64,000 nucleotides of DNA from Chryseobacterium phocaeense (GTDB lineage: Bacteria; Bacteroidota; Bacteroidia; Flavobacteriales; Weeksellaceae), in contig NZ_LT827013.1 in NCBI RefSeq assembly GCF_900169075.1, positions 153,319-217,318 on the forward strand, given 5' to 3'. Position numbers and translations under genes: made by a program. Positions 1 to 64,000 of the stretch are shown here, piece after piece. The stretch's first letter is position 1. The number at the start of each line of letters is the position of its first letter. Below the pieces are notes generated by a model. That model saw nothing but the letters and a program-made list of their open reading frames with translations. It did not search any database and was not told the origin of the DNA.

Positions 1-1692
1 CCAGAGTGGTGATCTTCGGGAGTTTCTCGTTCACCTGTTTCATCAGGATATGGGCAAAATCTTTTACCTGGTCAAAATCATATTTCCCACCCATCGGAAT
101 GTAGATGTGGATTCCTGTGCTTCCGGAGGTTTTACAATATCCTTTTATTTTAACTGAATTTAAAACCTCATTCACCTGAAGAGCAGTCTCAATCACATCA
201 TCAAATGTATTTTTTTTCGAAGGGTCCAGGTCCAGTACCAGATAATCGGGATGCTCAAGATCAGGCAGAGAGCTGTTCCATGGGTTCAGATCGATGCAGC
301 CCAAATTATTCAGATAAGCTAAAGTCGCTTTATCATTACAGTAAACATAGTCAATGTACTTATCGTTGGATTCAGAATAAACCTTTGTGGTTTTGATCCA
401 GTCCGGCATATGGTCACCGGCATCTTTCTGGTAAAAACCCTGTTCTTCAATTCCATTGGGAAAACGGTTCAGAGACAGCGGGCGGTTTTTAAGATGGGGT
501 AAAATATAACTGGCAACCGACTGGTAGTATTCTATCACTTCGCCCTTGGTAATTCCATCTTTAGGAAAATAAATTTTATCCTGATTGGTGAGCTTCACCT
601 GATGCTTGTCCAGGGTTACTTCTTTCTCTTTGTCAATGTTTTCTGCTTTTTTTGATGGAGTTTTCGCTTTCATTTTCTTAGATTTTTGGTTAGCAGGACT
701 GATAATGGTAACTTCTTGCGGTTCTTTGTCTTCCCGGATGGCCAAAAAAACAGGATGACGGTAGATGCCGTCTTTTGTGATTTCCGAATATTTAATCTCG
801 CAGACCAGCTCAGGCTTAGTCCAGGTTACCGGCATATTGGTCTTTGGAATGGTTTCAAAAGGGGATGTTTTAATGATCAGTTTTTGAAGTCTTCCGTAAA
901 GCTGTTCTAAAGATTCATTATTAAAGCCTGTTCCGGTATGTCCGCAATAGATCAGCTTTCCATTACTGTATTTCCCAAGAATCAGTGCTCCGAAGCTTTT
1001 CCGGGATCCTCTGGGCTCTGTAAATCCACAGATAACAGCTTCATCCGTATTGGTGAATTTTATTTTCAGCCAGTCTGCCGTTCTATGATTTTCCACATAT
1101 AAACTGTTAGCTTTTTTGGCAATCATTCCTTCCAGCTTCATTTGTTTCATCTGATTAAAGAATTCAATACCTTTTTCAGGAATATGATCACAGTATTTGA
1201 TGATATCCGTTTCCGTTAAAGCTTCCTTTAAAAGTTCTTTACGCTGGAGCAGAGGAAGATCTTCTGTAGAGTGGCCATTCAGCCATAACAGATCAAAAAC
1301 CTGATAGGTTAAAGCCAAATCAGGATTATCCCCAATCTGCTGTAAAAGCTGGAAACTGGGCCTTCCGTGTTCATCGTACGCAACAATTTCTCCGTCGAGG
1401 ATCATGTTATGCTTCTGTTGCTCAAAATCTGCTGTTACCTTTTCAAATTTCGATAAAAATGAAATTCCATTTCGGGAATAAAATAGAGGATGCTTACCGC
1501 TGAGATCCGCAATAGCCCTGTAGCCGTCCCATTTTATTTCAAAAACCCAATCCTCATCATCAAATGCTTTTTCAAAAGATTTGGCCAGCATCGGCCTGAT
1601 AAATGAAGAGAGTTTCTTTTCATTGGTTAAAGAATTGAAGTTCCTGAATCTGCTTTCAGAGGTTATGACTTCTTTTTTGCCTTTATTTTTAG
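1..1692 (-). CDS. ligD: LigD, ATP-dependent ligase plus polymerase part (partial, frameshifted from its N-terminal domain)
   Basis: This is the reading frame for the catalytic body of the NHEJ ligase LigD. It shows the ligase adenylation motif KWDG (lysine codon at 1532-1534), an EGMIAKK motif and a WLKIK motif. A Lys-rich linker follows, then the primase-polymerase domain with the metal-binding DLDP motif (about 222-235) and SGSTGIHIYIP (about 90-123). The frame is open from the stop at 1748-1750 to the window edge, so the C-terminus is missing. It has no good start of its own: the first ATG (about 1590) falls inside the conserved ligase start PMLA. The frame lines up with the upstream 3'-phosphoesterase domain only if one base is added in the A9 run at 1695-1703. 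With that base, roughly 750 residues of a PE-LIG-POL LigD would be visible. It could be a pseudogene, a slippage-expressed gene or a sequence error. Confidence 0.88.
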
Positions 1693-2265
1693 GCTTTTTT
1701 TTTCCTCTAAAAATTTCGTTACCAAAGATTTTGGCGACGTATTTTCTTCAGCGTCATATGGGCTTTCTGCAAAATCGTCTTTATGTTTAATGAGCAGCCA
1801 TGCATTGTCTTCAGTATTTTTCATTTTAACAAGAGCAAATTCTCCTTTGAGCTTTTTACCGTGTAAAATGAATTTTAAAGAACCGGCGTGAAGCTCCTTT
1901 AAAAGCTCTTTTTCGTGGTTCAGTTTCGTTTCCTCTAAAGGCTCATAAGTACCGCTGTCCCAAACTTCCACCTGTCCCGCGCCGTAATTTCCTTCCGGGA
2001 TATTTCCTTCGAAATCTTTATAGTCATACGGGTGGTCTTCCACCATCATGGCAAGACGCTTGTCTTTCGGGTCAAGGGATGGCCCTTTGGGAACCGCCCA
2101 GCTTTTCAGAACACCATCCATTTCCAGCCGGAAATCATAGTGAAGCCGGGATGCTGCATGCCTTTGAATCACGAAGATCAGTTTGTCTTTGCTTTTCTTT
2201 GTTTTACCTTCGGGTTCCGTAGTTTCATTGAACCTGCGTTTTTCGTTATAATCTTTCAGGGCCAT
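1663..2265 (-). CDS. ligD: LigD N-terminal 3'-phosphoesterase domain (200 aa, ends at a frameshift)
   Basis: The product trims 3' ends in bacterial non-homologous end joining. The sequence has the LigD phosphoesterase hallmarks: FVIQRHAASRLHYDFRLEMDG near residues 30-50, then WAVPKGPS, the VEDHPYDYKDFEGNIPEGNYGAG segment and WLLIKHKD near residue 155. In other LigD proteins this domain is fused to the ligase. Here the frame ends at a TAA about 30 nt after a nine-A tract, while the ligase continues in the next frame. The start ATG overlaps the ku stop codon (TAATG), which implies translational coupling. A free-standing phosphoesterase domain is possible, but the Lys-rich tail is simply the linker read out of frame. 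The domain call is secure; whether the 200-aa product is the real end product is open. Confidence 0.85.
   Translation of the reverse strand: MALKDYNEKRRFNETTEPEGKTKKSKDKLIFVIQRHAASRLHYDFRLEMDGVLKSWAVPKGPSLDPKDKRLAMMVEDHPYDYKDFEGNIPEGNYGAGQVEVWDSGTYEPLEETKLNHEKELLKELHAGSLKFILHGKKLKGEFALVKMKNTEDNAWLLIKHKDDFAESPYDAEENTSPKSLVTKFLEEKKSLKIKAKKKS
1695..1703 (-). other. A9 homopolymer at the ligD frameshift
   Basis: Nine consecutive A's on the coding strand sit in the linker between the phosphoesterase and ligase domains of ligD. Ten A's would join both frames without any stop. Runs of this length are known to provoke RNA polymerase slippage, and they are also classic sites of sequencing error and of reversible mutation. 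Confidence 0.8.
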
Positions 2266-3050
2266 TATGATGCAGATTTAGATTTGGAATTTTGTAAACT
2301 GGCTTTTAACTGAGCCATAAGATCAATCACCTTACCTTCTTTTGCAGGTTCGGCTTTTTTAGCTTTAATGCTTTTACCTTTCGCTTTCTGCTTAATGATT
2401 TTCATAAGCGCATCAGAATAGGTGTCTTTATACATTTCCGGGTCAAAATCCTGGGAAAGCTGCTTGATAAGGCTTACCGCCATTTTTACTTCTGCCGGTT
2501 TGGGAGCTTTTTTAGCCGGGATCTTAAGATCTGTATAATCTCTGATCTCCTGATTGAACCGGAGCCTGTTGAGCACCAGAATCTCATCATTATACGGCCT
2601 GATCATCCCAATGGCCTCACTTTCACGAAGGACAAAGGTGCCGATTCCTGCCATCTCGGTTTCCTGCAGAGCTTTCAGCAAAAGCCTGTATGCATTTTCT
2701 CCGTTCTTCTGGGGTTCCAGATAATAGGGATTTTCAAAGTACACGCTGTCTACTTCGGCTTCCTTTACAAACTGGTCTATCGAAAGTATTTTTGTTTTCT
2801 CAGGGCTGGCGGCTTCATAATCCTCTTTATCGAGAACAATGTATTTATCATCCATGAGATACCCTTTCACGATGTTTTCCCATTTCACTTCTTTTCCCGT
2901 ACTTTCGTTTACCCTTTTAAACTTAATATTAGAGAAATCAGATTTATCGAGCATGTCGAGATCCAGTTTTGTGGTTTCTGTGGCGGAGTAGATTTTAACT
3001 GGGATATTGACTAAACCGAATCCAATGGCGCCGTTCCAAATTGCTTTCAT
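2265..3050 (-). CDS. ku: Ku protein for non-homologous end joining
   Basis: Bacterial Ku is a homodimer that threads onto double-strand breaks and recruits LigD. The 261-aa protein opens with the family signature MKAIWNGAIGFGLVNIPVKI, continues with the Ku core (KRVNESTGKEV, then VLDKEDYEAASP), and ends in a Lys-rich tail of the kind that contacts LigD or DNA. The length matches the 250-300 aa usual for the family. It is the first gene of the pair and its stop codon overlaps the ligD start, so the two should be co-translated. The promoter must lie in 3051-3122, but I could not pick a clear -7 element. Ku appears intact although its partner ligD is frameshifted. Confidence 0.96.
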   Translation of the reverse strand: MKAIWNGAIGFGLVNIPVKIYSATETTKLDLDMLDKSDFSNIKFKRVNESTGKEVKWENIVKGYLMDDKYIVLDKEDYEAASPEKTKILSIDQFVKEAEVDSVYFENPYYLEPQKNGENAYRLLLKALQETEMAGIGTFVLRESEAIGMIRPYNDEILVLNRLRFNQEIRDYTDLKIPAKKAPKPAEVKMAVSLIKQLSQDFDPEMYKDTYSDALMKIIKQKAKGKSIKAKKAEPAKEGKVIDLMAQLKASLQNSKSKSAS

Positions 3051-3122
3051 TGTCTTACGTTTTTAAAAATCAATCAATTAACATGCCGCCGGAGAATGAT
3101 GTGGTATATTTTGCGGGCTTAA

Positions 3123-3166
3123 TTGTCAAATGGCAATGGGTTTGTTGCCCTGTTTTTCTATCTTTA
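3123..3166 (+). promoter_or_regulatory. Palindromic operator and promoter of the Crp/Fnr regulator gene
   Basis: TTGTCAAATGGCAA (3123-3136) is a near-perfect palindrome with one mismatch between its arms. It is followed after exactly 22 nt by TATCTTTA (3159-3166), a one-mismatch version of the Bacteroidota -7 element TAnnTTTG. The same arrangement stands before purA at 3912-3955. With transcription starting about 12 nt after the start of the -7 element, the operator centre would be near -41, the position used by class II Crp/Fnr activators. This suggests autoregulation. Confidence 0.65.
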
Positions 3167-3194
3167 TGTTTTGTGCTTCGCAGGTAAAAACAAC

Positions 3195-3761
3195 ATGGAA
3201 GAACTTTTAAATTACATACGGAAATTCGGAATACTTAACGCCACGGAAGAACTGCTGATCAAAGATGGACTGCAGGAAATGGGCATTCAGAAAGGTGAGC
3301 ATTTTATAGAAGCGGGAAAGGTGAGCAAAAAGATCGCTTTTGTAAAGGAAGGCGTATTCAGGTCTGTGTACTATAACAAACAGGGTGATGATTTTACCCG
3401 TTATTTTATTTATGAAGGAAGATTCATCGGGGATTTTTACGGTTTTGCAGATCAGGTGCCTGCCCTAGAATCTATTGAAGCCGTTACGGACGGCGTATTG
3501 CTGGCCATTGATGTGGACCACTTTAAAAAACTGGAAAAAGAAATTACCATCTGGCCCGTGCTCTTTGCAAAACTGCATGCCTTTGTAGCGGAAAACAAAC
3601 TTAAAGTGGCGAGTACCATGCTTAATCTTGACGCCAAATCAAGGTATATTCATTTTTTAAATCACTATCCAGGAGTGGCCAACCGTGTTCCACAATCTAT
3701 GCTGGCTTCTTACCTCGGAATTACCCCTTCTTCTTTAAGCAGGATCAGAAGAAATATATAA
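3195..3761 (+). CDS. Crp/Fnr family transcriptional regulator
   Basis: The 188-aa protein has an N-terminal cyclic-nucleotide-binding beta-barrel (about residues 15-125, including FVKEGVFRSVYYN and RYFIYEGRFIGDF). After a dimerisation helix comes a short C-terminal helix-turn-helix (SMLASYLGITPSSLSRIRRN). This is the compact form common in Bacteroidota, where the ligand is usually unknown; no FNR-type Cys cluster is seen. I place the start at the ATG at 3195. A longer in-frame version would begin with TTG inside the operator, upstream of the predicted -7 element, and cannot be translated from this promoter. A matching operator lies before its own gene and before the downstream purA, so self-control and control of purA are the natural inferences. 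Confidence 0.9.
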   Translation: MEELLNYIRKFGILNATEELLIKDGLQEMGIQKGEHFIEAGKVSKKIAFVKEGVFRSVYYNKQGDDFTRYFIYEGRFIGDFYGFADQVPALESIEAVTDGVLLAIDVDHFKKLEKEITIWPVLFAKLHAFVAENKLKVASTMLNLDAKSRYIHFLNHYPGVANRVPQSMLASYLGITPSSLSRIRRNI

Positions 3762-3911
3762 AAAATCAATACAACTGGTTTTATTCACTTTAGAATAATC
3801 AAAACCTCCATTAATTTAACCCGGAAATTAATAAGGGTCTGTCTATTTAAACATAGGCCTTCATTATCATAAATACTTTTTACATTATACATTTTACAAA
3901 AAAATCCCTTT

Positions 3912-3955
3912 TTGTCAAATGACAATGGCTTCGCTTAATCCCTGCCATAGCTTTG
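3912..3955 (+). promoter_or_regulatory. Palindromic operator and promoter of purA
   Basis: TTGTCAAATGACAA (3912-3925) is a perfect 14-bp palindrome. TAGCTTTG, a full match to the -7 consensus TAnnTTTG, begins exactly 22 nt later (3948-3955). The sequence and the spacing repeat the arrangement before the adjacent Crp/Fnr gene. The predicted start is near 3960, which leaves a leader of about 15 nt before the ATG at 3976. Confidence 0.72.
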
Positions 3956-3975
3956 CAGTATAAAAAATGTAAAAT

Positions 3976-5256
3976 ATGAATATGGATATTGTCTTAGGGC
4001 TTCAGTGGGGTGATGAAGGTAAAGGGAAATTTATTGACCTGATCAGTGAAGGTTATGATATTACAGCACGTTTTAACGGGGGAGCAAATGCAGGACACAG
4101 CATAGAACGTGACGGAAAAAGGATTACACTGAAATCGCTTCCTTCAGGAATTTTTATGAAGAATGTTCAGAATGTGATTGGAACCGGAACTGTTTTGGAT
4201 CCTGTAAGTTTCAGAAATGAAATTTTAAATTTACACAGGTTTGACGAAAGCATTGAACCGGAAAAGAATCTTGTAATTTCCAAAAAAGCACATCTTGTCC
4301 TTCCCACACACAGGCTACTGGATGTTTTTATGGAAGAAAATCCGGAGTATACAACGATTGGAACAACGAAAAACGGGATTGCACAGGCATATTCCAATAA
4401 AATTTTAAGACAGAATCTGAGGGTTGGTGATATAGAATCTCGGGATTTTGAAAGCAGAATCCTTCATATTTTGCAAAGAGATTACAGGTTTTTAGCTATT
4501 GGAGACAGAATTCTTCCTTCTCTGGATGAAATTACCCGGGACTTCTTTGAAGCAATAGATTTTATTAAGAAATTCAGGCGTATGGAAACGGAGATATTTT
4601 TAAATAAAGCCATGACTGAAGGTAAGAAGATTCTGGCAGAAGGGTCCCAGGCGGCTATGCTTGACATTGACCACGGAACTTATCCTTACGTAACCTCTTC
4701 CTCTACAACGGCTGCCGGAGCAAGTACGGGGCTGGGAGTTTCTCCTAGAAAAATCGGTGAAATATTCGGGATAGCAAAAGCCTATTTTACAAGGGTAGGA
4801 AATGGCGCGTTCCCAACAGAGCTTTTTGATGAGGTGGGTGAAGAAATCAGAGATAAAGGGAATGAGTTTGGCTCGAACACCGGACGCCCACGAAGAATAG
4901 TCTGGCTGGATCTTCCGGCTTTAAGGTATGCTATTATGATCAACGGAGTTACCCAGATTATTCTGACCAAGGCAGATATTTTAAGTGGAATGGAATCTGT
5001 GGCGGTCTGTACCCATTATGAACTGGAAGACGGAACTGTTGAGACGATTGCAGGAACGCTTCCTGACAACGCCCGTCCTGTCCTTAAAGCTTTAAAAGGC
5101 TGGAGCGGAGACATTGCCGCTGTTAAAGACGTCGCTGGCTTGCCTGAAGAATTAAAAGCTTTTCTTTCTTTTCTTAATACCGAACTGGGTGTTCCGGTTA
5201 CTTATCTTTCAACTGGGCCGGGAAGAGAACAGATTTTAAAGTTAAACAGTAAATAA
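3976..5256 (+). CDS. purA: Adenylosuccinate synthetase, divergent form
   Basis: PurA joins IMP and aspartate with GTP to form adenylosuccinate, the first committed step to AMP. The 426-aa protein keeps the GTP loop QWGDEGKGK with catalytic Asp13, His41 in NAGHSI, the DIDHGTYPYVTSSSTT block, TRVGNGAFPTEL, and NTGRPRR with the TKAD guanine-binding motif. One segment differs from the usual family pattern: where most PurA proteins have GIGP in the IMP loop, this one reads TTKNGIAQAY. From memory of flavobacterial PurA sequences it looks like a second, divergent copy rather than the housekeeping enzyme, but I could not test this. It stands alone, next to a Crp/Fnr regulator with which it shares an operator. 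Asp13 argues against the phage enzyme PurZ. A strong hairpin ends the transcript. Confidence 0.9.
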   Translation: MNMDIVLGLQWGDEGKGKFIDLISEGYDITARFNGGANAGHSIERDGKRITLKSLPSGIFMKNVQNVIGTGTVLDPVSFRNEILNLHRFDESIEPEKNLVISKKAHLVLPTHRLLDVFMEENPEYTTIGTTKNGIAQAYSNKILRQNLRVGDIESRDFESRILHILQRDYRFLAIGDRILPSLDEITRDFFEAIDFIKKFRRMETEIFLNKAMTEGKKILAEGSQAAMLDIDHGTYPYVTSSSTTAAGASTGLGVSPRKIGEIFGIAKAYFTRVGNGAFPTELFDEVGEEIRDKGNEFGSNTGRPRRIVWLDLPALRYAIMINGVTQIILTKADILSGMESVAVCTHYELEDGTVETIAGTLPDNARPVLKALKGWSGDIAAVKDVAGLPEELKAFLSFLNTELGVPVTYLSTGPGREQILKLNSK

Positions 5257-5269
5257 TGATAAAACAAAA

Positions 5270-5296
5270 GAGGTCAGGAAAACCATTCCTGACCTC
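5270..5296. terminator. Bidirectional terminator hairpin between purA and the astacin gene
   Basis: Two perfect 11-nt arms, GAGGTCAGGAA and TTCCTGACCTC, enclose a 5-nt loop between two convergent genes. Confidence 0.85.
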
Positions 5297-5319
5297 ATAT
5301 TTGATATGCAAAAGTTTAA

Positions 5320-6645
5320 TTAGTTGACTTTTGTGAGTTTAAAACGTTGCTTTGTAGGCGGCTGAAGCGTTTGATCCGTACTGCCGATTACAATAGGCGT
5401 AAGATTAGTTGTTACCCCATTTTTTACCTCTAATCTGAGTGCCGGTGCATTTTTGGGAGCAAATCCAAATCCATTATTACCAAGGTTAAATAATAACCAT
5501 TTCTGAGCATCTGTATTGGAATTGGTTCTTAGCTCTACGGCTGTTCCATTGGCTGTTCCGTTACTTTTTACGGTTAATACCTTAGTAGGGTCTAGTAAAG
5601 ATTTGATGATATAATATCCATGATCTGATTTGCTGAATGTAAATCTCTGGTTATTTCCTGTAGAGGATGTATTCAGAACCACAGTGGTACCGTCAGTAGT
5701 GGAGCTTCCGGAAATTTCTACATTTTTATTACTTACTAAAGAGGTGGTCATGGTATAAGTTCCGTTGACGCCGGAAGTAGTATTAACCGGACCATACAGA
5801 TGATTAATTCCGGCATAATCACCGGCGGATAGTGATGTTCTTTGCTTGGTGAATGTGGAACCGTCCAGCTTGGTCATTACGGGTTTAGTAGGGTCTATGG
5901 CAAAATCTGTAGACTGATACATCATGACTGAACCGAAATCAAATGCGCCGTGTCCTCCGTAATCATTATAAAGATTGAAGTTATGATGGGTCCCTGCCTG
6001 TGCTCTGGTAACATCTACAATGATGTATTGGTTTCTGTCCGGACGGCACTGTTCATGCATAATTCCCATAGAGTGCATCACTTCGTGGGCAATAATTGCC
6101 GGATAGGTGATGTTGTAGATTTTAATGCCATTCACCCTGTTTTTCTGCCAGCCAAGCGGAGAACTGTTACCGGTAGAATACGTAAAAGTGATGTATTCCG
6201 TTTGATTGGTACGTTGAACAAACTGAACACTCGTTTGAGAAGAAATCATTGTAAAGGCCTTGTTAATATTGGTCAGGAATGTATTATAGTTCTGTGTGCT
6301 CAGGCTTCCCTGGGCAGGTAGTGTATAATAGACCGTCGCATTAGGCCAGGTTTTGATAAATGAGCTTACAATAGTACTTTTTTCTGCGGTTGACAATTCG
6401 GAGTCAGCCTGCATCTTTAAATTGTTAAACTGTTCAGGGCTAATGGTGATATCATCCGCAAAAAAATATTCACCATTCACTTCGTTTACATAAGTGTCAT
6501 TTCCATTAATTGAAAATTTGTGAATCGTTGTGTTATCTAACTTCGATGTGGTGTGATCCATGTTCTGTGCGTTTTCAACATCCGATCTACACGAGTTCAG
6601 TAACAGGACAAGGCATCCTGATAAAATTAAAAATTTACTTTTCAT
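5320..6645 (-). CDS. Astacin-family (M12A) zinc metalloprotease with ricin-type lectin domain, flavastacin-like lipoprotein
   Basis: The 441-aa protein starts with a lipoprotein signal (LLLNSC, Cys19), so it is probably anchored in the outer membrane. A propeptide of about 75 residues follows. The catalytic domain spans about 95-285, with the zinc site HEVMHSMGIMHE (His187, His191, His197, Glu188) and the Met-turn SVMMYQ (239-244), as in astacins and flavastacin. Residues about 295-441 form a ricin-B beta-trefoil with QRF/QKW repeats, presumed to bind carbohydrate. The RPDR after the zinc site is the astacin family pattern. The gene is monocistronic: a terminator lies on one side and an AT-rich region of 550 bp upstream. 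It probably degrades proteins or glycoproteins outside the cell. The family is certain; substrates are unknown. Confidence 0.92.
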   Translation of the reverse strand: MKSKFLILSGCLVLLLNSCRSDVENAQNMDHTTSKLDNTTIHKFSINGNDTYVNEVNGEYFFADDITISPEQFNNLKMQADSELSTAEKSTIVSSFIKTWPNATVYYTLPAQGSLSTQNYNTFLTNINKAFTMISSQTSVQFVQRTNQTEYITFTYSTGNSSPLGWQKNRVNGIKIYNITYPAIIAHEVMHSMGIMHEQCRPDRNQYIIVDVTRAQAGTHHNFNLYNDYGGHGAFDFGSVMMYQSTDFAIDPTKPVMTKLDGSTFTKQRTSLSAGDYAGINHLYGPVNTTSGVNGTYTMTTSLVSNKNVEISGSSTTDGTTVVLNTSSTGNNQRFTFSKSDHGYYIIKSLLDPTKVLTVKSNGTANGTAVELRTNSNTDAQKWLLFNLGNNGFGFAPKNAPALRLEVKNGVTTNLTPIVIGSTDQTLQPPTKQRFKLTKVN

Positions 6646-7166
6646 ATTATTTAAATATTGGTGGTTTATTGGTGTTATAAATGTAACAATAAAAAATAAT
6701 ATTTAAATATAACATAATATAATTATTGTTTTGTTGGTTATTTTATTGTATTGTGTATTTATTTTGTTAATAAGTTTATTTTATATTATTTTTTACTATA
6801 AAATTTAGATTAAAGTTATTTCACGGATATTTGAGATGCGGGTTGGAATTATGTAATATTTGTGATAAAGCTTATTTTATTCTAATGAAACAGGCAGCTG
6901 ATTGTTATTTTTTAATAAGCATTCCAGATTCCGATTATAATATTGCTTTCCCGCATGATTTTTAAAAATCAGACAGATAAAGATTTTCATAGCGAATGAC
7001 CAGACTCTTTACCGGTTCAGGTTCATTTCCTGTCATGGAAATTAAAGTAAACTGAGTTGCAAATTCAAAATATTTCTGAATGCTGCTTGTTCAGTCGGTG
7101 AGTACATAAAGCAGGACTACGGAAATAGCAATTTCCGATACCGTTATGTTTTTGATGTAAAATAAA
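6646..7166. other. Gene-poor stretch between the astacin gene and aspS
   Basis: 6646-6900 is very AT-rich and should contain the astacin promoter, but no single -7 element stands out. A palindrome GATTTTTAAAAATC lies near 6958-6971. On the minus strand, codons 7090-6962 form an open stretch of about 40 codons ending in TAA with protein-like composition (EFATQFTLISMTGNEPEPVK and RYENLYLSDF). It may be the tail of a decayed gene. No start, upstream domain or RNA gene was seen. Confidence 0.4.
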
Positions 7167-7191
7167 AAAGCGGAGAAATTTTCTCCGCTTT
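7167..7191 (-). terminator. Rho-independent terminator of aspS
   Basis: A hairpin with 12-nt arms (AAAGCGGAGAAA and TTTCTCCGCTTT; the inner pairs open to make the loop) starts 5 nt past the aspS stop. On the minus strand it is followed by a run of T's. Confidence 0.85.
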
Positions 7192-7195
7192 CAGT

Positions 7196-8950
7196 TTATG
7201 ATTTTAAGTTCAGTTGTATTTCAAGTTCATCCAGCTGTGCTTCAGCAATGGATGCCGGCGCATCGATCATCACATCCCGCCCTGAATTGTTTTTAGGGAA
7301 GGCAATATAATCCCTGATCACTTCATTCCCGTCAAGAATAGCCACCAGACGGTCAAAACCGAATGCTAAACCACCGTGAGGAGGCGCCCCATATTTAAAG
7401 GCATTCATCAGGAATCCGAACTGTGCTTCCGCTTCCTCTTTTGTGAATCCTAAAAGATCAAACATTTTCGATTGAAGATCTTTATCGAAAATCCTGATAG
7501 AACCACCGCCAATCTCATTTCCGTTCAGCACCATATCATAAGCGTTGGCTCTTGCTTTGCCCGGATCTGTTTCCAGTAAATGGATATCTTCAGGTTTTGG
7601 AGACGTGAAAGGGTGGTGCATTGCGTGATAACGTCCGCTTTCTTCATCAAATTCCAGTAATGGGAAATCTACGACCCAAAGCGGGGCGAATACATTCCCT
7701 TTTCTTAATCCTAAGCGGTTTCCAAGTTCCATTCTTAAAGCAGAAAGCTGGGCTCTCACTTTATTTTCGTTTCCGGAAAGAATCAGCATTAAGTCACCTT
7801 CTTTTGCTCCGAATTTTTCGATGATTTTTGAAAGATCTTCTTCATTGTAGAATTTATTCACAGAAGAAGTTTTTACGCCATCATTCTGGAATTTAGCCCA
7901 TACCATTCCGGATGCCCCGATCTGTGGACGTTTTACCCATTCTACCAATTCATCGATCTGTTTTCTTGTATACTCTGCACATCCTTCTACATTGATTCCT
8001 ACTACCAGCTCGGCATCATCAAATATTTTGAAATCTTTTCCTTTTACCAGTTCGTTAAGCTCTACGAACTCCATCCCGAAACGGATATCCGGCTTGTCGT
8101 TTCCGTATTTTTTCATCGCATCTGCGAAAGTCATTCTCGGAAAATTCCCGAATTCCTGACCGGTAATATCCTTGATCAGGGTTTTGGTCATTCCCTCAAA
8201 AACATTCATGATATCTTCCTGCTCTACGAAAGCCATTTCACAGTCAATTTGGGTGAATTCCGGCTGCCTGTCCGCTCTTAAATCCTCATCACGGAAACAT
8301 TTCACAATCTGGAAATATTTATCCATACCGCCTACCATCAAAAGCTGCTTAAAGGTCTGAGGCGATTGCGGAAGTGCATAAAACTGTCCCGGGTTCATTC
8401 TGCTTGGCACCACAAAGTCCCTTGCTCCTTCCGGGGTAGATTTAATTAAAACCGGAGTTTCCACTTCAATGAATCCTTCGTCTGAAAGATAATTTCTTAC
8501 CTTCTGAGCCATTTTATGACGGAAGATCAGCTTTTCCTTTACCGGATTTCTTCTGATGTCCAGATAGCGGTATTTCATTCTTAATTCCTCACCTCCGTCT
8601 GTTTCGTCTTCAATGGTGAAAGGCGGAAGCTGGGATTCATTAAGGATCGTCAGTTTTTCAACTAAAATTTCAATTTCTCCCGTCGGAATATTAGGATTTT
8701 TGCTCACTCTTTCGATGACTTTTCCCGTAACCTGAATCACGAATTCACGGCCCAGTTTTTTGGCTTCTTCCATCAGTTGAGCCGAAGAACGGTCCTGATC
8801 GAAAACCAGCTGGGTAATTCCGTAACGATCCCGAAGATCTATCCAAATCATAAATCCTTTATCACGGATAGTCTGTACCCATCCGGAAAGTGTAACTTCT
8901 TCATTAAGATTTTTCAGAGATAATTCTCCGTTCGTGTGTGATCGAAACAT
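7196..8950 (-). CDS. aspS: Aspartyl-tRNA synthetase
   Basis: AspRS charges tRNA-Asp in the cytoplasm. The 584-aa protein has an N-terminal OB-fold anticodon-binding domain (about 1-110, [20 protein letters not shown]). The class II core carries motif 2 ([19 protein letters not shown]) and motif 3 ([15 protein letters not shown] near the end). The bacterial GAD insertion lies between them, as expected from the length. I use the ATG at 8950, which gives the family-typical start [10 protein letters not shown]; a start 7 codons upstream (8971) is open but adds non-conserved residues. A -7 element lies at 9032-9039 and a terminator follows the stop. It appears to be a single-gene transcript. Confidence 0.97.
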
Positions 8951-9031
8951 AAGTATTGGTTTAAAGTTCAATGTTCAGGATCCGGGACTTGGCTTTTTGA
9001 TCATGAAGCTTTCAATCCTGAATTCCGGATG

Positions 9032-9039
9032 CAAAGATA
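9032..9039 (-). promoter_or_regulatory. Predicted aspS -7 element
   Basis: On the minus strand this reads TATCTTTG, a full match to TAnnTTTG. Transcription would start near 9027 and leave a leader of about 75 nt before the ATG at 8950. Confidence 0.55.
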
Positions 9040-9060
9040 AGATTTTTGAAGGTTTTATAA

Positions 9061-9084
9061 ACAAAAAAACTTCCTTTCGGAAGT
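9061..9084 (-). terminator. Terminator of the ankyrin gene
   Basis: On the minus strand ACTTCC-GAAA-GGAAGT forms a six-pair stem with a GAAA tetraloop, followed directly by seven T's. It lies about 25 nt past the stop at 9110. Confidence 0.88.
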
Positions 9085-9109
9085 CTTGTATTATTTTAAG
9101 GGCTTTTAA

Positions 9110-9463
9110 TTATTGAGCTCCTTTTTGTATCAACAGTTGTTGGGTTTGTTCTTTATTGCCCAGTTTGGCTAATGCAAGAGGAGTTTTGCCGTTACACTCC
9201 TTATTTACGTCCGCCTGGTTATCCAATAGAAATTTAATAATGTTATTTCTACCGTAAAGTGAACTGAAACCCAGTGCGCTGAAGGTTTCATTCTTAAGCG
9301 GGAAGCACTTATTATAATCTGCTTTTGAAAAGTTCTTTTTAAATGTAGCAACGTCGTCAGACTGGATGGCCTGCATCTGTTTTTTGCTCAACGATTGTGC
9401 AGACAGCATATTGGCAGATACTGAAATGACAAGTAGAAAGGTAGTAGAGATTATTTTTTTCAT
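9110..9463 (-). CDS. Small secreted ankyrin-repeat protein
   Basis: The 117-aa protein has a Sec signal peptide (MKKIISTTFLLVISVSAN, then LSAQ) and about two ankyrin repeats. The second is well formed: SLYGRNNIIKFLLDNQADVN, then GKTPLALAKLGNKEQTQQLL. Ankyrin repeats mediate protein binding; the partner is unknown, and the signal peptide suggests the periplasm. I chose the ATG at 9463 because it opens directly into the signal peptide; in-frame ATGs further up (9472, 9487) would add a short polar leader. It is a stand-alone gene with its own terminator. Its upstream region is shared with the divergent MATE gene. Confidence 0.8.
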   Translation of the reverse strand: MKKIISTTFLLVISVSANMLSAQSLSKKQMQAIQSDDVATFKKNFSKADYNKCFPLKNETFSALGFSSLYGRNNIIKFLLDNQADVNKECNGKTPLALAKLGNKEQTQQLLIQKGAQ

Positions 9464-9541
9464 AAGATTCATTTTAACATGATACAAATCTAAATTAATT
9501 TTTTGATATAACTAACTTATTTTTAATAAGAATTGAATTTG

Positions 9542-9549
9542 TATTTTTG
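9542..9549 (+). promoter_or_regulatory. Predicted -7 element of the MATE gene
   Basis: TATTTTTG fully matches TAnnTTTG and stands 27 nt before the ATG at 9576. Confidence 0.5.
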
Positions 9550-9575
9550 GCATTCAGATAAATATTGATTAGAAA

Positions 9576-10970
9576 ATGACCCGATATATAGATTTTTTGA
9601 AAAAAGCGTTTAGCGGTGAAGACGTTGATTATACCAAAATAACCATAAGAAGCGCTGTCCTTCTGCTGGCTGTTCCTATGATGCTGGAAATGGCTATGGA
9701 GTCTGTTTTTGCACTGGTAGACCTGTATTTTGTAGGACATCTGAAAGAAAGCGGATATGCTATCCAGACGGTTGGTTTAACGGAGTCTGTATTGTCCGTA
9801 ATGTATTCTATCGCTATAGGAATGAGTATGGCGGCAACGGCTTTGGTTGCAAGGAGAATCGGGGAGAAAAATCCGGAGCAGGCTTCCAGAAGTGCCGCGC
9901 AGGTTTTACTGGTTTCATTGATCATTACCTTGGTTCTGAGTTTAGTTGGAGTCATTTATGCAGAGGAAATTCTCATCCTGATGGGCTCAAAACCTGAGGC
10001 CGCCGCATATGGAAAAGATTTTACCCGCCTTATGATGGGAAGCAGTGTCATCATTATGCTTTTATTTCTGATCAACGGGATTTTCAGGGGTGCAGGAAAC
10101 GCTGCGATTGCCATGAAGTCTCTGTGGATCGCCAATATAGTGAATATTATTCTCTGTCCGGTTTTGATTAAAGGTTTCGGACCTGTTCCGGCAATGGGAC
10201 TTACGGGAGCTGCTTTGGCAACGACGATCGGAAGAAGTGTCGGGGTAGTGTATCAGCTGTATCATCTCCTGGTGGCAGATACCCAGATCCGTATTGCACT
10301 TCCGTACTTCATTCCTGACTTTAAGCAGATAAAAGGGATTGTCAAAATTGCTACACCCGGTATTTTTCAGTTTGTCATAGCTTCGTGCAGCTGGATTTTC
10401 CTTGCCCAGCTGGTGGCCACTACCGGGGGTGAAAATGCTTCCGCAGGCTATCAGACTGCTTTAAGACTGATGATGTTCTTTATGCTTCCTGCCTGGGGAC
10501 TCAGCAATGCTGCTTCCACACTGGTAGGGCAGAATATGGGAGCGAATGAAATGCTGAGGGCGGAACAGTCTGTGATGAAGACCGTAAAATACAATGTGAT
10601 CTTTATGCTGGCTGTCAGCTTAATTTTTTTCCTGCTCGGAGATTTCCTGGTAGGCTTTTTTACACAAGAGCCGGAAATTAAAGATTTTGCTAAAAATGCC
10701 CTGCACATCATGTGTACAGGATTTATTTTCTATGGAATCGGGATGGTGCTGATCAATGCGTTTAACGGAGCAGGGGATACCTGGACACCAACCTGGGTGA
10801 ATTTTTTCGGGTTCTGGCTGTTTCAGATTCCACTGGCCTATTTCCTTTCCAAATATTTTGGAATGGGACCCAAAGGAGTATTCATATCCATTCCCGCAGC
10901 GGAAACTTTAATTACGATTGTTGCATTCATCTTGTTTAAAAAAGGGAAGTGGAAGACGGTGAAAGTGTAA
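9576..10970 (+). CDS. MATE family efflux transporter
   Basis: A 464-aa inner-membrane protein of about 12 transmembrane helices in two homologous halves, the MATE layout. Helix 1 carries LLLAVPMMLEMAMESVFALVD, and each half has the usual loop after its second helix (GMSMAATALVARRIGEKN; GLSNAASTLVGQNMGA). It would export cationic drugs or metabolites using a Na+ or H+ gradient; the substrate cannot be read from the sequence. The gene stands alone, divergent from the ankyrin gene. The length fits the family. Confidence 0.93.
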   Translation: MTRYIDFLKKAFSGEDVDYTKITIRSAVLLLAVPMMLEMAMESVFALVDLYFVGHLKESGYAIQTVGLTESVLSVMYSIAIGMSMAATALVARRIGEKNPEQASRSAAQVLLVSLIITLVLSLVGVIYAEEILILMGSKPEAAAYGKDFTRLMMGSSVIIMLLFLINGIFRGAGNAAIAMKSLWIANIVNIILCPVLIKGFGPVPAMGLTGAALATTIGRSVGVVYQLYHLLVADTQIRIALPYFIPDFKQIKGIVKIATPGIFQFVIASCSWIFLAQLVATTGGENASAGYQTALRLMMFFMLPAWGLSNAASTLVGQNMGANEMLRAEQSVMKTVKYNVIFMLAVSLIFFLLGDFLVGFFTQEPEIKDFAKNALHIMCTGFIFYGIGMVLINAFNGAGDTWTPTWVNFFGFWLFQIPLAYFLSKYFGMGPKGVFISIPAAETLITIVAFILFKKGKWKTVKV

Positions 10971-11230
10971 GGATGGGAGCTGGGAGAGAGAAGATGGAAG
11001 TTCTTGAAGTCTGAAAACAGAATTTTACAGCAACTTTATTAATTTTTAAAAAAAACAGATTTGATCAAATTCCATGACTGTTGTTTAATATAAATACCAG
11101 GTATTAACTTCCAGCTTCCAGCCACTTAATCTGAAATTTCTTATCCCGAACTCAGGTTAATCTTAAAATTGGCTTAAGGTTATTTTTCCGACTGATATTA
11201 CCTCCATCTCCCGTCTTCAAACTTCCTTCT
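10971..11230. repeat. Degenerate purine-rich intergenic repeat cluster
   Basis: Short words rich in GGGAG, CTGGGAG and GATGGAAG follow the MATE stop (10973-11000). Their complements recur twice further on, as CTTCCAGCTTCCAGCC (about 11109-11124) and CTCCATCTCCCGTCTTC (about 11202-11218). The arrangement is an imperfect inverted set. No coding potential is seen. The remainder up to 11322 is AT-rich and should hold the promoter of the Thx gene. Confidence 0.5.
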
Positions 11231-11322
11231 TTACTCACTTTTATAAAAATTTTAACAGCCTTAATTTTTTGGTGTAGAGCATATTGCCTAATTTAGTTAA
11301 ACACTAAAAAATATCTATCACT

Positions 11323-11439
11323 ATGGGAAAAGGCGACAAAAAATCAAGAAGAGGAAAGATCAATTCAGGGAGTTATGGTAAAAGGAGACCAAGAAAATCT
11401 TCCAAATCAACAGGATCATCCGAAAAAGCTAAAAGCTAG
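11323..11439 (+). CDS. 30S ribosomal protein Thx
   Basis: This 38-aa, very basic protein starts MGKGDKKSRRGKINSGSYGK and continues RRPRKSS before a short Ser/Lys tail. The start is the signature of the small-subunit protein Thx, which sits in the head of the 30S subunit near 16S rRNA and stabilises it. The gene is easily missed because of its size. It has an ATG start, an A-rich leader (CACTAAAAAATATCTATCACT) and a strong hairpin terminator 23 nt after the stop. It is transcribed alone. Confidence 0.9.
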   Translation: MGKGDKKSRRGKINSGSYGKRRPRKSSKSTGSSEKAKS

Positions 11440-11462
11440 ACTAGTAAGTAGTCTGCAAAAAT

Positions 11463-11494
11463 AAAAAGGCTGAAGATCACTCTTCAGCCTTTTT
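11463..11494. terminator. Bidirectional terminator between the Thx and DUF937 genes
   Basis: Perfect 14-nt arms AAAAAGGCTGAAGA and TCTTCAGCCTTTTT flank a TCAC loop. T runs on both strands serve both convergent genes. Confidence 0.92.
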
Positions 11495-11510
11495 GATATA
11501 CAAAATTAAA

Positions 11511-12167
11511 TTATTTTCCTCCTAAAATATTACCAAGGATACTTCCTAATCCGCCTCCTTGCTGCTGTTGCTGACCGCCACCGCCAAGTACGCTTCCCAG
11601 AATGTCGTTAAGCGGATTTCCTCCGGATTGTGCTTGGCCGCCGCCTAAAACACTTCCCAGGATATCGTTTAACGGATTGGATTGCTGTGCCTGAGCCTGG
11701 CTGGATGCATTTCCAAGGATACCTCCCAAAAGGTCTCCCAAACCTCCGGCTCCTACATTATTCTGCTGTTTTTCTTTACCGATGTATCCCATGATCACGG
11801 GAGCCAGCATCGCTAAAATAGGCCCGATTTTGTCGATGGAAATTCCTGTATTTTGAGAAAGCTGATTTTCAACATTGCTTTTCTGGCCTCCAAAAACATG
11901 GTCAAGGATAGATCCTCCTTCTGCCTGTCTTGCTTCTGCCTGAGATGCATCGTCAAGGATACTTCCGTCATGGTCCTTATCCAGAGCATTATTTAAAGCT
12001 TCTGCTTCTTTAGCGTCTTGAGATTTGTTTCTGAGGTAAGAGATCACCAAAGGGGCAGCTACTGCCAAAAGAGCGATAATCTGATTGCGGCTGATCCCGA
12101 ATTTGTTTTCTGCCTGCTCAGCAACCTGGTTGCTGGTGTTACCTGTAAGTAGGTCAATTAAACTCAT
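11511..12167 (-). CDS. DUF937 domain protein with Gly/Gln-rich repeats
   Basis: The 218-aa protein has two helical DUF937-type segments (about 15-50, QIIALLAVAAPLVISYL, and about 100-130, KIGPILAMLAPVIMGYIG). A low-complexity C-terminus repeats NPLNDILGSVLGGG twice (near residues 163 and 184), with a poly-Gln and Gly tail. There is no signal peptide. The biochemical role of the family is unknown. The repeats and the amphipathic helices suggest self-assembly, but that is inference. The gene has its own terminator and an A-rich leader. Confidence 0.8.
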   Translation of the reverse strand: MSLIDLLTGNTSNQVAEQAENKFGISRNQIIALLAVAAPLVISYLRNKSQDAKEAEALNNALDKDHDGSILDDASQAEARQAEGGSILDHVFGGQKSNVENQLSQNTGISIDKIGPILAMLAPVIMGYIGKEKQQNNVGAGGLGDLLGGILGNASSQAQAQQSNPLNDILGSVLGGGQAQSGGNPLNDILGSVLGGGGQQQQQGGGLGSILGNILGGK

Positions 12168-12250
12168 AGTTTGTGTTTATTTTAAAGTATTAAGTAAATC
12201 AAAGTTATCAAAAAAAATCAGTCGCAAATTTTTTTATTTCACAATAAATG

Positions 12251-13510
12251 TTAAAGTTTTTTGATTTCCTCTTCGGTGTATCCTTTGCTTTTTTTCAACC
12301 TTATATAATCTTCGGCACTGGTGATGACCCAGTAAATAGGTTCAGTCGCTGTCTTTTTATCAATGGTGAATTCAAGGATCCCGGCATTGTCATTCATCCA
12401 GGGAAGCATGTAATAATTCAGGCCGCCTTTATATTGTTTGAATGCATGAAGCTCTTTTCCTTTCTCTGTAGACAAAGCCACTTTATAAGCTGCGACATAT
12501 CCAAGAGGAATAAGCAGGCATGCCCACGAATATTTTTTCAGAAAGGCATATTTTGGAAGCGAAAGTCCATATCCCACAGACAATGCAAAAATATTATTAA
12601 AGGGAAGGAAGAATACATAATTGTCCGAAACCGCATAAAATGTGGAAAACCCGTACACGCAAACCGACCCCGCAAGGAAAACGTAAAACATTTTTCTGTT
12701 GGTTCTGTAAAGGAATACAGCACCCATTACTCCAAAAAATGTAAATACATTGAAATTAAAGATCAGATAGGCAAATGACTGGAAAAAATCTTTGATATAC
12801 TGTACAGGAGTTTTCCTGAAGGATTCTGCTACCCAGTTTCCACGGTCTGAACTGTAAACAGAGTTGGCTGAATATCCCTGAGACATATTAAGAATAAACA
12901 GGGAAACAAAAAGAATCCCAAAGGCCAGCAAAGCGCTGTACATATATTTTTTCTCATGCCTGAAATAGAAAAGAAACACCAGAAAAGCCGGAATCAGAAG
13001 GATATTCTGGATATGAACCCAAAGGCTGATTCCCAGAAAAATACCGGCAGCTGTGATATAAATTTTTTTATGCTCCGTAAAGCTTTTGATCATCGAAAAG
13101 AAAAAAAGGCTGATCCAAAAAGAATTGTAGGTGTATACCTCCACAATTTCTGCATTTCTCCAGAAGGAAAAGCCAAATCCGAACACAAATGCGGCTGTAA
13201 GTGATGTCCATTCTGTTTTGGTGATGGCTTTCACCGTGAGATAAATAACGGGAATGGTAGCAGCGCCCGACAAAATAATAAGCCAGCGGCTTGCTTCAAT
13301 AGCATCCAGGCCCGTCAGGTTTTCAATTAAAATAACCGTATTGATATAAAGAAAATGAGTGGTCGCAGTAGCTAGTGTAATGTATTCACCTTTTTCCGCT
13401 TCAAATACAAAACCGATGCAGTCGGCAAAAGGAACCTTAGAAAAGCTTCCGGCATAATAAATTGCCAGAAAAATAAAGAACAAAAGTACGGCAGACAGGT
13501 ATTTCTTCAT
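12251..13510 (-). CDS. DUF2723-like polytopic membrane protein, probable GT-C fold
   Basis: The 419-aa protein has about ten transmembrane helices. An early periplasmic loop contains the acidic pair in SFKVPFADCIGF-type context (near residue 30), then EYITLATATTHFLY and FGFGFSFWRNAEIVEVYTYN. These match the DUF2723 family, which has the topology of GT-C glycosyltransferases that use lipid-linked sugars. A soluble tail of about 70 residues (PIYWVITSAEDYIRLKK) closes it. It lies 1 nt from the DUF2480 gene upstream and is probably co-transcribed with it. The glycosyltransferase role is inferred from topology only. Confidence 0.72.
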   Translation of the reverse strand: MKKYLSAVLLFFIFLAIYYAGSFSKVPFADCIGFVFEAEKGEYITLATATTHFLYINTVILIENLTGLDAIEASRWLIILSGAATIPVIYLTVKAITKTEWTSLTAAFVFGFGFSFWRNAEIVEVYTYNSFWISLFFFSMIKSFTEHKKIYITAAGIFLGISLWVHIQNILLIPAFLVFLFYFRHEKKYMYSALLAFGILFVSLFILNMSQGYSANSVYSSDRGNWVAESFRKTPVQYIKDFFQSFAYLIFNFNVFTFFGVMGAVFLYRTNRKMFYVFLAGSVCVYGFSTFYAVSDNYVFFLPFNNIFALSVGYGLSLPKYAFLKKYSWACLLIPLGYVAAYKVALSTEKGKELHAFKQYKGGLNYYMLPWMNDNAGILEFTIDKKTATEPIYWVITSAEDYIRLKKSKGYTEEEIKKL

Positions 13511-13511
13511 A

Positions 13512-14021
13512 TTAATTCTTTACAATAGGCACATTGGAGCAGGCCTCCCCGAACATTAATGATTTTACAATGGGTTTCAGTTGCTCAACAAGCTCTATGT
13601 AGGCGTTTTCAGGAATTTCTTTATCAGAGCATCCTTTTACCAGCACTCTTTTGCCTCTCATATCTTCGAAATCATAGGTCTGGATAACGTTATGCATTAA
13701 GATCACTTCCAGATCCTCACGGTTTCCGAATACGATCTTTTTGGCTACGTCTGTAAGTTTAGCCGTCAGTACAAAATAAGCCCAAAGCGGAACAATAGTA
13801 TCCACAGAATTGTAAATGTAGATGTAGGCGTCTTTGTATGCTTCAACGTTGATGGCTTCCACCTTTTCTCTGAAATCTTTTTCCTTCAGAATCATTTCCT
13901 GGAACAGAAAATCTTTTAGGTCGATACCTATCCTGGCACCTTTCGGAAGGAGAGTGGAGAGGTCAAAATTCACAAGACCGCTTTCAGCAACTTTATTTCG
14001 GATTTCAAATTCTTCTGACAT
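13512..14021 (-). CDS. DUF2480 family protein
   Basis: A 169-aa soluble protein of the DUF2480 family, which is conserved in Bacteroidota and has no known function. Recognisable parts are the N-terminus GLVNFDLSTLLP, the helix around LKDFLFQEMILKEKDFRE, and the C-terminal KGCSDKEIPENAYIELV. I prefer the ATG at 14021 (MSEEFEI), with a -7 element at 14041-14048 close upstream; the in-frame codon at 14030 would leave almost no leader. The gene is followed after 1 nt by the GT-C-like membrane protein gene, so the two form an operon. Confidence 0.8.
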   Translation of the reverse strand: MSEEFEIRNKVAESGLVNFDLSTLLPKGARIGIDLKDFLFQEMILKEKDFREKVEAINVEAYKDAYIYIYNSVDTIVPLWAYFVLTAKLTDVAKKIVFGNREDLEVILMHNVIQTYDFEDMRGKRVLVKGCSDKEIPENAYIELVEQLKPIVKSLMFGEACSNVPIVKN

Positions 14022-14040
14022 TTTTATCATTATCTTTGGA

Positions 14041-14048
14041 CAAATTTA
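14041..14048 (-). promoter_or_regulatory. Predicted -7 element of the DUF2480 operon
   Basis: The minus strand reads TAAATTTG, a full TAnnTTTG match, about 20 nt before the ATG at 14021. Confidence 0.5.
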
Positions 14049-14172
14049 CAAATTAAGATCAAGCAAAACTTAATTTGTTCTCTATCCTTACCATAGAAAC
14101 CTCCCATAATCCTATTGAGGTCTTAGGAAGTCCCTGGTGGTAGTTAAAACAAAATAAAAGATTTCGGAAGAA

Positions 14173-15276
14173 ATGAAATATTATATTATTGCAGGAGAAG
14201 CTTCGGGAGATCTGCATGGGAGCAATTTAATGAAAGCCCTTTTGGAGAAAGATCCGAATGCTGAAATAAGATTCTGGGGCGGCGATCTTATGAAAGCCCA
14301 GGGAGGAACGCTGGTAAAGCATTACCGGGACCTTGCCTTTATGGGATTCCTGGAAGTAGCCATGAATCTGAGAACCATCCTGAACAACATCAAATTCTGT
14401 AAAGAAGATATTAAGAAGAATCGACCTGATATTCTGATCCTGATCGATTATCCCGGATTTAACCTGAGGATTGCCAGATTTGCAAAAGAACTGGGGATCA
14501 AGGTTGTTTATTATATTTCCCCGCAGCTCTGGGCCTGGAAAGAAGGCCGCGTAGAGATTATTAAAAAGTATGTGGATGAAATGATGGTGATCCTTCCGTT
14601 TGAAGAAGAATTTTATCAGAAACATGACGTTCATTCCCATTTCGTAGGACATCCGCTGCTGGATGCTATTTCCAGCCTGAAAGAGATCAGCCCGGAGGAA
14701 TTTAAAAAAGAAAACGGGCTCAATGAAAAAGAGATTATTGCACTGCTGCCGGGTTCCAGAAAACAGGAAGTAGAGAAGATGCTGGAAATGATGCTTTCCG
14801 TGAGACCTTATTTCAAAAACTATCAGTTTGTGATAGCCGGTGCTCCAAGCCTTCCGAAAGAATTTTATCAGAAGTATGTGGATGATAACGTACATTTTGT
14901 GTCCAACAGAACCTATGATCTTCTGAGGTGCTCGAAAGCAGCTTTGGTGACTTCAGGAACTGCAACGCTGGAAACCGCTTTACTGAATGTCCCGGAAGTG
15001 GTGTGCTACCGCGGAAGTAAGATTTCCTACGCTATTGCGAAAAGACTCGTAAAGAACATTAAATATATTTCGTTGGTCAATCTGATTATGGACAGGGAAG
15101 TGGTAAAAGAGCTGATCCAGACGGATCTGAATACTAAAAATCTCGTGGAAGAGCTACAGAAAATCATAGAAGGCGAAAAAAGGAACCAGGTTTTGGAAGA
15201 TTATCATCTTTTAAGAGAAAAGCTTGGTGGTAAAGGGGCAAGTGAGAAAGCTGCTGAGGTGATTTTGAATATGTAA
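14173..15276 (+). CDS. lpxB: Lipid-A-disaccharide synthase
   Basis: LpxB transfers the glucosamine unit of UDP-2,3-diacylglucosamine to lipid X, giving the lipid A disaccharide at the inner face of the cytoplasmic membrane. The 367-aa GT19 protein begins YYIIAGEASGDLHGSNLM, the donor-proximal signature. It contains the YISPQLWAWKEGR block (about 117-130), FVGHPLLD (about 160), LLPGSRKQEV (about 197-206) and SGTATLETALLNVPEVVCY (about 262-280). The length is normal. It precedes the GH99-like gene by 42 nt on the same strand. Confidence 0.97.
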   Translation: MKYYIIAGEASGDLHGSNLMKALLEKDPNAEIRFWGGDLMKAQGGTLVKHYRDLAFMGFLEVAMNLRTILNNIKFCKEDIKKNRPDILILIDYPGFNLRIARFAKELGIKVVYYISPQLWAWKEGRVEIIKKYVDEMMVILPFEEEFYQKHDVHSHFVGHPLLDAISSLKEISPEEFKKENGLNEKEIIALLPGSRKQEVEKMLEMMLSVRPYFKNYQFVIAGAPSLPKEFYQKYVDDNVHFVSNRTYDLLRCSKAALVTSGTATLETALLNVPEVVCYRGSKISYAIAKRLVKNIKYISLVNLIMDREVVKELIQTDLNTKNLVEELQKIIEGEKRNQVLEDYHLLREKLGGKGASEKAAEVILNM

Positions 15277-15318
15277 AATACTGCGTAACCTGATCTTCCG
15301 GGATCTGCTTAATTTTTT

Positions 15319-16413
15319 ATGACCATGAATTGTAAAAGCTTATTGATACTGATTCTGTTAATAGGAACTTCCGTGAAAAGTTTTGCCCAAAACAGTAAAT
15401 CAAGGGACGATGTTCAGATTTTCTATTACGGATGGTATGCCAATCCTGCTGTAGATGGGAAGTATGAGCACTGGAATCATGATATTCTGCCACACTGGAA
15501 TAATCCGAAATGGAACAACCTCGGACATTACAAAGGAGGAGATGATATTGGTGCCAATTTTTATCCTGCTTTGGGAAATTACAGTTCCAATGATCCGGAG
15601 ATCATTAAAAAGCATATGAAAATGATCAAAGATTCTGGATTGGGAGTCGTGGTTTTAAGCTGGCTGGGAAAAGATTCTTTTGTAGATAAAAGCATTGCCA
15701 AATACCTGGATGCAGCGGATCAGTTTAATCTGAAAGTCGCTTTTCATATTGAACCTTTCTATAAAAATATAACGGAGCTGAAGGAACAGCTTTCTTACCT
15801 GGTGCAAACCTATTCCGGGCATCACGCCTTTTATAAAAAAGACGGCAAACCACTGTATTATGTATACGACAGCTATAAAATCTCACCGGAAGAATGGGCG
15901 AAGCTTCTTTCCGCAAATGGTGAAAATACCGTCCGGAATACAGAATTAGACGGACTTTATATCGGATTGTGGGTGGAAAAAGAGCATGTGGAATTTTTTA
16001 AAAACTCAGGTTTTGATGGGTTTTATACTTATTTTGCCAGCGAAGGTTTTGTTTTCGGGAGTACTACTTCCAATTGGAATTACCTTTCACAGTTTGCAAA
16101 AGAAAACAAGCTTATTTTCATCCCGTGTGTTGGTCCGGGGTATTCGGATACCAGAATAAGACCCTGGAATGAAGCCAATTTCAAAAGCAGGGAAAACGGG
16201 AAGTACTATGAAAGAATGTTTGAGGCAGCTGCAAAATCCAATCCTGATTTTATAGGAATCACTTCTTTCAACGAATGGCATGAAGGTACCCAGATAGAGC
16301 CTGCAATTCCTAAAAAGGCAGGCGATTTCCAATATGAAGATTATGGAAAAGATCCGTGGTTTTACATTAAAGAAACCAAAAAGCTGACAGACCGGTATTT
16401 AAAAGGTAAATAA
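15319..16413 (+). CDS. Secreted GH99-like endo-alpha-mannosidase family protein
   Basis: The 364-aa protein has a Sec signal (LLILILLIGTSVKSFAQ) and a single domain of the glycoside hydrolase 99 type. The start FYYGWYANPAVDGKYEHWNH resembles eukaryotic MANEA, and FNEWHEGTQIEPA (about residue 314-326) is the C-terminal catalytic-site signature with acidic residues. GH99 enzymes cut alpha-mannoside or alpha-glucosyl-mannose linkages inside glycans. Bacteroidota usually keep them in polysaccharide utilisation loci, but no SusC/SusD pair is nearby. It may process host or yeast mannans, or a self glycan; that is inference. It follows lpxB on the same strand. Confidence 0.82.
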   Translation: MTMNCKSLLILILLIGTSVKSFAQNSKSRDDVQIFYYGWYANPAVDGKYEHWNHDILPHWNNPKWNNLGHYKGGDDIGANFYPALGNYSSNDPEIIKKHMKMIKDSGLGVVVLSWLGKDSFVDKSIAKYLDAADQFNLKVAFHIEPFYKNITELKEQLSYLVQTYSGHHAFYKKDGKPLYYVYDSYKISPEEWAKLLSANGENTVRNTELDGLYIGLWVEKEHVEFFKNSGFDGFYTYFASEGFVFGSTTSNWNYLSQFAKENKLIFIPCVGPGYSDTRIRPWNEANFKSRENGKYYERMFEAAAKSNPDFIGITSFNEWHEGTQIEPAIPKKAGDFQYEDYGKDPWFYIKETKKLTDRYLKGK

Positions 16414-16619
16414 GTGTAAAATCTTCTGATGGTGATTTTAAAATATAAAGTTGTTCTGGTTGGGACAGCTTTTATTTTTTCGCAAAAAATGGATTTTACA
16501 GCAAATAATCAGGCCCTCAATTAGCCATTAAATAGAATAGAGTCTTGTAATCCTGCAAAATCCGTGTTAGTGAAAATTCAGATAAATTAATATTTTTTTG
16601 AAGATAAAAATGAGATCAT

Positions 16620-18389
16620 TTGAGCAAGCAACCTCTTCTTATTCTGGCGAGCTGTTTTATCCTCGGAATCTTTTTTGAGGAAGTATTAATACTGGATAAA
16701 ACAGTAGTTTTTATCATAACCGGAGGCTGCCTGCTGGTGCTGATTTCCTTTTTCTTTCATTCTTATTTTCTTCATAAAACAAAGCATATCCTGCTGGGGC
16801 TACTGTTTTTCGGAGCAGGAATAATCCTTCATGCTTTCAATACTTTTACGGCGGGCAGTTTCTCAGTTCCCTCCAACGCAACCATCACTTTTAAGATCTC
16901 AAAAAAATTAAATTCTACAGAAAAAAATAAAAAATATGAAGCTTTTGTGCATGTGGGAAAAGAAAGTTTCAACGCAGTCCTCTATGTACCGAAAAAAGAA
17001 AAGGACCTTGATTTCCGGCATTATTATCAAGCCGATGCTTACCTTTCAAAGCCAAAGCTTCCGCAATATGATTTCCAGTTTAATTACGCAGGGTATTTAA
17101 AAAGAAAGAATATTGAATACCAATGTTATCTTTCAAAAGAAATTTCTTCCGCTCAAAGAGATGACCTGACATTCAATGAAATGATTCAGCAGTATCGGTT
17201 TGAAATATTACAACAGATTGATCAGGCCGGAATATCACCCAAGACCCGGGAATTTTTAAAAGGAATTATCCTGGCAGACAGAACCGAAACAGATGCGGGA
17301 ACGGCAGAGGATTTTAACCGGTCCGGAATGGTTCACCTGCTTGCTATTTCCGGGACCCATATAGTTGTGATTTTCGGGATTTTTTATCTGATGCTGACCC
17401 GGTTTAGTCCATTGAGGTTCAGGAAATATGCCGTGGTTTCCAGTCTTGCTTTTATTTGGCTTTTTGCTGCAGGAATTGGATTTGGAAACTCTGTGATGCG
17501 CTCCTGCATTATGATTACCGTTTATTTTGTCTATGTGCTTTTGCAGCGGAAACCGGATTTGCTTCATTCCCTTTCTTTATCTGCCCTGATTATTTTAGTT
17601 GCTGATACACAGCAGGTTTTTGATATTGGTTTCCAGCTTAGCTTTCTTGCGGTTTTAGGGATTTTCTGGCTTAATCAGCCTGTTTTGAAATACCTTCCCA
17701 GGCAGGATGGTTATTTTAAAAAGCTGTTTTTTAATGCGGTTTCCATTTCCATTGCTGCACAGCTGGCCACACTTCCCTTGGTTCTTTTTTATTTTCATCA
17801 GTTTTCACTGGTTTCCGTTCCTGCCAATATTATGATTGTTCCGTTTTCCGAGCTGATTATTGTGTTTTCGTTTTTGATAGTCATTCTTATCGCTCTCAGG
17901 ATAGATTTTGAACTGATCAATTCGGTTTATGACTGGTCCATTCAGGTGTTGCTAAAACTAATCCATTGGTTTGCGGAAATGGACAGGCTATTTTTTTCGA
18001 ATATACCCATGAATATCGTTGAGGTTTTGTTTTTATTCTTCATCGTATATCAGATGAGGTTTTTACTTTTAAAAATAAATTTTAAAAACTTAATGAAATG
18101 GATTTTTGCAGTTATCGCTTTTTGTATGGTCAGAACAGGATTTAATATTGATGAGAACCGTAGAGATGAAATTCTCATTCATGATTTTAATAAGGCTAAA
18201 ATACTATCGGTAAAGAAAGGAAGTAGGGTATGTTTTTGGATAGCTGAAAATACGGATAGAAGTAAATTTGTCAGGTTTATAGCCGGTCCGTACTGTTCTG
18301 CAAGACGGATCACGATTATTGAAATGAAAACTTTCCCCCGGAATGCCAGTGAAGTGGTTTGTAACGGCAAAATTTATGATTTAAAATAA
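16620..18389 (+). CDS. comEC: ComEC/Rec2 family DNA-uptake channel
   Basis: ComEC forms the inner-membrane channel through which single-stranded DNA enters during transformation. The 589-aa protein has two to three N-terminal helices, a soluble DUF4131/OB-like region (about 95-175) and the Competence domain (about 215-480), with FLKGIILADRTETDAGT and MVHLLAISGTHIVVIFG. The C-terminal metallo-beta-lactamase-like domain of longer ComEC proteins is absent, as in many Bacteroidota. The start is TTG at 16620: the nearby ATG (16610) is in another frame and a TGA at 16611 blocks any longer version. I saw no other competence genes in the window. Confidence 0.9.
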   Translation: MSKQPLLILASCFILGIFFEEVLILDKTVVFIITGGCLLVLISFFFHSYFLHKTKHILLGLLFFGAGIILHAFNTFTAGSFSVPSNATITFKISKKLNSTEKNKKYEAFVHVGKESFNAVLYVPKKEKDLDFRHYYQADAYLSKPKLPQYDFQFNYAGYLKRKNIEYQCYLSKEISSAQRDDLTFNEMIQQYRFEILQQIDQAGISPKTREFLKGIILADRTETDAGTAEDFNRSGMVHLLAISGTHIVVIFGIFYLMLTRFSPLRFRKYAVVSSLAFIWLFAAGIGFGNSVMRSCIMITVYFVYVLLQRKPDLLHSLSLSALIILVADTQQVFDIGFQLSFLAVLGIFWLNQPVLKYLPRQDGYFKKLFFNAVSISIAAQLATLPLVLFYFHQFSLVSVPANIMIVPFSELIIVFSFLIVILIALRIDFELINSVYDWSIQVLLKLIHWFAEMDRLFFSNIPMNIVEVLFLFFIVYQMRFLLLKINFKNLMKWIFAVIAFCMVRTGFNIDENRRDEILIHDFNKAKILSVKKGSRVCFWIAENTDRSKFVRFIAGPYCSARRITIIEMKTFPRNASEVVCNGKIYDLK

Positions 18390-18463
18390 ATAAAAACGAT
18401 TTCTCATTTTTCCTTTAAATAATAGGCAGAATCCTTATTTAGAAAGATTACAAACTGGCTAAT

Positions 18464-18509
18464 TGTGAGATTTCTCACTTTTCGATCTTGTTAACATTTC
18501 TTAATTTTG
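18464..18509 (+). promoter_or_regulatory. CRP-like site and promoter of sdhCAB
   Basis: TGTGAGATTTCTCACT (18464-18479) matches the CRP consensus TGTGAN6TCACA at nine of ten positions, and its core GTGAGATTTCTCAC is a perfect palindrome. TAATTTTG (18502-18509), a full TAnnTTTG match, begins 23 nt after the core. The site centre falls near -42, again a class II position. Transcription would start near 18514, about 20 nt before the sdhC ATG. Confidence 0.65.
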
Positions 18510-18533
18510 TGGGAAATTCAAATTTAAACTTAT

Positions 18534-19196
18534 ATGGCAGGTTTAACGAGTTCTACGATAGGTAGAAAATATGCGATGGCATTATCAGCTATGTTTTTGC
18601 TGATCTTTCTTATACTGCATTTGACGACCAATTTGTTATCAGTTCTGAATCGTGATGCGTTCAATACAGCATCAGATTTTATGGGCTATAATCCTTTTGT
18701 GCAGTTCTTAATGCAGCCTGTTCTTGGTTTTGCTGTTCTTTTCCATTTTATCATGGGATTTGTACTTGAAATTAAGAACAATAAAGCGCGTCCGATAAAG
18801 TACGCTTCCAACAACCCTTCCGTGAACTCTACGTGGATGTCCAGAAATATGATTATTTCAGGAGCGGTTGTGCTGGCTTTCCTTGCGCTTCACTTATATG
18901 ATTTCTGGTTACATGAAATCAATTATAAATATGTGGAAGGACTTACTCCTGACGCAGAAAGATTCTGGCCTGAGCTGCATGAGAAATTTGCAGACATCTG
19001 GAGAGTGGCTTTATATGTGATCTCTTTTGTTTTGCTTGGTCTTCACCTGGCTCACGGTTTTCAGTCTTCGTTCCAGTCTATCGGGGCAAGACATCCGAAA
19101 TATACTCCGGTAATTAAAGCTTTTGGAAAATGGTATTCTATCCTTATTCCAGCAGGGTTTATTTTCATCGCAATTTTTCACTTTGTAACTCAATAA
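18534..19196 (+). CDS. sdhC: Succinate dehydrogenase cytochrome b558 subunit
   Basis: SdhC anchors complex II in the inner membrane and passes electrons to quinone. The 220-aa protein has five transmembrane helices with well placed histidines (LILHLTTNLL, FHFIMGF, ALHLYDFW, LHLAHGF, AIFHFV), as in the single-anchor di-heme b558 type used by Bacteroidota and Bacillus. No separate sdhD is present or needed. It is the first gene of sdhCAB and lies 15 nt before sdhA. Confidence 0.95.
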   Translation: MAGLTSSTIGRKYAMALSAMFLLIFLILHLTTNLLSVLNRDAFNTASDFMGYNPFVQFLMQPVLGFAVLFHFIMGFVLEIKNNKARPIKYASNNPSVNSTWMSRNMIISGAVVLAFLALHLYDFWLHEINYKYVEGLTPDAERFWPELHEKFADIWRVALYVISFVLLGLHLAHGFQSSFQSIGARHPKYTPVIKAFGKWYSILIPAGFIFIAIFHFVTQ

Positions 19197-19211
19197 TATC
19201 AATATACTAAT

Positions 19212-21224
19212 ATGAGTAAATTAGATTCAAAAATTCCAGCAGGTCCTCTTAAGGATAAATGGAAAAATCATAAAGACCATATGAACCTTGTTGCACCAAA
19301 CAACAGAGATAAGATTGATATTATTGTTGTAGGTACAGGTTTGGCAGGTGGTTCTGCTGCGGCTACTTTAGCTGAGCAGGGATACAATGTAAAAGCATTC
19401 TGCTATCAGGATTCACCGAGAAGAGCGCACTCTATTGCAGCTCAAGGGGGGATCAACGCCGCTAAAAACTATCAGGGAGACGGTGACTCTACGTACAGGT
19501 TATTCTATGACACCATCAAAGGGGGTGACTATAGAGCAAGAGAGGCAAACGTTTACAGATTAGCTGAGGTTTCTGCTAATATTATCGACCAGTGTGTTTC
19601 TCAGGGAGTTCCTTTCGGCAGAGATTACGGCGGTCAGCTGGATAACCGTTCATTCGGTGGGGTTCAGGTAAAAAGAACTTTCTACGCAAAAGGACAAACA
19701 GGTCAGCAGTTATTATTAGGTGCCTATTCTTCAATGAGCCGTCAGATCGGTAAAGGTAGAATTAAAATGTACAACCGTCATGAAATGATGGAACTGGTAA
19801 TTGTAGACGGAAAAGCAAGAGGTATCATCGCAAGAAACCTTGTAACAGGTGAAATCGAAAGACATTCTGCTCACGCGGTTGTTATTGCTTCCGGAGGTTA
19901 CGGAAACGTATATTTCCTTTCTACAAACGCAATGGGATCCAACGTTTCTGCAGCATGGAAAATCCACAAAAAAGGAGCCTATTTTGCAAACCCTTGTTAC
20001 GTACAGATTCACCCGACTTGTATTCCGGTTCACGGAACGCAGCAGTCTAAACTGACTTTGATGTCTGAGTCTCTCAGAAACTCGGGAAGAATCTGGGTTC
20101 CTAAGAATATCGAAGATTCTGTAGCCATCAGAGAAGGTAAATTAAGACCTGAAAATATTAAAGAAGAAGATAGAGATTATTATTTAGAGAGAAGATATCC
20201 TGCATTCGGAAACTTAGTGCCTAGAGACGTTGCGTCCAGAGCCGGTAAAGAAAGATGTGATGCTGGTTACGGAATCGAGAATAATGATACTAAAGAAGGG
20301 GTTTACCTGGATTTCTCTACAGAGATCATTAAAAAAGGTAAAGAAGCCGCTATCGAAAAACATATTCATAATCCTACAGATCAGCAGATCTATGATTTAG
20401 GAAAGGCCTGGGTTGAGGAAAAATATGGTAACTTATTCGTAATGTATGAAAAGATTACAGCTGATGATCCTTACAAAACGCCAATGAAAATTTATCCTGC
20501 TGTACACTACACAATGGGTGGTGTTTGGGTAGACTATAATTTACAATCTACAATTCCGGGATGTTTCGTAATTGGTGAAGCTAACTTCTCAGATCACGGA
20601 GCCAACAGATTGGGAGCTTCTGCTTTGATGCAAGGTTTGGCAGACGGATATTTCGTACTTCCTTATACGATTGCAGATTATCTTTCAGCAGACATCAGAA
20701 CAGGGACAATTCCTACCGCTTCCGGTGAATTTGATCAGGCTGAAAAAGCAATTAAAGATAAAATAGATTTCTTCTTAAATAATAAAGGAACGCATTCGGT
20801 AGATCATTTCCACAAAAAATTAGGACACATCATGTGGAATAAGGTGGGAATGGGAAGAACTCCTGAAGGTTTAAAAGAAGCTATTGCTGAAATTGCTCAG
20901 GTGAAAAAAGAATTCTGGGCAGATGTGAAAGTTCCGGGTGATGCAGATGGAATGAACACTGAACTTGAAAAAGCTTTCAGAGTAGCAGATTTCATTGAAC
21001 TGGGACAATTAATGGCAATTGATGCTCTACACAGAAACGAATCTTGTGGAGGACACTTCAGAGAAGACCATGCTACTCCGGAAGGGGAAGCAGAAAGAGA
21101 TGATGTTAACTTCAAATATGTGGGAGCGTGGGAATATCAGACAGATGATATTACAACAGAAGTTCTGCATAAAGAAGACCTGATCTACGAAAACATTGAA
21201 GTTAAAGCAAGAAGTTACAAATAA
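19212..21224 (+). CDS. sdhA: Succinate dehydrogenase flavoprotein subunit
   Basis: SdhA oxidises succinate to fumarate in the TCA cycle with covalently bound FAD. The 670-aa protein has the dinucleotide-binding start [20 protein letters not shown], the flavinylation block [20 protein letters not shown], the active-site region VQIHPTCIP, and [12 protein letters not shown] followed by [18 protein letters not shown]. The C-terminal part includes [10 protein letters not shown]. The length suits the B-type enzyme, which is longer than the E. coli type. It lies between sdhC and sdhB with gaps of 15 and 24 nt. Its codon use is strongly biased, as in highly expressed genes. Confidence 0.97.
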
Positions 21225-21248
21225 TCTCCAACCTATAAATAAATAATT

Positions 21249-22016
21249 ATGAGTGCAAAAAAAGGCCTTCATCTTACCTTAAAAATTTGGAGACAAAAAA
21301 ATAGCAAAACAAAAGGTCAATTCGAGACCTACAAAATATCAGATGTTTCTACAGATTCTTCTTTCCTGGAAATGCTGGATATTTTGAACGAAAATATTAT
21401 TAACGAAGGAAAAGAACCTATCGCTTTTGACCACGACTGTCGTGAAGGAATCTGCGGAATGTGTTCCCTGTATATCAACGGTAGAGCACACGGTCCGGAT
21501 ACGGGAATTACGACCTGCCAGCTTCACATGAGAATGTTCAAAGACGGTGAAACCATCGTGATTGAACCTTGGAGAAGTGCTGCGTTCCCTGTAATTAAAG
21601 ACTTAATGGTAGACAGAAGCGCATTTGACCGCGTAATGGCTGCCGGAGGTTTCATTTCCGTAAACACTTCAGGAAATACGCTGGATGCCAACGCAATTCC
21701 GGTTCCTAAAGAAGATGCAGACAAGGCAATGGATGCTGCAGCATGTATCGGATGTGGAGCTTGTGTGGCTACCTGTAAAAACGGTTCTGCAATGTTATTC
21801 GTTGGAGCTAAAGTGTCTCAGTATGCTCTTTTACCCCAAGGTAGAGTAGAAGCGAAGCGAAGAGTTCTGAACATGGTGAAAGCTATGGACGAAGAAGGAT
21901 TCGGAAACTGTTCAAACACGGGTGCTTGTGAAGTAGAATGTCCGAAAGGAATTTCTCTGGAAAACATTGCCAGAATGAATAGAGAATATATGGCAGCTCT
22001 TGCGGATAGAGGATAA
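21249..22016 (+). CDS. sdhB: Succinate dehydrogenase iron-sulfur subunit
   Basis: SdhB carries electrons from FAD to the membrane anchor. The 255-aa protein has a plant-type [2Fe-2S] site with Cys64, Cys69, Cys72 and Cys90 (CREGICGMC). The bacterial ferredoxin part is [11 protein letters not shown] (Cys166, 169, 172, 176) plus [14 protein letters not shown] (Cys221, 227, 231), for the [4Fe-4S] and [3Fe-4S] clusters. All expected cysteines are present. It ends the sdhCAB operon, and a hairpin terminator follows 25 nt later. Confidence 0.97.
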
Positions 22017-22034
22017 AGCCTGTCTTAAATAAAG

Positions 22035-22068
22035 AAAAAATCGTCTTCATAATGGAGACGATTTTTTT
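22035..22068 (+). terminator. Terminator of sdhCAB
   Basis: A run of A's, then TCGTCT and AGACGA around a 9-nt loop, followed by seven T's; with the A/T pairs the stem extends to 12. Confidence 0.85.
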
Positions 22069-22272
22069 ATGTATGGTACCCGTTTGTTAAATTTTGTTAA
22101 GGTATGTACGGGATAGCAGGATGTTTTATTTAATAATTCTATATTTGATGAAATCAGTTTTTTTGAAAAGAAAAAAATAAGACGGTCAGAAGGGGTTCAA
22201 TCTCCCTTTCAACAGGTTTTATAAAATTTTCAAAAAAAATAAATAGTGTTAATCAACAAGCCGTAAAAAACG

Positions 22273-22280
22273 TATTTTTG
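22273..22280 (+). promoter_or_regulatory. Predicted -7 element of the thioredoxin-fold lipoprotein gene
   Basis: TATTTTTG fully matches TAnnTTTG, 19 nt before the ATG at 22299. This position excludes the longer in-frame TTG start at 22278. The stretch 22081-22272 shows nothing else. Confidence 0.5.
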
Positions 22281-22298
22281 CGTAATATTAAAATTGAA

Positions 22299-23825
22299 AT
22301 GAAAAAATATCTTTTATTGTTTATCATCACAGCTTTTGTGATGTCTTGTTCAAAAAAAGTTGAGGTAAAAGGAAAAATTACCGGAAGTTCACCACTTGAA
22401 AGAATTGAGTTTGTGGAAGCCTCCGGTGTAGCAACTCTTCCGCTTGCAAATATTGGTTTAGATAAAAACGGAAATTTTACAGGAAGCTTTGAAGCGCCTA
22501 AGGATGGAATGTACGTGATCAACTATGCAGGAAAACAAAATCTTATTTATCTGGAAGGCGGACAGAAATTAAATATTTCAGGTAACTCCATGACTTTCCC
22601 TAATGAATTTGTAGTGACAGGAGATGCCAAGAAAAATAACGATTTCCTTCAGGCCAGCCAGAAGTTCCTTGGAGAATACGGAAGCAAAATCAATATCCAG
22701 CAGCTGATGTCAGGGGATGAAAAAGAATTCCTGAAAAGTGCTCAGAAGATTGAGGCTGATATCAACAAAAATGTAGAAGATGTTGCTCAAAAAAATAACC
22801 CTAGCAAAGGGATCCTTGAATGGAAGAAGAACGATGTGAAAGTAACCATCCTTAACCTTCTTGCCAATTATGAAATGACTCAGCGTCAGATGTCCGGAAA
22901 TCCTTCATTTAAAGTTTCCAAAGCTTTCAAGGATTATGAAACCAAACTGGAAGGAAATAAAGATGAGATGGTAAAAACCATTCCGTTATACAGACAGTAC
23001 CTGCTTGTAAAACTGAGCCCTGATTTCCAGAAATACGCTGAAGCCAAAACCAAAGGAAAAACGGATGTGATCACTTCTGAAATTTTTGCTCAGTTCCTGA
23101 AAGACAAAAAAGATATTTCGCAGACGGCTAAAGATTATCTTCTGGCATTTGTAGTAGCTCAGGATATTCACCCGGGTGCTCCTGCAAAGAATACGGAGAA
23201 AGTAAAAAAGATCATTGATACAGATATTAAAGATGCCGGTGTTAAAGCGGATCTTAATAAAATGCAAATCGCAATCAATGGCCTAAAAGTAGGAGATGCA
23301 GCTCCTGAAGCAGCATTGGTAAAAGCAGACGGTAAATCTTACCAGCTTTCAGAAAATAAAGGAAAGCCTTATATGTTGTTCTTCTATGCATCATGGAATC
23401 CTTACATCAGCGAAGCTACTGTTCCTGTATTGAAAGAAGTGGTGAATTTCTATAAATCAAAAATGAGTTTCGTTTTTGTAAACGTAGATGATACCAAAGA
23501 TCAGTTCGTAAAAACCAGCAGTGCCTTACTAAAAGGAATTCCTGGAACTAATGTATACGGAGAAAAAGGCCTGGAGTCTGATATCGCTAAAAAATACGGA
23601 GTATACGGATTCAAACTTCCTTGCTTTGTGATTGTAGATAAAGACGGTAAAATTGCCAGCAGATCTTTTGTAAATCTTGGTGAGCAGGAAGTGGTAACCA
23701 TCCTGGATAAGCAAACAGGACTTTCCGCACCGAAAGTACAGCCAAACCCTCAGATGATGCAGCCTGGAATCACTGTTGATCCTTCCGCTCAGCCTGCCAA
23801 TCCGCAGCCTGCCCCAACAAAATAA
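22299..23825 (+). CDS. TlpA/ResA-like thioredoxin-fold lipoprotein lacking the CxxC
   Basis: The 508-aa protein has a lipoprotein signal ending FVMSC, then a DUF4369-like beta domain (about 20-110, VEVKGKITGSSPLERIEFVE) and a long helical middle. Residues about 335-480 form an AhpC/TSA-type thioredoxin domain (VGDAAPEAALVKADGKSYQL). At the place of the WCxxC active site it reads ASWNPYISE, so both redox cysteines are gone, although the downstream segment LPCFVIVDKDGK is kept. The tail is Pro/Gln-rich. A redox role is therefore unlikely; binding or scaffolding at the cell envelope is a better guess. It is monocistronic, with its own promoter and a textbook terminator. Confidence 0.85.
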   Translation: MKKYLLLFIITAFVMSCSKKVEVKGKITGSSPLERIEFVEASGVATLPLANIGLDKNGNFTGSFEAPKDGMYVINYAGKQNLIYLEGGQKLNISGNSMTFPNEFVVTGDAKKNNDFLQASQKFLGEYGSKINIQQLMSGDEKEFLKSAQKIEADINKNVEDVAQKNNPSKGILEWKKNDVKVTILNLLANYEMTQRQMSGNPSFKVSKAFKDYETKLEGNKDEMVKTIPLYRQYLLVKLSPDFQKYAEAKTKGKTDVITSEIFAQFLKDKKDISQTAKDYLLAFVVAQDIHPGAPAKNTEKVKKIIDTDIKDAGVKADLNKMQIAINGLKVGDAAPEAALVKADGKSYQLSENKGKPYMLFFYASWNPYISEATVPVLKEVVNFYKSKMSFVFVNVDDTKDQFVKTSSALLKGIPGTNVYGEKGLESDIAKKYGVYGFKLPCFVIVDKDGKIASRSFVNLGEQEVVTILDKQTGLSAPKVQPNPQMMQPGITVDPSAQPANPQPAPTK

Positions 23826-23844
23826 TAAACTTTAATATAGATGG

Positions 23845-23872
23845 AAACCTTATCTTCGGATAAGGTTTTTTT
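23845..23872 (+). terminator. Rho-independent terminator with UUCG loop
   Basis: AAACCTTATC-TTCG-GATAAGGTTT is a ten-pair stem closed by the very stable UUCG tetraloop and followed by T's. Confidence 0.93.
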
Positions 23873-23877
23873 TATTG

Positions 23878-23885
23878 TATTTTTG
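23878..23885 (+). promoter_or_regulatory. Predicted -7 element of the rlmD operon
   Basis: TATTTTTG fully matches TAnnTTTG and starts immediately after the previous gene's terminator. Confidence 0.5.
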
Positions 23886-23985
23886 CAGATTGGAACCGGA
23901 TGTTTTCCGGCAGATTAGAAAAAATAGAAAATAGAATACACAGATGGAGCTGGAGAGCTTTATTTGTAAAGAAATTGAGTTACGG

Positions 23986-25395
23986 ATGAGAAAAAAGAAG
24001 AAAGATATAGTTCTTGAAAATATTAAACTGTTCGGTGCAGGGGCAAAAGGAGTTGCCATAGGAAGAACGGAAGAAGGAAAAACAGTGCTTGTTTCCGGGG
24101 CGGTTCCGGGAGATATGGTAAATGCCAGGGTAAAGAAGTCCAAATCCAAATACTACGAAGCTGAAACCGTGGAAGTGGTTGAGAAATCTCCATTCAGGGT
24201 AGATCCCAAATGTATTCACTTCGGGACATGCGGCGGATGCAAATGGCAGAACATGAGCTATGAAAAGCAGCTTGATTTCAAACAGGAAGAAGTATATAAC
24301 AATATCAAAAGAATCGGGGGAATTGATGATTTTGAAACCGTTCCTATTTTAGGCGCTGAAGAACAATATTTCTACAGAAACAAAATGGAATTCTCCTTTT
24401 CCAATGCGAGATGGCTTACCCAATACGAAATAAGCTCTGAAGAAAATTTTGGAAGCAAAGACGCCTTAGGTTTCCATATTCCGGGAATGTGGAGCAAAAT
24501 TCTTGATCTTAAAGAGTGTTTCCTGCAGGAAGATCCTTCCAATGCCATTCGTCTCGCTGTGAAAAATTACGGGGTAGAGCATGGACTGGATTTCTTTGAT
24601 GTAAGAAACCAGGAAGGCTTTTTGAGAACCCTGATGATGAGACAGAATTCCAAAGGAGAATGGATGGTTCTTTTCCAGCTGTACAGAGAAGAAAAAGAAA
24701 ACAGGGAGAATCTTTTCAAATTCTTACTGGAGAAATTCCCGCAGATCAAAACACTCGTGTACGCCATCAATCCAAAACAGAACGATTCTATTTATGATCT
24801 GGATATCAATGTATATTCCGGTGAAGGATTCCTGATGGAAGAAATGGATGGGCTGAAGTTTAAAATCGGACCGAAATCATTCTTCCAGACCAATTACAAG
24901 CAGGCCCTTGAACTGTACAGAAAAACACTTGAATTTGCAGACCTGAAAGGGGATGAAGTGGTATATGACCTTTATACAGGAACCGGAACCATTGCCCAGT
25001 ATGTCGCAAGAAATGCAAAACAGGTCATCGGGATAGAATCTGTTCAGGAGGCCATAGATGCTGCCATAGAGCATGCCGAACTGAACGGGCTTACCAATAC
25101 TACCTTCTACTGTGGAGATATGAAAAATGTCTTTAATGATGAATTCCTTGAAAATCATCCTAAAGCAGATGTTCTGATTACCGATCCTCCAAGAGACGGA
25201 ATGCACCAGAAAGTAGTAGAGCAGATCCTTAAGCTGGCTCCTGAAAAAGTAGTTTACGTAAGCTGTAATTCTGCGACGCAGGCAAGAGATCTCGCTTTGA
25301 TGAAAGATCATTACACGCTGGTGAAAATCCTTCCGGTAGATATGTTCCCGCAAACCCATCACGTGGAGAATATTGCGCTGCTGATCAAAAAATAA
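23986..25395 (+). CDS. rlmD: 23S rRNA (uracil-1939-C5)-methyltransferase
   Basis: The enzyme methylates 23S rRNA U1939 with SAM. The protein (469 aa from this start) has a TRAM RNA-binding domain (about 10-60, FGAGAKGVAIGRTEEGK). Four cysteines for a [4Fe-4S] cluster follow: Cys in DPKCIHFGTCGGCKW plus one in LKECFL. The methyltransferase domain has VYDLYTGTGTIAQYVA, the catalytic block ITDPPRDG and VVYVSCNSATQARDL with the nucleophilic Cys. An in-frame ATG at 23944 would add 14 residues; I prefer 23986, which begins at the Lys-rich start typical of the family. The gene leads an operon with a metalloprotease, DUF6452 and DUF6048 genes. Confidence 0.93.
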   Translation: MRKKKKDIVLENIKLFGAGAKGVAIGRTEEGKTVLVSGAVPGDMVNARVKKSKSKYYEAETVEVVEKSPFRVDPKCIHFGTCGGCKWQNMSYEKQLDFKQEEVYNNIKRIGGIDDFETVPILGAEEQYFYRNKMEFSFSNARWLTQYEISSEENFGSKDALGFHIPGMWSKILDLKECFLQEDPSNAIRLAVKNYGVEHGLDFFDVRNQEGFLRTLMMRQNSKGEWMVLFQLYREEKENRENLFKFLLEKFPQIKTLVYAINPKQNDSIYDLDINVYSGEGFLMEEMDGLKFKIGPKSFFQTNYKQALELYRKTLEFADLKGDEVVYDLYTGTGTIAQYVARNAKQVIGIESVQEAIDAAIEHAELNGLTNTTFYCGDMKNVFNDEFLENHPKADVLITDPPRDGMHQKVVEQILKLAPEKVVYVSCNSATQARDLALMKDHYTLVKILPVDMFPQTHHVENIALLIKK

Positions 25396-25431
25396 TTACT
25401 TAAATTTGAAAATACTAATCTGAAAATTTAA

Positions 25432-27906
25432 ATGAAAAGAGTGAAAAACCTGGGTTCTGTACTTGTCCTGTTTGCGTTAGTATGGACGCAAAATCCACTG
25501 AAAGGACAGGAAAAAGATGCTGAAGCAGTAAAAACGGATACTGCTAAAGTAAAAAAAGATGACCTTAAAAAACCTGTTATAAAACCTTATAAAGAGGTTA
25601 TTACCGATAAGGCCGTTTCGGATCAGGGGGTATTCACTGTTCATAAAATTGAAGATAAATATTATTTTGAAATTCCCGACGCAATGTTGAAAAAGGAATT
25701 TCTTCTGGTAACGAGACTCACAAAGGCTGCTGCAGGAATGCGTTCAGGAAGCACCGGATATGCCGGGGATCAGATCGGTCAGCAGGTTGTAGCTTTTGAG
25801 AAAGGGCCTAAAGATAAAATCCTTTTAAGATCTATTTCATTCGTAGACTATGCAAAAGATTCTACCTCAGATATGTATAATTCCGTGATCAGGAATAATG
25901 TGCAGCCTATCATCAAATCTTTTGATGTAAAAACGTATGGAATTAATAAGAAAACATCGGTAATTGATGTTACAGATCTTCTGAATTCCGATAATGAAAC
26001 GGTTTCTTTCTCGGTAATGTATAAAGATGCATTCAAGGTAGGAACTTTCCAGAAAGATATGTCCTTCGTGAATTTTGTAAAATCCTTCCCGGGAAATATT
26101 GAGATCAATACCACCAAAACATTTGCCCGTACATTGGGAAAACCTCTTCCGGGTGCTACTCCCGCAAATACTCCTAAGATCAGCGGAAATTATACCGTGG
26201 AAATCAACTCCTCATTTGTGCTCCTTCCGGAAAACAAAATGCAGGCAAGATATTTTGATCCGAGAGTCGGGTATTTCACAGTAGGGTATACGGATTTTGA
26301 TCTGGATCCTCAGGGGGTAAAAAGAATTTCTTTTGTTAAAAGATGGAGACTGGAACCAAAACCCCAGGACCTCGAAAAATATATAAAAGGAGAACTGGTA
26401 GAGCCTGCCAAACCAATCGTTTTCTATATAGATCCGGCCACACCAAAAAAATGGGTTCCTTATCTTATCCAGGGTGTGAATGACTGGCAGAAAGCTTTTG
26501 AAAAGGCGGGTTTCAAAAATGCAATTTATGCCAAAGTTCCGGACCCGAAAACAGATACGGAATGGAGCCTGGAAGATGCAAGATATTCGGCTATTGTTTA
26601 TAAACCGTCAGATGTTCCCAATGCTTCGGGGCCTTCTATTTCAGATCCCAGAACGGGAGAAATTCTGGAAAGCCATATCAACTGGTATCACAACGTTATG
26701 ATGCTTTTAAGAAACTGGTACTTTGTTCAGGCCTCACCAAACGATGAAAGGGCAAGAAAAGTAAAATTTGATGATAAGCTGATGGGCGAACTGATCCGTT
26801 TTGTTTCCTCTCACGAAGTAGGGCATACTTTAGGGTTGAGACATAATTTCGGCTCAAGTTCTACCGTACCTGTTGAAAAGCTGAGAGATAAAAAATGGCT
26901 GGAAAAAAATGGTCATACGCCTTCCATCATGGACTATGCAAGATTTAACTATGTGGCACAGCCTGAAGATCACATCGGTGACTCCGGAATCATGCCGAGA
27001 ATCGGGGACTATGATGACTGGGCAATTGAATGGGGCTATAAGAGGTTCTATGACTACAAAACTCCGGATGCAGAAAAAGAATACCTGAATAAATGGGTTA
27101 TCAAAAACCTTAAAAACGAAAGACTTTGGTTCGGAACAGAATCCAATCCCTTAGACCCGAGGTCCCAGAGCGAGCAGGTAGGAGATAATGCTATGGCTGC
27201 AAGTACCTACGGTATAAAAAACCTGAAGAGAATTTTGGATAACCTTGAAAAATGGACAGACACTCCCAACGAAGATTATGAAAATCTCGGAACAATGTAT
27301 GATCAGGTAACCCAGCAGTTCAGAAGATATGCCGGACATGTTTCAAAATATATTGGAGGCCAGATGGAAACGCCTAAAACAGCGGAACAGTCAGGACCGG
27401 TGTATCAAGCTGTGGCTAAAAAAGATCAGCAGGAAGCGATGAATTTTTTAAATGAGAATATTTTTACCACTCCGCAATGGCTGATCAGAAAAGAAATATT
27501 TGAAAAAACAGGGAAAACTCCGGTAAAAACAATTGAAGAAATCCAGAACGCCGTTCTTTCAAGAATCCTTAGCCCTGTTGTGCTGCAGAATATGTATCAG
27601 ATGGAAGCCGTGGAACAGGATACCTACACATTGGTAAATCTTTTCTCGGATCTGAATAATTACATTATGGTGAGAGAAAATCCTGATGTGTACGGAAGAA
27701 GCCTTCAGAGAAATTATGTGGAACAGATGATTAAACTTGTTGATGCAAAATCTCCGGATAAATCAGATGTTTCTGCCATTGTAAGAGGAAACCTGAATGA
27801 AATTAAAAATAGCCTTTCAGTAAAAGGGGTTTATAACAAAATGAACAAATACCATTACCAGGAGCTTACTTTTGAAATAGAAAAAGCGCTGGATCCAAAA
27901 AAATAA
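25432..27906 (+). CDS. Secreted zinc-dependent metalloprotease, DUF5117/DUF5118/DUF4953 type
   Basis: The 824-aa protein has a signal peptide (VLVLFALVWTQNPLKGQ), a short DUF5118 segment (about 45-95), a DUF5117 domain (about 95-290, VVAFEKGPKDKILLRSISF) and a C-terminal metallopeptidase domain of the DUF4953 type. The zinc motif HEVGHTLGLRHNFGSS begins near residue 460. Proteins of this form are widespread in Bacteroidota and are thought to act in the periplasm or outside the cell; substrates are not known. It lies 36 nt after rlmD and 3 nt before the DUF6452 gene, so it is operonic. No T9SS domain is present. Confidence 0.9.
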   Translation: MKRVKNLGSVLVLFALVWTQNPLKGQEKDAEAVKTDTAKVKKDDLKKPVIKPYKEVITDKAVSDQGVFTVHKIEDKYYFEIPDAMLKKEFLLVTRLTKAAAGMRSGSTGYAGDQIGQQVVAFEKGPKDKILLRSISFVDYAKDSTSDMYNSVIRNNVQPIIKSFDVKTYGINKKTSVIDVTDLLNSDNETVSFSVMYKDAFKVGTFQKDMSFVNFVKSFPGNIEINTTKTFARTLGKPLPGATPANTPKISGNYTVEINSSFVLLPENKMQARYFDPRVGYFTVGYTDFDLDPQGVKRISFVKRWRLEPKPQDLEKYIKGELVEPAKPIVFYIDPATPKKWVPYLIQGVNDWQKAFEKAGFKNAIYAKVPDPKTDTEWSLEDARYSAIVYKPSDVPNASGPSISDPRTGEILESHINWYHNVMMLLRNWYFVQASPNDERARKVKFDDKLMGELIRFVSSHEVGHTLGLRHNFGSSSTVPVEKLRDKKWLEKNGHTPSIMDYARFNYVAQPEDHIGDSGIMPRIGDYDDWAIEWGYKRFYDYKTPDAEKEYLNKWVIKNLKNERLWFGTESNPLDPRSQSEQVGDNAMAASTYGIKNLKRILDNLEKWTDTPNEDYENLGTMYDQVTQQFRRYAGHVSKYIGGQMETPKTAEQSGPVYQAVAKKDQQEAMNFLNENIFTTPQWLIRKEIFEKTGKTPVKTIEEIQNAVLSRILSPVVLQNMYQMEAVEQDTYTLVNLFSDLNNYIMVRENPDVYGRSLQRNYVEQMIKLVDAKSPDKSDVSAIVRGNLNEIKNSLSVKGVYNKMNKYHYQELTFEIEKALDPKK

Positions 27907-27909
27907 AAT

Positions 27910-28389
27910 ATGAAATATTGTACATATATTATAATCGCGTTATGCAGCCTCCTGATGATATGGTCATGTGGCGGAGACGATGATATCTGTGAGAGCGGTG
28001 AAGGAACACCCAGGATAAAAGTGGCATTCAAGTCCCAGACAACAGGAAAAGAAGTTACTCTGGATTCTTTATATGTGGCGGTAGATTATGGCTCCGGAAA
28101 AGTACAGCTGGGAAAACTTCAGAATATCAATTCCAGGCTGATCCCGTTGAGGGTCGATGATTCCCCTTACACAGACGTTTACTTCAGGTTTGCTGATAAA
28201 GGAGTGGAGTCTCACGTACGGGTGGGGTATACCACAAAAACCACCTATGTTTCTCCCGGATGCGGGATCAAGAAAACATACGAGAATTTAAGTTCACAAT
28301 TAATACAATCTACGCCTGTGATATCAATTGAAGCAGGATTAAACCAAATAGAGAATGAAGACAAGACTAATCTTTTCCTTCTTTTTTAG
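27910..28389 (+). CDS. DUF6452 family lipoprotein
   Basis: The 159-aa protein has a signal peptide with a lipobox-like LMIWSC, followed by a GGDDDICESGEGTPRIKVAF segment typical of DUF6452. A beta-rich body contains a further Cys (VSPGCGIKKTYENL). The function is unknown. The gene begins 3 nt after the metalloprotease stop and its last 35 nt overlap the start of the DUF6048 gene, indicating coupled translation. DUF6452 and DUF6048 genes beside rlmD are a recurring flavobacterial arrangement. Confidence 0.82.
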   Translation: MKYCTYIIIALCSLLMIWSCGGDDDICESGEGTPRIKVAFKSQTTGKEVTLDSLYVAVDYGSGKVQLGKLQNINSRLIPLRVDDSPYTDVYFRFADKGVESHVRVGYTTKTTYVSPGCGIKKTYENLSSQLIQSTPVISIEAGLNQIENEDKTNLFLLF

Positions 28390-29023
28390 CATGATAGTCA
28401 TCCTGGGAATGGCTCAGGAGAAAAAAGAAACGAAAGAATCCAAAAAAGTTCAGGAGAAATACAAGCCTAATTTCATGGTAGGTTTTGATGTTCTCAATGC
28501 CGGTGTTTCATTCTTTTCGGACAGGGTGTTGTATCAGGGATTTATTTCTTCTAAGATAAAAGGAAACATTCATGCAGTGGCTGAAGCCGGTTTTGAGAAA
28601 AATGTATATCAGAAAAATGGCTATGATGCCAAAGCGAACGGTCCCTTTGTAAAACTGGGTGCATTCTATATGCTGGCAAAAGACCGCGAAAATGAATTCA
28701 ACGGCTTTTATGCAGGTGGAAAGATAGGAGGTGCATTCTATAATCAGGAATATATGGCTATTCCCGTACGGGGATTTGGAGGAAGTTCTTCTTCCGTTGC
28801 ATTTCCCTCGTCCTCTCAAACTTCCGCATGGATTGAAGGAACGCTCGGCGGAAGAGTTCAGCTGTTTGAATCTGATTTTTATATAGATGTTAATCTGCAG
28901 CCCAAATATCTGGTATATACTTCCAAGCAGGACAATATCACCCCTATGATTGTCCCTGGATTCGGCAGGAGTTCCGGTAAGTTCAATATGGGGTTTGCAT
29001 GGAACATCGCCTATAAGTTTTAA
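28355..29023 (+). CDS. DUF6048 family envelope protein
   Basis: The 222-aa protein has a Sec signal (LIFSFFFSMIVILGMAQ), a short charged linker and a beta-strand-rich body with alternating residues (NFMVGFDVLNAGVSFFSD, FYAGGKIGGAFYNQEYM). It ends in an aromatic residue (WNIAYKF), suggesting a small outer-membrane beta-barrel. It belongs to DUF6048, whose function is unknown. It overlaps the DUF6452 gene by 35 nt in another frame and ends the rlmD operon before a strong terminator. A joint role of the two proteins is likely but inferred. Confidence 0.82.
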   Translation: MKTRLIFSFFFSMIVILGMAQEKKETKESKKVQEKYKPNFMVGFDVLNAGVSFFSDRVLYQGFISSKIKGNIHAVAEAGFEKNVYQKNGYDAKANGPFVKLGAFYMLAKDRENEFNGFYAGGKIGGAFYNQEYMAIPVRGFGGSSSSVAFPSSSQTSAWIEGTLGGRVQLFESDFYIDVNLQPKYLVYTSKQDNITPMIVPGFGRSSGKFNMGFAWNIAYKF

Positions 29024-29099
29024 TAAAAATAATGCTGATTTACTGTTAATATAAAACCAGTTTTCATCAGAGAAAAAAAAATACTGACTATTCATCATG

Positions 29100-29125
29100 A
29101 ATCCCGGGATCCCTATCCCGGGATT
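29100..29125 (+). terminator. Terminator of the rlmD operon
   Basis: Perfect 11-nt arms AATCCCGGGAT and ATCCCGGGATT with a CCCT loop, then T's. Confidence 0.92.
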
Positions 29126-29634
29126 TTTCTGTTATTATTGCAGATTTACAAAATGAAAAAACAGTGTCTATTATTTATTGAAATTTAAAATTTAATGATT
29201 TTATTTCAATGAAAATATTATATTTGTGAAATAAATCCAATGTTTGTAAATTGATGAAGAAATTTTTACTTCAGTATTTACTGCATAAAGGTTCGGCACT
29301 GTTAGTAAATAACAGGAACTTTATTTAACATTGATGGGAAAGGAAAAGATTTGTTCTGTTCCAAAATAAAAACTGCACTCCTTGGGATTTGTATTTTTAT
29401 ATATTAATATGTGATTATTTTAAAACTTTAACAAAAATATATTCATATTGATATGTTTATACTTGAAAAATTATTAGATTTGTGTAATTATAAAAATATT
29501 GCGTATGAATTAAAAACTACTCTTTTCAATACAGACTGACTGTATCAATGGTGTTTCAAAAAAGTGTATTTGAACACCAAAAAAAATAAGAAACACTATA
29601 CTTACTATCGTTATCATTTAAAATTTGAAAAAAT
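29126..29634 (+). other. AT-rich upstream region of the first T9SS protein gene
   Basis: There is no gene or RNA here. TAGATTTG (29475-29482) is a full -7 match and sits in a context (TAGATTTGTG, then AATTAT) that recurs before the second T9SS gene at 34246. If used, it gives a long leader of about 145 nt. Confidence 0.45.
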
Positions 29635-32600
29635 ATGAGTGTATTTTTACTCTGTAAGATGGGCAGGCCGTTCCGGATGTTCATTACATTGCTTTGCATG
29701 GTCTTTGGGCTGTTTGCACAAGCACAAACAGTTACTATTGGTACCGGAACCAGTACTCAGAGGTATCCTTTGGGTGCTTTTTATGGATTTGAAAGATCCG
29801 CATCACTCTATACAGCCGCAGAAATAAATACTCCGGGAGGAGGAGGGGTTGTATCAGTGGCGTGGAATTCTACAGCATCCATGAGCTTTTCCCTTCCGGT
29901 AAAAATTTATTTAAAACCCGTACCGGTTGGAACCACCACTATAGCAGCGCAAAGCTGGGCTACCGCAACTACAGGAGCTACTCTTGTATATAGCGGGAAT
30001 CTTGCCAATCTGCCTACAGGATGGAATACGGTTACGTTACAAAACTATTTCTTTTATAACGGAACAGACAACCTGATGGTGTTGGTGGAAACCAACTATG
30101 GCGGAGGCGGAGGCGGTACTTCAGCAGGAAGTGCCATCACTTACTCTAATGCCCCATCACAGCATATGTATTTCCAGCAGGATACCACAGCTCCTACAGA
30201 CAATGGAACTGTTACTGCAAACAGACCGAATCTTCGGATAACGCTTGCACCGCCACCATCCTGCATACCACCGTCAGGGGTAAGTTCAGGTACGGTAACA
30301 CCAACAAGTGCCGTAATCAACTGGACTGCACCTTCACCTGCGCCGGCGGGAGGATATGATGTGTATTACAGTACATCTCCAACAGCACCTACCGCAGCTA
30401 CCACACCATCACAAACGGTGACAACAGGAACTACTGCAACGATTTCTCCACTGGTAGCCAATACCACTTATTATGTATGGGTGAGATCAAGATGTAGTGC
30501 AACAGACCAAAGTGCATGGTCAGGTCCTGTTACAATTTTAACAGCTTACTGTACTCCAACCGGAGGTAGCAGTTCAACTTCATATTACCTGAAAACAATT
30601 ACGACAACAGGGGGTATTTCAAATTTAAATTATACGGCTACGTCTTACAGTGCTTATGTGGATAACACAGCTACTGTCTTTTCAGGCTTGCCTACCAATA
30701 CCATCACTATGAACTTAGCGGTGGGGACCAGTACATATAACTATTATGTATGGATTGACTGGAACAATAACATGAGCTTTAATGATCCGGGGGAAACTAT
30801 TCTGGCAACACCTTCCTATGTAACGGCCGGAACAGCTACCATTACCATACCGGCTACACAGCCGCCAGGAAACTACAGGGTGAGAACAGCAACATCATTT
30901 ATTGGTGCACTTACTAACTGCGGATCGGCTCCTTACGGTAACTTCGTAGATTTTACATTGAATGTTATCGCATTGCAACCATGTTCTACCGCACCTCCAA
31001 CAGGGCTTAATGTTTCGACCATTACGCCTACAACGGCACAGGTGAACTGGATTCCTTCTACAGGAGCAACCTATGTTCTTCAGTACAGAACACTTCCTAC
31101 AGGACCATGGATTCCGGTGAATATTACAACACCACTTGCAAGTACGTATACCATAACGGGGCTTACCGAACAAACACAGTACGAATTCCAGATAGCAACC
31201 ATTTGTGGGGGCACACAAGGGCCATTCTCTACCCCGATGCCGTTTACTACACCAGCTATTGTGTATTGTCCATCAGGATCTACCAGTGCTACAATTGATG
31301 GGTTCATCAGTAAGGTTTCGGTAACGCCGAATGCTGCCACTCCAATGACCAGTACTTCAGATTTCAGTAACTATACAGATTATACTACAGATCCTGCGAG
31401 ACTTGTTACTTTGGTAAGAGGTTTGGCAAATAATACCGTTACTGTTGAAAAAACTTGGCCGGGAACTCAGTGGTCATTCGGAACAGGAGTATGGATTGAC
31501 TTTAACAGAAACGGAATTTTTGAAGCTTCTGAGCAGGTATTAAACTCACCAAGTAACACAACCACTCCGGTAACAGCTACTTTTGCGGTACCGAATGCTG
31601 CGGGTGGTGTGTATACAGGAAACCTTACAACTCGTATGCGTGTAGCATTAAGAGAAAGTGGGTCTCCTACAGCTTGTGGAACTTATACATGGGGAGAAAC
31701 GGAAGATTATGCTGTGAAGCTTATTGATCAGCCGCCATGTACTACGGCTCCGCCTACAAATATTACCGTATCAAACCTTACGGCTACTACAGCTACAGTA
31801 TATTGGTGGGGGGCAGCGAATGCTATTTACACCATCAGATGGAAATTAGCATCAGCACCAACGTATACTATTCCTCCTGTTACTTTAGGAGCGGGGGTAA
31901 CAAGTTATACCATTCCGGGACTTACTGAGCAGACGCAGTATCATGTACAGATTTCCACTACCTGTGGAACAAGTACAGGAGCATATTCTACTGCGACAAC
32001 ATTTACAACTCCGCCATTGACTTATTGTCCGATGACTGGAACAGGAACTAACGACCACATTGCGAATGTAACCGTTACTTCTTCAAACCCAGGGGTGCCT
32101 GTAATGAGTAATACGACAGTACAGACTAACTATACCAGCTATACTACACCAGCGACACTGATCACCCTTGATGCAGGTTCTTCAAACAATAAGATCTCTG
32201 TAGCAAAAGGATGGACAGGTGCTACGGCCAACGTTGCAGTGTCTGCATGGATTGACTATAACAGAAACGGAGTTTTCGAAACTTCAGAGCAGATTATCAA
32301 TTCTGCAGCGAATACAGCTACTCCTGTTACAAATAATAACTTCACAGTTCCGGCAACAGCTTATACAGGACCGTTTAATACAACCATGAGAGTTGTTGTT
32401 AAGCGTACAAGTGCTCCGGTATTGTGTCAGAACGCAGTGAATGGTGAAGTTGAAGATTATGCTGTAAAAATCAGACCATGTAGTAATGCTACTCCAAACT
32501 CACCTACCATTGTACCAACGCATAACTCTGCTACGGTTACTTTGACAGGAGCTGCAACGAATGTGACTTATCTGGTAAGATACAGAGTTCAGACAACTCC

Positions 32601-34023
32601 TCCGGGAACATGGATTGAAGTATATGCTTCTGCATTGCTGGGTAACCTTCCGCTTGTATTGACAGGTTTAACTCCGGCTACCATTTATGAACTGCAGGTT
32701 GCTTCCGTTTGTGGAGACGTGATAGGAGCATTTACACCAATCAAAACATTTGTAACAAGATGTGATCCTACACCTCCGAATGTTACCGTAAGTAATATTA
32801 CAACAAACTCAGCACTGATTACATGGGCACCGCTTGCGGCAAGCTCCACGTATACACTGGAATGGAGAAAAGTAGGAACAACTACATGGACTCAGGTACC
32901 GAACATTGCACCTCCTACCAACACGCACCTGTTAACAGGTCTGGATCCATATACAAAATATGAAGTAAGAGTGGCCAACAAGTGCGTTGGAGAAACTACA
33001 CTTAACCCGTACTCAAATCCAAAAGTATTTACTACGGAAAGAACATGTGAACTTGCTCCTCCGGGATTAACGATCACTCAGCTTACGCCTACATCGGCTG
33101 AAGTTATCTGGGATGGTTTCCCTGGTGCTACTTATATTCTGAGATATAGAAAAGTTGGTATTCCAAGTTGGACGAATGTTCCTTTAACAGTGCCTACTTA
33201 CACAATTACAGGATTGCTGGAAGAAACGAAATACGAAATGCAGGTAGTGAATATCTGTAACGGTACACCGGGTACATACACGCCTCCGTATTATTTCACA
33301 ACACCTACTGTAATGCATTGTGCGATGGGAGCTAACAATAATTCGGTAGAGCATATTTCTAAAATAACGGTGGTTCCGAACGGAAGACCTAAAATGGAAA
33401 ATGCGTCCGGCGCTTCAAAATATACAGATTATACAAATGTTCCGGCTACGTTCATAGAAATGGTTCAGGGATCTACAGGAAATACCTTGACAATTGAAAC
33501 AAAACTGAACGGAAGTGATCCTGTAGGCGTTGCTGTATGGATTGACTTCAATAGAAACGGATACTTTGACATTGATGAGAGAGTATTCACATCGCCTCCT
33601 GGAACAACAAGCCCACTTACCACAACGATCAATGTGCCTACAGATGCTTATGTAAGCATGACTGCTCACAAGTATGTTGTGATGAGAGTAGCGATGATGA
33701 AAGGAGGTATTCCGGTAAACTGTATGAATTTTGACAATGGGGAAGTAGAAGATTACTCTATCAGAATTGCTAAACCAGGAATAGCGAATTCTCTTAACCA
33801 GACTGATATCATGATTTACCCTAACCCGGTAAGCTCAGTATTGTATGTGAAAAACATTAGCAAAAAAGCTAAGTACAAGATCTACAATTCAGCAGGACAG
33901 GTTATTGGTGACGGTATCTTACTGAACAACCAAGTTAATGTGTCTAAATTAATCAACGGAGTTTATGTAATCGATATCGAAGACAATGGTATAACAGTTC
34001 AAAAGAAATTTATCAAAGAATAA
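29635..34023 (+). CDS. Giant secreted FN3/GEVED repeat protein with T9SS type A sorting domain (first of three)
   Basis: The 1462-aa protein has a signal peptide (ending LFAQAQ) and an N-terminal jelly-roll-like domain (about 32-210, TVTIGTGTSTQRYPLGAFYG). Alternating modules follow: FN3 (nt 30255-30540), GEVED (30545-30975), FN3, GEVED (31260-31725), FN3, GEVED (32020-32475), FN3 x3, GEVED (33310-33770). The GEVED modules carry the WIDFNRNG Ca-loop-like motif and end GEVEDY. The C-terminus IMIYPNPVSSVLYVKN is the type A signal for T9SS export and cell-surface attachment or release. Its last 3 kb correspond module by module to the next gene. No catalytic domain is seen, so adhesion is the best guess. 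Confidence 0.88.
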   Translation: MSVFLLCKMGRPFRMFITLLCMVFGLFAQAQTVTIGTGTSTQRYPLGAFYGFERSASLYTAAEINTPGGGGVVSVAWNSTASMSFSLPVKIYLKPVPVGTTTIAAQSWATATTGATLVYSGNLANLPTGWNTVTLQNYFFYNGTDNLMVLVETNYGGGGGGTSAGSAITYSNAPSQHMYFQQDTTAPTDNGTVTANRPNLRITLAPPPSCIPPSGVSSGTVTPTSAVINWTAPSPAPAGGYDVYYSTSPTAPTAATTPSQTVTTGTTATISPLVANTTYYVWVRSRCSATDQSAWSGPVTILTAYCTPTGGSSSTSYYLKTITTTGGISNLNYTATSYSAYVDNTATVFSGLPTNTITMNLAVGTSTYNYYVWIDWNNNMSFNDPGETILATPSYVTAGTATITIPATQPPGNYRVRTATSFIGALTNCGSAPYGNFVDFTLNVIALQPCSTAPPTGLNVSTITPTTAQVNWIPSTGATYVLQYRTLPTGPWIPVNITTPLASTYTITGLTEQTQYEFQIATICGGTQGPFSTPMPFTTPAIVYCPSGSTSATIDGFISKVSVTPNAATPMTSTSDFSNYTDYTTDPARLVTLVRGLANNTVTVEKTWPGTQWSFGTGVWIDFNRNGIFEASEQVLNSPSNTTTPVTATFAVPNAAGGVYTGNLTTRMRVALRESGSPTACGTYTWGETEDYAVKLIDQPPCTTAPPTNITVSNLTATTATVYWWGAANAIYTIRWKLASAPTYTIPPVTLGAGVTSYTIPGLTEQTQYHVQISTTCGTSTGAYSTATTFTTPPLTYCPMTGTGTNDHIANVTVTSSNPGVPVMSNTTVQTNYTSYTTPATLITLDAGSSNNKISVAKGWTGATANVAVSAWIDYNRNGVFETSEQIINSAANTATPVTNNNFTVPATAYTGPFNTTMRVVVKRTSAPVLCQNAVNGEVEDYAVKIRPCSNATPNSPTIVPTHNSATVTLTGAATNVTYLVRYRVQTTPPGTWIEVYASALLGNLPLVLTGLTPATIYELQVASVCGDVIGAFTPIKTFVTRCDPTPPNVTVSNITTNSALITWAPLAASSTYTLEWRKVGTTTWTQVPNIAPPTNTHLLTGLDPYTKYEVRVANKCVGETTLNPYSNPKVFTTERTCELAPPGLTITQLTPTSAEVIWDGFPGATYILRYRKVGIPSWTNVPLTVPTYTITGLLEETKYEMQVVNICNGTPGTYTPPYYFTTPTVMHCAMGANNNSVEHISKITVVPNGRPKMENASGASKYTDYTNVPATFIEMVQGSTGNTLTIETKLNGSDPVGVAVWIDFNRNGYFDIDERVFTSPPGTTSPLTTTINVPTDAYVSMTAHKYVVMRVAMMKGGIPVNCMNFDNGEVEDYSIRIAKPGIANSLNQTDIMIYPNPVSSVLYVKNISKKAKYKIYNSAGQVIGDGILLNNQVNVSKLINGVYVIDIEDNGITVQKKFIKE

Positions 34024-34043
34024 AATTAAATTTCAAATAGACG

Positions 34044-34070
34044 AAGCCCTCAGAAATGAGGGCTTTTTTT
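34044..34070 (+). terminator. Terminator of the first T9SS gene
   Basis: AAGCCCTCA-GAAA-TGAGGGCTT followed by T's. The same hairpin ends the next paralogue at 39280. Confidence 0.93.
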
Positions 34071-34245
34071 TGTAATCCAGATTTGTAATCGATAAGAATA
34101 TGGAATATTTTTAATTAATAATTCATTATTTGTTGAAATTTTTTCAATCAAATTACTCATTAGTTATTTTTTTTAATACGATGCATTTTTTTATTTAGTT
34201 GCTAATAAATTATTATAATTTTTTCTTTTCTATTAAAAAATATAG

Positions 34246-34253
34246 TAGATTTG
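34246..34253 (+). promoter_or_regulatory. Predicted -7 element of the second T9SS gene
   Basis: TAGATTTG is a full match, within a context shared with the first T9SS gene. It lies 30 nt before the ATG at 34283, which rules out the longer in-frame start at 34199. Confidence 0.55.
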
Positions 34254-34282
34254 TGAAATTATTACAAAATATCGAAAAAGTT

Positions 34283-37200
34283 ATGAAAAAAACTTCTATT
34301 TCTTTCTTTTTCCTTTGTTTATTTGCAATGATCCATGCCCAATGGACGCCAGCTGTGTTTAATGGAAAAGGGATACATGACGGCTCAAAAACCGATCAGT
34401 ATTTTTCTTTAAATATTTCGCAGTTAAAATCACAGCTAAGCAAAGCAGAGGAAACAGGTAAAAATGCAAAGCCTGTTATTATCTCCCTTCCCACAAAAGG
34501 AGGAAAAATTGAAAAATTTGCAGTCTACAGCTTTCCGGTTGTAGTGAAAGAACTGGCAGACCAGTACCAGCTGGGCTCTTATGTTGGAGTAGGGATAGAT
34601 GATCCTTCCAAGTACCTAAGATTTAGTCTTGCTCCTAATGATTTTCAATCCATGATTATGCAGGATGGCGGTTATGAATTTATAGAGCCTGCCAATGCTG
34701 ATAAAACGGTGTACAGGGTACATCCAAAAACCGGTAAAAATAAGACCGGTTTTGTGTGTTCTACTGAAGAAAGTGAAGGCGCCAGACATGATATTGAAGA
34801 GCTGAGCCAGCAAGGTAAAGCTTTTTATAATCAGCCGAACGATTTTGCAAAAAATTCGGATAAGAAATACAGAACGCTGAGGTTAGCCCTTTCAGTCTGC
34901 GGTGAATATACCCAGTATCATGGGGGGACTGTGGCCGGCGCGCTGGCTGCAATGAATGCAACCCTTACAAGAATCAACGGAGTATATGAAAAAGACTTTG
35001 CCCTTCACCTGAACCTCCAGAATTACCCTAGCTTAATTTATACCAATGCTGCTACAGATCCATATTCTGCGACTGAAGGAGGAGTAGCTAACGGGATCAC
35101 AGGGTGGAACTCTCAGGTGCAGAACGTAATTACTGCAGCAGTGGGAAATGCAAACTATGATATAGGACATTTATTTTCTCCTCCGGGAGCTGGTGGAAAT
35201 GCCGGATGCATCGGGTGTATCTGCCGGGATAATACGGTACCTACTTCCAATGATAAAGGTTCCGGATGGACATCTCCGGGCGGTAACCCCCCTGTAGGAG
35301 ATAATTTTGATATAGATTATGTAGCTCATGAAATAGGACACCAGCTTGGAGGTGTTCACAGTTTTTCATATTCTGCTCCTCAGTTAGGCTCCCCTACAAG
35401 TGTGGAACCTGGTTCAGGATCAAGTATTATGGGATATGCAGGGATTACGGGACCAACTACGGATGTTCAGCCGCACTCGGATCCCTATTTTAATGTGACC
35501 AATATTACAGCTATTCAGGCTAATCTGATTGCTAAAACCTGTGATATAGAAACCGTAATTACTAACAACCCTCCGGTGATAGCACCACTGACTAGTTATA
35601 GTATTCCAAAAGGAACAGCCTTCGTCCTTACCGCATCTGCTACGGACGCTGAAAATGATCCTATGACTTTTAACTGGGAAGAAGTAGACATCGCCAATGA
35701 GGTGATCAATAATGCTAATTTAGGAAATACAGCTACCGGTCCTTCTTTCAGATCCGTAGCTCCAACTGCGAGCCCTACCCGTTATTTTCCAAGACTGTCT
35801 TCCGTATTGGCAGGCGTTTTAAATAATGCAAATGGCCTTTGGGAAGCAGTTTCTACTGTGGCAAGAACAACCAGATTCACGGTTACGGCAAGAGACAATA
35901 ATCCTAATCCCCAGCAGCAGCAGACACAATCTGCGACCCAGACTATTACAGTAAGAAACGATGGTCCTTTTATCGTAAATCCTACTACGGTTTATAATAA
36001 TGGACCGACCAATGTAACATGGAATGTGGTGAACACAAATGCTGCTCCTTATAATGCAGCTAATGTAAAAATAGATTTTACTACAGATAACGGTACTACA
36101 TGGAATGTTGTAGCGGCCTCTACTCCTAATGACGGAAACCAGGCGGTGGATTTCACAGCTTTTCCTTTAACGGTAGGTGGTACTGCTAAAATCAGAGTAA
36201 GCGCTATCAATAATGTATTTTACGCCATTGGAACCGCTTCAATAGATATACTTCCCATCTGTACCACTAATGCCCCTGGAGGAATTACAGTGACAGCCAT
36301 TACACAGACCCAGGCTACGGTAACCTGGAACGCTTCATTTGGTGCAACCTATGTTTTCCAATATCGTATTGCAGGAACAACTGCGTGGACCACTGTAACT
36401 CCGGCTCCTACAACAAATACAGTTAATCTTACAGGGCTGTTGGCAGGAACTCATTACGAATTCCAGATTGCTAACGTATGTTCAGGAACGCAGGGTACAT
36501 TCTCTCCGGTTTCGACTTTTGTAACACTGTATTGTGCAGCTACCTCTACCAATACGGATAATGGATACATTTCCAATGTAACAGTAGCGGGAACCAACTC
36601 AAATACCATGAGTAATACCTCTGCGGCTGCCAACTACACAGATTATTCATCTGATGCAGCAAAACTGATCACTTTGGTTCGCGGATCAGCGAATAATAAT
36701 ATTTCGGTGGCTAAATCATGGCCGGCTGCTACCTCCAGTAAAGCGGTAGGGGTCTGGATAGATTTTAACAAGAACGGTACTTTTGAAACCACTGAAAGAA
36801 TTCTGAACGGAGCCAATAATACAACCACTCCGGTAACAGGAACATTTACGGTACCGGCAACAGCTTATTCAGGGCCTTTGACTACCCGTATGCGTGTTGT
36901 ACTCAGAGATCAGACGAACCCGGCCGCTTGCGGTAACTTTACTAATGGTGAAGTAGAAGATTATGCAGTGAAGTTAATAGATCAGCCGGCTTGTACTACT
37001 GCTGCTCCTGCAAGTATTACCGTGACCAACCTTACCCCTACATCGGCTAATGTTTCATGGATCGCAGCTACCGGTGCAACTTATGTGTTAAGATACAGAA
37101 GAGTAGGTACTACAGCCTGGACCACAGTTAACCCCGTTCCTGCTCCGGTAAATAATTACACGATTCCAAACTTAACTGAACAGACCCAATATGAAGTACA

Positions 37201-39256
37201 GGTAGCCACAATTTGTAACGGAAGCCAGGGAACATTCTCACCTTCCACACAATTTACGACGCCTCCAGTTACTTACTGTCCGATGACAGGTACAGGAACA
37301 AACGATCATATTTCGAATGTAACCGTTACTTCTGTAAATCCTGCACTTACCCCAATGAGTAATAACTCGGTACAAAACAATTATACCAGCTATAATACAC
37401 CGGCTACACTGATTACCCTGGAAATTGGTTCAACAGGTAACAAAATCTCTGTGGCAAAAGGATGGACAGCAGCTACCGCCAATGTGGCAACAAGTGCATG
37501 GATTGATTTTAACAGAAACGGAACGTTTGAAACGTCAGAACAGATATTGACTTCTCCAGCGAACACCACAACTCCTGTTACTGCTAATTTTGCAGTTCCT
37601 GCAGGAGCTTACAATGGCCCGCTGACTACAACGATGAGAGTTGTGGTGAGACGTACAAGTGCTCCTGTGATGTGCCAGAATGCGGTAAACGGTGAAGTAG
37701 AAGATTATGTGGTAAAATTAAAACCATGTAGTACAGATACTCCAACGAATCCTACAATAGGAACCATTACCCATAACTCAGCGATTGTCAACTGGACCAG
37801 TGCAACGAATAACCTTACTTATCTTCTACAGTACAGAGTACAGGGAACAACTGCATGGACCTCAGTATACGTTACGGCAGTTCCGTATACATTAACCGGT
37901 CTGACTCCTTTTACTACGTATGAAGTACAGATTGCAGCCAACTGCGGAACTTCTGTTGGTAATTTTACGCCAATCAGGGTATTTAAAACCAAATGCGATC
38001 CTACAGCTCCGGGTGTTACAGTAACCAATATCACTACGAATTCAGGATTGGTTACCTGGACACCACTGGTAGCAGGATCCTCTTATGTGATGAGATGGAG
38101 AAAAGTAGGAGCACCTGCTTGGACTACCGTAAACCTGCCGGCTCCGCCTGCCAATACCTATCCTTTGACCAATCTGGATCCATACACAAAATATGAAGTG
38201 CAAGTTGCCAGCCAGTGTACGGGAGAAACGACTCCGAATCCATATTCAAATCCTGTTGTTTTCACAACATTGAGAACATGTGAGCTTGCCCCTCCGGGAT
38301 TAACGATCAACCAGCTTACACCTACCACTGCAGAAGTAGTATGGGAAGGCTTTCCGGGAGCAACCTATATCCTGAGATACAGAAAAGTAGGTATTCCGGG
38401 ATGGACGAATATTCCTACAGCAACCAATGCTCACACCATTACAGGGCTATTGGAAGACACGAAATATGAAATGCAGGTAGTGAATATCTGTAACGGTACA
38501 CCGGGAACATATACGCCTCCGTATTATTTCACGACACCTACTGTGATGCATTGTGCAATGGAAGCTAACAATAATTCGGTAGATCATATTTCTAAAATAA
38601 CAGTGGTTCCGAACGGAAGACCTAAAATGGAGAATGCTTCAGGAGCTTCGAGGTATACTGATTATACAGGTGTTCCGGCTACGTTCATAGAAATGGTTCA
38701 GGGATCTACCGGAAATACCCTTACGATTGAGACGAAGCTGAACGGGAGTGATCCTGCAGGCATTGCCGTATGGATAGATTTCAATAGAAACGGATATTTT
38801 GATATTGATGAAAGAGTGTTCACATCGGCTCCGGGTACAACAAGTCCTCTTACAGCAACGATCAATGTACCGACAGATGCTTATGTAAGTATGACTGCCC
38901 ACAAATATGTTGTAATGAGAGTAGCGATGATGAGAGGCGGCATCCCTGTTAACTGTATGAAGTTTGATAATGGTGAAGTAGAGGATTATTCAATAAGAAT
39001 TTCTAAACCTGCAACAGCCAATCCGGTTAACCAGACAGATATTATGATTTATCCTAACCCGGTAAGCTCAGTATTGTATGTGAAAAACATCAGCAAAAGA
39101 GCTAAGTATAAAATCTACAATGCGGCAGCGCAGATTATTGCTGAAGGTATCCTGCTGAACAACCAGATCAATGTATCTAAATTGATCAATGGGGTTTATG
39201 TAATTGATATCGAAGACAATGGAAAATCGGCCCAAAAGAAATTTATCAAAGAATAA
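34283..39256 (+). CDS. Giant secreted reprolysin-like metalloprotease with FN3/GEVED modules and T9SS type A sorting domain (second of three)
   Basis: The protein is 1657 aa from this start. It has a signal peptide (SFFFLCLFAMIHAQ), a propeptide (about 20-195) and an M12B-like peptidase domain with HEIGHQLGGVHS (His349, Glu350, His353, His359) and the downstream Met-turn SSIMGYAG. A CIGCIC cluster lies just before the zinc site. An Ig/PKD-like region follows (NPPVIAPLTSYSIPKG onward), then FN3, GEVED, FN3, GEVED, FN3 x3, GEVED, and the sorting domain IMIYPNPVSSVLYVKN. From the first FN3 onward it matches the preceding gene in module order and in much of its DNA. It likely cleaves extracellular proteins while the modules bind the matrix. 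The start at 34199 lies before the predicted promoter. Confidence 0.9.
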   Translation: MKKTSISFFFLCLFAMIHAQWTPAVFNGKGIHDGSKTDQYFSLNISQLKSQLSKAEETGKNAKPVIISLPTKGGKIEKFAVYSFPVVVKELADQYQLGSYVGVGIDDPSKYLRFSLAPNDFQSMIMQDGGYEFIEPANADKTVYRVHPKTGKNKTGFVCSTEESEGARHDIEELSQQGKAFYNQPNDFAKNSDKKYRTLRLALSVCGEYTQYHGGTVAGALAAMNATLTRINGVYEKDFALHLNLQNYPSLIYTNAATDPYSATEGGVANGITGWNSQVQNVITAAVGNANYDIGHLFSPPGAGGNAGCIGCICRDNTVPTSNDKGSGWTSPGGNPPVGDNFDIDYVAHEIGHQLGGVHSFSYSAPQLGSPTSVEPGSGSSIMGYAGITGPTTDVQPHSDPYFNVTNITAIQANLIAKTCDIETVITNNPPVIAPLTSYSIPKGTAFVLTASATDAENDPMTFNWEEVDIANEVINNANLGNTATGPSFRSVAPTASPTRYFPRLSSVLAGVLNNANGLWEAVSTVARTTRFTVTARDNNPNPQQQQTQSATQTITVRNDGPFIVNPTTVYNNGPTNVTWNVVNTNAAPYNAANVKIDFTTDNGTTWNVVAASTPNDGNQAVDFTAFPLTVGGTAKIRVSAINNVFYAIGTASIDILPICTTNAPGGITVTAITQTQATVTWNASFGATYVFQYRIAGTTAWTTVTPAPTTNTVNLTGLLAGTHYEFQIANVCSGTQGTFSPVSTFVTLYCAATSTNTDNGYISNVTVAGTNSNTMSNTSAAANYTDYSSDAAKLITLVRGSANNNISVAKSWPAATSSKAVGVWIDFNKNGTFETTERILNGANNTTTPVTGTFTVPATAYSGPLTTRMRVVLRDQTNPAACGNFTNGEVEDYAVKLIDQPACTTAAPASITVTNLTPTSANVSWIAATGATYVLRYRRVGTTAWTTVNPVPAPVNNYTIPNLTEQTQYEVQVATICNGSQGTFSPSTQFTTPPVTYCPMTGTGTNDHISNVTVTSVNPALTPMSNNSVQNNYTSYNTPATLITLEIGSTGNKISVAKGWTAATANVATSAWIDFNRNGTFETSEQILTSPANTTTPVTANFAVPAGAYNGPLTTTMRVVVRRTSAPVMCQNAVNGEVEDYVVKLKPCSTDTPTNPTIGTITHNSAIVNWTSATNNLTYLLQYRVQGTTAWTSVYVTAVPYTLTGLTPFTTYEVQIAANCGTSVGNFTPIRVFKTKCDPTAPGVTVTNITTNSGLVTWTPLVAGSSYVMRWRKVGAPAWTTVNLPAPPANTYPLTNLDPYTKYEVQVASQCTGETTPNPYSNPVVFTTLRTCELAPPGLTINQLTPTTAEVVWEGFPGATYILRYRKVGIPGWTNIPTATNAHTITGLLEDTKYEMQVVNICNGTPGTYTPPYYFTTPTVMHCAMEANNNSVDHISKITVVPNGRPKMENASGASRYTDYTGVPATFIEMVQGSTGNTLTIETKLNGSDPAGIAVWIDFNRNGYFDIDERVFTSAPGTTSPLTATINVPTDAYVSMTAHKYVVMRVAMMRGGIPVNCMKFDNGEVEDYSIRISKPATANPVNQTDIMIYPNPVSSVLYVKNISKRAKYKIYNAAAQIIAEGILLNNQINVSKLINGVYVIDIEDNGKSAQKKFIKE

Positions 39257-39272
39257 GATTTAAATTTCAAAT

Positions 39273-39304
39273 AAAAAAAGCCCTCAGAAATGAGGGCTTT
39301 TTTT
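39273..39304 (+). terminator. Terminator of the second T9SS gene
   Basis: AAAAAAAGCCCTCA-GAAA-TGAGGGCTTTTTTT: the same core hairpin and loop as at 34044. Confidence 0.93.
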
Positions 39305-39676
39305 ATCCATTTATATATAGTTTTAAGGTATTTTATTCATTTAATATTCCATATTTGGTGAATTTTTTTAATTATAATATGATTTTATGTTTTATTTTTA
39401 ATATTTTGTTATTTTTATTGATTATTAATTAAATATTTCGTATTGTTTTAATTATATTTGTCATTCTTATTGTTAAAATAGTGAGATATGTGTAAATAGA
39501 ATAACGGACTTGTTTAAGGTTCATTATTTTTTAATAGCTCTGTCATTTGATAGTGATCACTTAGGGATATGTGTTTTTTGAAAGTAGTACAATCTTAAAT
39601 GCAGATGTAATTAGGATATCCATATCCGTAGATCAGGAAGAGAAATAAATAACTGATACAATTTATATAAAAAACT
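39305..39676 (+). other. AT-rich upstream region of the third T9SS gene
   Basis: No gene is seen. A possible -7 element TATATTTG (39453-39460) would give a leader of about 205 nt. The stretch has a long run of T and A before it and no clear structure. Confidence 0.4.
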
Positions 39677-42115
39677 ATGACTAAAAACTACTCTTTACTA
39701 ACCGCATTATTATGCTTTATCCTTATTGGATTCATAACACAATCATGCATTCCCACAGCTTCCCCCTTTCCATATAATGAGAGCTTTGCCACAAGTAACG
39801 GTAATTTTAATTTCGTTAATGGAACTCAAACCAATAAATGGTTTTACGGGAATGCATCAGGAAACCCACCTGGTGCCATTTACATATCCAATACCACCGC
39901 CACTGCAAATAATTATAATATAGCTGCTGCAAGTATTGTTCATGCACATAAGGATATTATTATTCCTGCAGGAACAACAGTCTGCAGTGTGTCTTTCGAT
40001 TGGAAAGCGGCTGGGGAAAATGCTCAGGATTATTTAAGAATCTGGCTTGTTCCTACTACCTTCACTCCTGTGGCAGGAACACAAATTACTGCAGCAGCAG
40101 GAAGAATAAGAATAGGGACTGATTATAATCAGCAGGGTAACTGGCAGACTTATATCAATAACAACGTTAATTTAAGCAGTTTTGCAGGAGGCAATATGCG
40201 TCTGGTATTTGAATGGACCAATAATGCCGGTAATGGTACCCAGCCGCCTGCTACTGTAGATAATATTAAAATCAATGCCTGTTTTCCACCAACGGGCTTA
40301 TCAGTACCTGTTGTCACACCTACCACCGCAAAACTTAACTGGACAGCGCCTGCCCAAGTACCGGGTAATGGATACGAATATTACCTTAGTACTACAAATA
40401 CTCCTCCTAACAATACAACAGCTGCAACAGGAACTGCCAATGCAGCAGGAGCTTCACCTACTATCTCAGCAAGTTTATCACAACTGTCTGTAAACACTAC
40501 TTACTTCTGGTGGGTACGTTCTGTTTGCAGCGCGGCGGATAAAAGTGTCTGGGTACCTGGACCTATGTTTAAAACGGGAATTTGCAGTACAGCTACGTCT
40601 GTAGTATCAATAACTAGTATTACACATAATTCAGCTGCTGTAACCTGGCCCCTGAATAATGGAGCGGATTCCTATGAGATAAGGTACAGAGCGGTAGGTA
40701 CAACAGCCTGGACCACTACAAACCAACCGGTAGCACAACCCCCGGCAACCACCAATAGTATTAATCTAACCAACTTATCGCCGGATACTTTATATGAAGT
40801 AGAAGTAGCTGTTGTATGTGATGGTATAAGAGGAACCTATTCCCATACTGAATTTACAACGCAATGTGACCCTGCACCTCCCAATGTAACCATAAGTGCT
40901 ATTACGGCCAATTCAGCTTTAATAGCCTGGTCGCCGATAGCTGCGAATCTCACCTATAAATTAAGATGGAGAGAGGTAGGAACCACTGTTTGGAACCAGG
41001 TTAATTTACCTGTTCCTCCGGCAAATACCTTTACGCTTACCGGTCTTGCTGCTAATAAGACCTATGAAGTTCAGGTAGCCAGCCAGTGTCCTCCTGAAAC
41101 ATATTCGAATCCAAAAGTATTTACAACGGAAAGAACATGCGACCAGCCCCCTTCAGGGCTGACGATGGTACAGCTTCTGCCGACATCAGCACAAATCACC
41201 TGGGATCCTTTTCCCGGTGCCACCTATGTGCTGAGGTACAGAAAAGTAGGTATTCCAAGCTGGACACAAATTCAGGTACCAACCAATGTCTATACCTTAA
41301 CGGGATTATTAGAACTCACAAAATATGAACTTCAGGTGGCTAATATCTGTAATGGAGTATATGGCAGCTTTACACCTCCTTACTTTTTCACTACCCCAAC
41401 AGTAGAGTATTGTGACATGACTTCTGAAAGTTCAACCGGCGAACATATCGCAAAAGTGACCGTTAAACCAAACGGAAGACCGGTTATGGAAAATGCTTCG
41501 GCAGCAACAGTTTATTCAGACTATACGGAAGTTCCGAAGACATTGATAGAACTGGTCCAGGGTTCTGTGGGTAATGAAATCATCATTGAAAAAAAATGGA
41601 CAGGTACGAATTATTCCGAAGGAGTAGCAGTGTGGATAGATTTCAACAGAGACGGAGAATTCGATATTGATGAAAGAATATTGGCTTCAGGTCCGAATAT
41701 GGATACGCCTGTAAAAGGAACATTCAATGTACCGGCCAATGCCTTTGTAAGCATGACTGATGGTAAGTATGTAGTGATGAGAGTTGCCATGAGAAGAGGT
41801 GATATTCCGGTAACGTGTACGGATTTTAAGGAGGGAGAAGTGGAAGATTATAAAGTGAGAATCTTTAAAAACGCTGTTTATAACCCGGTGAATCAGGGTG
41901 ACTTCCTGTTTTATCCAAATCCGGTAAGCACCATTCTCAATGTGAAAAATATCAGTAAAACTGCCAATTATAAGCTGTATCACTTTGGTAAGCTGATAGC
42001 AAGTGGAGTAATTTTAAATAATAAGCTGGATGTGAGCCAGCTGGTGAGTGGAGTATATGTGCTGGATATCCAGGACCAGGGGAATTCCATTCAGGGGAAA
42101 TTCATCAAAAGATAA
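39677..42115 (+). CDS. Secreted FN3/GEVED protein with T9SS type A sorting domain (third of three)
   Basis: The 812-aa protein has a signal peptide (LLCFILIGFITQSC). Its N-terminal domain (about 30-200) resembles the MAM/jelly-roll type (PFPYNESFATSNGNFNFV and CSVSFDWKAAGENAQDYLR). Four FN3 modules follow (nt 40285-41400), then one GEVED module (41405-41870, VWIDFNRDGEFDIDER, GEVEDYKVR) and the sorting domain FLFYPNPVSTILNVKN. The last FN3-GEVED-sorting part is homologous to both preceding genes but clearly more diverged. The N-terminal domain is different, so the paralogues share a chassis and differ in head domain. It could be an adhesin or a carbohydrate binder; no catalytic motif was seen. 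Confidence 0.87.
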   Translation: MTKNYSLLTALLCFILIGFITQSCIPTASPFPYNESFATSNGNFNFVNGTQTNKWFYGNASGNPPGAIYISNTTATANNYNIAAASIVHAHKDIIIPAGTTVCSVSFDWKAAGENAQDYLRIWLVPTTFTPVAGTQITAAAGRIRIGTDYNQQGNWQTYINNNVNLSSFAGGNMRLVFEWTNNAGNGTQPPATVDNIKINACFPPTGLSVPVVTPTTAKLNWTAPAQVPGNGYEYYLSTTNTPPNNTTAATGTANAAGASPTISASLSQLSVNTTYFWWVRSVCSAADKSVWVPGPMFKTGICSTATSVVSITSITHNSAAVTWPLNNGADSYEIRYRAVGTTAWTTTNQPVAQPPATTNSINLTNLSPDTLYEVEVAVVCDGIRGTYSHTEFTTQCDPAPPNVTISAITANSALIAWSPIAANLTYKLRWREVGTTVWNQVNLPVPPANTFTLTGLAANKTYEVQVASQCPPETYSNPKVFTTERTCDQPPSGLTMVQLLPTSAQITWDPFPGATYVLRYRKVGIPSWTQIQVPTNVYTLTGLLELTKYELQVANICNGVYGSFTPPYFFTTPTVEYCDMTSESSTGEHIAKVTVKPNGRPVMENASAATVYSDYTEVPKTLIELVQGSVGNEIIIEKKWTGTNYSEGVAVWIDFNRDGEFDIDERILASGPNMDTPVKGTFNVPANAFVSMTDGKYVVMRVAMRRGDIPVTCTDFKEGEVEDYKVRIFKNAVYNPVNQGDFLFYPNPVSTILNVKNISKTANYKLYHFGKLIASGVILNNKLDVSQLVSGVYVLDIQDQGNSIQGKFIKR

Positions 42116-42135
42116 ATTTTAAATTCCAATAGACG

Positions 42136-42168
42136 AAGAGACTGTCCCAAAGTGGCAGTCTCTTTTAT
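42136..42168 (+). terminator. Terminator of the third T9SS gene
   Basis: AAGAGACTG and CAGTCTCTT pair around an 11-nt loop, followed by T's. The preceding bases (AGACGAAG) resemble those before the first gene's terminator. Confidence 0.85.
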
Positions 42169-42186
42169 TTTGAAATGTGGCAATAA

Positions 42187-42220
42187 AAATCCCCGTCAGA
42201 GTTGTTTCTGAAGGGGATTT
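42187..42220 (-). terminator. Terminator of the ruvB-coaE operon
   Basis: AAATCCCC and GGGGATTT form the outer stem, and TCAGA/TCTGA the inner stem. The minus strand continues with T's. Confidence 0.88.
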
Positions 42221-42223
42221 CTT

Positions 42224-42853
42224 TTATTCGATACTGAAGATAATCTGTTCGGTTTGTTCCTTAAGATCATCTAAGTTGGTGTTATTGTAGATAATACAGT
42301 CTGCCAGTTTGATCTTATCCTTTTCAGGCATCTGCTTTTCCATGACGGCCTCTACTTCCCGGTAGGTTTTTCCGTCCCGGTCCATCACCCTTTTCGCTCT
42401 GATATTATCTTCGGCGGTCACCAGGAGTGATTTGTAGCATTGTCTGTTCAGTCTTAATTCAAATAACAAAGCCGTTTCTTTAAAGACTAAATATTTGGTT
42501 TGTTTTTTCAGCCATTCTTCAAAATCAACCTTTACGGCAGGATGAATGATTTCGTTTAATTCATGAAGCAGTTCTTTGTTACTGAAAACTTTTTCAGCCA
42601 CGAATTTCCTGTCATACATGCTATTTTCATCATAAGCTTCATTCCCTAACAAGGCTTTGATCTTTGTCTTTAAATCTTCGCTCTCATTCACAATGGCTTT
42701 TGCCCTGTCATCAGAATAATAAACCGGAAATCCGAACTCTTCAATGAAGCGGGCTACGGTAGTTTTTCCTGAACCAATTCCTCCGGTAAGTCCGATGATC
42801 TTGGGTGCGGGTTCCGGATCTGCCTTCTGTATTTCTGAATGTAATTCTTCCAT
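42224..42853 (-). CDS. coaE: Dephospho-CoA kinase
   Basis: CoaE phosphorylates dephospho-CoA, the last step of coenzyme A synthesis, in the cytoplasm. The 209-aa protein carries the P-loop GLTGGIGSGKTTVARF (21-36), the substrate-site Asp in YYSDDRAK, and the LID-region HPAVKVDFEEWL. A lead-in of about 17 residues (MEELHSEIQKADPEPAP) before the core is slightly longer than usual, but no later ATG lies before the P-loop. It is last in the operon ruvB / PaiB-like / MBL / coaE, 10 nt after the MBL gene, and ends just before a terminator. Confidence 0.96.
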   Translation of the reverse strand: MEELHSEIQKADPEPAPKIIGLTGGIGSGKTTVARFIEEFGFPVYYSDDRAKAIVNESEDLKTKIKALLGNEAYDENSMYDRKFVAEKVFSNKELLHELNEIIHPAVKVDFEEWLKKQTKYLVFKETALLFELRLNRQCYKSLLVTAEDNIRAKRVMDRDGKTYREVEAVMEKQMPEKDKIKLADCIIYNNTNLDDLKEQTEQIIFSIE

Positions 42854-42863
42854 AAACTAAAAA

Positions 42864-43730
42864 TTAATATCCAAAAACATCATTAAAACTATGGATCTCG
42901 TCCAGCCTTACCCCTTTTTCAGTCATTTTAAGACTGGCCAGTTCGTTGTGGGCATCATGCTCAAAAAACAGAAGGTATTCATTGTCTACACACTGTTTCA
43001 GGAATTTTCCTTTCTCCTCCATGGTCAGCAGAGGTCTGGTGTCATATCCCATCACATACACCTGGTTGATGTGTCCCGCAGTAGGAATAAGATCCGCAGC
43101 AAATACAATCGTTTTTTCCTGGTACTGGATCACCGGAAGCATCTGTTTTTCCGTATGTCCGTCTACAAAGATGACATCCATTTTCAGGTCAGGTGCAAAA
43201 CCGTAATTTCCTGTAGCGGGAAGCGGTAAGAAGTTCAGTTGCCCACTTTCCTGCATCGGAAGGATATTCTCTTTCAAAAAGCTTGCTTTCTCTCTTGGAT
43301 TAGGCTCTGTAGCCCATTTCCAGTGGTTTTCATTCGTCCAGAACTGTGCATTTTTAAAGGCTGGTCTGTATCCTGTCTTGTCATCATTCCATTCAATAGC
43401 TCCTCCGCAATGGTCAAAGTGAAGATGTGTAAGGAATACATCTGTGATATCCTCTTTTACAAAACCGAATTTCTTTAAATTTTTATCAAGGCTGTCATCT
43501 CCCCAAAGAGAATAATGACCAAAGAATTTATCATCCTGTTTGTTGCCAAGACCGCAATCTACAAGGATCAGCTTCTTGCCGTCTTCTATAAGCAGGGATC
43601 GGGTTCCCAGTTCAATCAGGTTTCTTTCGTCTGCAGGATTGGTTTTTTCCCACAGACTCTTTGGGACGACTCCAAACATGGCACCGCCATCCAGCTTAAA
43701 TTTTCCACACTGTATTGGATATAGTTTCAT
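42864..43730 (-). CDS. Metallo-beta-lactamase-fold hydrolase
   Basis: The 288-aa cytoplasmic protein has the zinc-binding motif HLHFDH (His102, His104, Asp106, His107), an upstream GTRSLLIEDGKKLILVDCGLG strand pair, a further His in FVDGHTEKQM, and FAADLIPTAGH for the second metal shell. This is the AttM/lactonase-like or QuiP-like branch of the MBL fold; quorum-quenching lactonase activity is possible but unproven. It has no signal peptide. It sits between the PaiB-like gene (11 nt upstream) and coaE (10 nt downstream) in one operon. Confidence 0.88.
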   Translation of the reverse strand: MKLYPIQCGKFKLDGGAMFGVVPKSLWEKTNPADERNLIELGTRSLLIEDGKKLILVDCGLGNKQDDKFFGHYSLWGDDSLDKNLKKFGFVKEDITDVFLTHLHFDHCGGAIEWNDDKTGYRPAFKNAQFWTNENHWKWATEPNPREKASFLKENILPMQESGQLNFLPLPATGNYGFAPDLKMDVIFVDGHTEKQMLPVIQYQEKTIVFAADLIPTAGHINQVYVMGYDTRPLLTMEEKGKFLKQCVDNEYLLFFEHDAHNELASLKMTEKGVRLDEIHSFNDVFGY

Positions 43731-43741
43731 ATATATTTTGA

Positions 43742-44356
43742 TTATTTTTTCTTAATTAATTTCATTTTCTCCGCAATTTTTCTCCCATTCTCACCTGTCT
43801 GTTTCAGTTCCGAGATGATATTCTCATAATCATGCTCCTTTCTGTTCTGCGAAAGCTTCTGTTTGATGAAGATCTCCGTTGGAATCACTTTCAGCCCGAA
43901 AGCACCTTTCATTTCCTTTTCAACGAATTCTTTCCCCATATCCTTCACCATCACCGGACATTTCTGAAAACTTTCATACTTCGCGGTTAGTTTTTCCAGA
44001 TGTTTGTAAAGTTCATCATGAGTCATCAGCTGTACTTTACCATGAATCTGTACCGCTTCATAATTCCAGGTTGAAACATTGATATGATCATACCAGCTGC
44101 TGGAAATATAAGCATGGGCTCCCAGGAAATCACAGAGTACTTCATCTCCGTCTTTTAAAAGTCTGGCCTGGGGATTTGCTTTTGAAATATGAGTTTCAAT
44201 ATATTTATTTTCCGGATCATCTTCATTAAGCATCATCATGGAGTGGGTAGCCCTTATTTTTTCGTCTGAAGAAATAAGTAATGCAAAAGCATTTTCCCTG
44301 ATGATTTCCCTCATCAGATCATAATCTTCACTTCTGTATAATTTCGGAACAAACAT
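43742..44356 (-). CDS. PaiB-like FMN-binding protein
   Basis: The 204-aa protein belongs to the PaiB family of flavin-reductase-like split-barrel proteins, named after a Bacillus repressor of sporulation and protease genes. The family pattern is clear: MFVPKLYRSEDYDLMREII at the start, THSMMMLNEDDP, the FLGAHAYISSSWY and NVSTWNYEAVQIHGKV blocks (about 80-110), and MKGAFGLKVIPTEI. In Bacteroidota a regulatory role is not shown, and a heme- or FMN-dependent enzyme role is equally possible. It is 6 nt from ruvB and 11 nt from the MBL gene. Confidence 0.85.
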   Translation of the reverse strand: MFVPKLYRSEDYDLMREIIRENAFALLISSDEKIRATHSMMMLNEDDPENKYIETHISKANPQARLLKDGDEVLCDFLGAHAYISSSWYDHINVSTWNYEAVQIHGKVQLMTHDELYKHLEKLTAKYESFQKCPVMVKDMGKEFVEKEMKGAFGLKVIPTEIFIKQKLSQNRKEHDYENIISELKQTGENGRKIAEKMKLIKKK

Positions 44357-44362
44357 AGACGG

Positions 44363-45385
44363 CTAAAATAATTCTCCCGGATTCTTAGGTCGGGATATTT
44401 TTAAGTGCTGGTAAGCCTTATCGGTAACTTCTCTTCCTCTTGGCGTTCGGATAATGAATCCCTCCTGAATCAGAAACGGTTCGTAAACCTCTTCCAGCGT
44501 TTCAGGGTTCTCAGCAATGGAAGTGGCCAGTGCAGAAATTCCTACCGGCTTTCCTTTGAAGTTTTCAATCATGACGCGCATGATTTTATTGTCCATTTCA
44601 TCTAAACCAAATTCATCCACGTTAAGAGAATCCAGCGCATATTTTGTAATCTTGATCTCAATCTCCCCATTGCCTTTGATCTCTGCAAAATCCCGGACCC
44701 TTCTTAATAAAGCGTTGGCAATTCTCGGCGTTCCACGGCTTCTTCTGGCAATTTCTATTGCAGCATCTTCATAAATTTTACAGCCTAAAACCCTGGAACT
44801 TCTCTGGATGATCATGGATAAAAGCTCAACCGAATAATATTCAAGCCTGCTCTGGATCCCAAATCTTGCCAGCATCGGTTTGGTTAGCATTCCGCTTCTT
44901 GTGGTAGCACCTACCAGCGTAAAAGGGTTGAGGCCGATCTGTACGCTTCTTGCGTTGGGACCGGTTTCCAGCATAATATCGATCTTGTAATCTTCCATGG
45001 CAGAATACAGGTATTCTTCCACTACCGGAGACAAACGGTGGATTTCATCAATAAAAAGCACATCATTTTCCTCCAGATTCGTCAGCAGGCCTGCCAGACT
45101 TCCCGGTTTATCCAAAACTGGGCCGGAAGTGATCTTACAGCTTACGCCAAGTTCATTGGCAATGATGTTGGCTAAAGTGGTTTTACCCAGACCCGGCGGA
45201 CCATGCAGAAGCACATGATCAAGAGCTCCACCACGTCTTTTGGCAGCACTGACAAAAACTTCAAGGTTTTCCAAAGTTTTTCTCTGTCCCGCAAAGTCTT
45301 TAAAACTCTGGGGACGGATCTGCTCCTCCTGCATCAGTTCTTCGTGTGAGTAGTTTTCCTTATCTGGATGTAAAAAATCTGGCAT
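44363..45385 (-). CDS. ruvB: Holliday junction branch-migration helicase RuvB
   Basis: RuvB is the AAA+ motor that drives branch migration of Holliday junctions with RuvA. The 340-aa protein has the N-terminal [12 protein letters not shown], Walker [10 protein letters not shown] (62-70), Walker [11 protein letters not shown] (109-118), the sensor and arginine-finger region [19 protein letters not shown], and a winged-helix C-terminus ([17 protein letters not shown]). It leads an operon with the PaiB-like, MBL and coaE genes. No ruvA or ruvC is adjacent. Confidence 0.98.
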
Positions 45386-45422
45386 TAATTCATTTCATTT
45401 CCCTCAAAGATAGCAAATTTAG

Positions 45423-45535
45423 ACTAAGGTTGAGGCTTAGACTGAGAAATTTCAGCGATTGAAAAAGCAGATCAAGGCTGAGGTTAAGATTAAGGTTGAG
45501 GATGAAGTTAAGGCTAAGATTGGAAGTCAGAATGC
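45423..45535. repeat. Degenerate AAGGYTGAGG intergenic repeat
   Basis: Between divergent ruvB and hutI, words such as AAGGTTGAGG, AAGGCTGAGG, TTAAGATTAAGG and GAAGTTAAGGCTAAG recur with small changes over about 110 bp. A related word, AAGCTGAGGCTT, lies again near 45596-45607. No coding frame uses it. The promoter of hutI (TATTTTTG, 45566-45573) lies just downstream. Confidence 0.55.
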
Positions 45536-45620
45536 TTATGGTTTACGGGATTGATATATTTTAAGTATTTTTGAGAGGAAAAATTATTATACAATAAGCT
45601 GAGGCTTTAATCTTAGATCA

Positions 45621-46847
45621 ATGAAATTAATAGGACCTTTTAAACAGATCGTAACCCTTTCTAATCTTCCGCTGAGAGGAAAGCTTTCTGATGAGCAGTT
45701 ACAAATTATCGCAGACGGAGGAATTGTAGTAAATGATGGAAAAATACATGGCGTTGGAGACTTTGATGCCCTGAAATCCGGACATGAAAATATTGAAATT
45801 GAAGCTATTGAAGGCGAGCAGATTGCACTCCCCGGATTTGTAGATGCCCATACCCACATCTGTTTTGGAGGAAACCGTGCCAATGATTTTGCTATGCGTA
45901 ATGCAGGGAAAACCTATCTGGAAATTGCAGAAAGCGGCGGCGGAATATGGAGTTCCGTACAGCATACAAGAAATGCTTCAGAAGAAGAATTATTAAAAAC
46001 ACTGGTAGAAAGAATTGGCTTCCTGGTCTCATTGGGAATCACCACGATTGAAATAAAAAGCGGGTACGGCCTGGATGTAGAAAACGAGCTGAAAATGCTC
46101 AGAATTATCAAAAAAGCCCAGGATCATACAACAGCCAGACTGGTTCCTACATGTCTTTCTGCGCACCTGAAGCCTAGGGATTTTGAAGGAAGCAATCAGG
46201 AATATTTGGATTATATTCTGGCCGAAATTTTACCGAAAGTAAAAGAAGAAAAATTGGCGGATCGGGTAGATATATTTATTGAAAAATCTGCTTTCCAGCC
46301 TGAAGAAAGCAGAGACTTTCTTCTTAAAACTAAGGATTTAGGTTTTGATATTACGGTTCATGCAGACCAGTTTACTCCGGGAAGCTCAAGGATCGCAGTG
46401 GAGGTTGGGGCCAAATCTGCCGACCATCTGGAAGCTACTGTTGACGAAGATATTGAATTTTTAGCCCAGTCAGATACAGTGGCTACAGCACTTCCGGGAG
46501 CAAGTTTAGGACTTGGAGAAAAATTTACACCTGCCCGGAAACTGCTGGATGCCGGAGCTATTGTGGCTATTGCGAGCGACTGGAACCCGGGATCAGCTCC
46601 TATGGGAAATTTAATTACCCAGGCTTCTATCCTGGCAACATTTGAAAAATTAACAACTGCTGAGGTATTGGCCGGAATCACTTTCCGTGCAGCTTATGCC
46701 CTTGGCCTTGAAGATATCGGAAAACTCGAACAGGGTAAAAAGGCAGACTTTGTGACTTTTAAAACCAATAATTTCCAGAATGTTCTTTACAAGCAGGGAA
46801 GTCTTGGTGCAGAAAATGTGTATATCGGAGGAAATTTAATTAAGTAA
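45621..46847 (+). CDS. hutI: Imidazolonepropionase
   Basis: HutI hydrolyses 4-imidazolone-5-propanoate to formiminoglutamate, the third step of histidine degradation. The 408-aa amidohydrolase has the metal motif DAHTHICFGG (about 73-82), GITTIEIKSGYGLD (about 140), the metal-site His in TVHADQFTPGSS, and SDWNPGSAPMGNL (about 318-330) with the catalytic Asp. The length is normal. A -7 element TATTTTTG lies at 45566-45573. The gene is followed after 2 nt by the DUF695-like gene. The enzyme acts together with HutG encoded at 50297; hutH and hutU are not in the window. Confidence 0.97.
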   Translation: MKLIGPFKQIVTLSNLPLRGKLSDEQLQIIADGGIVVNDGKIHGVGDFDALKSGHENIEIEAIEGEQIALPGFVDAHTHICFGGNRANDFAMRNAGKTYLEIAESGGGIWSSVQHTRNASEEELLKTLVERIGFLVSLGITTIEIKSGYGLDVENELKMLRIIKKAQDHTTARLVPTCLSAHLKPRDFEGSNQEYLDYILAEILPKVKEEKLADRVDIFIEKSAFQPEESRDFLLKTKDLGFDITVHADQFTPGSSRIAVEVGAKSADHLEATVDEDIEFLAQSDTVATALPGASLGLGEKFTPARKLLDAGAIVAIASDWNPGSAPMGNLITQASILATFEKLTTAEVLAGITFRAAYALGLEDIGKLEQGKKADFVTFKTNNFQNVLYKQGSLGAENVYIGGNLIK

Positions 46848-46849
46848 AC

Positions 46850-47935
46850 ATGCAAACTTCAGGCAGTACAAATCCGGAAAAAGAAACCATGACTTATAAA
46901 GATTTCTGGGATTGGTTTTTAACAAAGGAAAAAACATTTCTTGAAGTAGTCAGAAACAGGGAAAATATTGAAGATCAGTTTTTTGATATAATAGCTCCTG
47001 AGTTGGCGAAGATCAACAGCGGTTACTACTTTCTGTCCGGAATGCGTGATGAAGATACTGCTGAACTTATCATTACTGTAGAAGGAGATGTGAAAAAAAT
47101 AGTTTTTGCGGAAGAACTTATCGCTGCTGCCCCGGAGATGGATCATTGGAAATTTACAGCCCTGAAACCGGAAACCCAGATACAAAATGTAGGCGTCAGA
47201 ATCGGGAGCAGTGAGTTTACCAAAGATAATATTTACTTCTATTCCAACGAAATAGAAGGATATCCGGATGAGATTGATCTTGCATTTGTTTATGAAGATT
47301 TCAATGAGGAAAGCAGGAGTGCGGCCACCACAGGAATCTGCATTTTTCTGGATAATTTCCTGGGCGAATTGAATTTTGCCACCCAGATCGATACCTTCAC
47401 CATTATCGGTAAAAGTGAGGCACAGAAAGAACTTGTTCCGATAGAAAAACTAAAAGAATTCCTCCTCTGGCGCGAACGGGAGTTTACAGAAAAGTATAAA
47501 GACCAACAGATTCTGGTCGGTGATGATCAGTTTTCTCTTTTTGAAGGAACACTGGAAAACGGGATGCCTCTGATGGCTACAGTTAATGTTTCTTTGCTGA
47601 ATTATGAGGCAAAAGCATCCTACCCATGGATTTCGGTTCTTAAGATTTCATATGACGGAAGCCACAATGAGGGTTTTCCCGGAGAAAAAGATTACAACGC
47701 AATGAATGCCATTGAAGACCAGGCAGTAGAAATTCTCAGTCCTGAAGGTGGAAATTTGTACATTGGTCGGGAAACAGCCGACCATTGTAAAAGCATTTAT
47801 TTTGCCAGCAAAGATTTCAGACAGCCCTCAAAAGTTTTTGATCAGCTCATCAGAGAAAATCCTCAATATAAAATTTCACTCGAAATTTATAAAGATAAAT
47901 ACTGGCAAATCTTTGAACATTATAATGTAAATTAG
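46850..47935 (+). CDS. DUF695-like protein of unknown function
   Basis: The 361-aa soluble protein has no signal peptide. Its N-terminal half (KDFWDWFLTKEKTFLEVVR; then HWKFTALKPETQI) and its C-terminal half (FSLFEGTLENGMPLMATVNV; ISVLKISYDG; then LIRENPQYKISLEIYKD) look like the DUF695 type of two-part protein seen in Bacteroidota. The assignment is from general resemblance and is not firm. It starts 2 nt after hutI, so it is co-transcribed and may have been recruited to histidine catabolism or its control. A second ATG 39 nt downstream (46889) is an alternative start. No catalytic motif was recognised. Confidence 0.6.
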   Translation: MQTSGSTNPEKETMTYKDFWDWFLTKEKTFLEVVRNRENIEDQFFDIIAPELAKINSGYYFLSGMRDEDTAELIITVEGDVKKIVFAEELIAAAPEMDHWKFTALKPETQIQNVGVRIGSSEFTKDNIYFYSNEIEGYPDEIDLAFVYEDFNEESRSAATTGICIFLDNFLGELNFATQIDTFTIIGKSEAQKELVPIEKLKEFLLWREREFTEKYKDQQILVGDDQFSLFEGTLENGMPLMATVNVSLLNYEAKASYPWISVLKISYDGSHNEGFPGEKDYNAMNAIEDQAVEILSPEGGNLYIGRETADHCKSIYFASKDFRQPSKVFDQLIRENPQYKISLEIYKDKYWQIFEHYNVN

Positions 47936-48027
47936 AGCATGTTTTAGTTTAGCGGGGCTGATGAATTTGACGCTTTACCAGCCTTAGGTTTTATTTTTTT
48001 ATTTAAGTTTCCTTATCTTGTGCCCCC

Positions 48028-48059
48028 GTTACTGTTCAGTCTCTGAATAAAACAGTAAC
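48028..48059 (+). promoter_or_regulatory. Nested stem-loop upstream of the BCCT transporter gene
   Basis: GTTACTG (48028-48034) pairs with CAGTAAC (48053-48059). Inside it TTCAG and CTGAA form a second stem with a TCT loop. There is no T run after it, so a terminator is unlikely. It lies about 124 nt before the BCCT start and could be a leader structure or an operator. The stretch 47936-48182 holds no gene. Confidence 0.4.
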
Positions 48060-48182
48060 TTTCTATAGTTCTTAAGTACACGCCTTGATAAGGAAAATAA
48101 AGCAGTCATATTATTCTTTGAGTACTTCTACCAGGGCTATGCCAGGTGTCTGTTAATATTAAAATACGAAAAAATAAAGGTG

Positions 48183-50195
48183 ATGAAATCTAAAAATCTA
48201 AAGTCTACATTCAACAAAGGTGTTACTGTTCCAAGTCTCATTTTTATTATCGGAACATGTTTTCTTTCGGCGCTGTATCCTAAACCCACGGAAAAGATTC
48301 TGAACGAGATTAAGCAGTTTATATTTGTTAATCTGAACTGGATCTACGTTTGGGCGGTCACTTTGTTTGTGATCTTTTTGGTGTACCTGCTGTTCAGTAA
48401 ATATGCGAATATAAAATTGGGGGCTAATGACAGTAAGCCGGAATATTCTTTTTTTTCCTGGATTTCGATGCTGTTTGCGGCCGGGATGGGAATTGGGTTG
48501 ATTTATTTTAGTGTGGCAGAACCTATACAGCACTATTCGTCTGAAGTTTTTGCAGATAATCATTACGTGAGCAGAGCCAAGCAGGCGCAATTATATACTT
48601 TTTTTCACTGGGGAATTCATGCCTGGGCTATTTACGGTGTTGTAGGGCTTTCCTTATCTTACTTTGCCTACCGGTACAGACTGCCCCTTTCCTTACGAAG
48701 CTGTTTTTATCCACTTCTGAAAGATAAGATTAACGGCAGGTGGGGAAATGCTATTGATGTATTTGCATTATGCTGCACTTTTTTCGGACTGACCACAACT
48801 TTGGGATTTGGAGTCGTACAGATCAGTTCCGGATTGAATATACTTCATATCACCCCGGAAAACAGCTTTACCAATCAGGTGATTATTGTGATCAGCCTTA
48901 TTTCGCTTTCTGTTTTTTCTGCGATTAGCGGAGTCAATAAAGGCGTAAAGATTTTAAGCAATATTAATATCATGAGTGTCATTGTCCTATTACTTTTTGT
49001 ATTGGTACTGGGACCTACAGTCTATCTCATAGGAAGCTTTACCGAGGGATTAGGGAACTATATTAATAATTTTTTCAATCTTACGTTTAATACCCATGTT
49101 TATGAAAAGAATGCATTACCCTGGTTTTATGACTGGACTATTCTCTACTGGGCCTGGTGGATTTCATGGTCACCATATGTAGGATTATTTATTGCACGGA
49201 TTTCTAAAGGAAGAACCATCAGAGAATTTATTCTGGCAGTCTTAGTCCTTCCTACCTTATTCAATTTTATCTGGATGTCCGTATTCGGGAACAGTGCCAT
49301 TTGGTTCGATTTCAATGTTGCCCAGGGAAAACTAAGTGAGCTAGCATCCGATCCTGATGCATTGATGTTCCGGTTTTTAGAATATATGCCTTTGTCGGCA
49401 CTCACGGGATATTTTGTTATTGCCATCATTATCATTTTCTTTGTGACCTCTGCTGATTCCGGAATATTTGTTATGAATAGTATCGCGACAAAAAATGCCA
49501 CCAAATCTCCCAAATGGCAAATTATATTCTGGGGTATTTTACTTGCTGTGCTTTCGCTTTTATTATTAAATGCCGGAGGATTAAAAGCGCTTCAGAGTAT
49601 GACTTTAATTACGGCGTTACCCTTTTCAATCATAGTACTTTTGTTTATTGTGAGTCTCATGAAGGGATTAATTATTGATCAGAAATATTACGATACCAGT
49701 TTTTCCGCGTCAACCGTTCCTTGGTCAGGTGAATTTTGGAAAGAACGGTTAAAAAATATTGTTTCCTTTAAAGATAATTCTTCGGTAGATCATTTTATCA
49801 AGGTCAAAACTACAGAAGCCTTTACAGATCTGCAGCAGGAATTTGCAGCCAACGGAATTGAGGCAAAAATAAATCATTACGAAAGTCCAGTCAGAACGGA
49901 AATAGAAATCCACCAGGGCGTAGTCAATAATTTTATCTATGGAGTGGAAAATAAAGTGAAAACTGTCTCTGAATATATCATCAATGAAGAAAATCTTCCA
50001 GATCTGGATGACAATAAAACGCACTATCCAAGATCCTATTTCGGAGATGGAAGAGAAGGTTATGATGTACAGTACTTTACAAAAAATGAATTGATTTCCG
50101 ATGTTCTCAAACATTATGAGCGTTTCCTGGAAATTGTTTCGGAAGAGCGCAACGAAATGTTCATCAGCAGCAATGCCAATCAGAAAAAAGAATGA
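48183..50195 (+). CDS. BCCT family transporter
   Basis: The 670-aa inner-membrane protein has twelve transmembrane helices of the betaine/carnitine/choline transporter family. Key segments are FAAGMGIGLIYFSVAEPIQHY (about 98-118), the Trp-rich substrate region WAWWISWSPYVGLFIARISKGRT (about 325-347) and FFVTSADSGIFVMNS. Residues after about 520 form a long cytoplasmic tail, as in BetT-type proteins, where it senses osmolality. The family imports quaternary ammonium compounds with Na+ or H+. Lying between hutI and hutG, this one may feed histidine-derived betaines into the pathway, but that is inference. The start is the ATG at 48183; a GTG one codon earlier is also possible. Confidence 0.92.
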   Translation: MKSKNLKSTFNKGVTVPSLIFIIGTCFLSALYPKPTEKILNEIKQFIFVNLNWIYVWAVTLFVIFLVYLLFSKYANIKLGANDSKPEYSFFSWISMLFAAGMGIGLIYFSVAEPIQHYSSEVFADNHYVSRAKQAQLYTFFHWGIHAWAIYGVVGLSLSYFAYRYRLPLSLRSCFYPLLKDKINGRWGNAIDVFALCCTFFGLTTTLGFGVVQISSGLNILHITPENSFTNQVIIVISLISLSVFSAISGVNKGVKILSNINIMSVIVLLLFVLVLGPTVYLIGSFTEGLGNYINNFFNLTFNTHVYEKNALPWFYDWTILYWAWWISWSPYVGLFIARISKGRTIREFILAVLVLPTLFNFIWMSVFGNSAIWFDFNVAQGKLSELASDPDALMFRFLEYMPLSALTGYFVIAIIIIFFVTSADSGIFVMNSIATKNATKSPKWQIIFWGILLAVLSLLLLNAGGLKALQSMTLITALPFSIIVLLFIVSLMKGLIIDQKYYDTSFSASTVPWSGEFWKERLKNIVSFKDNSSVDHFIKVKTTEAFTDLQQEFAANGIEAKINHYESPVRTEIEIHQGVVNNFIYGVENKVKTVSEYIINEENLPDLDDNKTHYPRSYFGDGREGYDVQYFTKNELISDVLKHYERFLEIVSEERNEMFISSNANQKKE

Positions 50196-50217
50196 TCTGA
50201 AAATAATACTGGATTGA

Positions 50218-50231
50218 ATGACAGGTGTCAT
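50218..50231 (+). promoter_or_regulatory. Palindrome upstream of hutG
   Basis: ATGACAGGTGTCAT is a perfect palindrome (six-nt arms around GG). The core CAGGTGTC also occurs at 48143-48150 before the BCCT gene, which hints at a shared regulator. A weak -7 element TAGATTTA lies at 50277-50284. Confidence 0.35.
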
Positions 50232-50296
50232 CATGTACCGAATGCGGGAGCGTTTTAATATGTAAACAATATTATTTAGATTTACCGGATAAAACG

Positions 50297-51247
50297 ATGT
50301 CATTAAAATTTAATTTGAATTCTATGTTTCAGGATATTTGGCAAGGCAGATTAGACGGGGAAGAGCTTCTTTTCCACAGAATATTTCAGAGAGTTAAAGA
50401 AGAACAGCATTACGATACTATTGAAGCAGGCGATTTTGTGCTGCATGGTTTTGCGGTAGATGAGGGCGTGAGAAGAAATAAAGGCCGGCAGGGAGCCAAA
50501 GACGCTCCTAATGTGATCCGGAAAAATATGTCTAATTTCCCGGTGATCCGCCCTGATTTTTCCCTGCTGGATTTTGGAAATGTAACCTGTGAAGACGGTG
50601 ACCTGGAGAGCACGCAGAACAGTCTTGCTAAAAAAGTATCGAAAGTACTTTTAAAGGGAGGAAAATCAATTGTTCTGGGTGGAGGCCATGAAGTAACCTA
50701 TGCCCATTATTTAGGCGTAAAAACGGCGTTTCCGGAACAGAAGATCGGTATTATCAATATCGATGCCCACTTTGATAACAGACAGCCGGAAGAAGGGATA
50801 GGAGCCAGCTCCGGAACAGGTTTCTGGCAGATTGCGCAGGAAGGAGAGATGAACTCACTGCACATCGGGATCCAGAGAAATTCCAATACCCTTAAATTAT
50901 TTGATACCGCCCACCAATACGGGATGAAATATATTCTCGCAGATGAACTTTTCTTTGAAAATCTTCCCTCTGTTTACCAACGGATTGATGAACTGACAGA
51001 GTCTGTGGATGTGCTTTATCTTACCATCTGTATGGATGTTTTCAATGCTTCGGTTGCTCCGGGAGTTTCAGCAGCTGCTTACAACGGAATTTTTGCAGAT
51101 ACTCCTTTCATGCATTTTTACAGGCATATCCTGAAAAGTGAAAAATTACTGGCTCTGGATGCAGCAGAAGTGAATCCTTCCCTTGATATTCAGGACAGAA
51201 CCGCGAGACTTGCTGCATGCCTTGTGAATGAGTGGTTTATGATTTAA
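50297..51247 (+). CDS. hutG: Formimidoylglutamase
   Basis: HutG releases formamide from formiminoglutamate, giving glutamate. The 316-aa ureohydrolase (arginase fold) has the manganese motifs GGGHEVTYAHY (about 131-141), NIDAHFDNR (about 154-162) and TICMDVFNASVAPGVSAAAY (about 247-266), with all metal His/Asp residues in place. I use the ATG at 50297, which opens at the family core; the upstream in-frame GTG at 50225 adds a Cys-rich leader with no family character and lies over the palindrome. It completes the histidine route begun by hutI. The BCCT gene lies 101 nt upstream on the same strand. Confidence 0.9.
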   Translation: MSLKFNLNSMFQDIWQGRLDGEELLFHRIFQRVKEEQHYDTIEAGDFVLHGFAVDEGVRRNKGRQGAKDAPNVIRKNMSNFPVIRPDFSLLDFGNVTCEDGDLESTQNSLAKKVSKVLLKGGKSIVLGGGHEVTYAHYLGVKTAFPEQKIGIINIDAHFDNRQPEEGIGASSGTGFWQIAQEGEMNSLHIGIQRNSNTLKLFDTAHQYGMKYILADELFFENLPSVYQRIDELTESVDVLYLTICMDVFNASVAPGVSAAAYNGIFADTPFMHFYRHILKSEKLLALDAAEVNPSLDIQDRTARLAACLVNEWFMI

Positions 51248-51385
51248 CAGGAAATTATATGATTTTAATAGAGAAAAATCATTGTTTTAATTAGCCTTAA
51301 GGAATAAAATTTGTTACTTTCACGGTGCTTTTAGAATAAAGGCATTCATAAATTCATTTTGTGAATTTAAAACAGAAATTATATT

Positions 51386-52678
51386 ATGGAACAGTTAATT
51401 GAAAATAAGCTTATTAAAGCAGATAAGACATTTTCAGAATGGAGAAAAGTACCGTTTGAAGAAAGGCAGAAGCTGATTGCAAAAGCGGCGGAAATTTTAA
51501 AAAATAATTCAGAAAAATTCGGCAGGATCATAACGACAGAAATGAATAAACCTGTTTCAGAATCGATTGCTGAGGTGGAAAAATGCGCTTTAATGATGAA
51601 TTATTATGCAGATGCCGACAATATTTTAAAGCCTGAAAAAGTGGAATCTGAATTTTCCTATTCTGAAGTTCATTATGTTCCGAAAGGTGTTATTTTAGGA
51701 GTAATGCCCTGGAATTTTCCTTTCTGGCAGGTATTGAGATTTGCTGTTCCTGCAATTCTGGCCGGAAATACAGTGGTTTTGAAACATGCATCCATTTGTT
51801 TCGGTAGCGGAAATGCAATCGAGAGTGTTCTTTTGGAAGCCGGTTTTCCGGAAGGTGTTTTCCAGAATCTGGAAGTAGGGCACAAGGTTGTGAAAGAAAT
51901 TCTTGAGCATGATGCAGTAAAAGGAGTAAGCCTTACCGGAAGTGGAAAAGCAGGTGGAGAAGTGGCTTCTATTGCCGGTTTAAATATCAAAAAATCTTTA
52001 CTGGAATTAGGCGGAAGTGACGCTTTTATTATTTTTGACGATGCAGATTTAGACGAAGCTGCAAAAGCAGGTGTGAAATCCAGACTTCAGAATTGCGGAC
52101 AGACCTGTACAGCAGCCAAAAGATTTATTATTGACGAAAAAATTGAAGATGAATTTTTACCGAAATTCATTGAAGAATATAAAACCTATGAAGTTGGAGA
52201 TCCTTTAAACAAGGAAACTAAACTGGCAGGAATGGCAAGACCGGATCTCGCTGATGAGCTGGAAGCTCAGTTCAACCGTGCCCTGGAAAATGGCGCTGAG
52301 ATTATTATACCGTTGGAGAGAATTTCTGACAATGAATTTAAACCCGGTTTAATCAGGGTTCAGGAAGGAAATCCTATTTTAAAGGAAGAGCTTTTCGGGC
52401 CGCTTGGAATGATTATGATCGCTAAAAGTGATGAAGAAGCTTTACAAATGGCAAATGATATTCCTTTTGGTCTTTCCAATTCCGTTTGGACAAAAAATAC
52501 AGACCGTCAGCTGTTCTTTATCGAAAACCTGGAATCAGGAACAGTCAATATCAACAGAATGACCAGTTCTGATCCGCGTTTTCCATTCGGTGGAAGCAAG
52601 GCTTCAGGCTATGGAACGGAGCTGTCTTTGCTGGCTTTAAAGGAGTTTGTAACGGCAAGAACGATTGTAGGGAACTAG
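51386..52678 (+). CDS. NAD(P)-dependent aldehyde dehydrogenase, succinate-semialdehyde dehydrogenase-like
   Basis: The 430-aa protein is a short aldehyde dehydrogenase. The cofactor region is PWNFPFWQVLRFAVPAILAGN, the nucleotide-binding motif TGSGKAG (184-190), the general base Glu207 in LELGGSD and the nucleophile Cys241 in NCGQTCTAAKR. It lacks the first 25-40 residues of longer ALDHs, as do the short succinate-semialdehyde dehydrogenases it most resembles. The exact substrate cannot be fixed from sequence. It is a single gene with its own terminator, convergent with pyk. Confidence 0.88.
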   Translation: MEQLIENKLIKADKTFSEWRKVPFEERQKLIAKAAEILKNNSEKFGRIITTEMNKPVSESIAEVEKCALMMNYYADADNILKPEKVESEFSYSEVHYVPKGVILGVMPWNFPFWQVLRFAVPAILAGNTVVLKHASICFGSGNAIESVLLEAGFPEGVFQNLEVGHKVVKEILEHDAVKGVSLTGSGKAGGEVASIAGLNIKKSLLELGGSDAFIIFDDADLDEAAKAGVKSRLQNCGQTCTAAKRFIIDEKIEDEFLPKFIEEYKTYEVGDPLNKETKLAGMARPDLADELEAQFNRALENGAEIIIPLERISDNEFKPGLIRVQEGNPILKEELFGPLGMIMIAKSDEEALQMANDIPFGLSNSVWTKNTDRQLFFIENLESGTVNINRMTSSDPRFPFGGSKASGYGTELSLLALKEFVTARTIVGN

Positions 52679-52744
52679 TTGTGCGTTATATTGTAAAATG
52701 TACAATGTACAATGTATTCATGTAGACTTGCAGTCATTAAAATA

Positions 52745-52780
52745 AAAAACTCCCGGAAAAATTTGTTTCCGGGAGTTTTT
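52745..52780 (+). terminator. Terminator of the aldehyde dehydrogenase gene
   Basis: Perfect 15-nt arms AAAAACTCCCGGAAA and TTTCCGGGAGTTTTT around a 6-nt loop. Confidence 0.94.
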
Positions 52781-52802
52781 GTATGATTGAGAAAGAGTAA
52801 TT

Positions 52803-52872
52803 TCGCCTATTCGCCTATTCGCCTATTCGCCTATTCGCCTATTCGCCTATTCGCCTATTCGCCTATTCGCCT
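52803..52872. repeat. Perfect 8-bp tandem repeat, 8.75 copies
   Basis: TCGCCTAT is repeated eight times without error, followed by a partial unit and a degenerate tail (TTTAGCAATTTTGCCCTTTCGCC). It lies between the convergent ALDH and pyk genes, about 30 nt past the pyk stop. No frame is affected. Copy number should vary between strains. Confidence 0.97.
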
Positions 52873-52901
52873 TTTAGCAATTTTGCCCTTTCGCCTTATT
52901 A

Positions 52902-54347
52902 TTATACTGTCGTCAATCTCAGCGTATTTGTTTTCCCTCCTTCATAAGATGGAGTTGCATTGATGTTGATTACAAAGTCTCCGCTTTCAATATAGCCGTG
53001 GTTGTGCGTCAGCATATTCACCTGGATGATTGTTTCATCAGTAGATTTTTTCATGTCATAGTAGTAGGCATGAACTCCCCAAAGAAGATTCAGCATGGTG
53101 ATTACCCTTCGGTTTCCACTGTAAACGATGATGTGGGAATTTGGTCTGTGAGCAGCAAGCTGGAATGCAGTATATCCTGAATGCGTCAGGGTAACAATTG
53201 CAGAAACATTGGTTGTTTTGGCAATTCTTACAGCAGCAAGACAAACCCTGTTCGTGATGAACCTTTCATCGATGCAGTTATAATCTTTTTCGATCGGCTC
53301 GTTTTTATGCTGATAAAAATGAGTTTTCTCGATATTCTGTACAATTTTGGCCATATTTTCAACCACCTGAACGGGATATCTTCCTACAGAGGTTTCTCCC
53401 GAAAGCATTACGGCATCAGCACCATCCAATACGGAGTTGGCAACGTCATTCACCTCTGCTCTCGTTGGCGTAAGGCTGTTGATCATGGTTTCCATCATCT
53501 GGGTAGCAATAATCACCGGTTTTGAATAGAATCTGGCTTTTTCTACCAGGTTTTTCTGGATAGCAGGAACCTCTTCCATCGGAACTTCCACACCAAGGTC
53601 ACCACGGGCAACCATCAATCCGTCGCATTCCAGTAAAATTTCGTCAATATTTTTAACGCCCTCAGGCTTTTCAATCTTGGCAATGATCGGAGTTTTGAAT
53701 TTTCCGTTCGGATGGCTTTCGATCAGCTTTTTAAGGTCGATGATATCCTGCGCATGACGTACGAAAGAAAGTGCGATCCAGTCAACCTCCATGTCAAGCA
53801 TGAAATTGGCATCCTGAACATCTTTTTCCGTAAGAGCCGGAAGAGATACCACGGTGTTTGGAAGGTTGACCCCTTTTTTGGAGCTTAGAGGCCCCCCTTG
53901 AATGGTTTTTGCTTTTACAGTATCCGTTCCATTGGTCTCCGTAACTTCCAGTACCAGTTTTCCATCATCAATAAGGATTCTTTCCCCTACCTTTACATCC
54001 TGAGGAAACTGCTGGTAAGTCATATATACTTTGGTAGAATCACCTTCCATTTTCTCATTGGTAAACGTAAGGATATCTCCCGGGTTCAGGTAAGAACCTT
54101 CTTTTACGACACCTACTCTCAGTTTCGGGCCCTGAAGGTCTCCCAGGATCCCTACAGAAAAGCCGAATTCCTTATTCAGCTCTCTGATAATTTCAATATT
54201 ATTCCGAACCAAGTCGTAGTCTGCATGTGAAAAATTTATTCTGAAAATATCAACACCCGCTTTCATGAGTCCTAACATTACCTCCTTCGACGAAGAAGCA
54301 GGTCCTAGTGTTGCAATAATTTTTGTCTTCTTTAAATACTTATTCAT
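52902..54347 (-). CDS. pyk: Pyruvate kinase
   Basis: Pyruvate kinase makes pyruvate and ATP from phosphoenolpyruvate in glycolysis. The 481-aa protein has the N-terminal KIIATLGPASSS and FRINFSHADY (36-44, phosphate and substrate binding), the B-domain lid, the signature IAKIEKPEGVKNIDEIL with the catalytic Lys, MVARGDLGVEVP, and an allosteric C-domain (about 350-481). The length is that of a standard homotetrameric enzyme. It is the last gene of acpP-fabF-rnc-IPExxxVDY-pyk and overlaps the preceding gene by 8 nt. No hairpin terminator follows; an 8-bp tandem array lies there instead. Confidence 0.97.
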   Translation of the reverse strand: MNKYLKKTKIIATLGPASSSKEVMLGLMKAGVDIFRINFSHADYDLVRNNIEIIRELNKEFGFSVGILGDLQGPKLRVGVVKEGSYLNPGDILTFTNEKMEGDSTKVYMTYQQFPQDVKVGERILIDDGKLVLEVTETNGTDTVKAKTIQGGPLSSKKGVNLPNTVVSLPALTEKDVQDANFMLDMEVDWIALSFVRHAQDIIDLKKLIESHPNGKFKTPIIAKIEKPEGVKNIDEILLECDGLMVARGDLGVEVPMEEVPAIQKNLVEKARFYSKPVIIATQMMETMINSLTPTRAEVNDVANSVLDGADAVMLSGETSVGRYPVQVVENMAKIVQNIEKTHFYQHKNEPIEKDYNCIDERFITNRVCLAAVRIAKTTNVSAIVTLTHSGYTAFQLAAHRPNSHIIVYSGNRRVITMLNLLWGVHAYYYDMKKSTDETIIQVNMLTHNHGYIESGDFVININATPSYEGGKTNTLRLTTV

Positions 54348-54813
54348 AATACTGGATAATTTGATAAAGTTCCTCTTCGGAACTCAGTGTATAATCTTGT
54401 ATCGGAAACACAAGATTTTCCGGGAGCAAAATTACGGAAAAATCAGGAATCTCTTCCGATGTATGCAGAATATATTCTACATCTGCCTGATTATTTAATA
54501 AAAATTTAATGTTTTCTTCTTCTGTGAACAGCTCGGTCTGCAGTTTTTTTTGCTTACTTTCCGAAGATCTGTTGGAAATAAAGGTAAAACATGTTTTTGT
54601 AGATTTGTGGTAAGCCTCAAATCTGGGAAAAAAATAGTCATAATAAGCCCCGTGAATAATCACATCTTTTTTTCTGGAAAAGGAAAGGCCGTTGATTTGA
54701 TTTATTTTGTAGAAAAACTCATGAGCGGGTATATCTTTTGCTAATCTTACCAATCCTATGGCAACATCTTCAAATTCTATATCATCCAGATCATAAAGTT
54801 TTTGAATTTCCAA
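54340..54813 (-). CDS. IPExxxVDY family protein
   Basis: The 157-aa soluble protein belongs to a small family restricted to Bacteroidota and named after a C-terminal motif. Here the motif is seen in degenerate form as LPENLVFPIQDY (about 128-139). The N-terminus LYDLDDIEFEDVAIGLVRLA is typical. Its function is unknown, but its place between rnc and pyk is strongly conserved in flavobacteria. It overlaps rnc by 23 nt and pyk by 8 nt, so all three are translationally coupled. Confidence 0.85.
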   Translation of the reverse strand: MEIQKLYDLDDIEFEDVAIGLVRLAKDIPAHEFFYKINQINGLSFSRKKDVIIHGAYYDYFFPRFEAYHKSTKTCFTFISNRSSESKQKKLQTELFTEEENIKFLLNNQADVEYILHTSEEIPDFSVILLPENLVFPIQDYTLSSEEELYQIIQYYE

Positions 54814-55552
54814 GTATGTTTTCTTTTTTGTTTAAAATATAAAATGCCCGTTGAGCTGCTTTTTCTTCTGACTTTTTCTTGGAAGTCTCTGTCGCATTGG
54901 CGATCTTTTCTTCTCCCAGCCAGACATGGCACCTGAACACAACCGATTTATTGGCCTGGACTTCCTCGCAGGTCTCATATTTTATATTTACTTTTTTCTT
55001 CTGGCTCCATTCAAGCAGAAGACCTTTGTAGCTTACAATTTTATTCTCAAGCTTATTAATTTCGGTAGGCGTAAGCAGTCTTTCCAGAATGATCTTTTTA
55101 CAGGCATCATAATGGAAATCCAGATAAACAGCACCGATAAGTGCCTCAAATAAATTTCCTGAAATGTTTTCACCCAATGCCGCGGATCCCTGCTTCTGCA
55201 AAAGATCGATAAGCTTCAGGTCTTCACCTAATTTATTAAGATTCTTCCTATTAACAATTTTAGATTTCATCTGGGTCAGATATCCCTCATTAGCCTGAGG
55301 ATAGGTCTGAAACAGATGACAGGAAATAATTGTACCCAAAACAGAATCTCCCAAAAATTCAAGTCTTTCATAATTGCTGTCTTGATTTTTAGAAGAACTT
55401 TTTAAAGAAAAAGCCTCACGGTAAAGAGCAACATTCTGAACCTCTGCACCTAATATTTTTTTCAATTCGGTGCTAAGGAAGTAGTCTCTCTCCGTTAATT
55501 TTCTTTTTCTTTGTCTGAGAAGGAATTTAGAAAAGTATTTCTGTAACTCCAT
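54791..55552 (-). CDS. rnc: Ribonuclease III
   Basis: RNase III cuts double-stranded RNA in rRNA and mRNA processing. The 253-aa protein has the signature ERLEFLGDSVL (62-72) and the second acidic cluster NLFEALIGAVYLDF (about 130-143), which complete the Mg site. A C-terminal dsRNA-binding domain spans about 172-240 (YKGLLLEWSQKKKVNIKYE, then KSEEKAAQRAFYIL). The N-terminal extension is Arg/Lys-rich (LLRQRKRKL). It lies 9 nt after fabF in the fatty-acid operon. Confidence 0.96.
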   Translation of the reverse strand: MELQKYFSKFLLRQRKRKLTERDYFLSTELKKILGAEVQNVALYREAFSLKSSSKNQDSNYERLEFLGDSVLGTIISCHLFQTYPQANEGYLTQMKSKIVNRKNLNKLGEDLKLIDLLQKQGSAALGENISGNLFEALIGAVYLDFHYDACKKIILERLLTPTEINKLENKIVSYKGLLLEWSQKKKVNIKYETCEEVQANKSVVFRCHVWLGEEKIANATETSKKKSEEKAAQRAFYILNKKENILGNSKTL

Positions 55553-55561
55553 TCATTGAAT

Positions 55562-56806
55562 TTAGATTTTCTTAAATAGAACGCAGGCGTTGTGCCCGCC
55601 AAATCCAAAAGTATTGCTCATGGCTACTTTTACATCTTTTTTAACAGCGGTATTGAATGTGAAATTCAGTCTGCTGTCAATATTTTCATCATCAGTAAAA
55701 TGGTTGATGGTAGGCGGAACCATACCATGAATAATGGTTCCCAATGCAGCGATAGCTTCAATAACTCCGGCTGCTCCCAGAAGGTGGCCTGTCATTGATT
55801 TTGTAGAATTGATCTGAATGTCATAAGCATGCTCGCCCAATAATTTCGAAATTGCGTTGGATTCTGCAATATCTCCTAATGGAGTAGAGGTACCATGCAT
55901 GTTGATATGGTCTACTTCATCAGCAGTTAATCCTGCGTCTTCCAGACAGTTTTTCATTACGAGATAAGCACCTAAGCCTTCAGGATGCGGGGCAGTCATG
56001 TGATGCGCATCTGCACTCATACCACCACCTTTTAATTCTGCATAAATGGTAGCACCACGTTTTACCGCGTGCTCGTATTCTTCAAGGATGATACATCCTG
56101 CACCTTCACCTAATACAAAGCCATCTCTGTCTTTATCAAAAGGTCTTGAAGCGGTTTTAGGATCATCATTTCTTGTAGAAAGTGCCATCATCGCATTAAA
56201 TCCACCGACACCACTTGCTGTAACGGCGGCTTCAGAACCTCCGCATACAATCACGTCAGCTTTTCCAAGCTGGATAATCATTTTGGAATCTATCAGAGCA
56301 TTGGCTGAGGATGCACAGGCAGATACCGTAGTATAGTTCGGCCCGTGGAAACCGTACTCAATGGAGATATGTCCCGGAGTGATATCCGCAATCATTTTTG
56401 GAATAAAGAACGGGTTGAATCTCGGAATTTCCGTATTGGCCCATCCTAAAACTTCAGTTTCGAAAGTTTCCAGACCTCCGATTCCTGACCCCCAAATTAC
56501 CCCAACTCTGTTTTTATCCACATTGTCTTCGATAATTCTGGAGTGTGTTACCGCTTCTCTTGCGGCTACAAGCCCAAGCTGCGTGTTCCGGTCCATTTTC
56601 TTTGCTTCTTTCTTATCGAAATGCTGCAACGGATCGAAACCTTTCACTTCACAAGCGAACTTCGTTTTAAAGTTTGTGGCATCAAAAAGAGTAATCGGAG
56701 CAGCACCGCTCTCACCTTTAAGAAGATTTTCCCAGTATTCTTTTGCATTATTTCCAATCGGTGTTATTGCGCCAAAACCGGTTACAACTACTCTTTTTAA
56801 TTCCAT
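55562..56806 (-). CDS. fabF: 3-oxoacyl-ACP synthase II
   Basis: FabF condenses malonyl-ACP with acyl-ACP in fatty-acid elongation. The 414-aa thiolase-fold protein has the full Cys-His-His set: Cys164 in TTVSACASSANA, His304 in NMHGTSTPLGD and His341 in SMTGHLLGAAG. It lies 33 nt downstream of acpP, whose product carries its substrates, and before rnc. The start ATG matches the family (MELKRVVVTGFGAITPIG). Confidence 0.97.
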   Translation of the reverse strand: MELKRVVVTGFGAITPIGNNAKEYWENLLKGESGAAPITLFDATNFKTKFACEVKGFDPLQHFDKKEAKKMDRNTQLGLVAAREAVTHSRIIEDNVDKNRVGVIWGSGIGGLETFETEVLGWANTEIPRFNPFFIPKMIADITPGHISIEYGFHGPNYTTVSACASSANALIDSKMIIQLGKADVIVCGGSEAAVTASGVGGFNAMMALSTRNDDPKTASRPFDKDRDGFVLGEGAGCIILEEYEHAVKRGATIYAELKGGGMSADAHHMTAPHPEGLGAYLVMKNCLEDAGLTADEVDHINMHGTSTPLGDIAESNAISKLLGEHAYDIQINSTKSMTGHLLGAAGVIEAIAALGTIIHGMVPPTINHFTDDENIDSRLNFTFNTAVKKDVKVAMSNTFGFGGHNACVLFKKI

Positions 56807-56839
56807 AAACTTTTAAAATTTTCTTTTTGTTGAAGAATA

Positions 56840-57079
56840 TTATTTATTTACTACTTCTTCGATGTAAGCGATAGCGTGACCTACAGTAGTAATTTTTTCA
56901 GCCTGATCATCAGGGATTTGAATGTTGAATTCTTTTTCAAATTCCATGATTAACTCAACTGTATCCAATGAGTCAGCTCCTAAATCGTTAGTGAAGCTAG
57001 CTTCAGGAGTTACTTCTGTTTCTTCAACGTCAAGCTTATCAGCGATGATAGCTTTTACTCTTGATGCAATGTCTGACAT
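56840..57079 (-). CDS. acpP: Acyl carrier protein
   Basis: The 79-aa acidic protein carries acyl chains on a phosphopantetheine arm attached to Ser37 in the motif [12 protein letters not shown]. Its helices match the normal ACP fold ([19 protein letters not shown] at the start). It leads the acpP-fabF-rnc-IPExxxVDY-pyk operon. A -7 element at 57111-57118 gives a leader of about 25 nt. Confidence 0.98.
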
Positions 57080-57110
57080 AGTAAATTATTTTTTTAATTG
57101 TTAGATGCTG

Positions 57111-57118
57111 CAAATATA
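57111..57118 (-). promoter_or_regulatory. Predicted -7 element of the acpP operon
   Basis: The minus strand reads TATATTTG, a full TAnnTTTG match, followed by GCAGC as in other strong flavobacterial promoters. Confidence 0.6.
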
Positions 57119-57437
57119 TAAAATTCTTCACGATAAAACATTTTTTTAGTCTTTTTTGTGGGTAGACTATACTGATTTTGGTATGAAAAGTTTTAGTGTT
57201 TTAGTTTTCAGGCATTTATGTGAAGTAGATAAAACCTATCCAAAAAGGTCATCCTGAGCCGATTAATATTTTGTCTGCATATTATGATAAATAATAAGGA
57301 TGATGCCATGATCCTTATAGGTTGAATTTGGTTCTGCAGCATTTCTGAGCTTTGCAACAAAGTATAGTTGAGCTGTCCGGCAAAACGTTTCCCTAAAAAT
57401 TTTGGGAACTTTGTCCCATACAATTAAGATAAATAAT
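57119..57437. other. Intergenic stretch with a repeat remnant
   Basis: No gene is seen. AAGGTCATCCTGAGCC (about 57246-57261) resembles a repeat word that I recall as abundant in Bacteroidota genomes (GTCATCCTGAGC), and GGATGATGCC (57298-57307) resembles part of its complement. Just before the ALDH start, TGGGAACTTTGTCCCA has arms TGGGA and TCCCA six bases apart. This may be an operator. Confidence 0.35.
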
Positions 57438-58853
57438 ATGAAACGTATAGACAAAGCCTACATCAACGGGAAGTTTACAGAACTGAACGGAACAGAAGTG
57501 TTTAATCTGATTAACCCCTCTACCCATGAAAAAATAGGGGAAGTGGTTTTAGGAAATGAAACCGATACGCAGAAAGCAGTTGAAGCTGCTAAGAGAGCAT
57601 TGAGAACTTTTTCAAAAACAAGTATTGAAGACCGCATTGAAATTCTTGAAAATTTAAAAAAAGCTGTAGAAAACAGGGAGCACGAATTAATCGAAACCAT
57701 GATCCTGGAATACGGTGGTACCCGCCAGTTTTGCACTATGAGTTTCAGGAATATGGCAGGTTCTTTTGAACATATGATTGAAACATTACGCCATTTTGAA
57801 TTTGAGAGAAAATCCGGGAATACCCTTGTACAGATGACGCCGGTTGGGGTAGTAGGGATTATTACTCCTTGGAATTCCAGCAACAGCTTTATATGTAATA
57901 AATTTGCTACAGCAGTGGCTGCCGGATGTACCGTAGTGGTGAAGCCGAGCGAAATGAGCGCACTTCAGACGCAGCTTATTATAGAGTGCTTCCATGAAGC
58001 CGGACTGCCTGACGGAGTTTTCAATGTGGTAAACGGCCTTGGAAGCGTGGTAGGAAATGAAATCGTAAACCATCCGGATGTGGCTAAAATATCATTTACC
58101 GGTTCTACCCAAACAGGAAAAATGATTGCTAAAGGTGCTGTAGAAGGGATGAAAAGAGTAACCCTGGAGCTAGGAGGAAAATCACCGAATATCATTCTGG
58201 ATGATGCGGATTTTGAACAGGCAATTCCTCAGGCGCTTTTTGGTGCTTATATGAATAGTGGACAGGCCTGTATTGCGCCAACACGTCTTTTGGTCCCTCA
58301 ATCCAGGCTGGAAGAAGTTAACCGGCTGGTGAAAGAAGCAGCGCTTCAGGTTGTGGTAGGACATCCTTCGAATGAAAATACGAATGTAGGTCCAATGGTT
58401 TCAGAAAAGCAATACGAACGAGTGCAGGCTTATATTCAGATTGGCGTGGATGAAGGAGCGGAATTGCTGGTCGGCGGAACCGGAAAGCCCGAAGGTCTTG
58501 AAAATGGAAATTTTGTGAAAGCTACGGTTTTTACTAATGTCCGAAACGATATGCGCATTGCACAGGAGGAAATTTTCGGACCGGTACTTTCTATTATCGC
58601 TTACGAGGATGAAGAGGATGCCATTACCATTGCCAATGATACTTCATACGGCCTGGCAGCTTACATAACTTCTGCAGACGAAAACCGTGCATTGAAAGTG
58701 GCTTCCAGGATTGAAGCGGGCAGGGTTTGTATTAACGGGTTTAAGCATGATCCGCTGGCACCGTTCGGGGGATTTAAGCAATCCGGTATTGGAAGGGAAT
58801 TCGGAGTGTATGGTTTGGAAGAATATTTGGAACCGAAATCAATTTTGATTTAA
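57438..58853 (+). CDS. Aldehyde dehydrogenase family protein
   Basis: The 471-aa protein is a full-length NAD(P)+-dependent aldehyde dehydrogenase. It has the start YINGKFTELNGTEVFNLINP, PWNSSNSFICNKFATAVAAG, TGSTQTGK (221-228), the general base Glu244 in LELGGKSP and the nucleophile Cys278 in NSGQACIAPTR. It ends FGGFKQSGIGREFGVYGLEEYLE. The likely start is the ATG at 57438; an in-frame ATG 36 nt upstream adds non-conserved residues. An AraC-type regulator gene follows 72 nt later on the same strand and may control it. The substrate is not evident. Confidence 0.9.
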   Translation: MKRIDKAYINGKFTELNGTEVFNLINPSTHEKIGEVVLGNETDTQKAVEAAKRALRTFSKTSIEDRIEILENLKKAVENREHELIETMILEYGGTRQFCTMSFRNMAGSFEHMIETLRHFEFERKSGNTLVQMTPVGVVGIITPWNSSNSFICNKFATAVAAGCTVVVKPSEMSALQTQLIIECFHEAGLPDGVFNVVNGLGSVVGNEIVNHPDVAKISFTGSTQTGKMIAKGAVEGMKRVTLELGGKSPNIILDDADFEQAIPQALFGAYMNSGQACIAPTRLLVPQSRLEEVNRLVKEAALQVVVGHPSNENTNVGPMVSEKQYERVQAYIQIGVDEGAELLVGGTGKPEGLENGNFVKATVFTNVRNDMRIAQEEIFGPVLSIIAYEDEEDAITIANDTSYGLAAYITSADENRALKVASRIEAGRVCINGFKHDPLAPFGGFKQSGIGREFGVYGLEEYLEPKSILI

Positions 58854-58925
58854 ACAAACATAAAAAATACTATATTGAACAGTCAAGTCAAAAGGTTTTT
58901 GGCTTGGCTTTAATTCATAATCAGA

Positions 58926-59720
58926 ATGTCTGAAAATATCAACTACATCAATTACTCCTGTTATTTCACCACGTTCCGTGAAGGTGAGCAGTTTGCTTCT
59001 TACAATTCCTTGTCGATGGTGATCTCCGGGGAAATGGAGCTTAATGACGGCGTTCAGCGGAAAATATTTCGAAGTGGTGATGTGTATCTGGTGAGGAAGA
59101 ACCAGCTGATAAAATTTCTGAAAAAGCCGGGAGAAGAATCTGAATTTAAATCTTTATCTATCAGGTTTGATGATGAAATGCTGAAAAAGATGAGTACGGA
59201 TGAAAATTTTGTTCTTCATGAGCGGATGAAATCACCGGCTTTTATCGAGCTATCCGGAATACAGCATCTGAAATATTTCATGGAATCTTTGTTGCAATAT
59301 CAGGACCTCCTGGAAAATAAATCTCCCGAACTGGCATTATTAAAGCAAAAAGAAGCTCTGATCCTTTTATTTGGATATGATCCGTCACTGAAGAACATCC
59401 TTTATGATATCTCTGCTCCTTATAAAATAGATCTAGAAGGATTTATGCTCAGAAATTATCATTTCAATGTGAAGCTCGACCGCTTTGCTTATCTCACGGG
59501 AAGAAGTCTTGCTGCTTTTAAACGGGATTTTGAAAAAATATTCGGAACCTCACCCCGGAAATGGCTTTTGGAAAAAAGGTTACAGGAAGCGCATTATCTT
59601 TTAGAAAATGGGAAGAAATCATCTGATATTTATCTGGATCTGGGCTTTGAGGATTTGTCACATTTTTCATATGCTTTTAAAAAGCAATATGGTTTGCCGC
59701 CCACAAGGCTTTTACTATAG
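58926..59720 (+). CDS. AraC family transcriptional regulator
   Basis: The 264-aa protein has an N-terminal cupin-like sensing domain (about 10-125, SLSMVISGEMELNDG and RSGDVYLVRKNQL) and a C-terminal double helix-turn-helix (about 165-262). The first helix pair includes LDRFAYLTGRSLAAFKRDF, and the second the AraC signature DIYLDLGFEDLSHFSYAFKK followed by YGLPP. It is an activator type; the ligand is unknown. The adjacent aldehyde dehydrogenase gene on the same strand is the obvious candidate target. Confidence 0.9.
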   Translation: MSENINYINYSCYFTTFREGEQFASYNSLSMVISGEMELNDGVQRKIFRSGDVYLVRKNQLIKFLKKPGEESEFKSLSIRFDDEMLKKMSTDENFVLHERMKSPAFIELSGIQHLKYFMESLLQYQDLLENKSPELALLKQKEALILLFGYDPSLKNILYDISAPYKIDLEGFMLRNYHFNVKLDRFAYLTGRSLAAFKRDFEKIFGTSPRKWLLEKRLQEAHYLLENGKKSSDIYLDLGFEDLSHFSYAFKKQYGLPPTRLLL

Positions 59721-59815
59721 GAAATGCATAAACTTTTGGAGTTATCATTTCCTGTACTCTTTAACTTTAAGAGTATGGAAAAGATCTTTTGTATTTATTG
59801 TTAAATTATATAAAA

Positions 59816-60142
59816 CTATGCCGGGAAAAATTTTTTCCATTTGGCAATGGTATTCCTGCTCAGCTTAAATTTTCTGGATACCTCAGAATTATTTAATTTT
59901 TCCTTTTTCTGGTAATTCAGGATCTTTCTTATGGAATGTACATCATAAGAGCGATGTTTGTGATTAAATTCTTGGGTGTCTTTTTCTTGTGAATCAAAAA
60001 TAATACTGTTAATCTGAATGATATCCAAAACATCCAGCTGTGGTTTATTTAAAATATTACAACATAAACCTCTTTTTTGAGGATATTTCTGGTCAATGAT
60101 GTCATTGTATATACGTTTATAATCAGGATTCGATTTTTCCAT
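59816..60142 (-). CDS. Small HTH protein, transposase-OrfA-like (second of a pair)
   Basis: The 108-aa protein (from the ATG at 60142; an in-frame ATG at 60190 would add 16 residues) has an N-terminal helical part starting NPDYKRIYNDIIDQKYPQKR and a C-terminal helix-turn-helix, LNNSEVSRKFKLSRNTIAKW. The latter resembles the DNA-binding half of IS3-type OrfA and is often labelled transposase. There is no catalytic DDE domain and no inverted repeats nearby, so it is not a working insertion sequence. The protein upstream (60246-60677) has the same layout. A regulatory role is more likely. I recall such pairs in other Chryseobacterium genomes, but cannot verify this here. Confidence 0.65.
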   Translation of the reverse strand: MEKSNPDYKRIYNDIIDQKYPQKRGLCCNILNKPQLDVLDIIQINSIIFDSQEKDTQEFNHKHRSYDVHSIRKILNYQKKEKLNNSEVSRKFKLSRNTIAKWKKFFPA

Positions 60143-60245
60143 AAATTTGCGTTTGTATTGATCTAAGCCATTGCCCATATCTTCTTTCAATTCACTCTAA
60201 GGCGGCATGATCTTTTTTCTAAGATTTATATTTAAACAAATTATT

Positions 60246-60677
60246 CTATTTATTGCTGTATTTGCTTATCCATTTATATAATGTGGTTTTTGGAATTTTA
60301 TAATCATTGATGATATCCTGCTTCGTCTTGGCTCCGGTTTTTAAAAGTTCCAGGATGAAATAGATTACTTCAGTGGTATAAATGTTTTTGCGAAACTCAG
60401 GTAGCGCCGTTACCTTCTTTTTTGTTTCCGGTTTTTCTGCCAATGGAGGTGCATACAGGATCAGATGTTGAGAATACAATCTGAAAAAATCATATTTCAA
60501 AAGTTTGCTCCAGCGAAGAAGGACACCCGTATCCATATGTTCGCATAAATACATTTTTTCAATTTCTTCCTCTGTTTTATTTAAAAAATTACAAATTCTA
60601 AGAATGTCAATTTGATCTTCGATTACTTTTTGTCTGATCAGTTCCCCAATAGAAATGGTTTTAAAATTATTCTGCAT
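60246..60677 (-). CDS. Small HTH protein (first of a pair)
   Basis: The 143-aa protein has an XRE-like N-terminal part (ISIGELIRQKVIEDQIDILR; then LNKTEEEIEKMYL) and a middle WSKLLKYDFFRLYSQHLIL block. The C-terminal helix-turn-helix TKQDIINDYKIPKTTLYKW is of the transposase type. I chose the ATG at 60677 (MQNNFK); one 8 codons earlier is possible. It is followed by its partner after 103 nt from this stop to the preferred start (55 nt to the longer one). No transposase catalytic domain is present. Both are minus-strand and may be co-transcribed. Confidence 0.65.
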   Translation of the reverse strand: MQNNFKTISIGELIRQKVIEDQIDILRICNFLNKTEEEIEKMYLCEHMDTGVLLRWSKLLKYDFFRLYSQHLILYAPPLAEKPETKKKVTALPEFRKNIYTTEVIYFILELLKTGAKTKQDIINDYKIPKTTLYKWISKYSNK

Positions 60678-61100
60678 AAGCTGGCTCACTATAAAAATCA
60701 ATGTTAGTCACTACCATATGAAAATGATAGAGAGCAAAGTAATATCAATACTTTAAAGTTTGAAGAATTTTACCGTTAACGAAGTGTTAATGAATTTTAT
60801 TTTTTAGATATAAAATTGTTAATTATTACTTGTTTAGTGTTCTTGTTTTCAGTTTATTATGATTTTTAATGAGTTGCAAACAGGCTGTGATAGAATTGTA
60901 GTGCCTGGTTTACAGGATTTGATATTTTTGTGGCTAATGTTTTTCTTATATTATCTATTTGCTATTGAAAAGAACTTCTATCTCGATTAAAATTGAAAAG
61001 ATAAAAGAAAATCTAAAGCTGCTAAGTTTAAAAAGATGAAGATTAATAGAATAAAAGTGATGCTTATTTTTTTAAAACGATTTTTTGTGTAAATACAATA
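60678..61100. other. AT-rich gap before tmRNA
   Basis: No gene or RNA is seen. AAACAGGC and GCCTGGTTT (about 60886-60920) form an imperfect inverted repeat with one bulge. It should contain the promoter of the HTH pair, but no full TAnnTTTG was found on the minus strand. Confidence 0.4.
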
Positions 61101-61101
61101 A

Positions 61102-61135
61102 AAAAACCACTTTTAAGTCTTTAAAAGTGGTTTTT
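61102..61135 (-). terminator. Terminator of ssrA
   Basis: AAAAACCACTTTTAA and TTAAAAGTGGTTTTT form 15 perfect pairs around a 4-nt loop, followed by T's on the minus strand, immediately past the tmRNA 3' end. Confidence 0.93.
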
Positions 61136-61138
61136 ATG

Positions 61139-61537
61139 TGGAGTTGGAGGGATTCGAACCCTCGTCCAAACAAGCAATACATAAGCTTTCTACATGCTTA
61201 TTCTACTATTGGTTTTCGACTGGAGGCAGAGAGCAGACACCCAACTTCCAGCTTATCTTCTGAGGTTTTCGAGTTTCAGCCAAAGCATCTGAAACCTTAT
61301 TTCCGCATTCCTATATCCCAGAATCAAACGCCGCAGAACAGAGCATTTGTGGAATATCTTGCTTCCCTACTGAAATCTTCGGGAAAACGCTTGATCTACT
61401 ATACTTCGATATTAAGCTGCAAGAGCGAACTCTTCGTTGCCAGTTAAAATTTTGTAGCAAGGGATTATAGAGATCGCGCTACGGTTCTCTGCATGCTTAC
61501 TTACCCATTGGTCTTGCTGTCGAAACCAGTCAACCCC
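61139..61537 (-). ncRNA. ssrA: Transfer-messenger RNA
   Basis: tmRNA rescues stalled ribosomes and tags the unfinished protein for degradation. On the minus strand the 5' end is GGGGTTGACTGGTTTCGACAG and the 3' end carries the T arm GAGGGTTCGAATCCCTC and CAACTCCA. The 5' GGGGTTG and 3' CAACTCC make a seven-pair acceptor stem with one G-U pair. CCA is not fully encoded after the discriminator A. The tag frame, at 61412-61441, runs GGC AAC GAA GAG TTC GCT CTT GCA GCT TAA, giving GNEEFALAA, a typical tag ending in ALAA. The length of 399 nt is normal. A terminator follows and a -7 element precedes it. Confidence 0.96.
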
Positions 61538-61553
61538 ATGAATAAAGTGAATG

Positions 61554-61561
61554 CAAAGATA
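61554..61561 (-). promoter_or_regulatory. Predicted -7 element of ssrA
   Basis: The minus strand reads TATCTTTG, a full TAnnTTTG match, identical to the aspS element and 16 nt before the mature 5' end. Confidence 0.6.
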
Positions 61562-61644
61562 CGATTTTTTGTTCAAATATGGTTAATATCACTTCTGGCT
61601 TTTCGAATTATACTGATGAAAGTATTTTTCAAATGGGAGATCAC

Positions 61645-61674
61645 AAAAAACTGCCGGCAAAATCCTGCCGGCAG
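61645..61674 (-). terminator. Terminator of the T9SS type B protein gene
   Basis: CTGCCGGCA and TGCCGGCAG pair around a 6-nt loop. The minus strand then has six T's, about 10 nt past the stop. Confidence 0.92.
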
Positions 61675-61684
61675 ATGAAGATGA

Positions 61685-64000
61685 TTAGTCTCTGTTTTTC
61701 AATAAGATCCATCCGGAGGTTTCTACCGGCTTTTTGGTGATCTTATCTTCCCAGAATAATCTGTACCAATAGGTGTCAGAAGAGAGTGGACTGCCCAGGT
61801 ATTTTCCGTCCCATATCGGAGTTTTTGTGCTGATCTTGAAAATGTTTTTTCCGTATTTATCAAAAATACTTCCCTGGAAATTTCCATATTTACTGATCTC
61901 GCTGAAATTAATCACGTCATTTTTACCATCATTGTTCGGAGTGATCACGTTGGACATAAAGAAGGTATAATACGTTGTGGTTGTTACGCATGAAGTGTTG
62001 GTGTTTCTTACTTTAATAGAATACTGGGTATTTCTCATCACATTGGTAAATATATGGGAGGGCTGCCAGATGATTCCGCCGTCAATAGAATATTCTGCGG
62101 GAACACTTCCGTTATTTTTTATAGTAATGGTTAATGTATTGTCTTTATAAATAATACCCAGGATTTCAGGTTGGGCAATATATTTTACCTTGGCGGTAAA
62201 TGTTTTTGAGCAGCCTCCATTACTGATGGTAACTGAGTAAGTTCCTTCAAGCTCTGCATTAATGGTAGGTGTGGTTGCGCCTGTATTCCATAAATATGTG
62301 TAACCGGGACCAGTTCCGGCATCCAGAATACCTTTATCACCTTTACAGATTTCAATATCCTGTAAGGGGGAAACTATTTCAGGGACTACTTTAATGGTGA
62401 TGGTTGCTGGTGTCTGGGCAGGGCATCCATTAGCTCCGGTCCCCGTTACAGTGTAAGTTGTGGTTGCCGTAGGCGAAACCATTTGGGTATTTCCATTGCC
62501 TGTAAGTCCGGTCCAGTTATACGTAGCAGCTCCGTTCGCAGTAAGAATAACAGATTCCCCAAGGCAGATCGAAGTTTTAGGTGCTGAAACTGTAATTGTT
62601 GGCGGAGTGATGTTTTTTATGACGGTTACCGAAGCCTGCCCGGTACATCCGGAAGGTGTGGCACTCGTGATGGTAAGGGTATAGGTTCCCCCATTATTCA
62701 CGGTTGGGGTCAAAGTATTGGCTCCTGAAACAATAAATCCTCCACCGGTAGCTGTCCAGAGGAAAGTAGCTCCGGGTTGATATACAGAAGCTGTGGCATT
62801 GAGTGTAACCTGGGAATTATTACAGTTGATCTGTGCAGGGGGAGCAATATTTACAATGATTGCATTGTCCATTGCTACGGTTACAGACTTTTGATATTGG
62901 CAGCCCGACGAAGTAATGGCAGTCACTGTATAAGTTCCCGGGGCATTAACCGTATTGATTGCTCCATTTACACCGTTGGACCAAGTATAAGTATTTCCTG
63001 CACTTTGTGAAGAAGCCGTTAATACCGTTGAAGATCCCTGACAGAATATAAGATTCCCAGATATCTGTACATCCGGATTACTTTCTGCTAAAATAGTAAT
63101 CGATGCCGGGCTTCCTGTACAGCTTCCAGCCGTATTGGTCAGGGTATATGTTCCCGGCGCTGTTACGGTGATAGATGGTGTGGTGGCTCCCGTAGACCAT
63201 GTGTTGCCGGTTGGGCTGCCCGATGTAAGGGTAACACTTCCCCCATAACATATCGTATTGGAAGATGCCGTAATGGTGGGGGAGGCAGATTGTGTAATAT
63301 TCAATTGCAGTTGGGCAATTTTAAAACACGTCGCCGATTTTACCCTTACATATATTATAGCATTTCCCGAGCTGTAAGCAGCAGGATTCGCAATGGTATT
63401 CCCGTTTCCTGCCATAGCATCCGCCTGATTCACATAATAATCAAAGCTGATATTTGCAGTTGTGCTGATATTGGATTGTGCCGAGGTAAGATCAAAAACA
63501 GCGGTTGCGGTATTTGAACATTGGCTTAAGCTTGAATTCTGAATCGCAGGAACATTTCCCTGCGTCACCGTTACAGATTTTGTATACAGACAGTTGGCCG
63601 GTGTTTTCACCGTAACCGTATACGTTCCCGGCGTTGAAACTGCAATGCTGTTCCCGGTTACACCCGTAGACCATGTGTAGGTATTTCCGGTTCCGGTTGA
63701 AGAAGCAATAAGTTGTGTGCTTGCCGGGTCACAAAGTATTAAATTCCCCGATATCTGTACATCCGGATTACTTTCAGCTGAAATAGTAATCGATGCCGGG
63801 CTTCCTGTACAGCTTCCAGCCGTATTGGTCAGGGTATAGGTTCCTGGCGCTGTTACGGTGATAGACGGTGTGGTGGCTCCTGTAGACCAGGTGTTGCCGG
63901 TTGGGCTGCCTGATGTAAGGGTAACACTTCCTCCATAACATATCGTATTGGAAGATGCCGTAATGGTAGGGGAGGCAGATTGTGTGATATTCAATTGCAG
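61685..64000 (-). CDS. Repetitive T9SS type B (gliding-motility C-terminal) surface protein, partial
   Basis: About 770 residues of the C-terminal part are visible; the N-terminus is outside the window, and the frame stays open to the edge. It consists of Ig/PKD-like beta-sandwich units ending in GTYT or GTYTVT (for example ATTPSITVTAPGTYTLTN) and Cys-containing linkers (NTICYGGSVTLTSG). One unit of 230 residues occurs twice. The last ~90 residues are the type B T9SS domain: FMSNVITPNNDGKNDVINF, FDKYGKNIFKIS, WDGKYLG, and the end SGWILLKNRD. Such proteins are exported by T9SS and are often long adhesins such as SprB-like filaments. The first Met in the visible frame is internal to a repeat and is not the true start. 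Confidence 0.9.
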   Translation of the reverse strand: MQLNITQSASPTITASSNTICYGGSVTLTSGSPTGNTWSTGATTPSITVTAPGTYTLTNTAGSCTGSPASITISAESNPDVQISGNLILCDPASTQLIASSTGTGNTYTWSTGVTGNSIAVSTPGTYTVTVKTPANCLYTKSVTVTQGNVPAIQNSSLSQCSNTATAVFDLTSAQSNISTTANISFDYYVNQADAMAGNGNTIANPAAYSSGNAIIYVRVKSATCFKIAQLQLNITQSASPTITASSNTICYGGSVTLTSGSPTGNTWSTGATTPSITVTAPGTYTLTNTAGSCTGSPASITILAESNPDVQISGNLIFCQGSSTVLTASSQSAGNTYTWSNGVNGAINTVNAPGTYTVTAITSSGCQYQKSVTVAMDNAIIVNIAPPAQINCNNSQVTLNATASVYQPGATFLWTATGGGFIVSGANTLTPTVNNGGTYTLTITSATPSGCTGQASVTVIKNITPPTITVSAPKTSICLGESVILTANGAATYNWTGLTGNGNTQMVSPTATTTYTVTGTGANGCPAQTPATITIKVVPEIVSPLQDIEICKGDKGILDAGTGPGYTYLWNTGATTPTINAELEGTYSVTISNGGCSKTFTAKVKYIAQPEILGIIYKDNTLTITIKNNGSVPAEYSIDGGIIWQPSHIFTNVMRNTQYSIKVRNTNTSCVTTTTYYTFFMSNVITPNNDGKNDVINFSEISKYGNFQGSIFDKYGKNIFKISTKTPIWDGKYLGSPLSSDTYWYRLFWEDKITKKPVETSGWILLKNRD
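63060..63310 (-). repeat. Direct repeat inside the T9SS type B gene, copy nearer its 3' end
   Basis: This segment of about 250 bp is nearly identical to 63750-64000, with only a handful of mostly synonymous changes. The two copies are exactly 690 bp (230 codons) apart. The second copy runs into the window edge, so the array probably continues. Confidence 0.92.
63750..64000 (-). repeat. Direct repeat inside the T9SS type B gene, copy nearer its 5' end (cut by window edge)
   Basis: This is the partner of 63060-63310. It encodes the same NITQSASPTITASSNT to NPDVQISGNLI unit. Confidence 0.92.

Follow-up and report, generated by a model that had tools for sequence, protein, structure and literature searches.

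A predicted self-regulated cassette pairing a Crp/Fnr-type regulator with an accessory adenylosuccinate synthetase gene in Bacteroidota

Within the window, the whole stretch of 64,000 nucleotides analysed here, two neighbouring genes are likely to form a self-regulated two-gene cassette, in which a Crp/Fnr-type regulator activates its own gene and purA2 upon a purine signal, PurA2 serving as a back-up enzyme. The operator, its spacing, the strict pairing of the two genes, the paralogy and the purifying selection are supported by computation. From a mechanistic point of view, we infer that a dimer of the 188-aa protein, a dedicated local regulator, would bind TTGYCAAATGRCAA at -41.5 in both promoters, its own and that of purA2, and, once ligand-bound, would recruit RNA polymerase at the TAnnTTT(G/A) -7 element, and thus activate (class II) rather than repress. 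The ligand would be a small molecule and not an iron-sulphur cluster, and its binding probably differs from that of cAMP to CRP. Because the target is a purine enzyme, the simplest reading, drawn from the target alone, is that the signal is a purine-pathway imbalance; the regulator would most likely report an imbalance in purine nucleotides, such as a rise in IMP upon blockage or overloading of housekeeping PurA. In response, a working second adenylosuccinate synthetase, PurA2, would be made and would restore the IMP-to-AMP flux.

Local self-regulated Crp/Fnr proteins are of a known kind. As far as our searches show, the dedicated pairing of a Crp/Fnr regulator with an accessory copy of an essential enzyme is new within the open-access literature searched, where no account was found of the regulator-purA2 pair, of the operator or of the PurA2 paralogue. 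The locus represents a predicted regulon of the Crp/Fnr type in Bacteroidota, for which the operator and its position are exactly defined, and the association of a regulator and a spare purA with one conserved DNA switch points to the dedicated induction of a back-up enzyme.

Operators and predicted promoters at the locus

Both 14-mer palindromes described in a first-pass annotation of this DNA were confirmed in the sequence, at 3123-3136 and 3912-3925, as was the spacing of exactly 22 nt that it gave between each of them and a -7 element, at 3159 and at 3948 (Table 1). The arms of the purA2 operator form a perfect palindrome (TTGTCA/TGACAA), and those of the regulator operator have one mismatch (TGGCAA). 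The label TAnnTTTG, applied there to both -7 elements, suits the purA2 promoter, while the regulator promoter has TAnnTTTA, with a final A that was found in 94% of 51 homologous sites.

Table 1. Features of the regulator-purA2 locus, in window positions
Feature	Position	Strand	Remarks
Regulator operator TTGTCAAATGGCAA	3123..3136	+	Centre predicted at -41.5; homologous site, with at most 2 mismatches, in 51/52 separately promoted regulators
Regulator -7 element TATCTTTA (TAnnTTTA)	3159..3166	+	22 nt past the operator; predicted start at about 3171
188-aa Crp/Fnr-type regulator	3195..3761 (stop included)	+	Pfam PF00027; relative of 3dn7; model matches Crp/Fnr structures
purA2 operator TTGTCAAATGACAA	3912..3925	+	Centre predicted at -41.5; exact in 79/80 named loci (best 80 of 81)
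purA2 -7 element TAGCTTTG	3948..3955	+	22 nt past the operator in 78/80 named loci (best 80 of 81); predicted start at about 3960
PurA2, 426-aa adenylosuccinate synthetase	3976..5256 (stop included)	+	PF00709; NCBIfam NF002223 and TIGR00184

Class II activators act from a site centred at about -41.5. In the available part of a study on Flavobacterium johnsoniae, the -7 element extends from T-12 as far as G-5, transcription starts 4-5 nt downstream of it, and the -33 motif is far weaker than the -7 element (PMC6847099). Because of the 22-nt spacing and of this rule for the start, as given in that part of the study (PMC6847099), both operators have their predicted centre at -41.5, in line with the centre near -41 that the first-pass annotation gave, and on these predicted starts they lie at the class II position.

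At the scale of the 4.86-Mb host genome, TTGTCANNTGRCAA is absent elsewhere, and TTGYCANNTGRCAA occurs at 2 sites, both at the locus (reversed control, 1). A repeat family as the origin of the palindromes was ruled out by this number of genome sites. When up to 2 mismatches were accepted, 9 palindromes were found for 16 expected by chance, a count that adds no support for the sites; since it is uninformative, support for the operator comes from its conservation (79/80 versus 1/8000 shuffles, see below).

On the other side of the regulator, the window holds at 1663-3050 a Ku gene and a gene with a LigD phosphoesterase domain, divergent from the regulator gene. The regulator operator sits in the intergenic region common to the divergent ku and could also affect ku. 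Ku-like neighbours are present in the listed Chryseobacterium loci and not in other genera.

Pairing and operator conservation in relatives

The two genes occur together. A regulator orthologue was found in 26 of 197 family genomes (at least 64% identity, next match below 45%) and PurA2 in exactly the same 26 (at least 51% identity, next match 44%), namely 24 of the 50 genomes of the genus plus 2 from a different one. All 26 regulator-carrying genomes have the operator-spacer-TAnnTTT pattern, in agreement with the proposed co-occurrence of the operator with the regulator orthologue; the pattern 'palindrome, 20-24 nt, TAnnTTT' was also found in 14 of the 171 genomes without the regulator, and its reversed control in 3 of 197 genomes. 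Among 395 genomes sampled across the phylum, 3 gave a match stronger than E 1e-60, all from the same genus, and the pair is thus an accessory trait.

Named loci were then taken from a scan of genome contigs using two peptide patterns, and the best 80 of 81 relatives comprised 51 Chryseobacterium, 23 Sphingobacterium, 3 Myroides, 2 Empedobacter and 1 Chitinophaga. These 80 loci include many close relatives and are non-independent, and gene order and flanks vary between genera; the closest are Chryseobacterium, with a regulator up to 90% identical, and the host itself is thus probably a member of this genus. In all of these best 80 of 81, purA2 adjoins the regulator gene. The operator TTGYCANNTGRCAA precedes purA2 without mismatch in 79 of the 80 and with one mismatch in the other, TAnnTTT lies exactly 22 nt further on in 78, and positions 41-44 read TTTG, each in at least 99% (best 80 of 81 throughout). 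Dinucleotide shuffles of the same 160-nt upstream regions gave 1 match in 8000, which rules out a chance palindrome.

Two gene orders were observed. In Chryseobacterium and Chitinophaga (52 of the best 80 of 81 loci), the regulator gene comes before purA2 and each gene has one operator. Within this set, 51 of the 52 regulators have their own operator (41 exact, 9 with one mismatch and 1 with two), followed at 22 nt by TAnnTTT in 49 of the 51 homologous sites. Conservation of the palindrome upstream of both orthologues, on which the first-pass annotation had made its claim depend beforehand, was thus found (79/80 for purA2 in the best 80 of 81 loci, 51/52 for the regulator). In Sphingobacterium, Myroides and Empedobacter (28 of these best 80 of 81), purA2 comes first, a single operator stands ahead of both genes, and the gap between the two genes is 9-353 nt. 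The regulator gene and purA2 were the sole genes recurring between genera when eight representative neighbourhoods were compared by eye. The exception among the 52 separately promoted regulators is L110; in this Chryseobacterium case (L110 / L030), the regulator operator is one base shorter and the purA2 operator is intact, which constitutes a natural operator variant.

Repression has to be weighed against this geometry. A regulator that covers the promoter and leaves it on ligand binding would fit the palindrome beside the -7 element and the self-regulation equally well, but with the fixed 22-nt spacing (78/80, best 80 of 81, and 49/51) the operator comes to lie at -41.5, ahead of the -7 element, where it overlies the -33 region reported as weak in the available part of the F. 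johnsoniae study (PMC6847099). Repression is therefore considered unlikely, and class II activation is favoured because of the fixed predicted position at -41.5 and the common operator.

When a wider regulon was searched for in 18 genomes, each contained 1-8 exact sites, in the range of the reversed control (0-8), and nothing beyond the cassette therefore stands out. At the 17 listed housekeeping purA places, none of the listed operator sites was present.

The regulator and its reductase-linked relatives

The assignment of the 188-aa protein to the Crp/Fnr type was borne out by its match to the Pfam cNMP_binding domain (PF00027, 36.4 bits versus a cut-off of 27.5), the only Pfam domain matched. 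A single PDB sequence relative was found at E of at most 0.01, 3dn7 from Cytophaga hutchinsonii, annotated as a 'cyclic nucleotide binding regulatory protein' and aligned over residues 4-186. The AlphaFold model is modest (mean pLDDT 70.6), and its Foldseek matches are Crp/Fnr structures. The alignment to 3dn7, together with a conserved SLSRIR helix, suggests a C-terminal helix-turn-helix, a domain for which no Pfam match was obtained. The protein thus resembles CRP, NtcA, CooA, FNR and 3dn7 in its cNMP-binding domain, in its fold and in a palindrome at the predicted class II position, and is set apart within the superfamily by the operator TTGYCAAATGRCAA and by a PurA paralogue as target.

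Differences from the best-known members concern the sensor. In E. coli CRP, the arginine R82 binds the cyclic phosphate; unlike CRP, the regulator and its relatives lack it, as the aligned column has Arg in 0 of 55 regulators, PurA2-linked and reductase-linked together. The cysteines that hold the FNR cluster are missing from the window regulator, which has no cysteine at all, and an FNR-type cluster is thus excluded in it; 25 of the 26 closest orthologues have none either. More broadly, among 30 sampled PurA2-type regulators, cysteines number 0 to 3 each with no conserved cysteine column, while S57, D65, Y73, R76, G79 and D80 are present in 30/30.

More distant relatives of the regulator, at 33-45% identity, were found in other Bacteroidota genomes (loci L041-L044 and L214-L235), 25 of the 26 loci being readable (L229 had no usable match). 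All 25 contain the palindrome family TTRYCANNTGRYAA. It lies at -47 to -49 of the relative's own start in 21 of them, and 575-728 nt after that start, behind the regulator and before the next gene, in 20. The next genes were recognized by eye as short-chain dehydrogenases (SDR) or aldo-keto reductases, with one of each confirmed by Pfam. TAnnTTT was found at 22 nt from 11 of the 21 own-start sites and at 21 nt from 2; behind the regulators it was found at 22 nt for 1 of the 20 sites, so that the class II geometry does not extend to the reductase targets.

PurA2-linked and reductase-linked regulators have in common a recognition helix (SSLSRIR, SSFSRIR or QSLSRIR), the palindrome family, and an operator for the regulator itself and for the neighbouring gene. 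They differ in the targets, in overall sequence and in the sensor halves, those of the reductase type having Cys100 in 24/25 and Cys58 in 19/25, and the reductase-linked proteins are possibly electrophile or redox sensors. From these alignments we infer that one DNA-binding half and one operator family may serve more than one signal. The relatives form a natural experiment, sensor and target varying against a constant operator and DNA-binding helix. They also qualify the 'compact two-gene regulon' proposed in the first-pass annotation: the pairing and the common operator stand, but the operator is not private to the regulon, since the reductase-linked relatives carry the same palindrome family.

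It may be asked whether the palindromes are read by the neighbouring regulator or by another Crp/Fnr protein of the cell. The host genome does contain 22 matches to the regulator, itself included, which would leave room for another reader. However, both genome sites lie at the regulator locus, relatives with the same recognition helix do carry the palindrome, and for nine of the 21 other matches, those examined, the palindrome was missing from the 3.5-kb locus in all nine; these nine proteins are 25-33% identical to the regulator and have a different recognition helix. Reading by another protein thus appears extremely improbable.

PurA2, an accessory adenylosuccinate synthetase

The target was first described as purA, and it is indeed an adenylosuccinate synthetase gene: the 426-aa product matches Pfam Adenylsucc_synt (PF00709) and exceeds the NCBIfam cut-offs of NF002223 (469.2 bits versus 402) and TIGR00184 (427.1 versus 395.55). 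It is, however, an accessory paralogue, named here PurA2, and not the housekeeping purA, since a further full-length PurA gene is present in 17/17 named genomes checked. Housekeeping purA as the target was thus ruled out; the host carries its full-length housekeeping copy at another place in the genome, with 41% identity to PurA2. More generally, housekeeping PurA and PurA2 belong to the same family, are full length and keep the catalytic residues, but they are 40-49% identical in the comparisons made, differ in the loop at 299-302, and PurA2 is the accessory and faster-evolving copy.

Conservation of individual residues was counted in 77 of 81 PurA2 rows, leaving out L114, L140 and L148 (terminal stop letter) and L161 (broken). 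In E. coli numbering, D13, K16, N38, G40, H41, T129, R143, L228, T239, V273, T301, R303, R305, K331 and D333 are unchanged in 77/77 and Q224 in 76/77, positions which we take to be catalytic or substrate-binding residues of the E. coli enzyme. PurZ, of the phage 2-aminoadenine pathway, shares the superfamily with PurA2, but PurA2 is full length, keeps Asp13 in 77/77 and scores 103.8 bits against the NCBIfam PurZ cut-off of 300, so that a PurZ-like function is unsupported.

Purifying selection acts on PurA2, with a median dN/dS of 0.08 in 265 pairs from 48 of the 49 Chryseobacterium loci L082-L130. PurA2 evolves faster than housekeeping PurA: in five genome pairs within the genus, the PurA2 copies are 75-81% identical and the housekeeping copies 97-98%, and in the Empedobacter comparison the values are 52% and 77%.

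The aspartate loop differs between the two copies. The 77 PurA2 carry Ser299 in 76 cases, Asn300 in 76 (with Val in the remaining one) and Lys302 in 24. In the housekeeping PurA of the family, 21 in number, position 299 is Ala, position 302 is Gly, and position 300 is occupied by Thr in 14 and by Ser in 7. This contrast, the retention of the housekeeping copy in all 17 genomes checked, and an accessory, patchy and faster-evolving purA2 are consistent with a sharper form of the main reading, which we regard as rather unlikely and in which PurA2 would be less sensitive to a natural adenylosuccinate synthetase inhibitor and induced when housekeeping PurA is blocked. Such inhibitors exist: in the available part of one study, hadacidin, a natural product of Penicillium frequentans, competes with aspartate and has a Ki of 0.19 uM on the H. 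pylori enzyme, and hydantocidin monophosphate is cited as another inhibitor (PMC6136348). However, the housekeeping PurA of two Myroides also have Ser299 and Val300, so that tolerance cannot be read from the loop by itself, and the loop change was rejected as proof of it. As a separate observation, Lys302 belongs to PurA2 of Sphingobacterium and Chitinophaga (L131-L160; 25 SNTKRPRR and 1 AVTKRPRR), the loop otherwise having Gly, in a count made without the unreadable L083 and L161.

The altered loop, with Lys302 in 24/77, and the faster evolution might also reflect a drift of PurA2 to another reaction, using another amino acid or nucleotide, with a regulator that senses that pathway. Against this, the inspected IMP, GTP and catalytic positions are unchanged save Q224 in 1/77, and PurA2 scores above the cut-offs for adenylosuccinate synthase but below the one for PurZ, which makes such a drift quite improbable. 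A PurA2 insensitive to (p)ppGpp, sustaining AMP synthesis during the stringent response, would be in line with the inhibition of E. coli PurA by ppGpp (reported Ki 50-140 uM), but the available part of the same source reports that no specific binding of ppGpp to PurA was seen with enzyme up to 150 uM (PMC5845004). Moreover, the inspected GTP-site residues are unchanged, and we regard this explanation as very unlikely.

In the phylogenetic tree, a branch with moderate support (87/63) splits 23 PurA2 from 37 housekeeping PurA; the Chitinophaga PurA2 forms a long branch, flagged by the program. Two Empedobacter PurA2 are nested among those of Sphingobacterium, and this placement suggests that PurA2 may have been transferred between lineages. 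The locus poses the question of why these bacteria retain a spare copy of an essential purine enzyme under its own control, one apparently passed between orders. One bolder answer, which we consider doubtful, would be a mobile self-regulated spare-target cassette, in which a sensor of purine blockage switches on an inhibitor-tolerant PurA2, and whose regulator clan would have switched targets between reductase genes and a purine enzyme through changes in the sensor half, the DNA-binding half and operator staying fixed.

In-frame stops were considered for nine loci. In L114, L140 and L148 the stop lies in the last columns and is the natural end, and L020, L039, L145, L200 and L208 have none. 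In Chryseobacterium sp. E1 (L161:6792-8055), purA2 is broken into three aligned pieces and the operators are still there.

A third, short PurA-like protein of 357 aa is encoded on host contig C3 (L003:1369-2442) and falls below every adenylosuccinate synthase cut-off. A fixed link between it and PurA2 was discarded, the association not being tight by bare match counts. Its gene is co-directional with a microbial-type PARG gene (PF10021) and with those of two proteins without a Pfam match.
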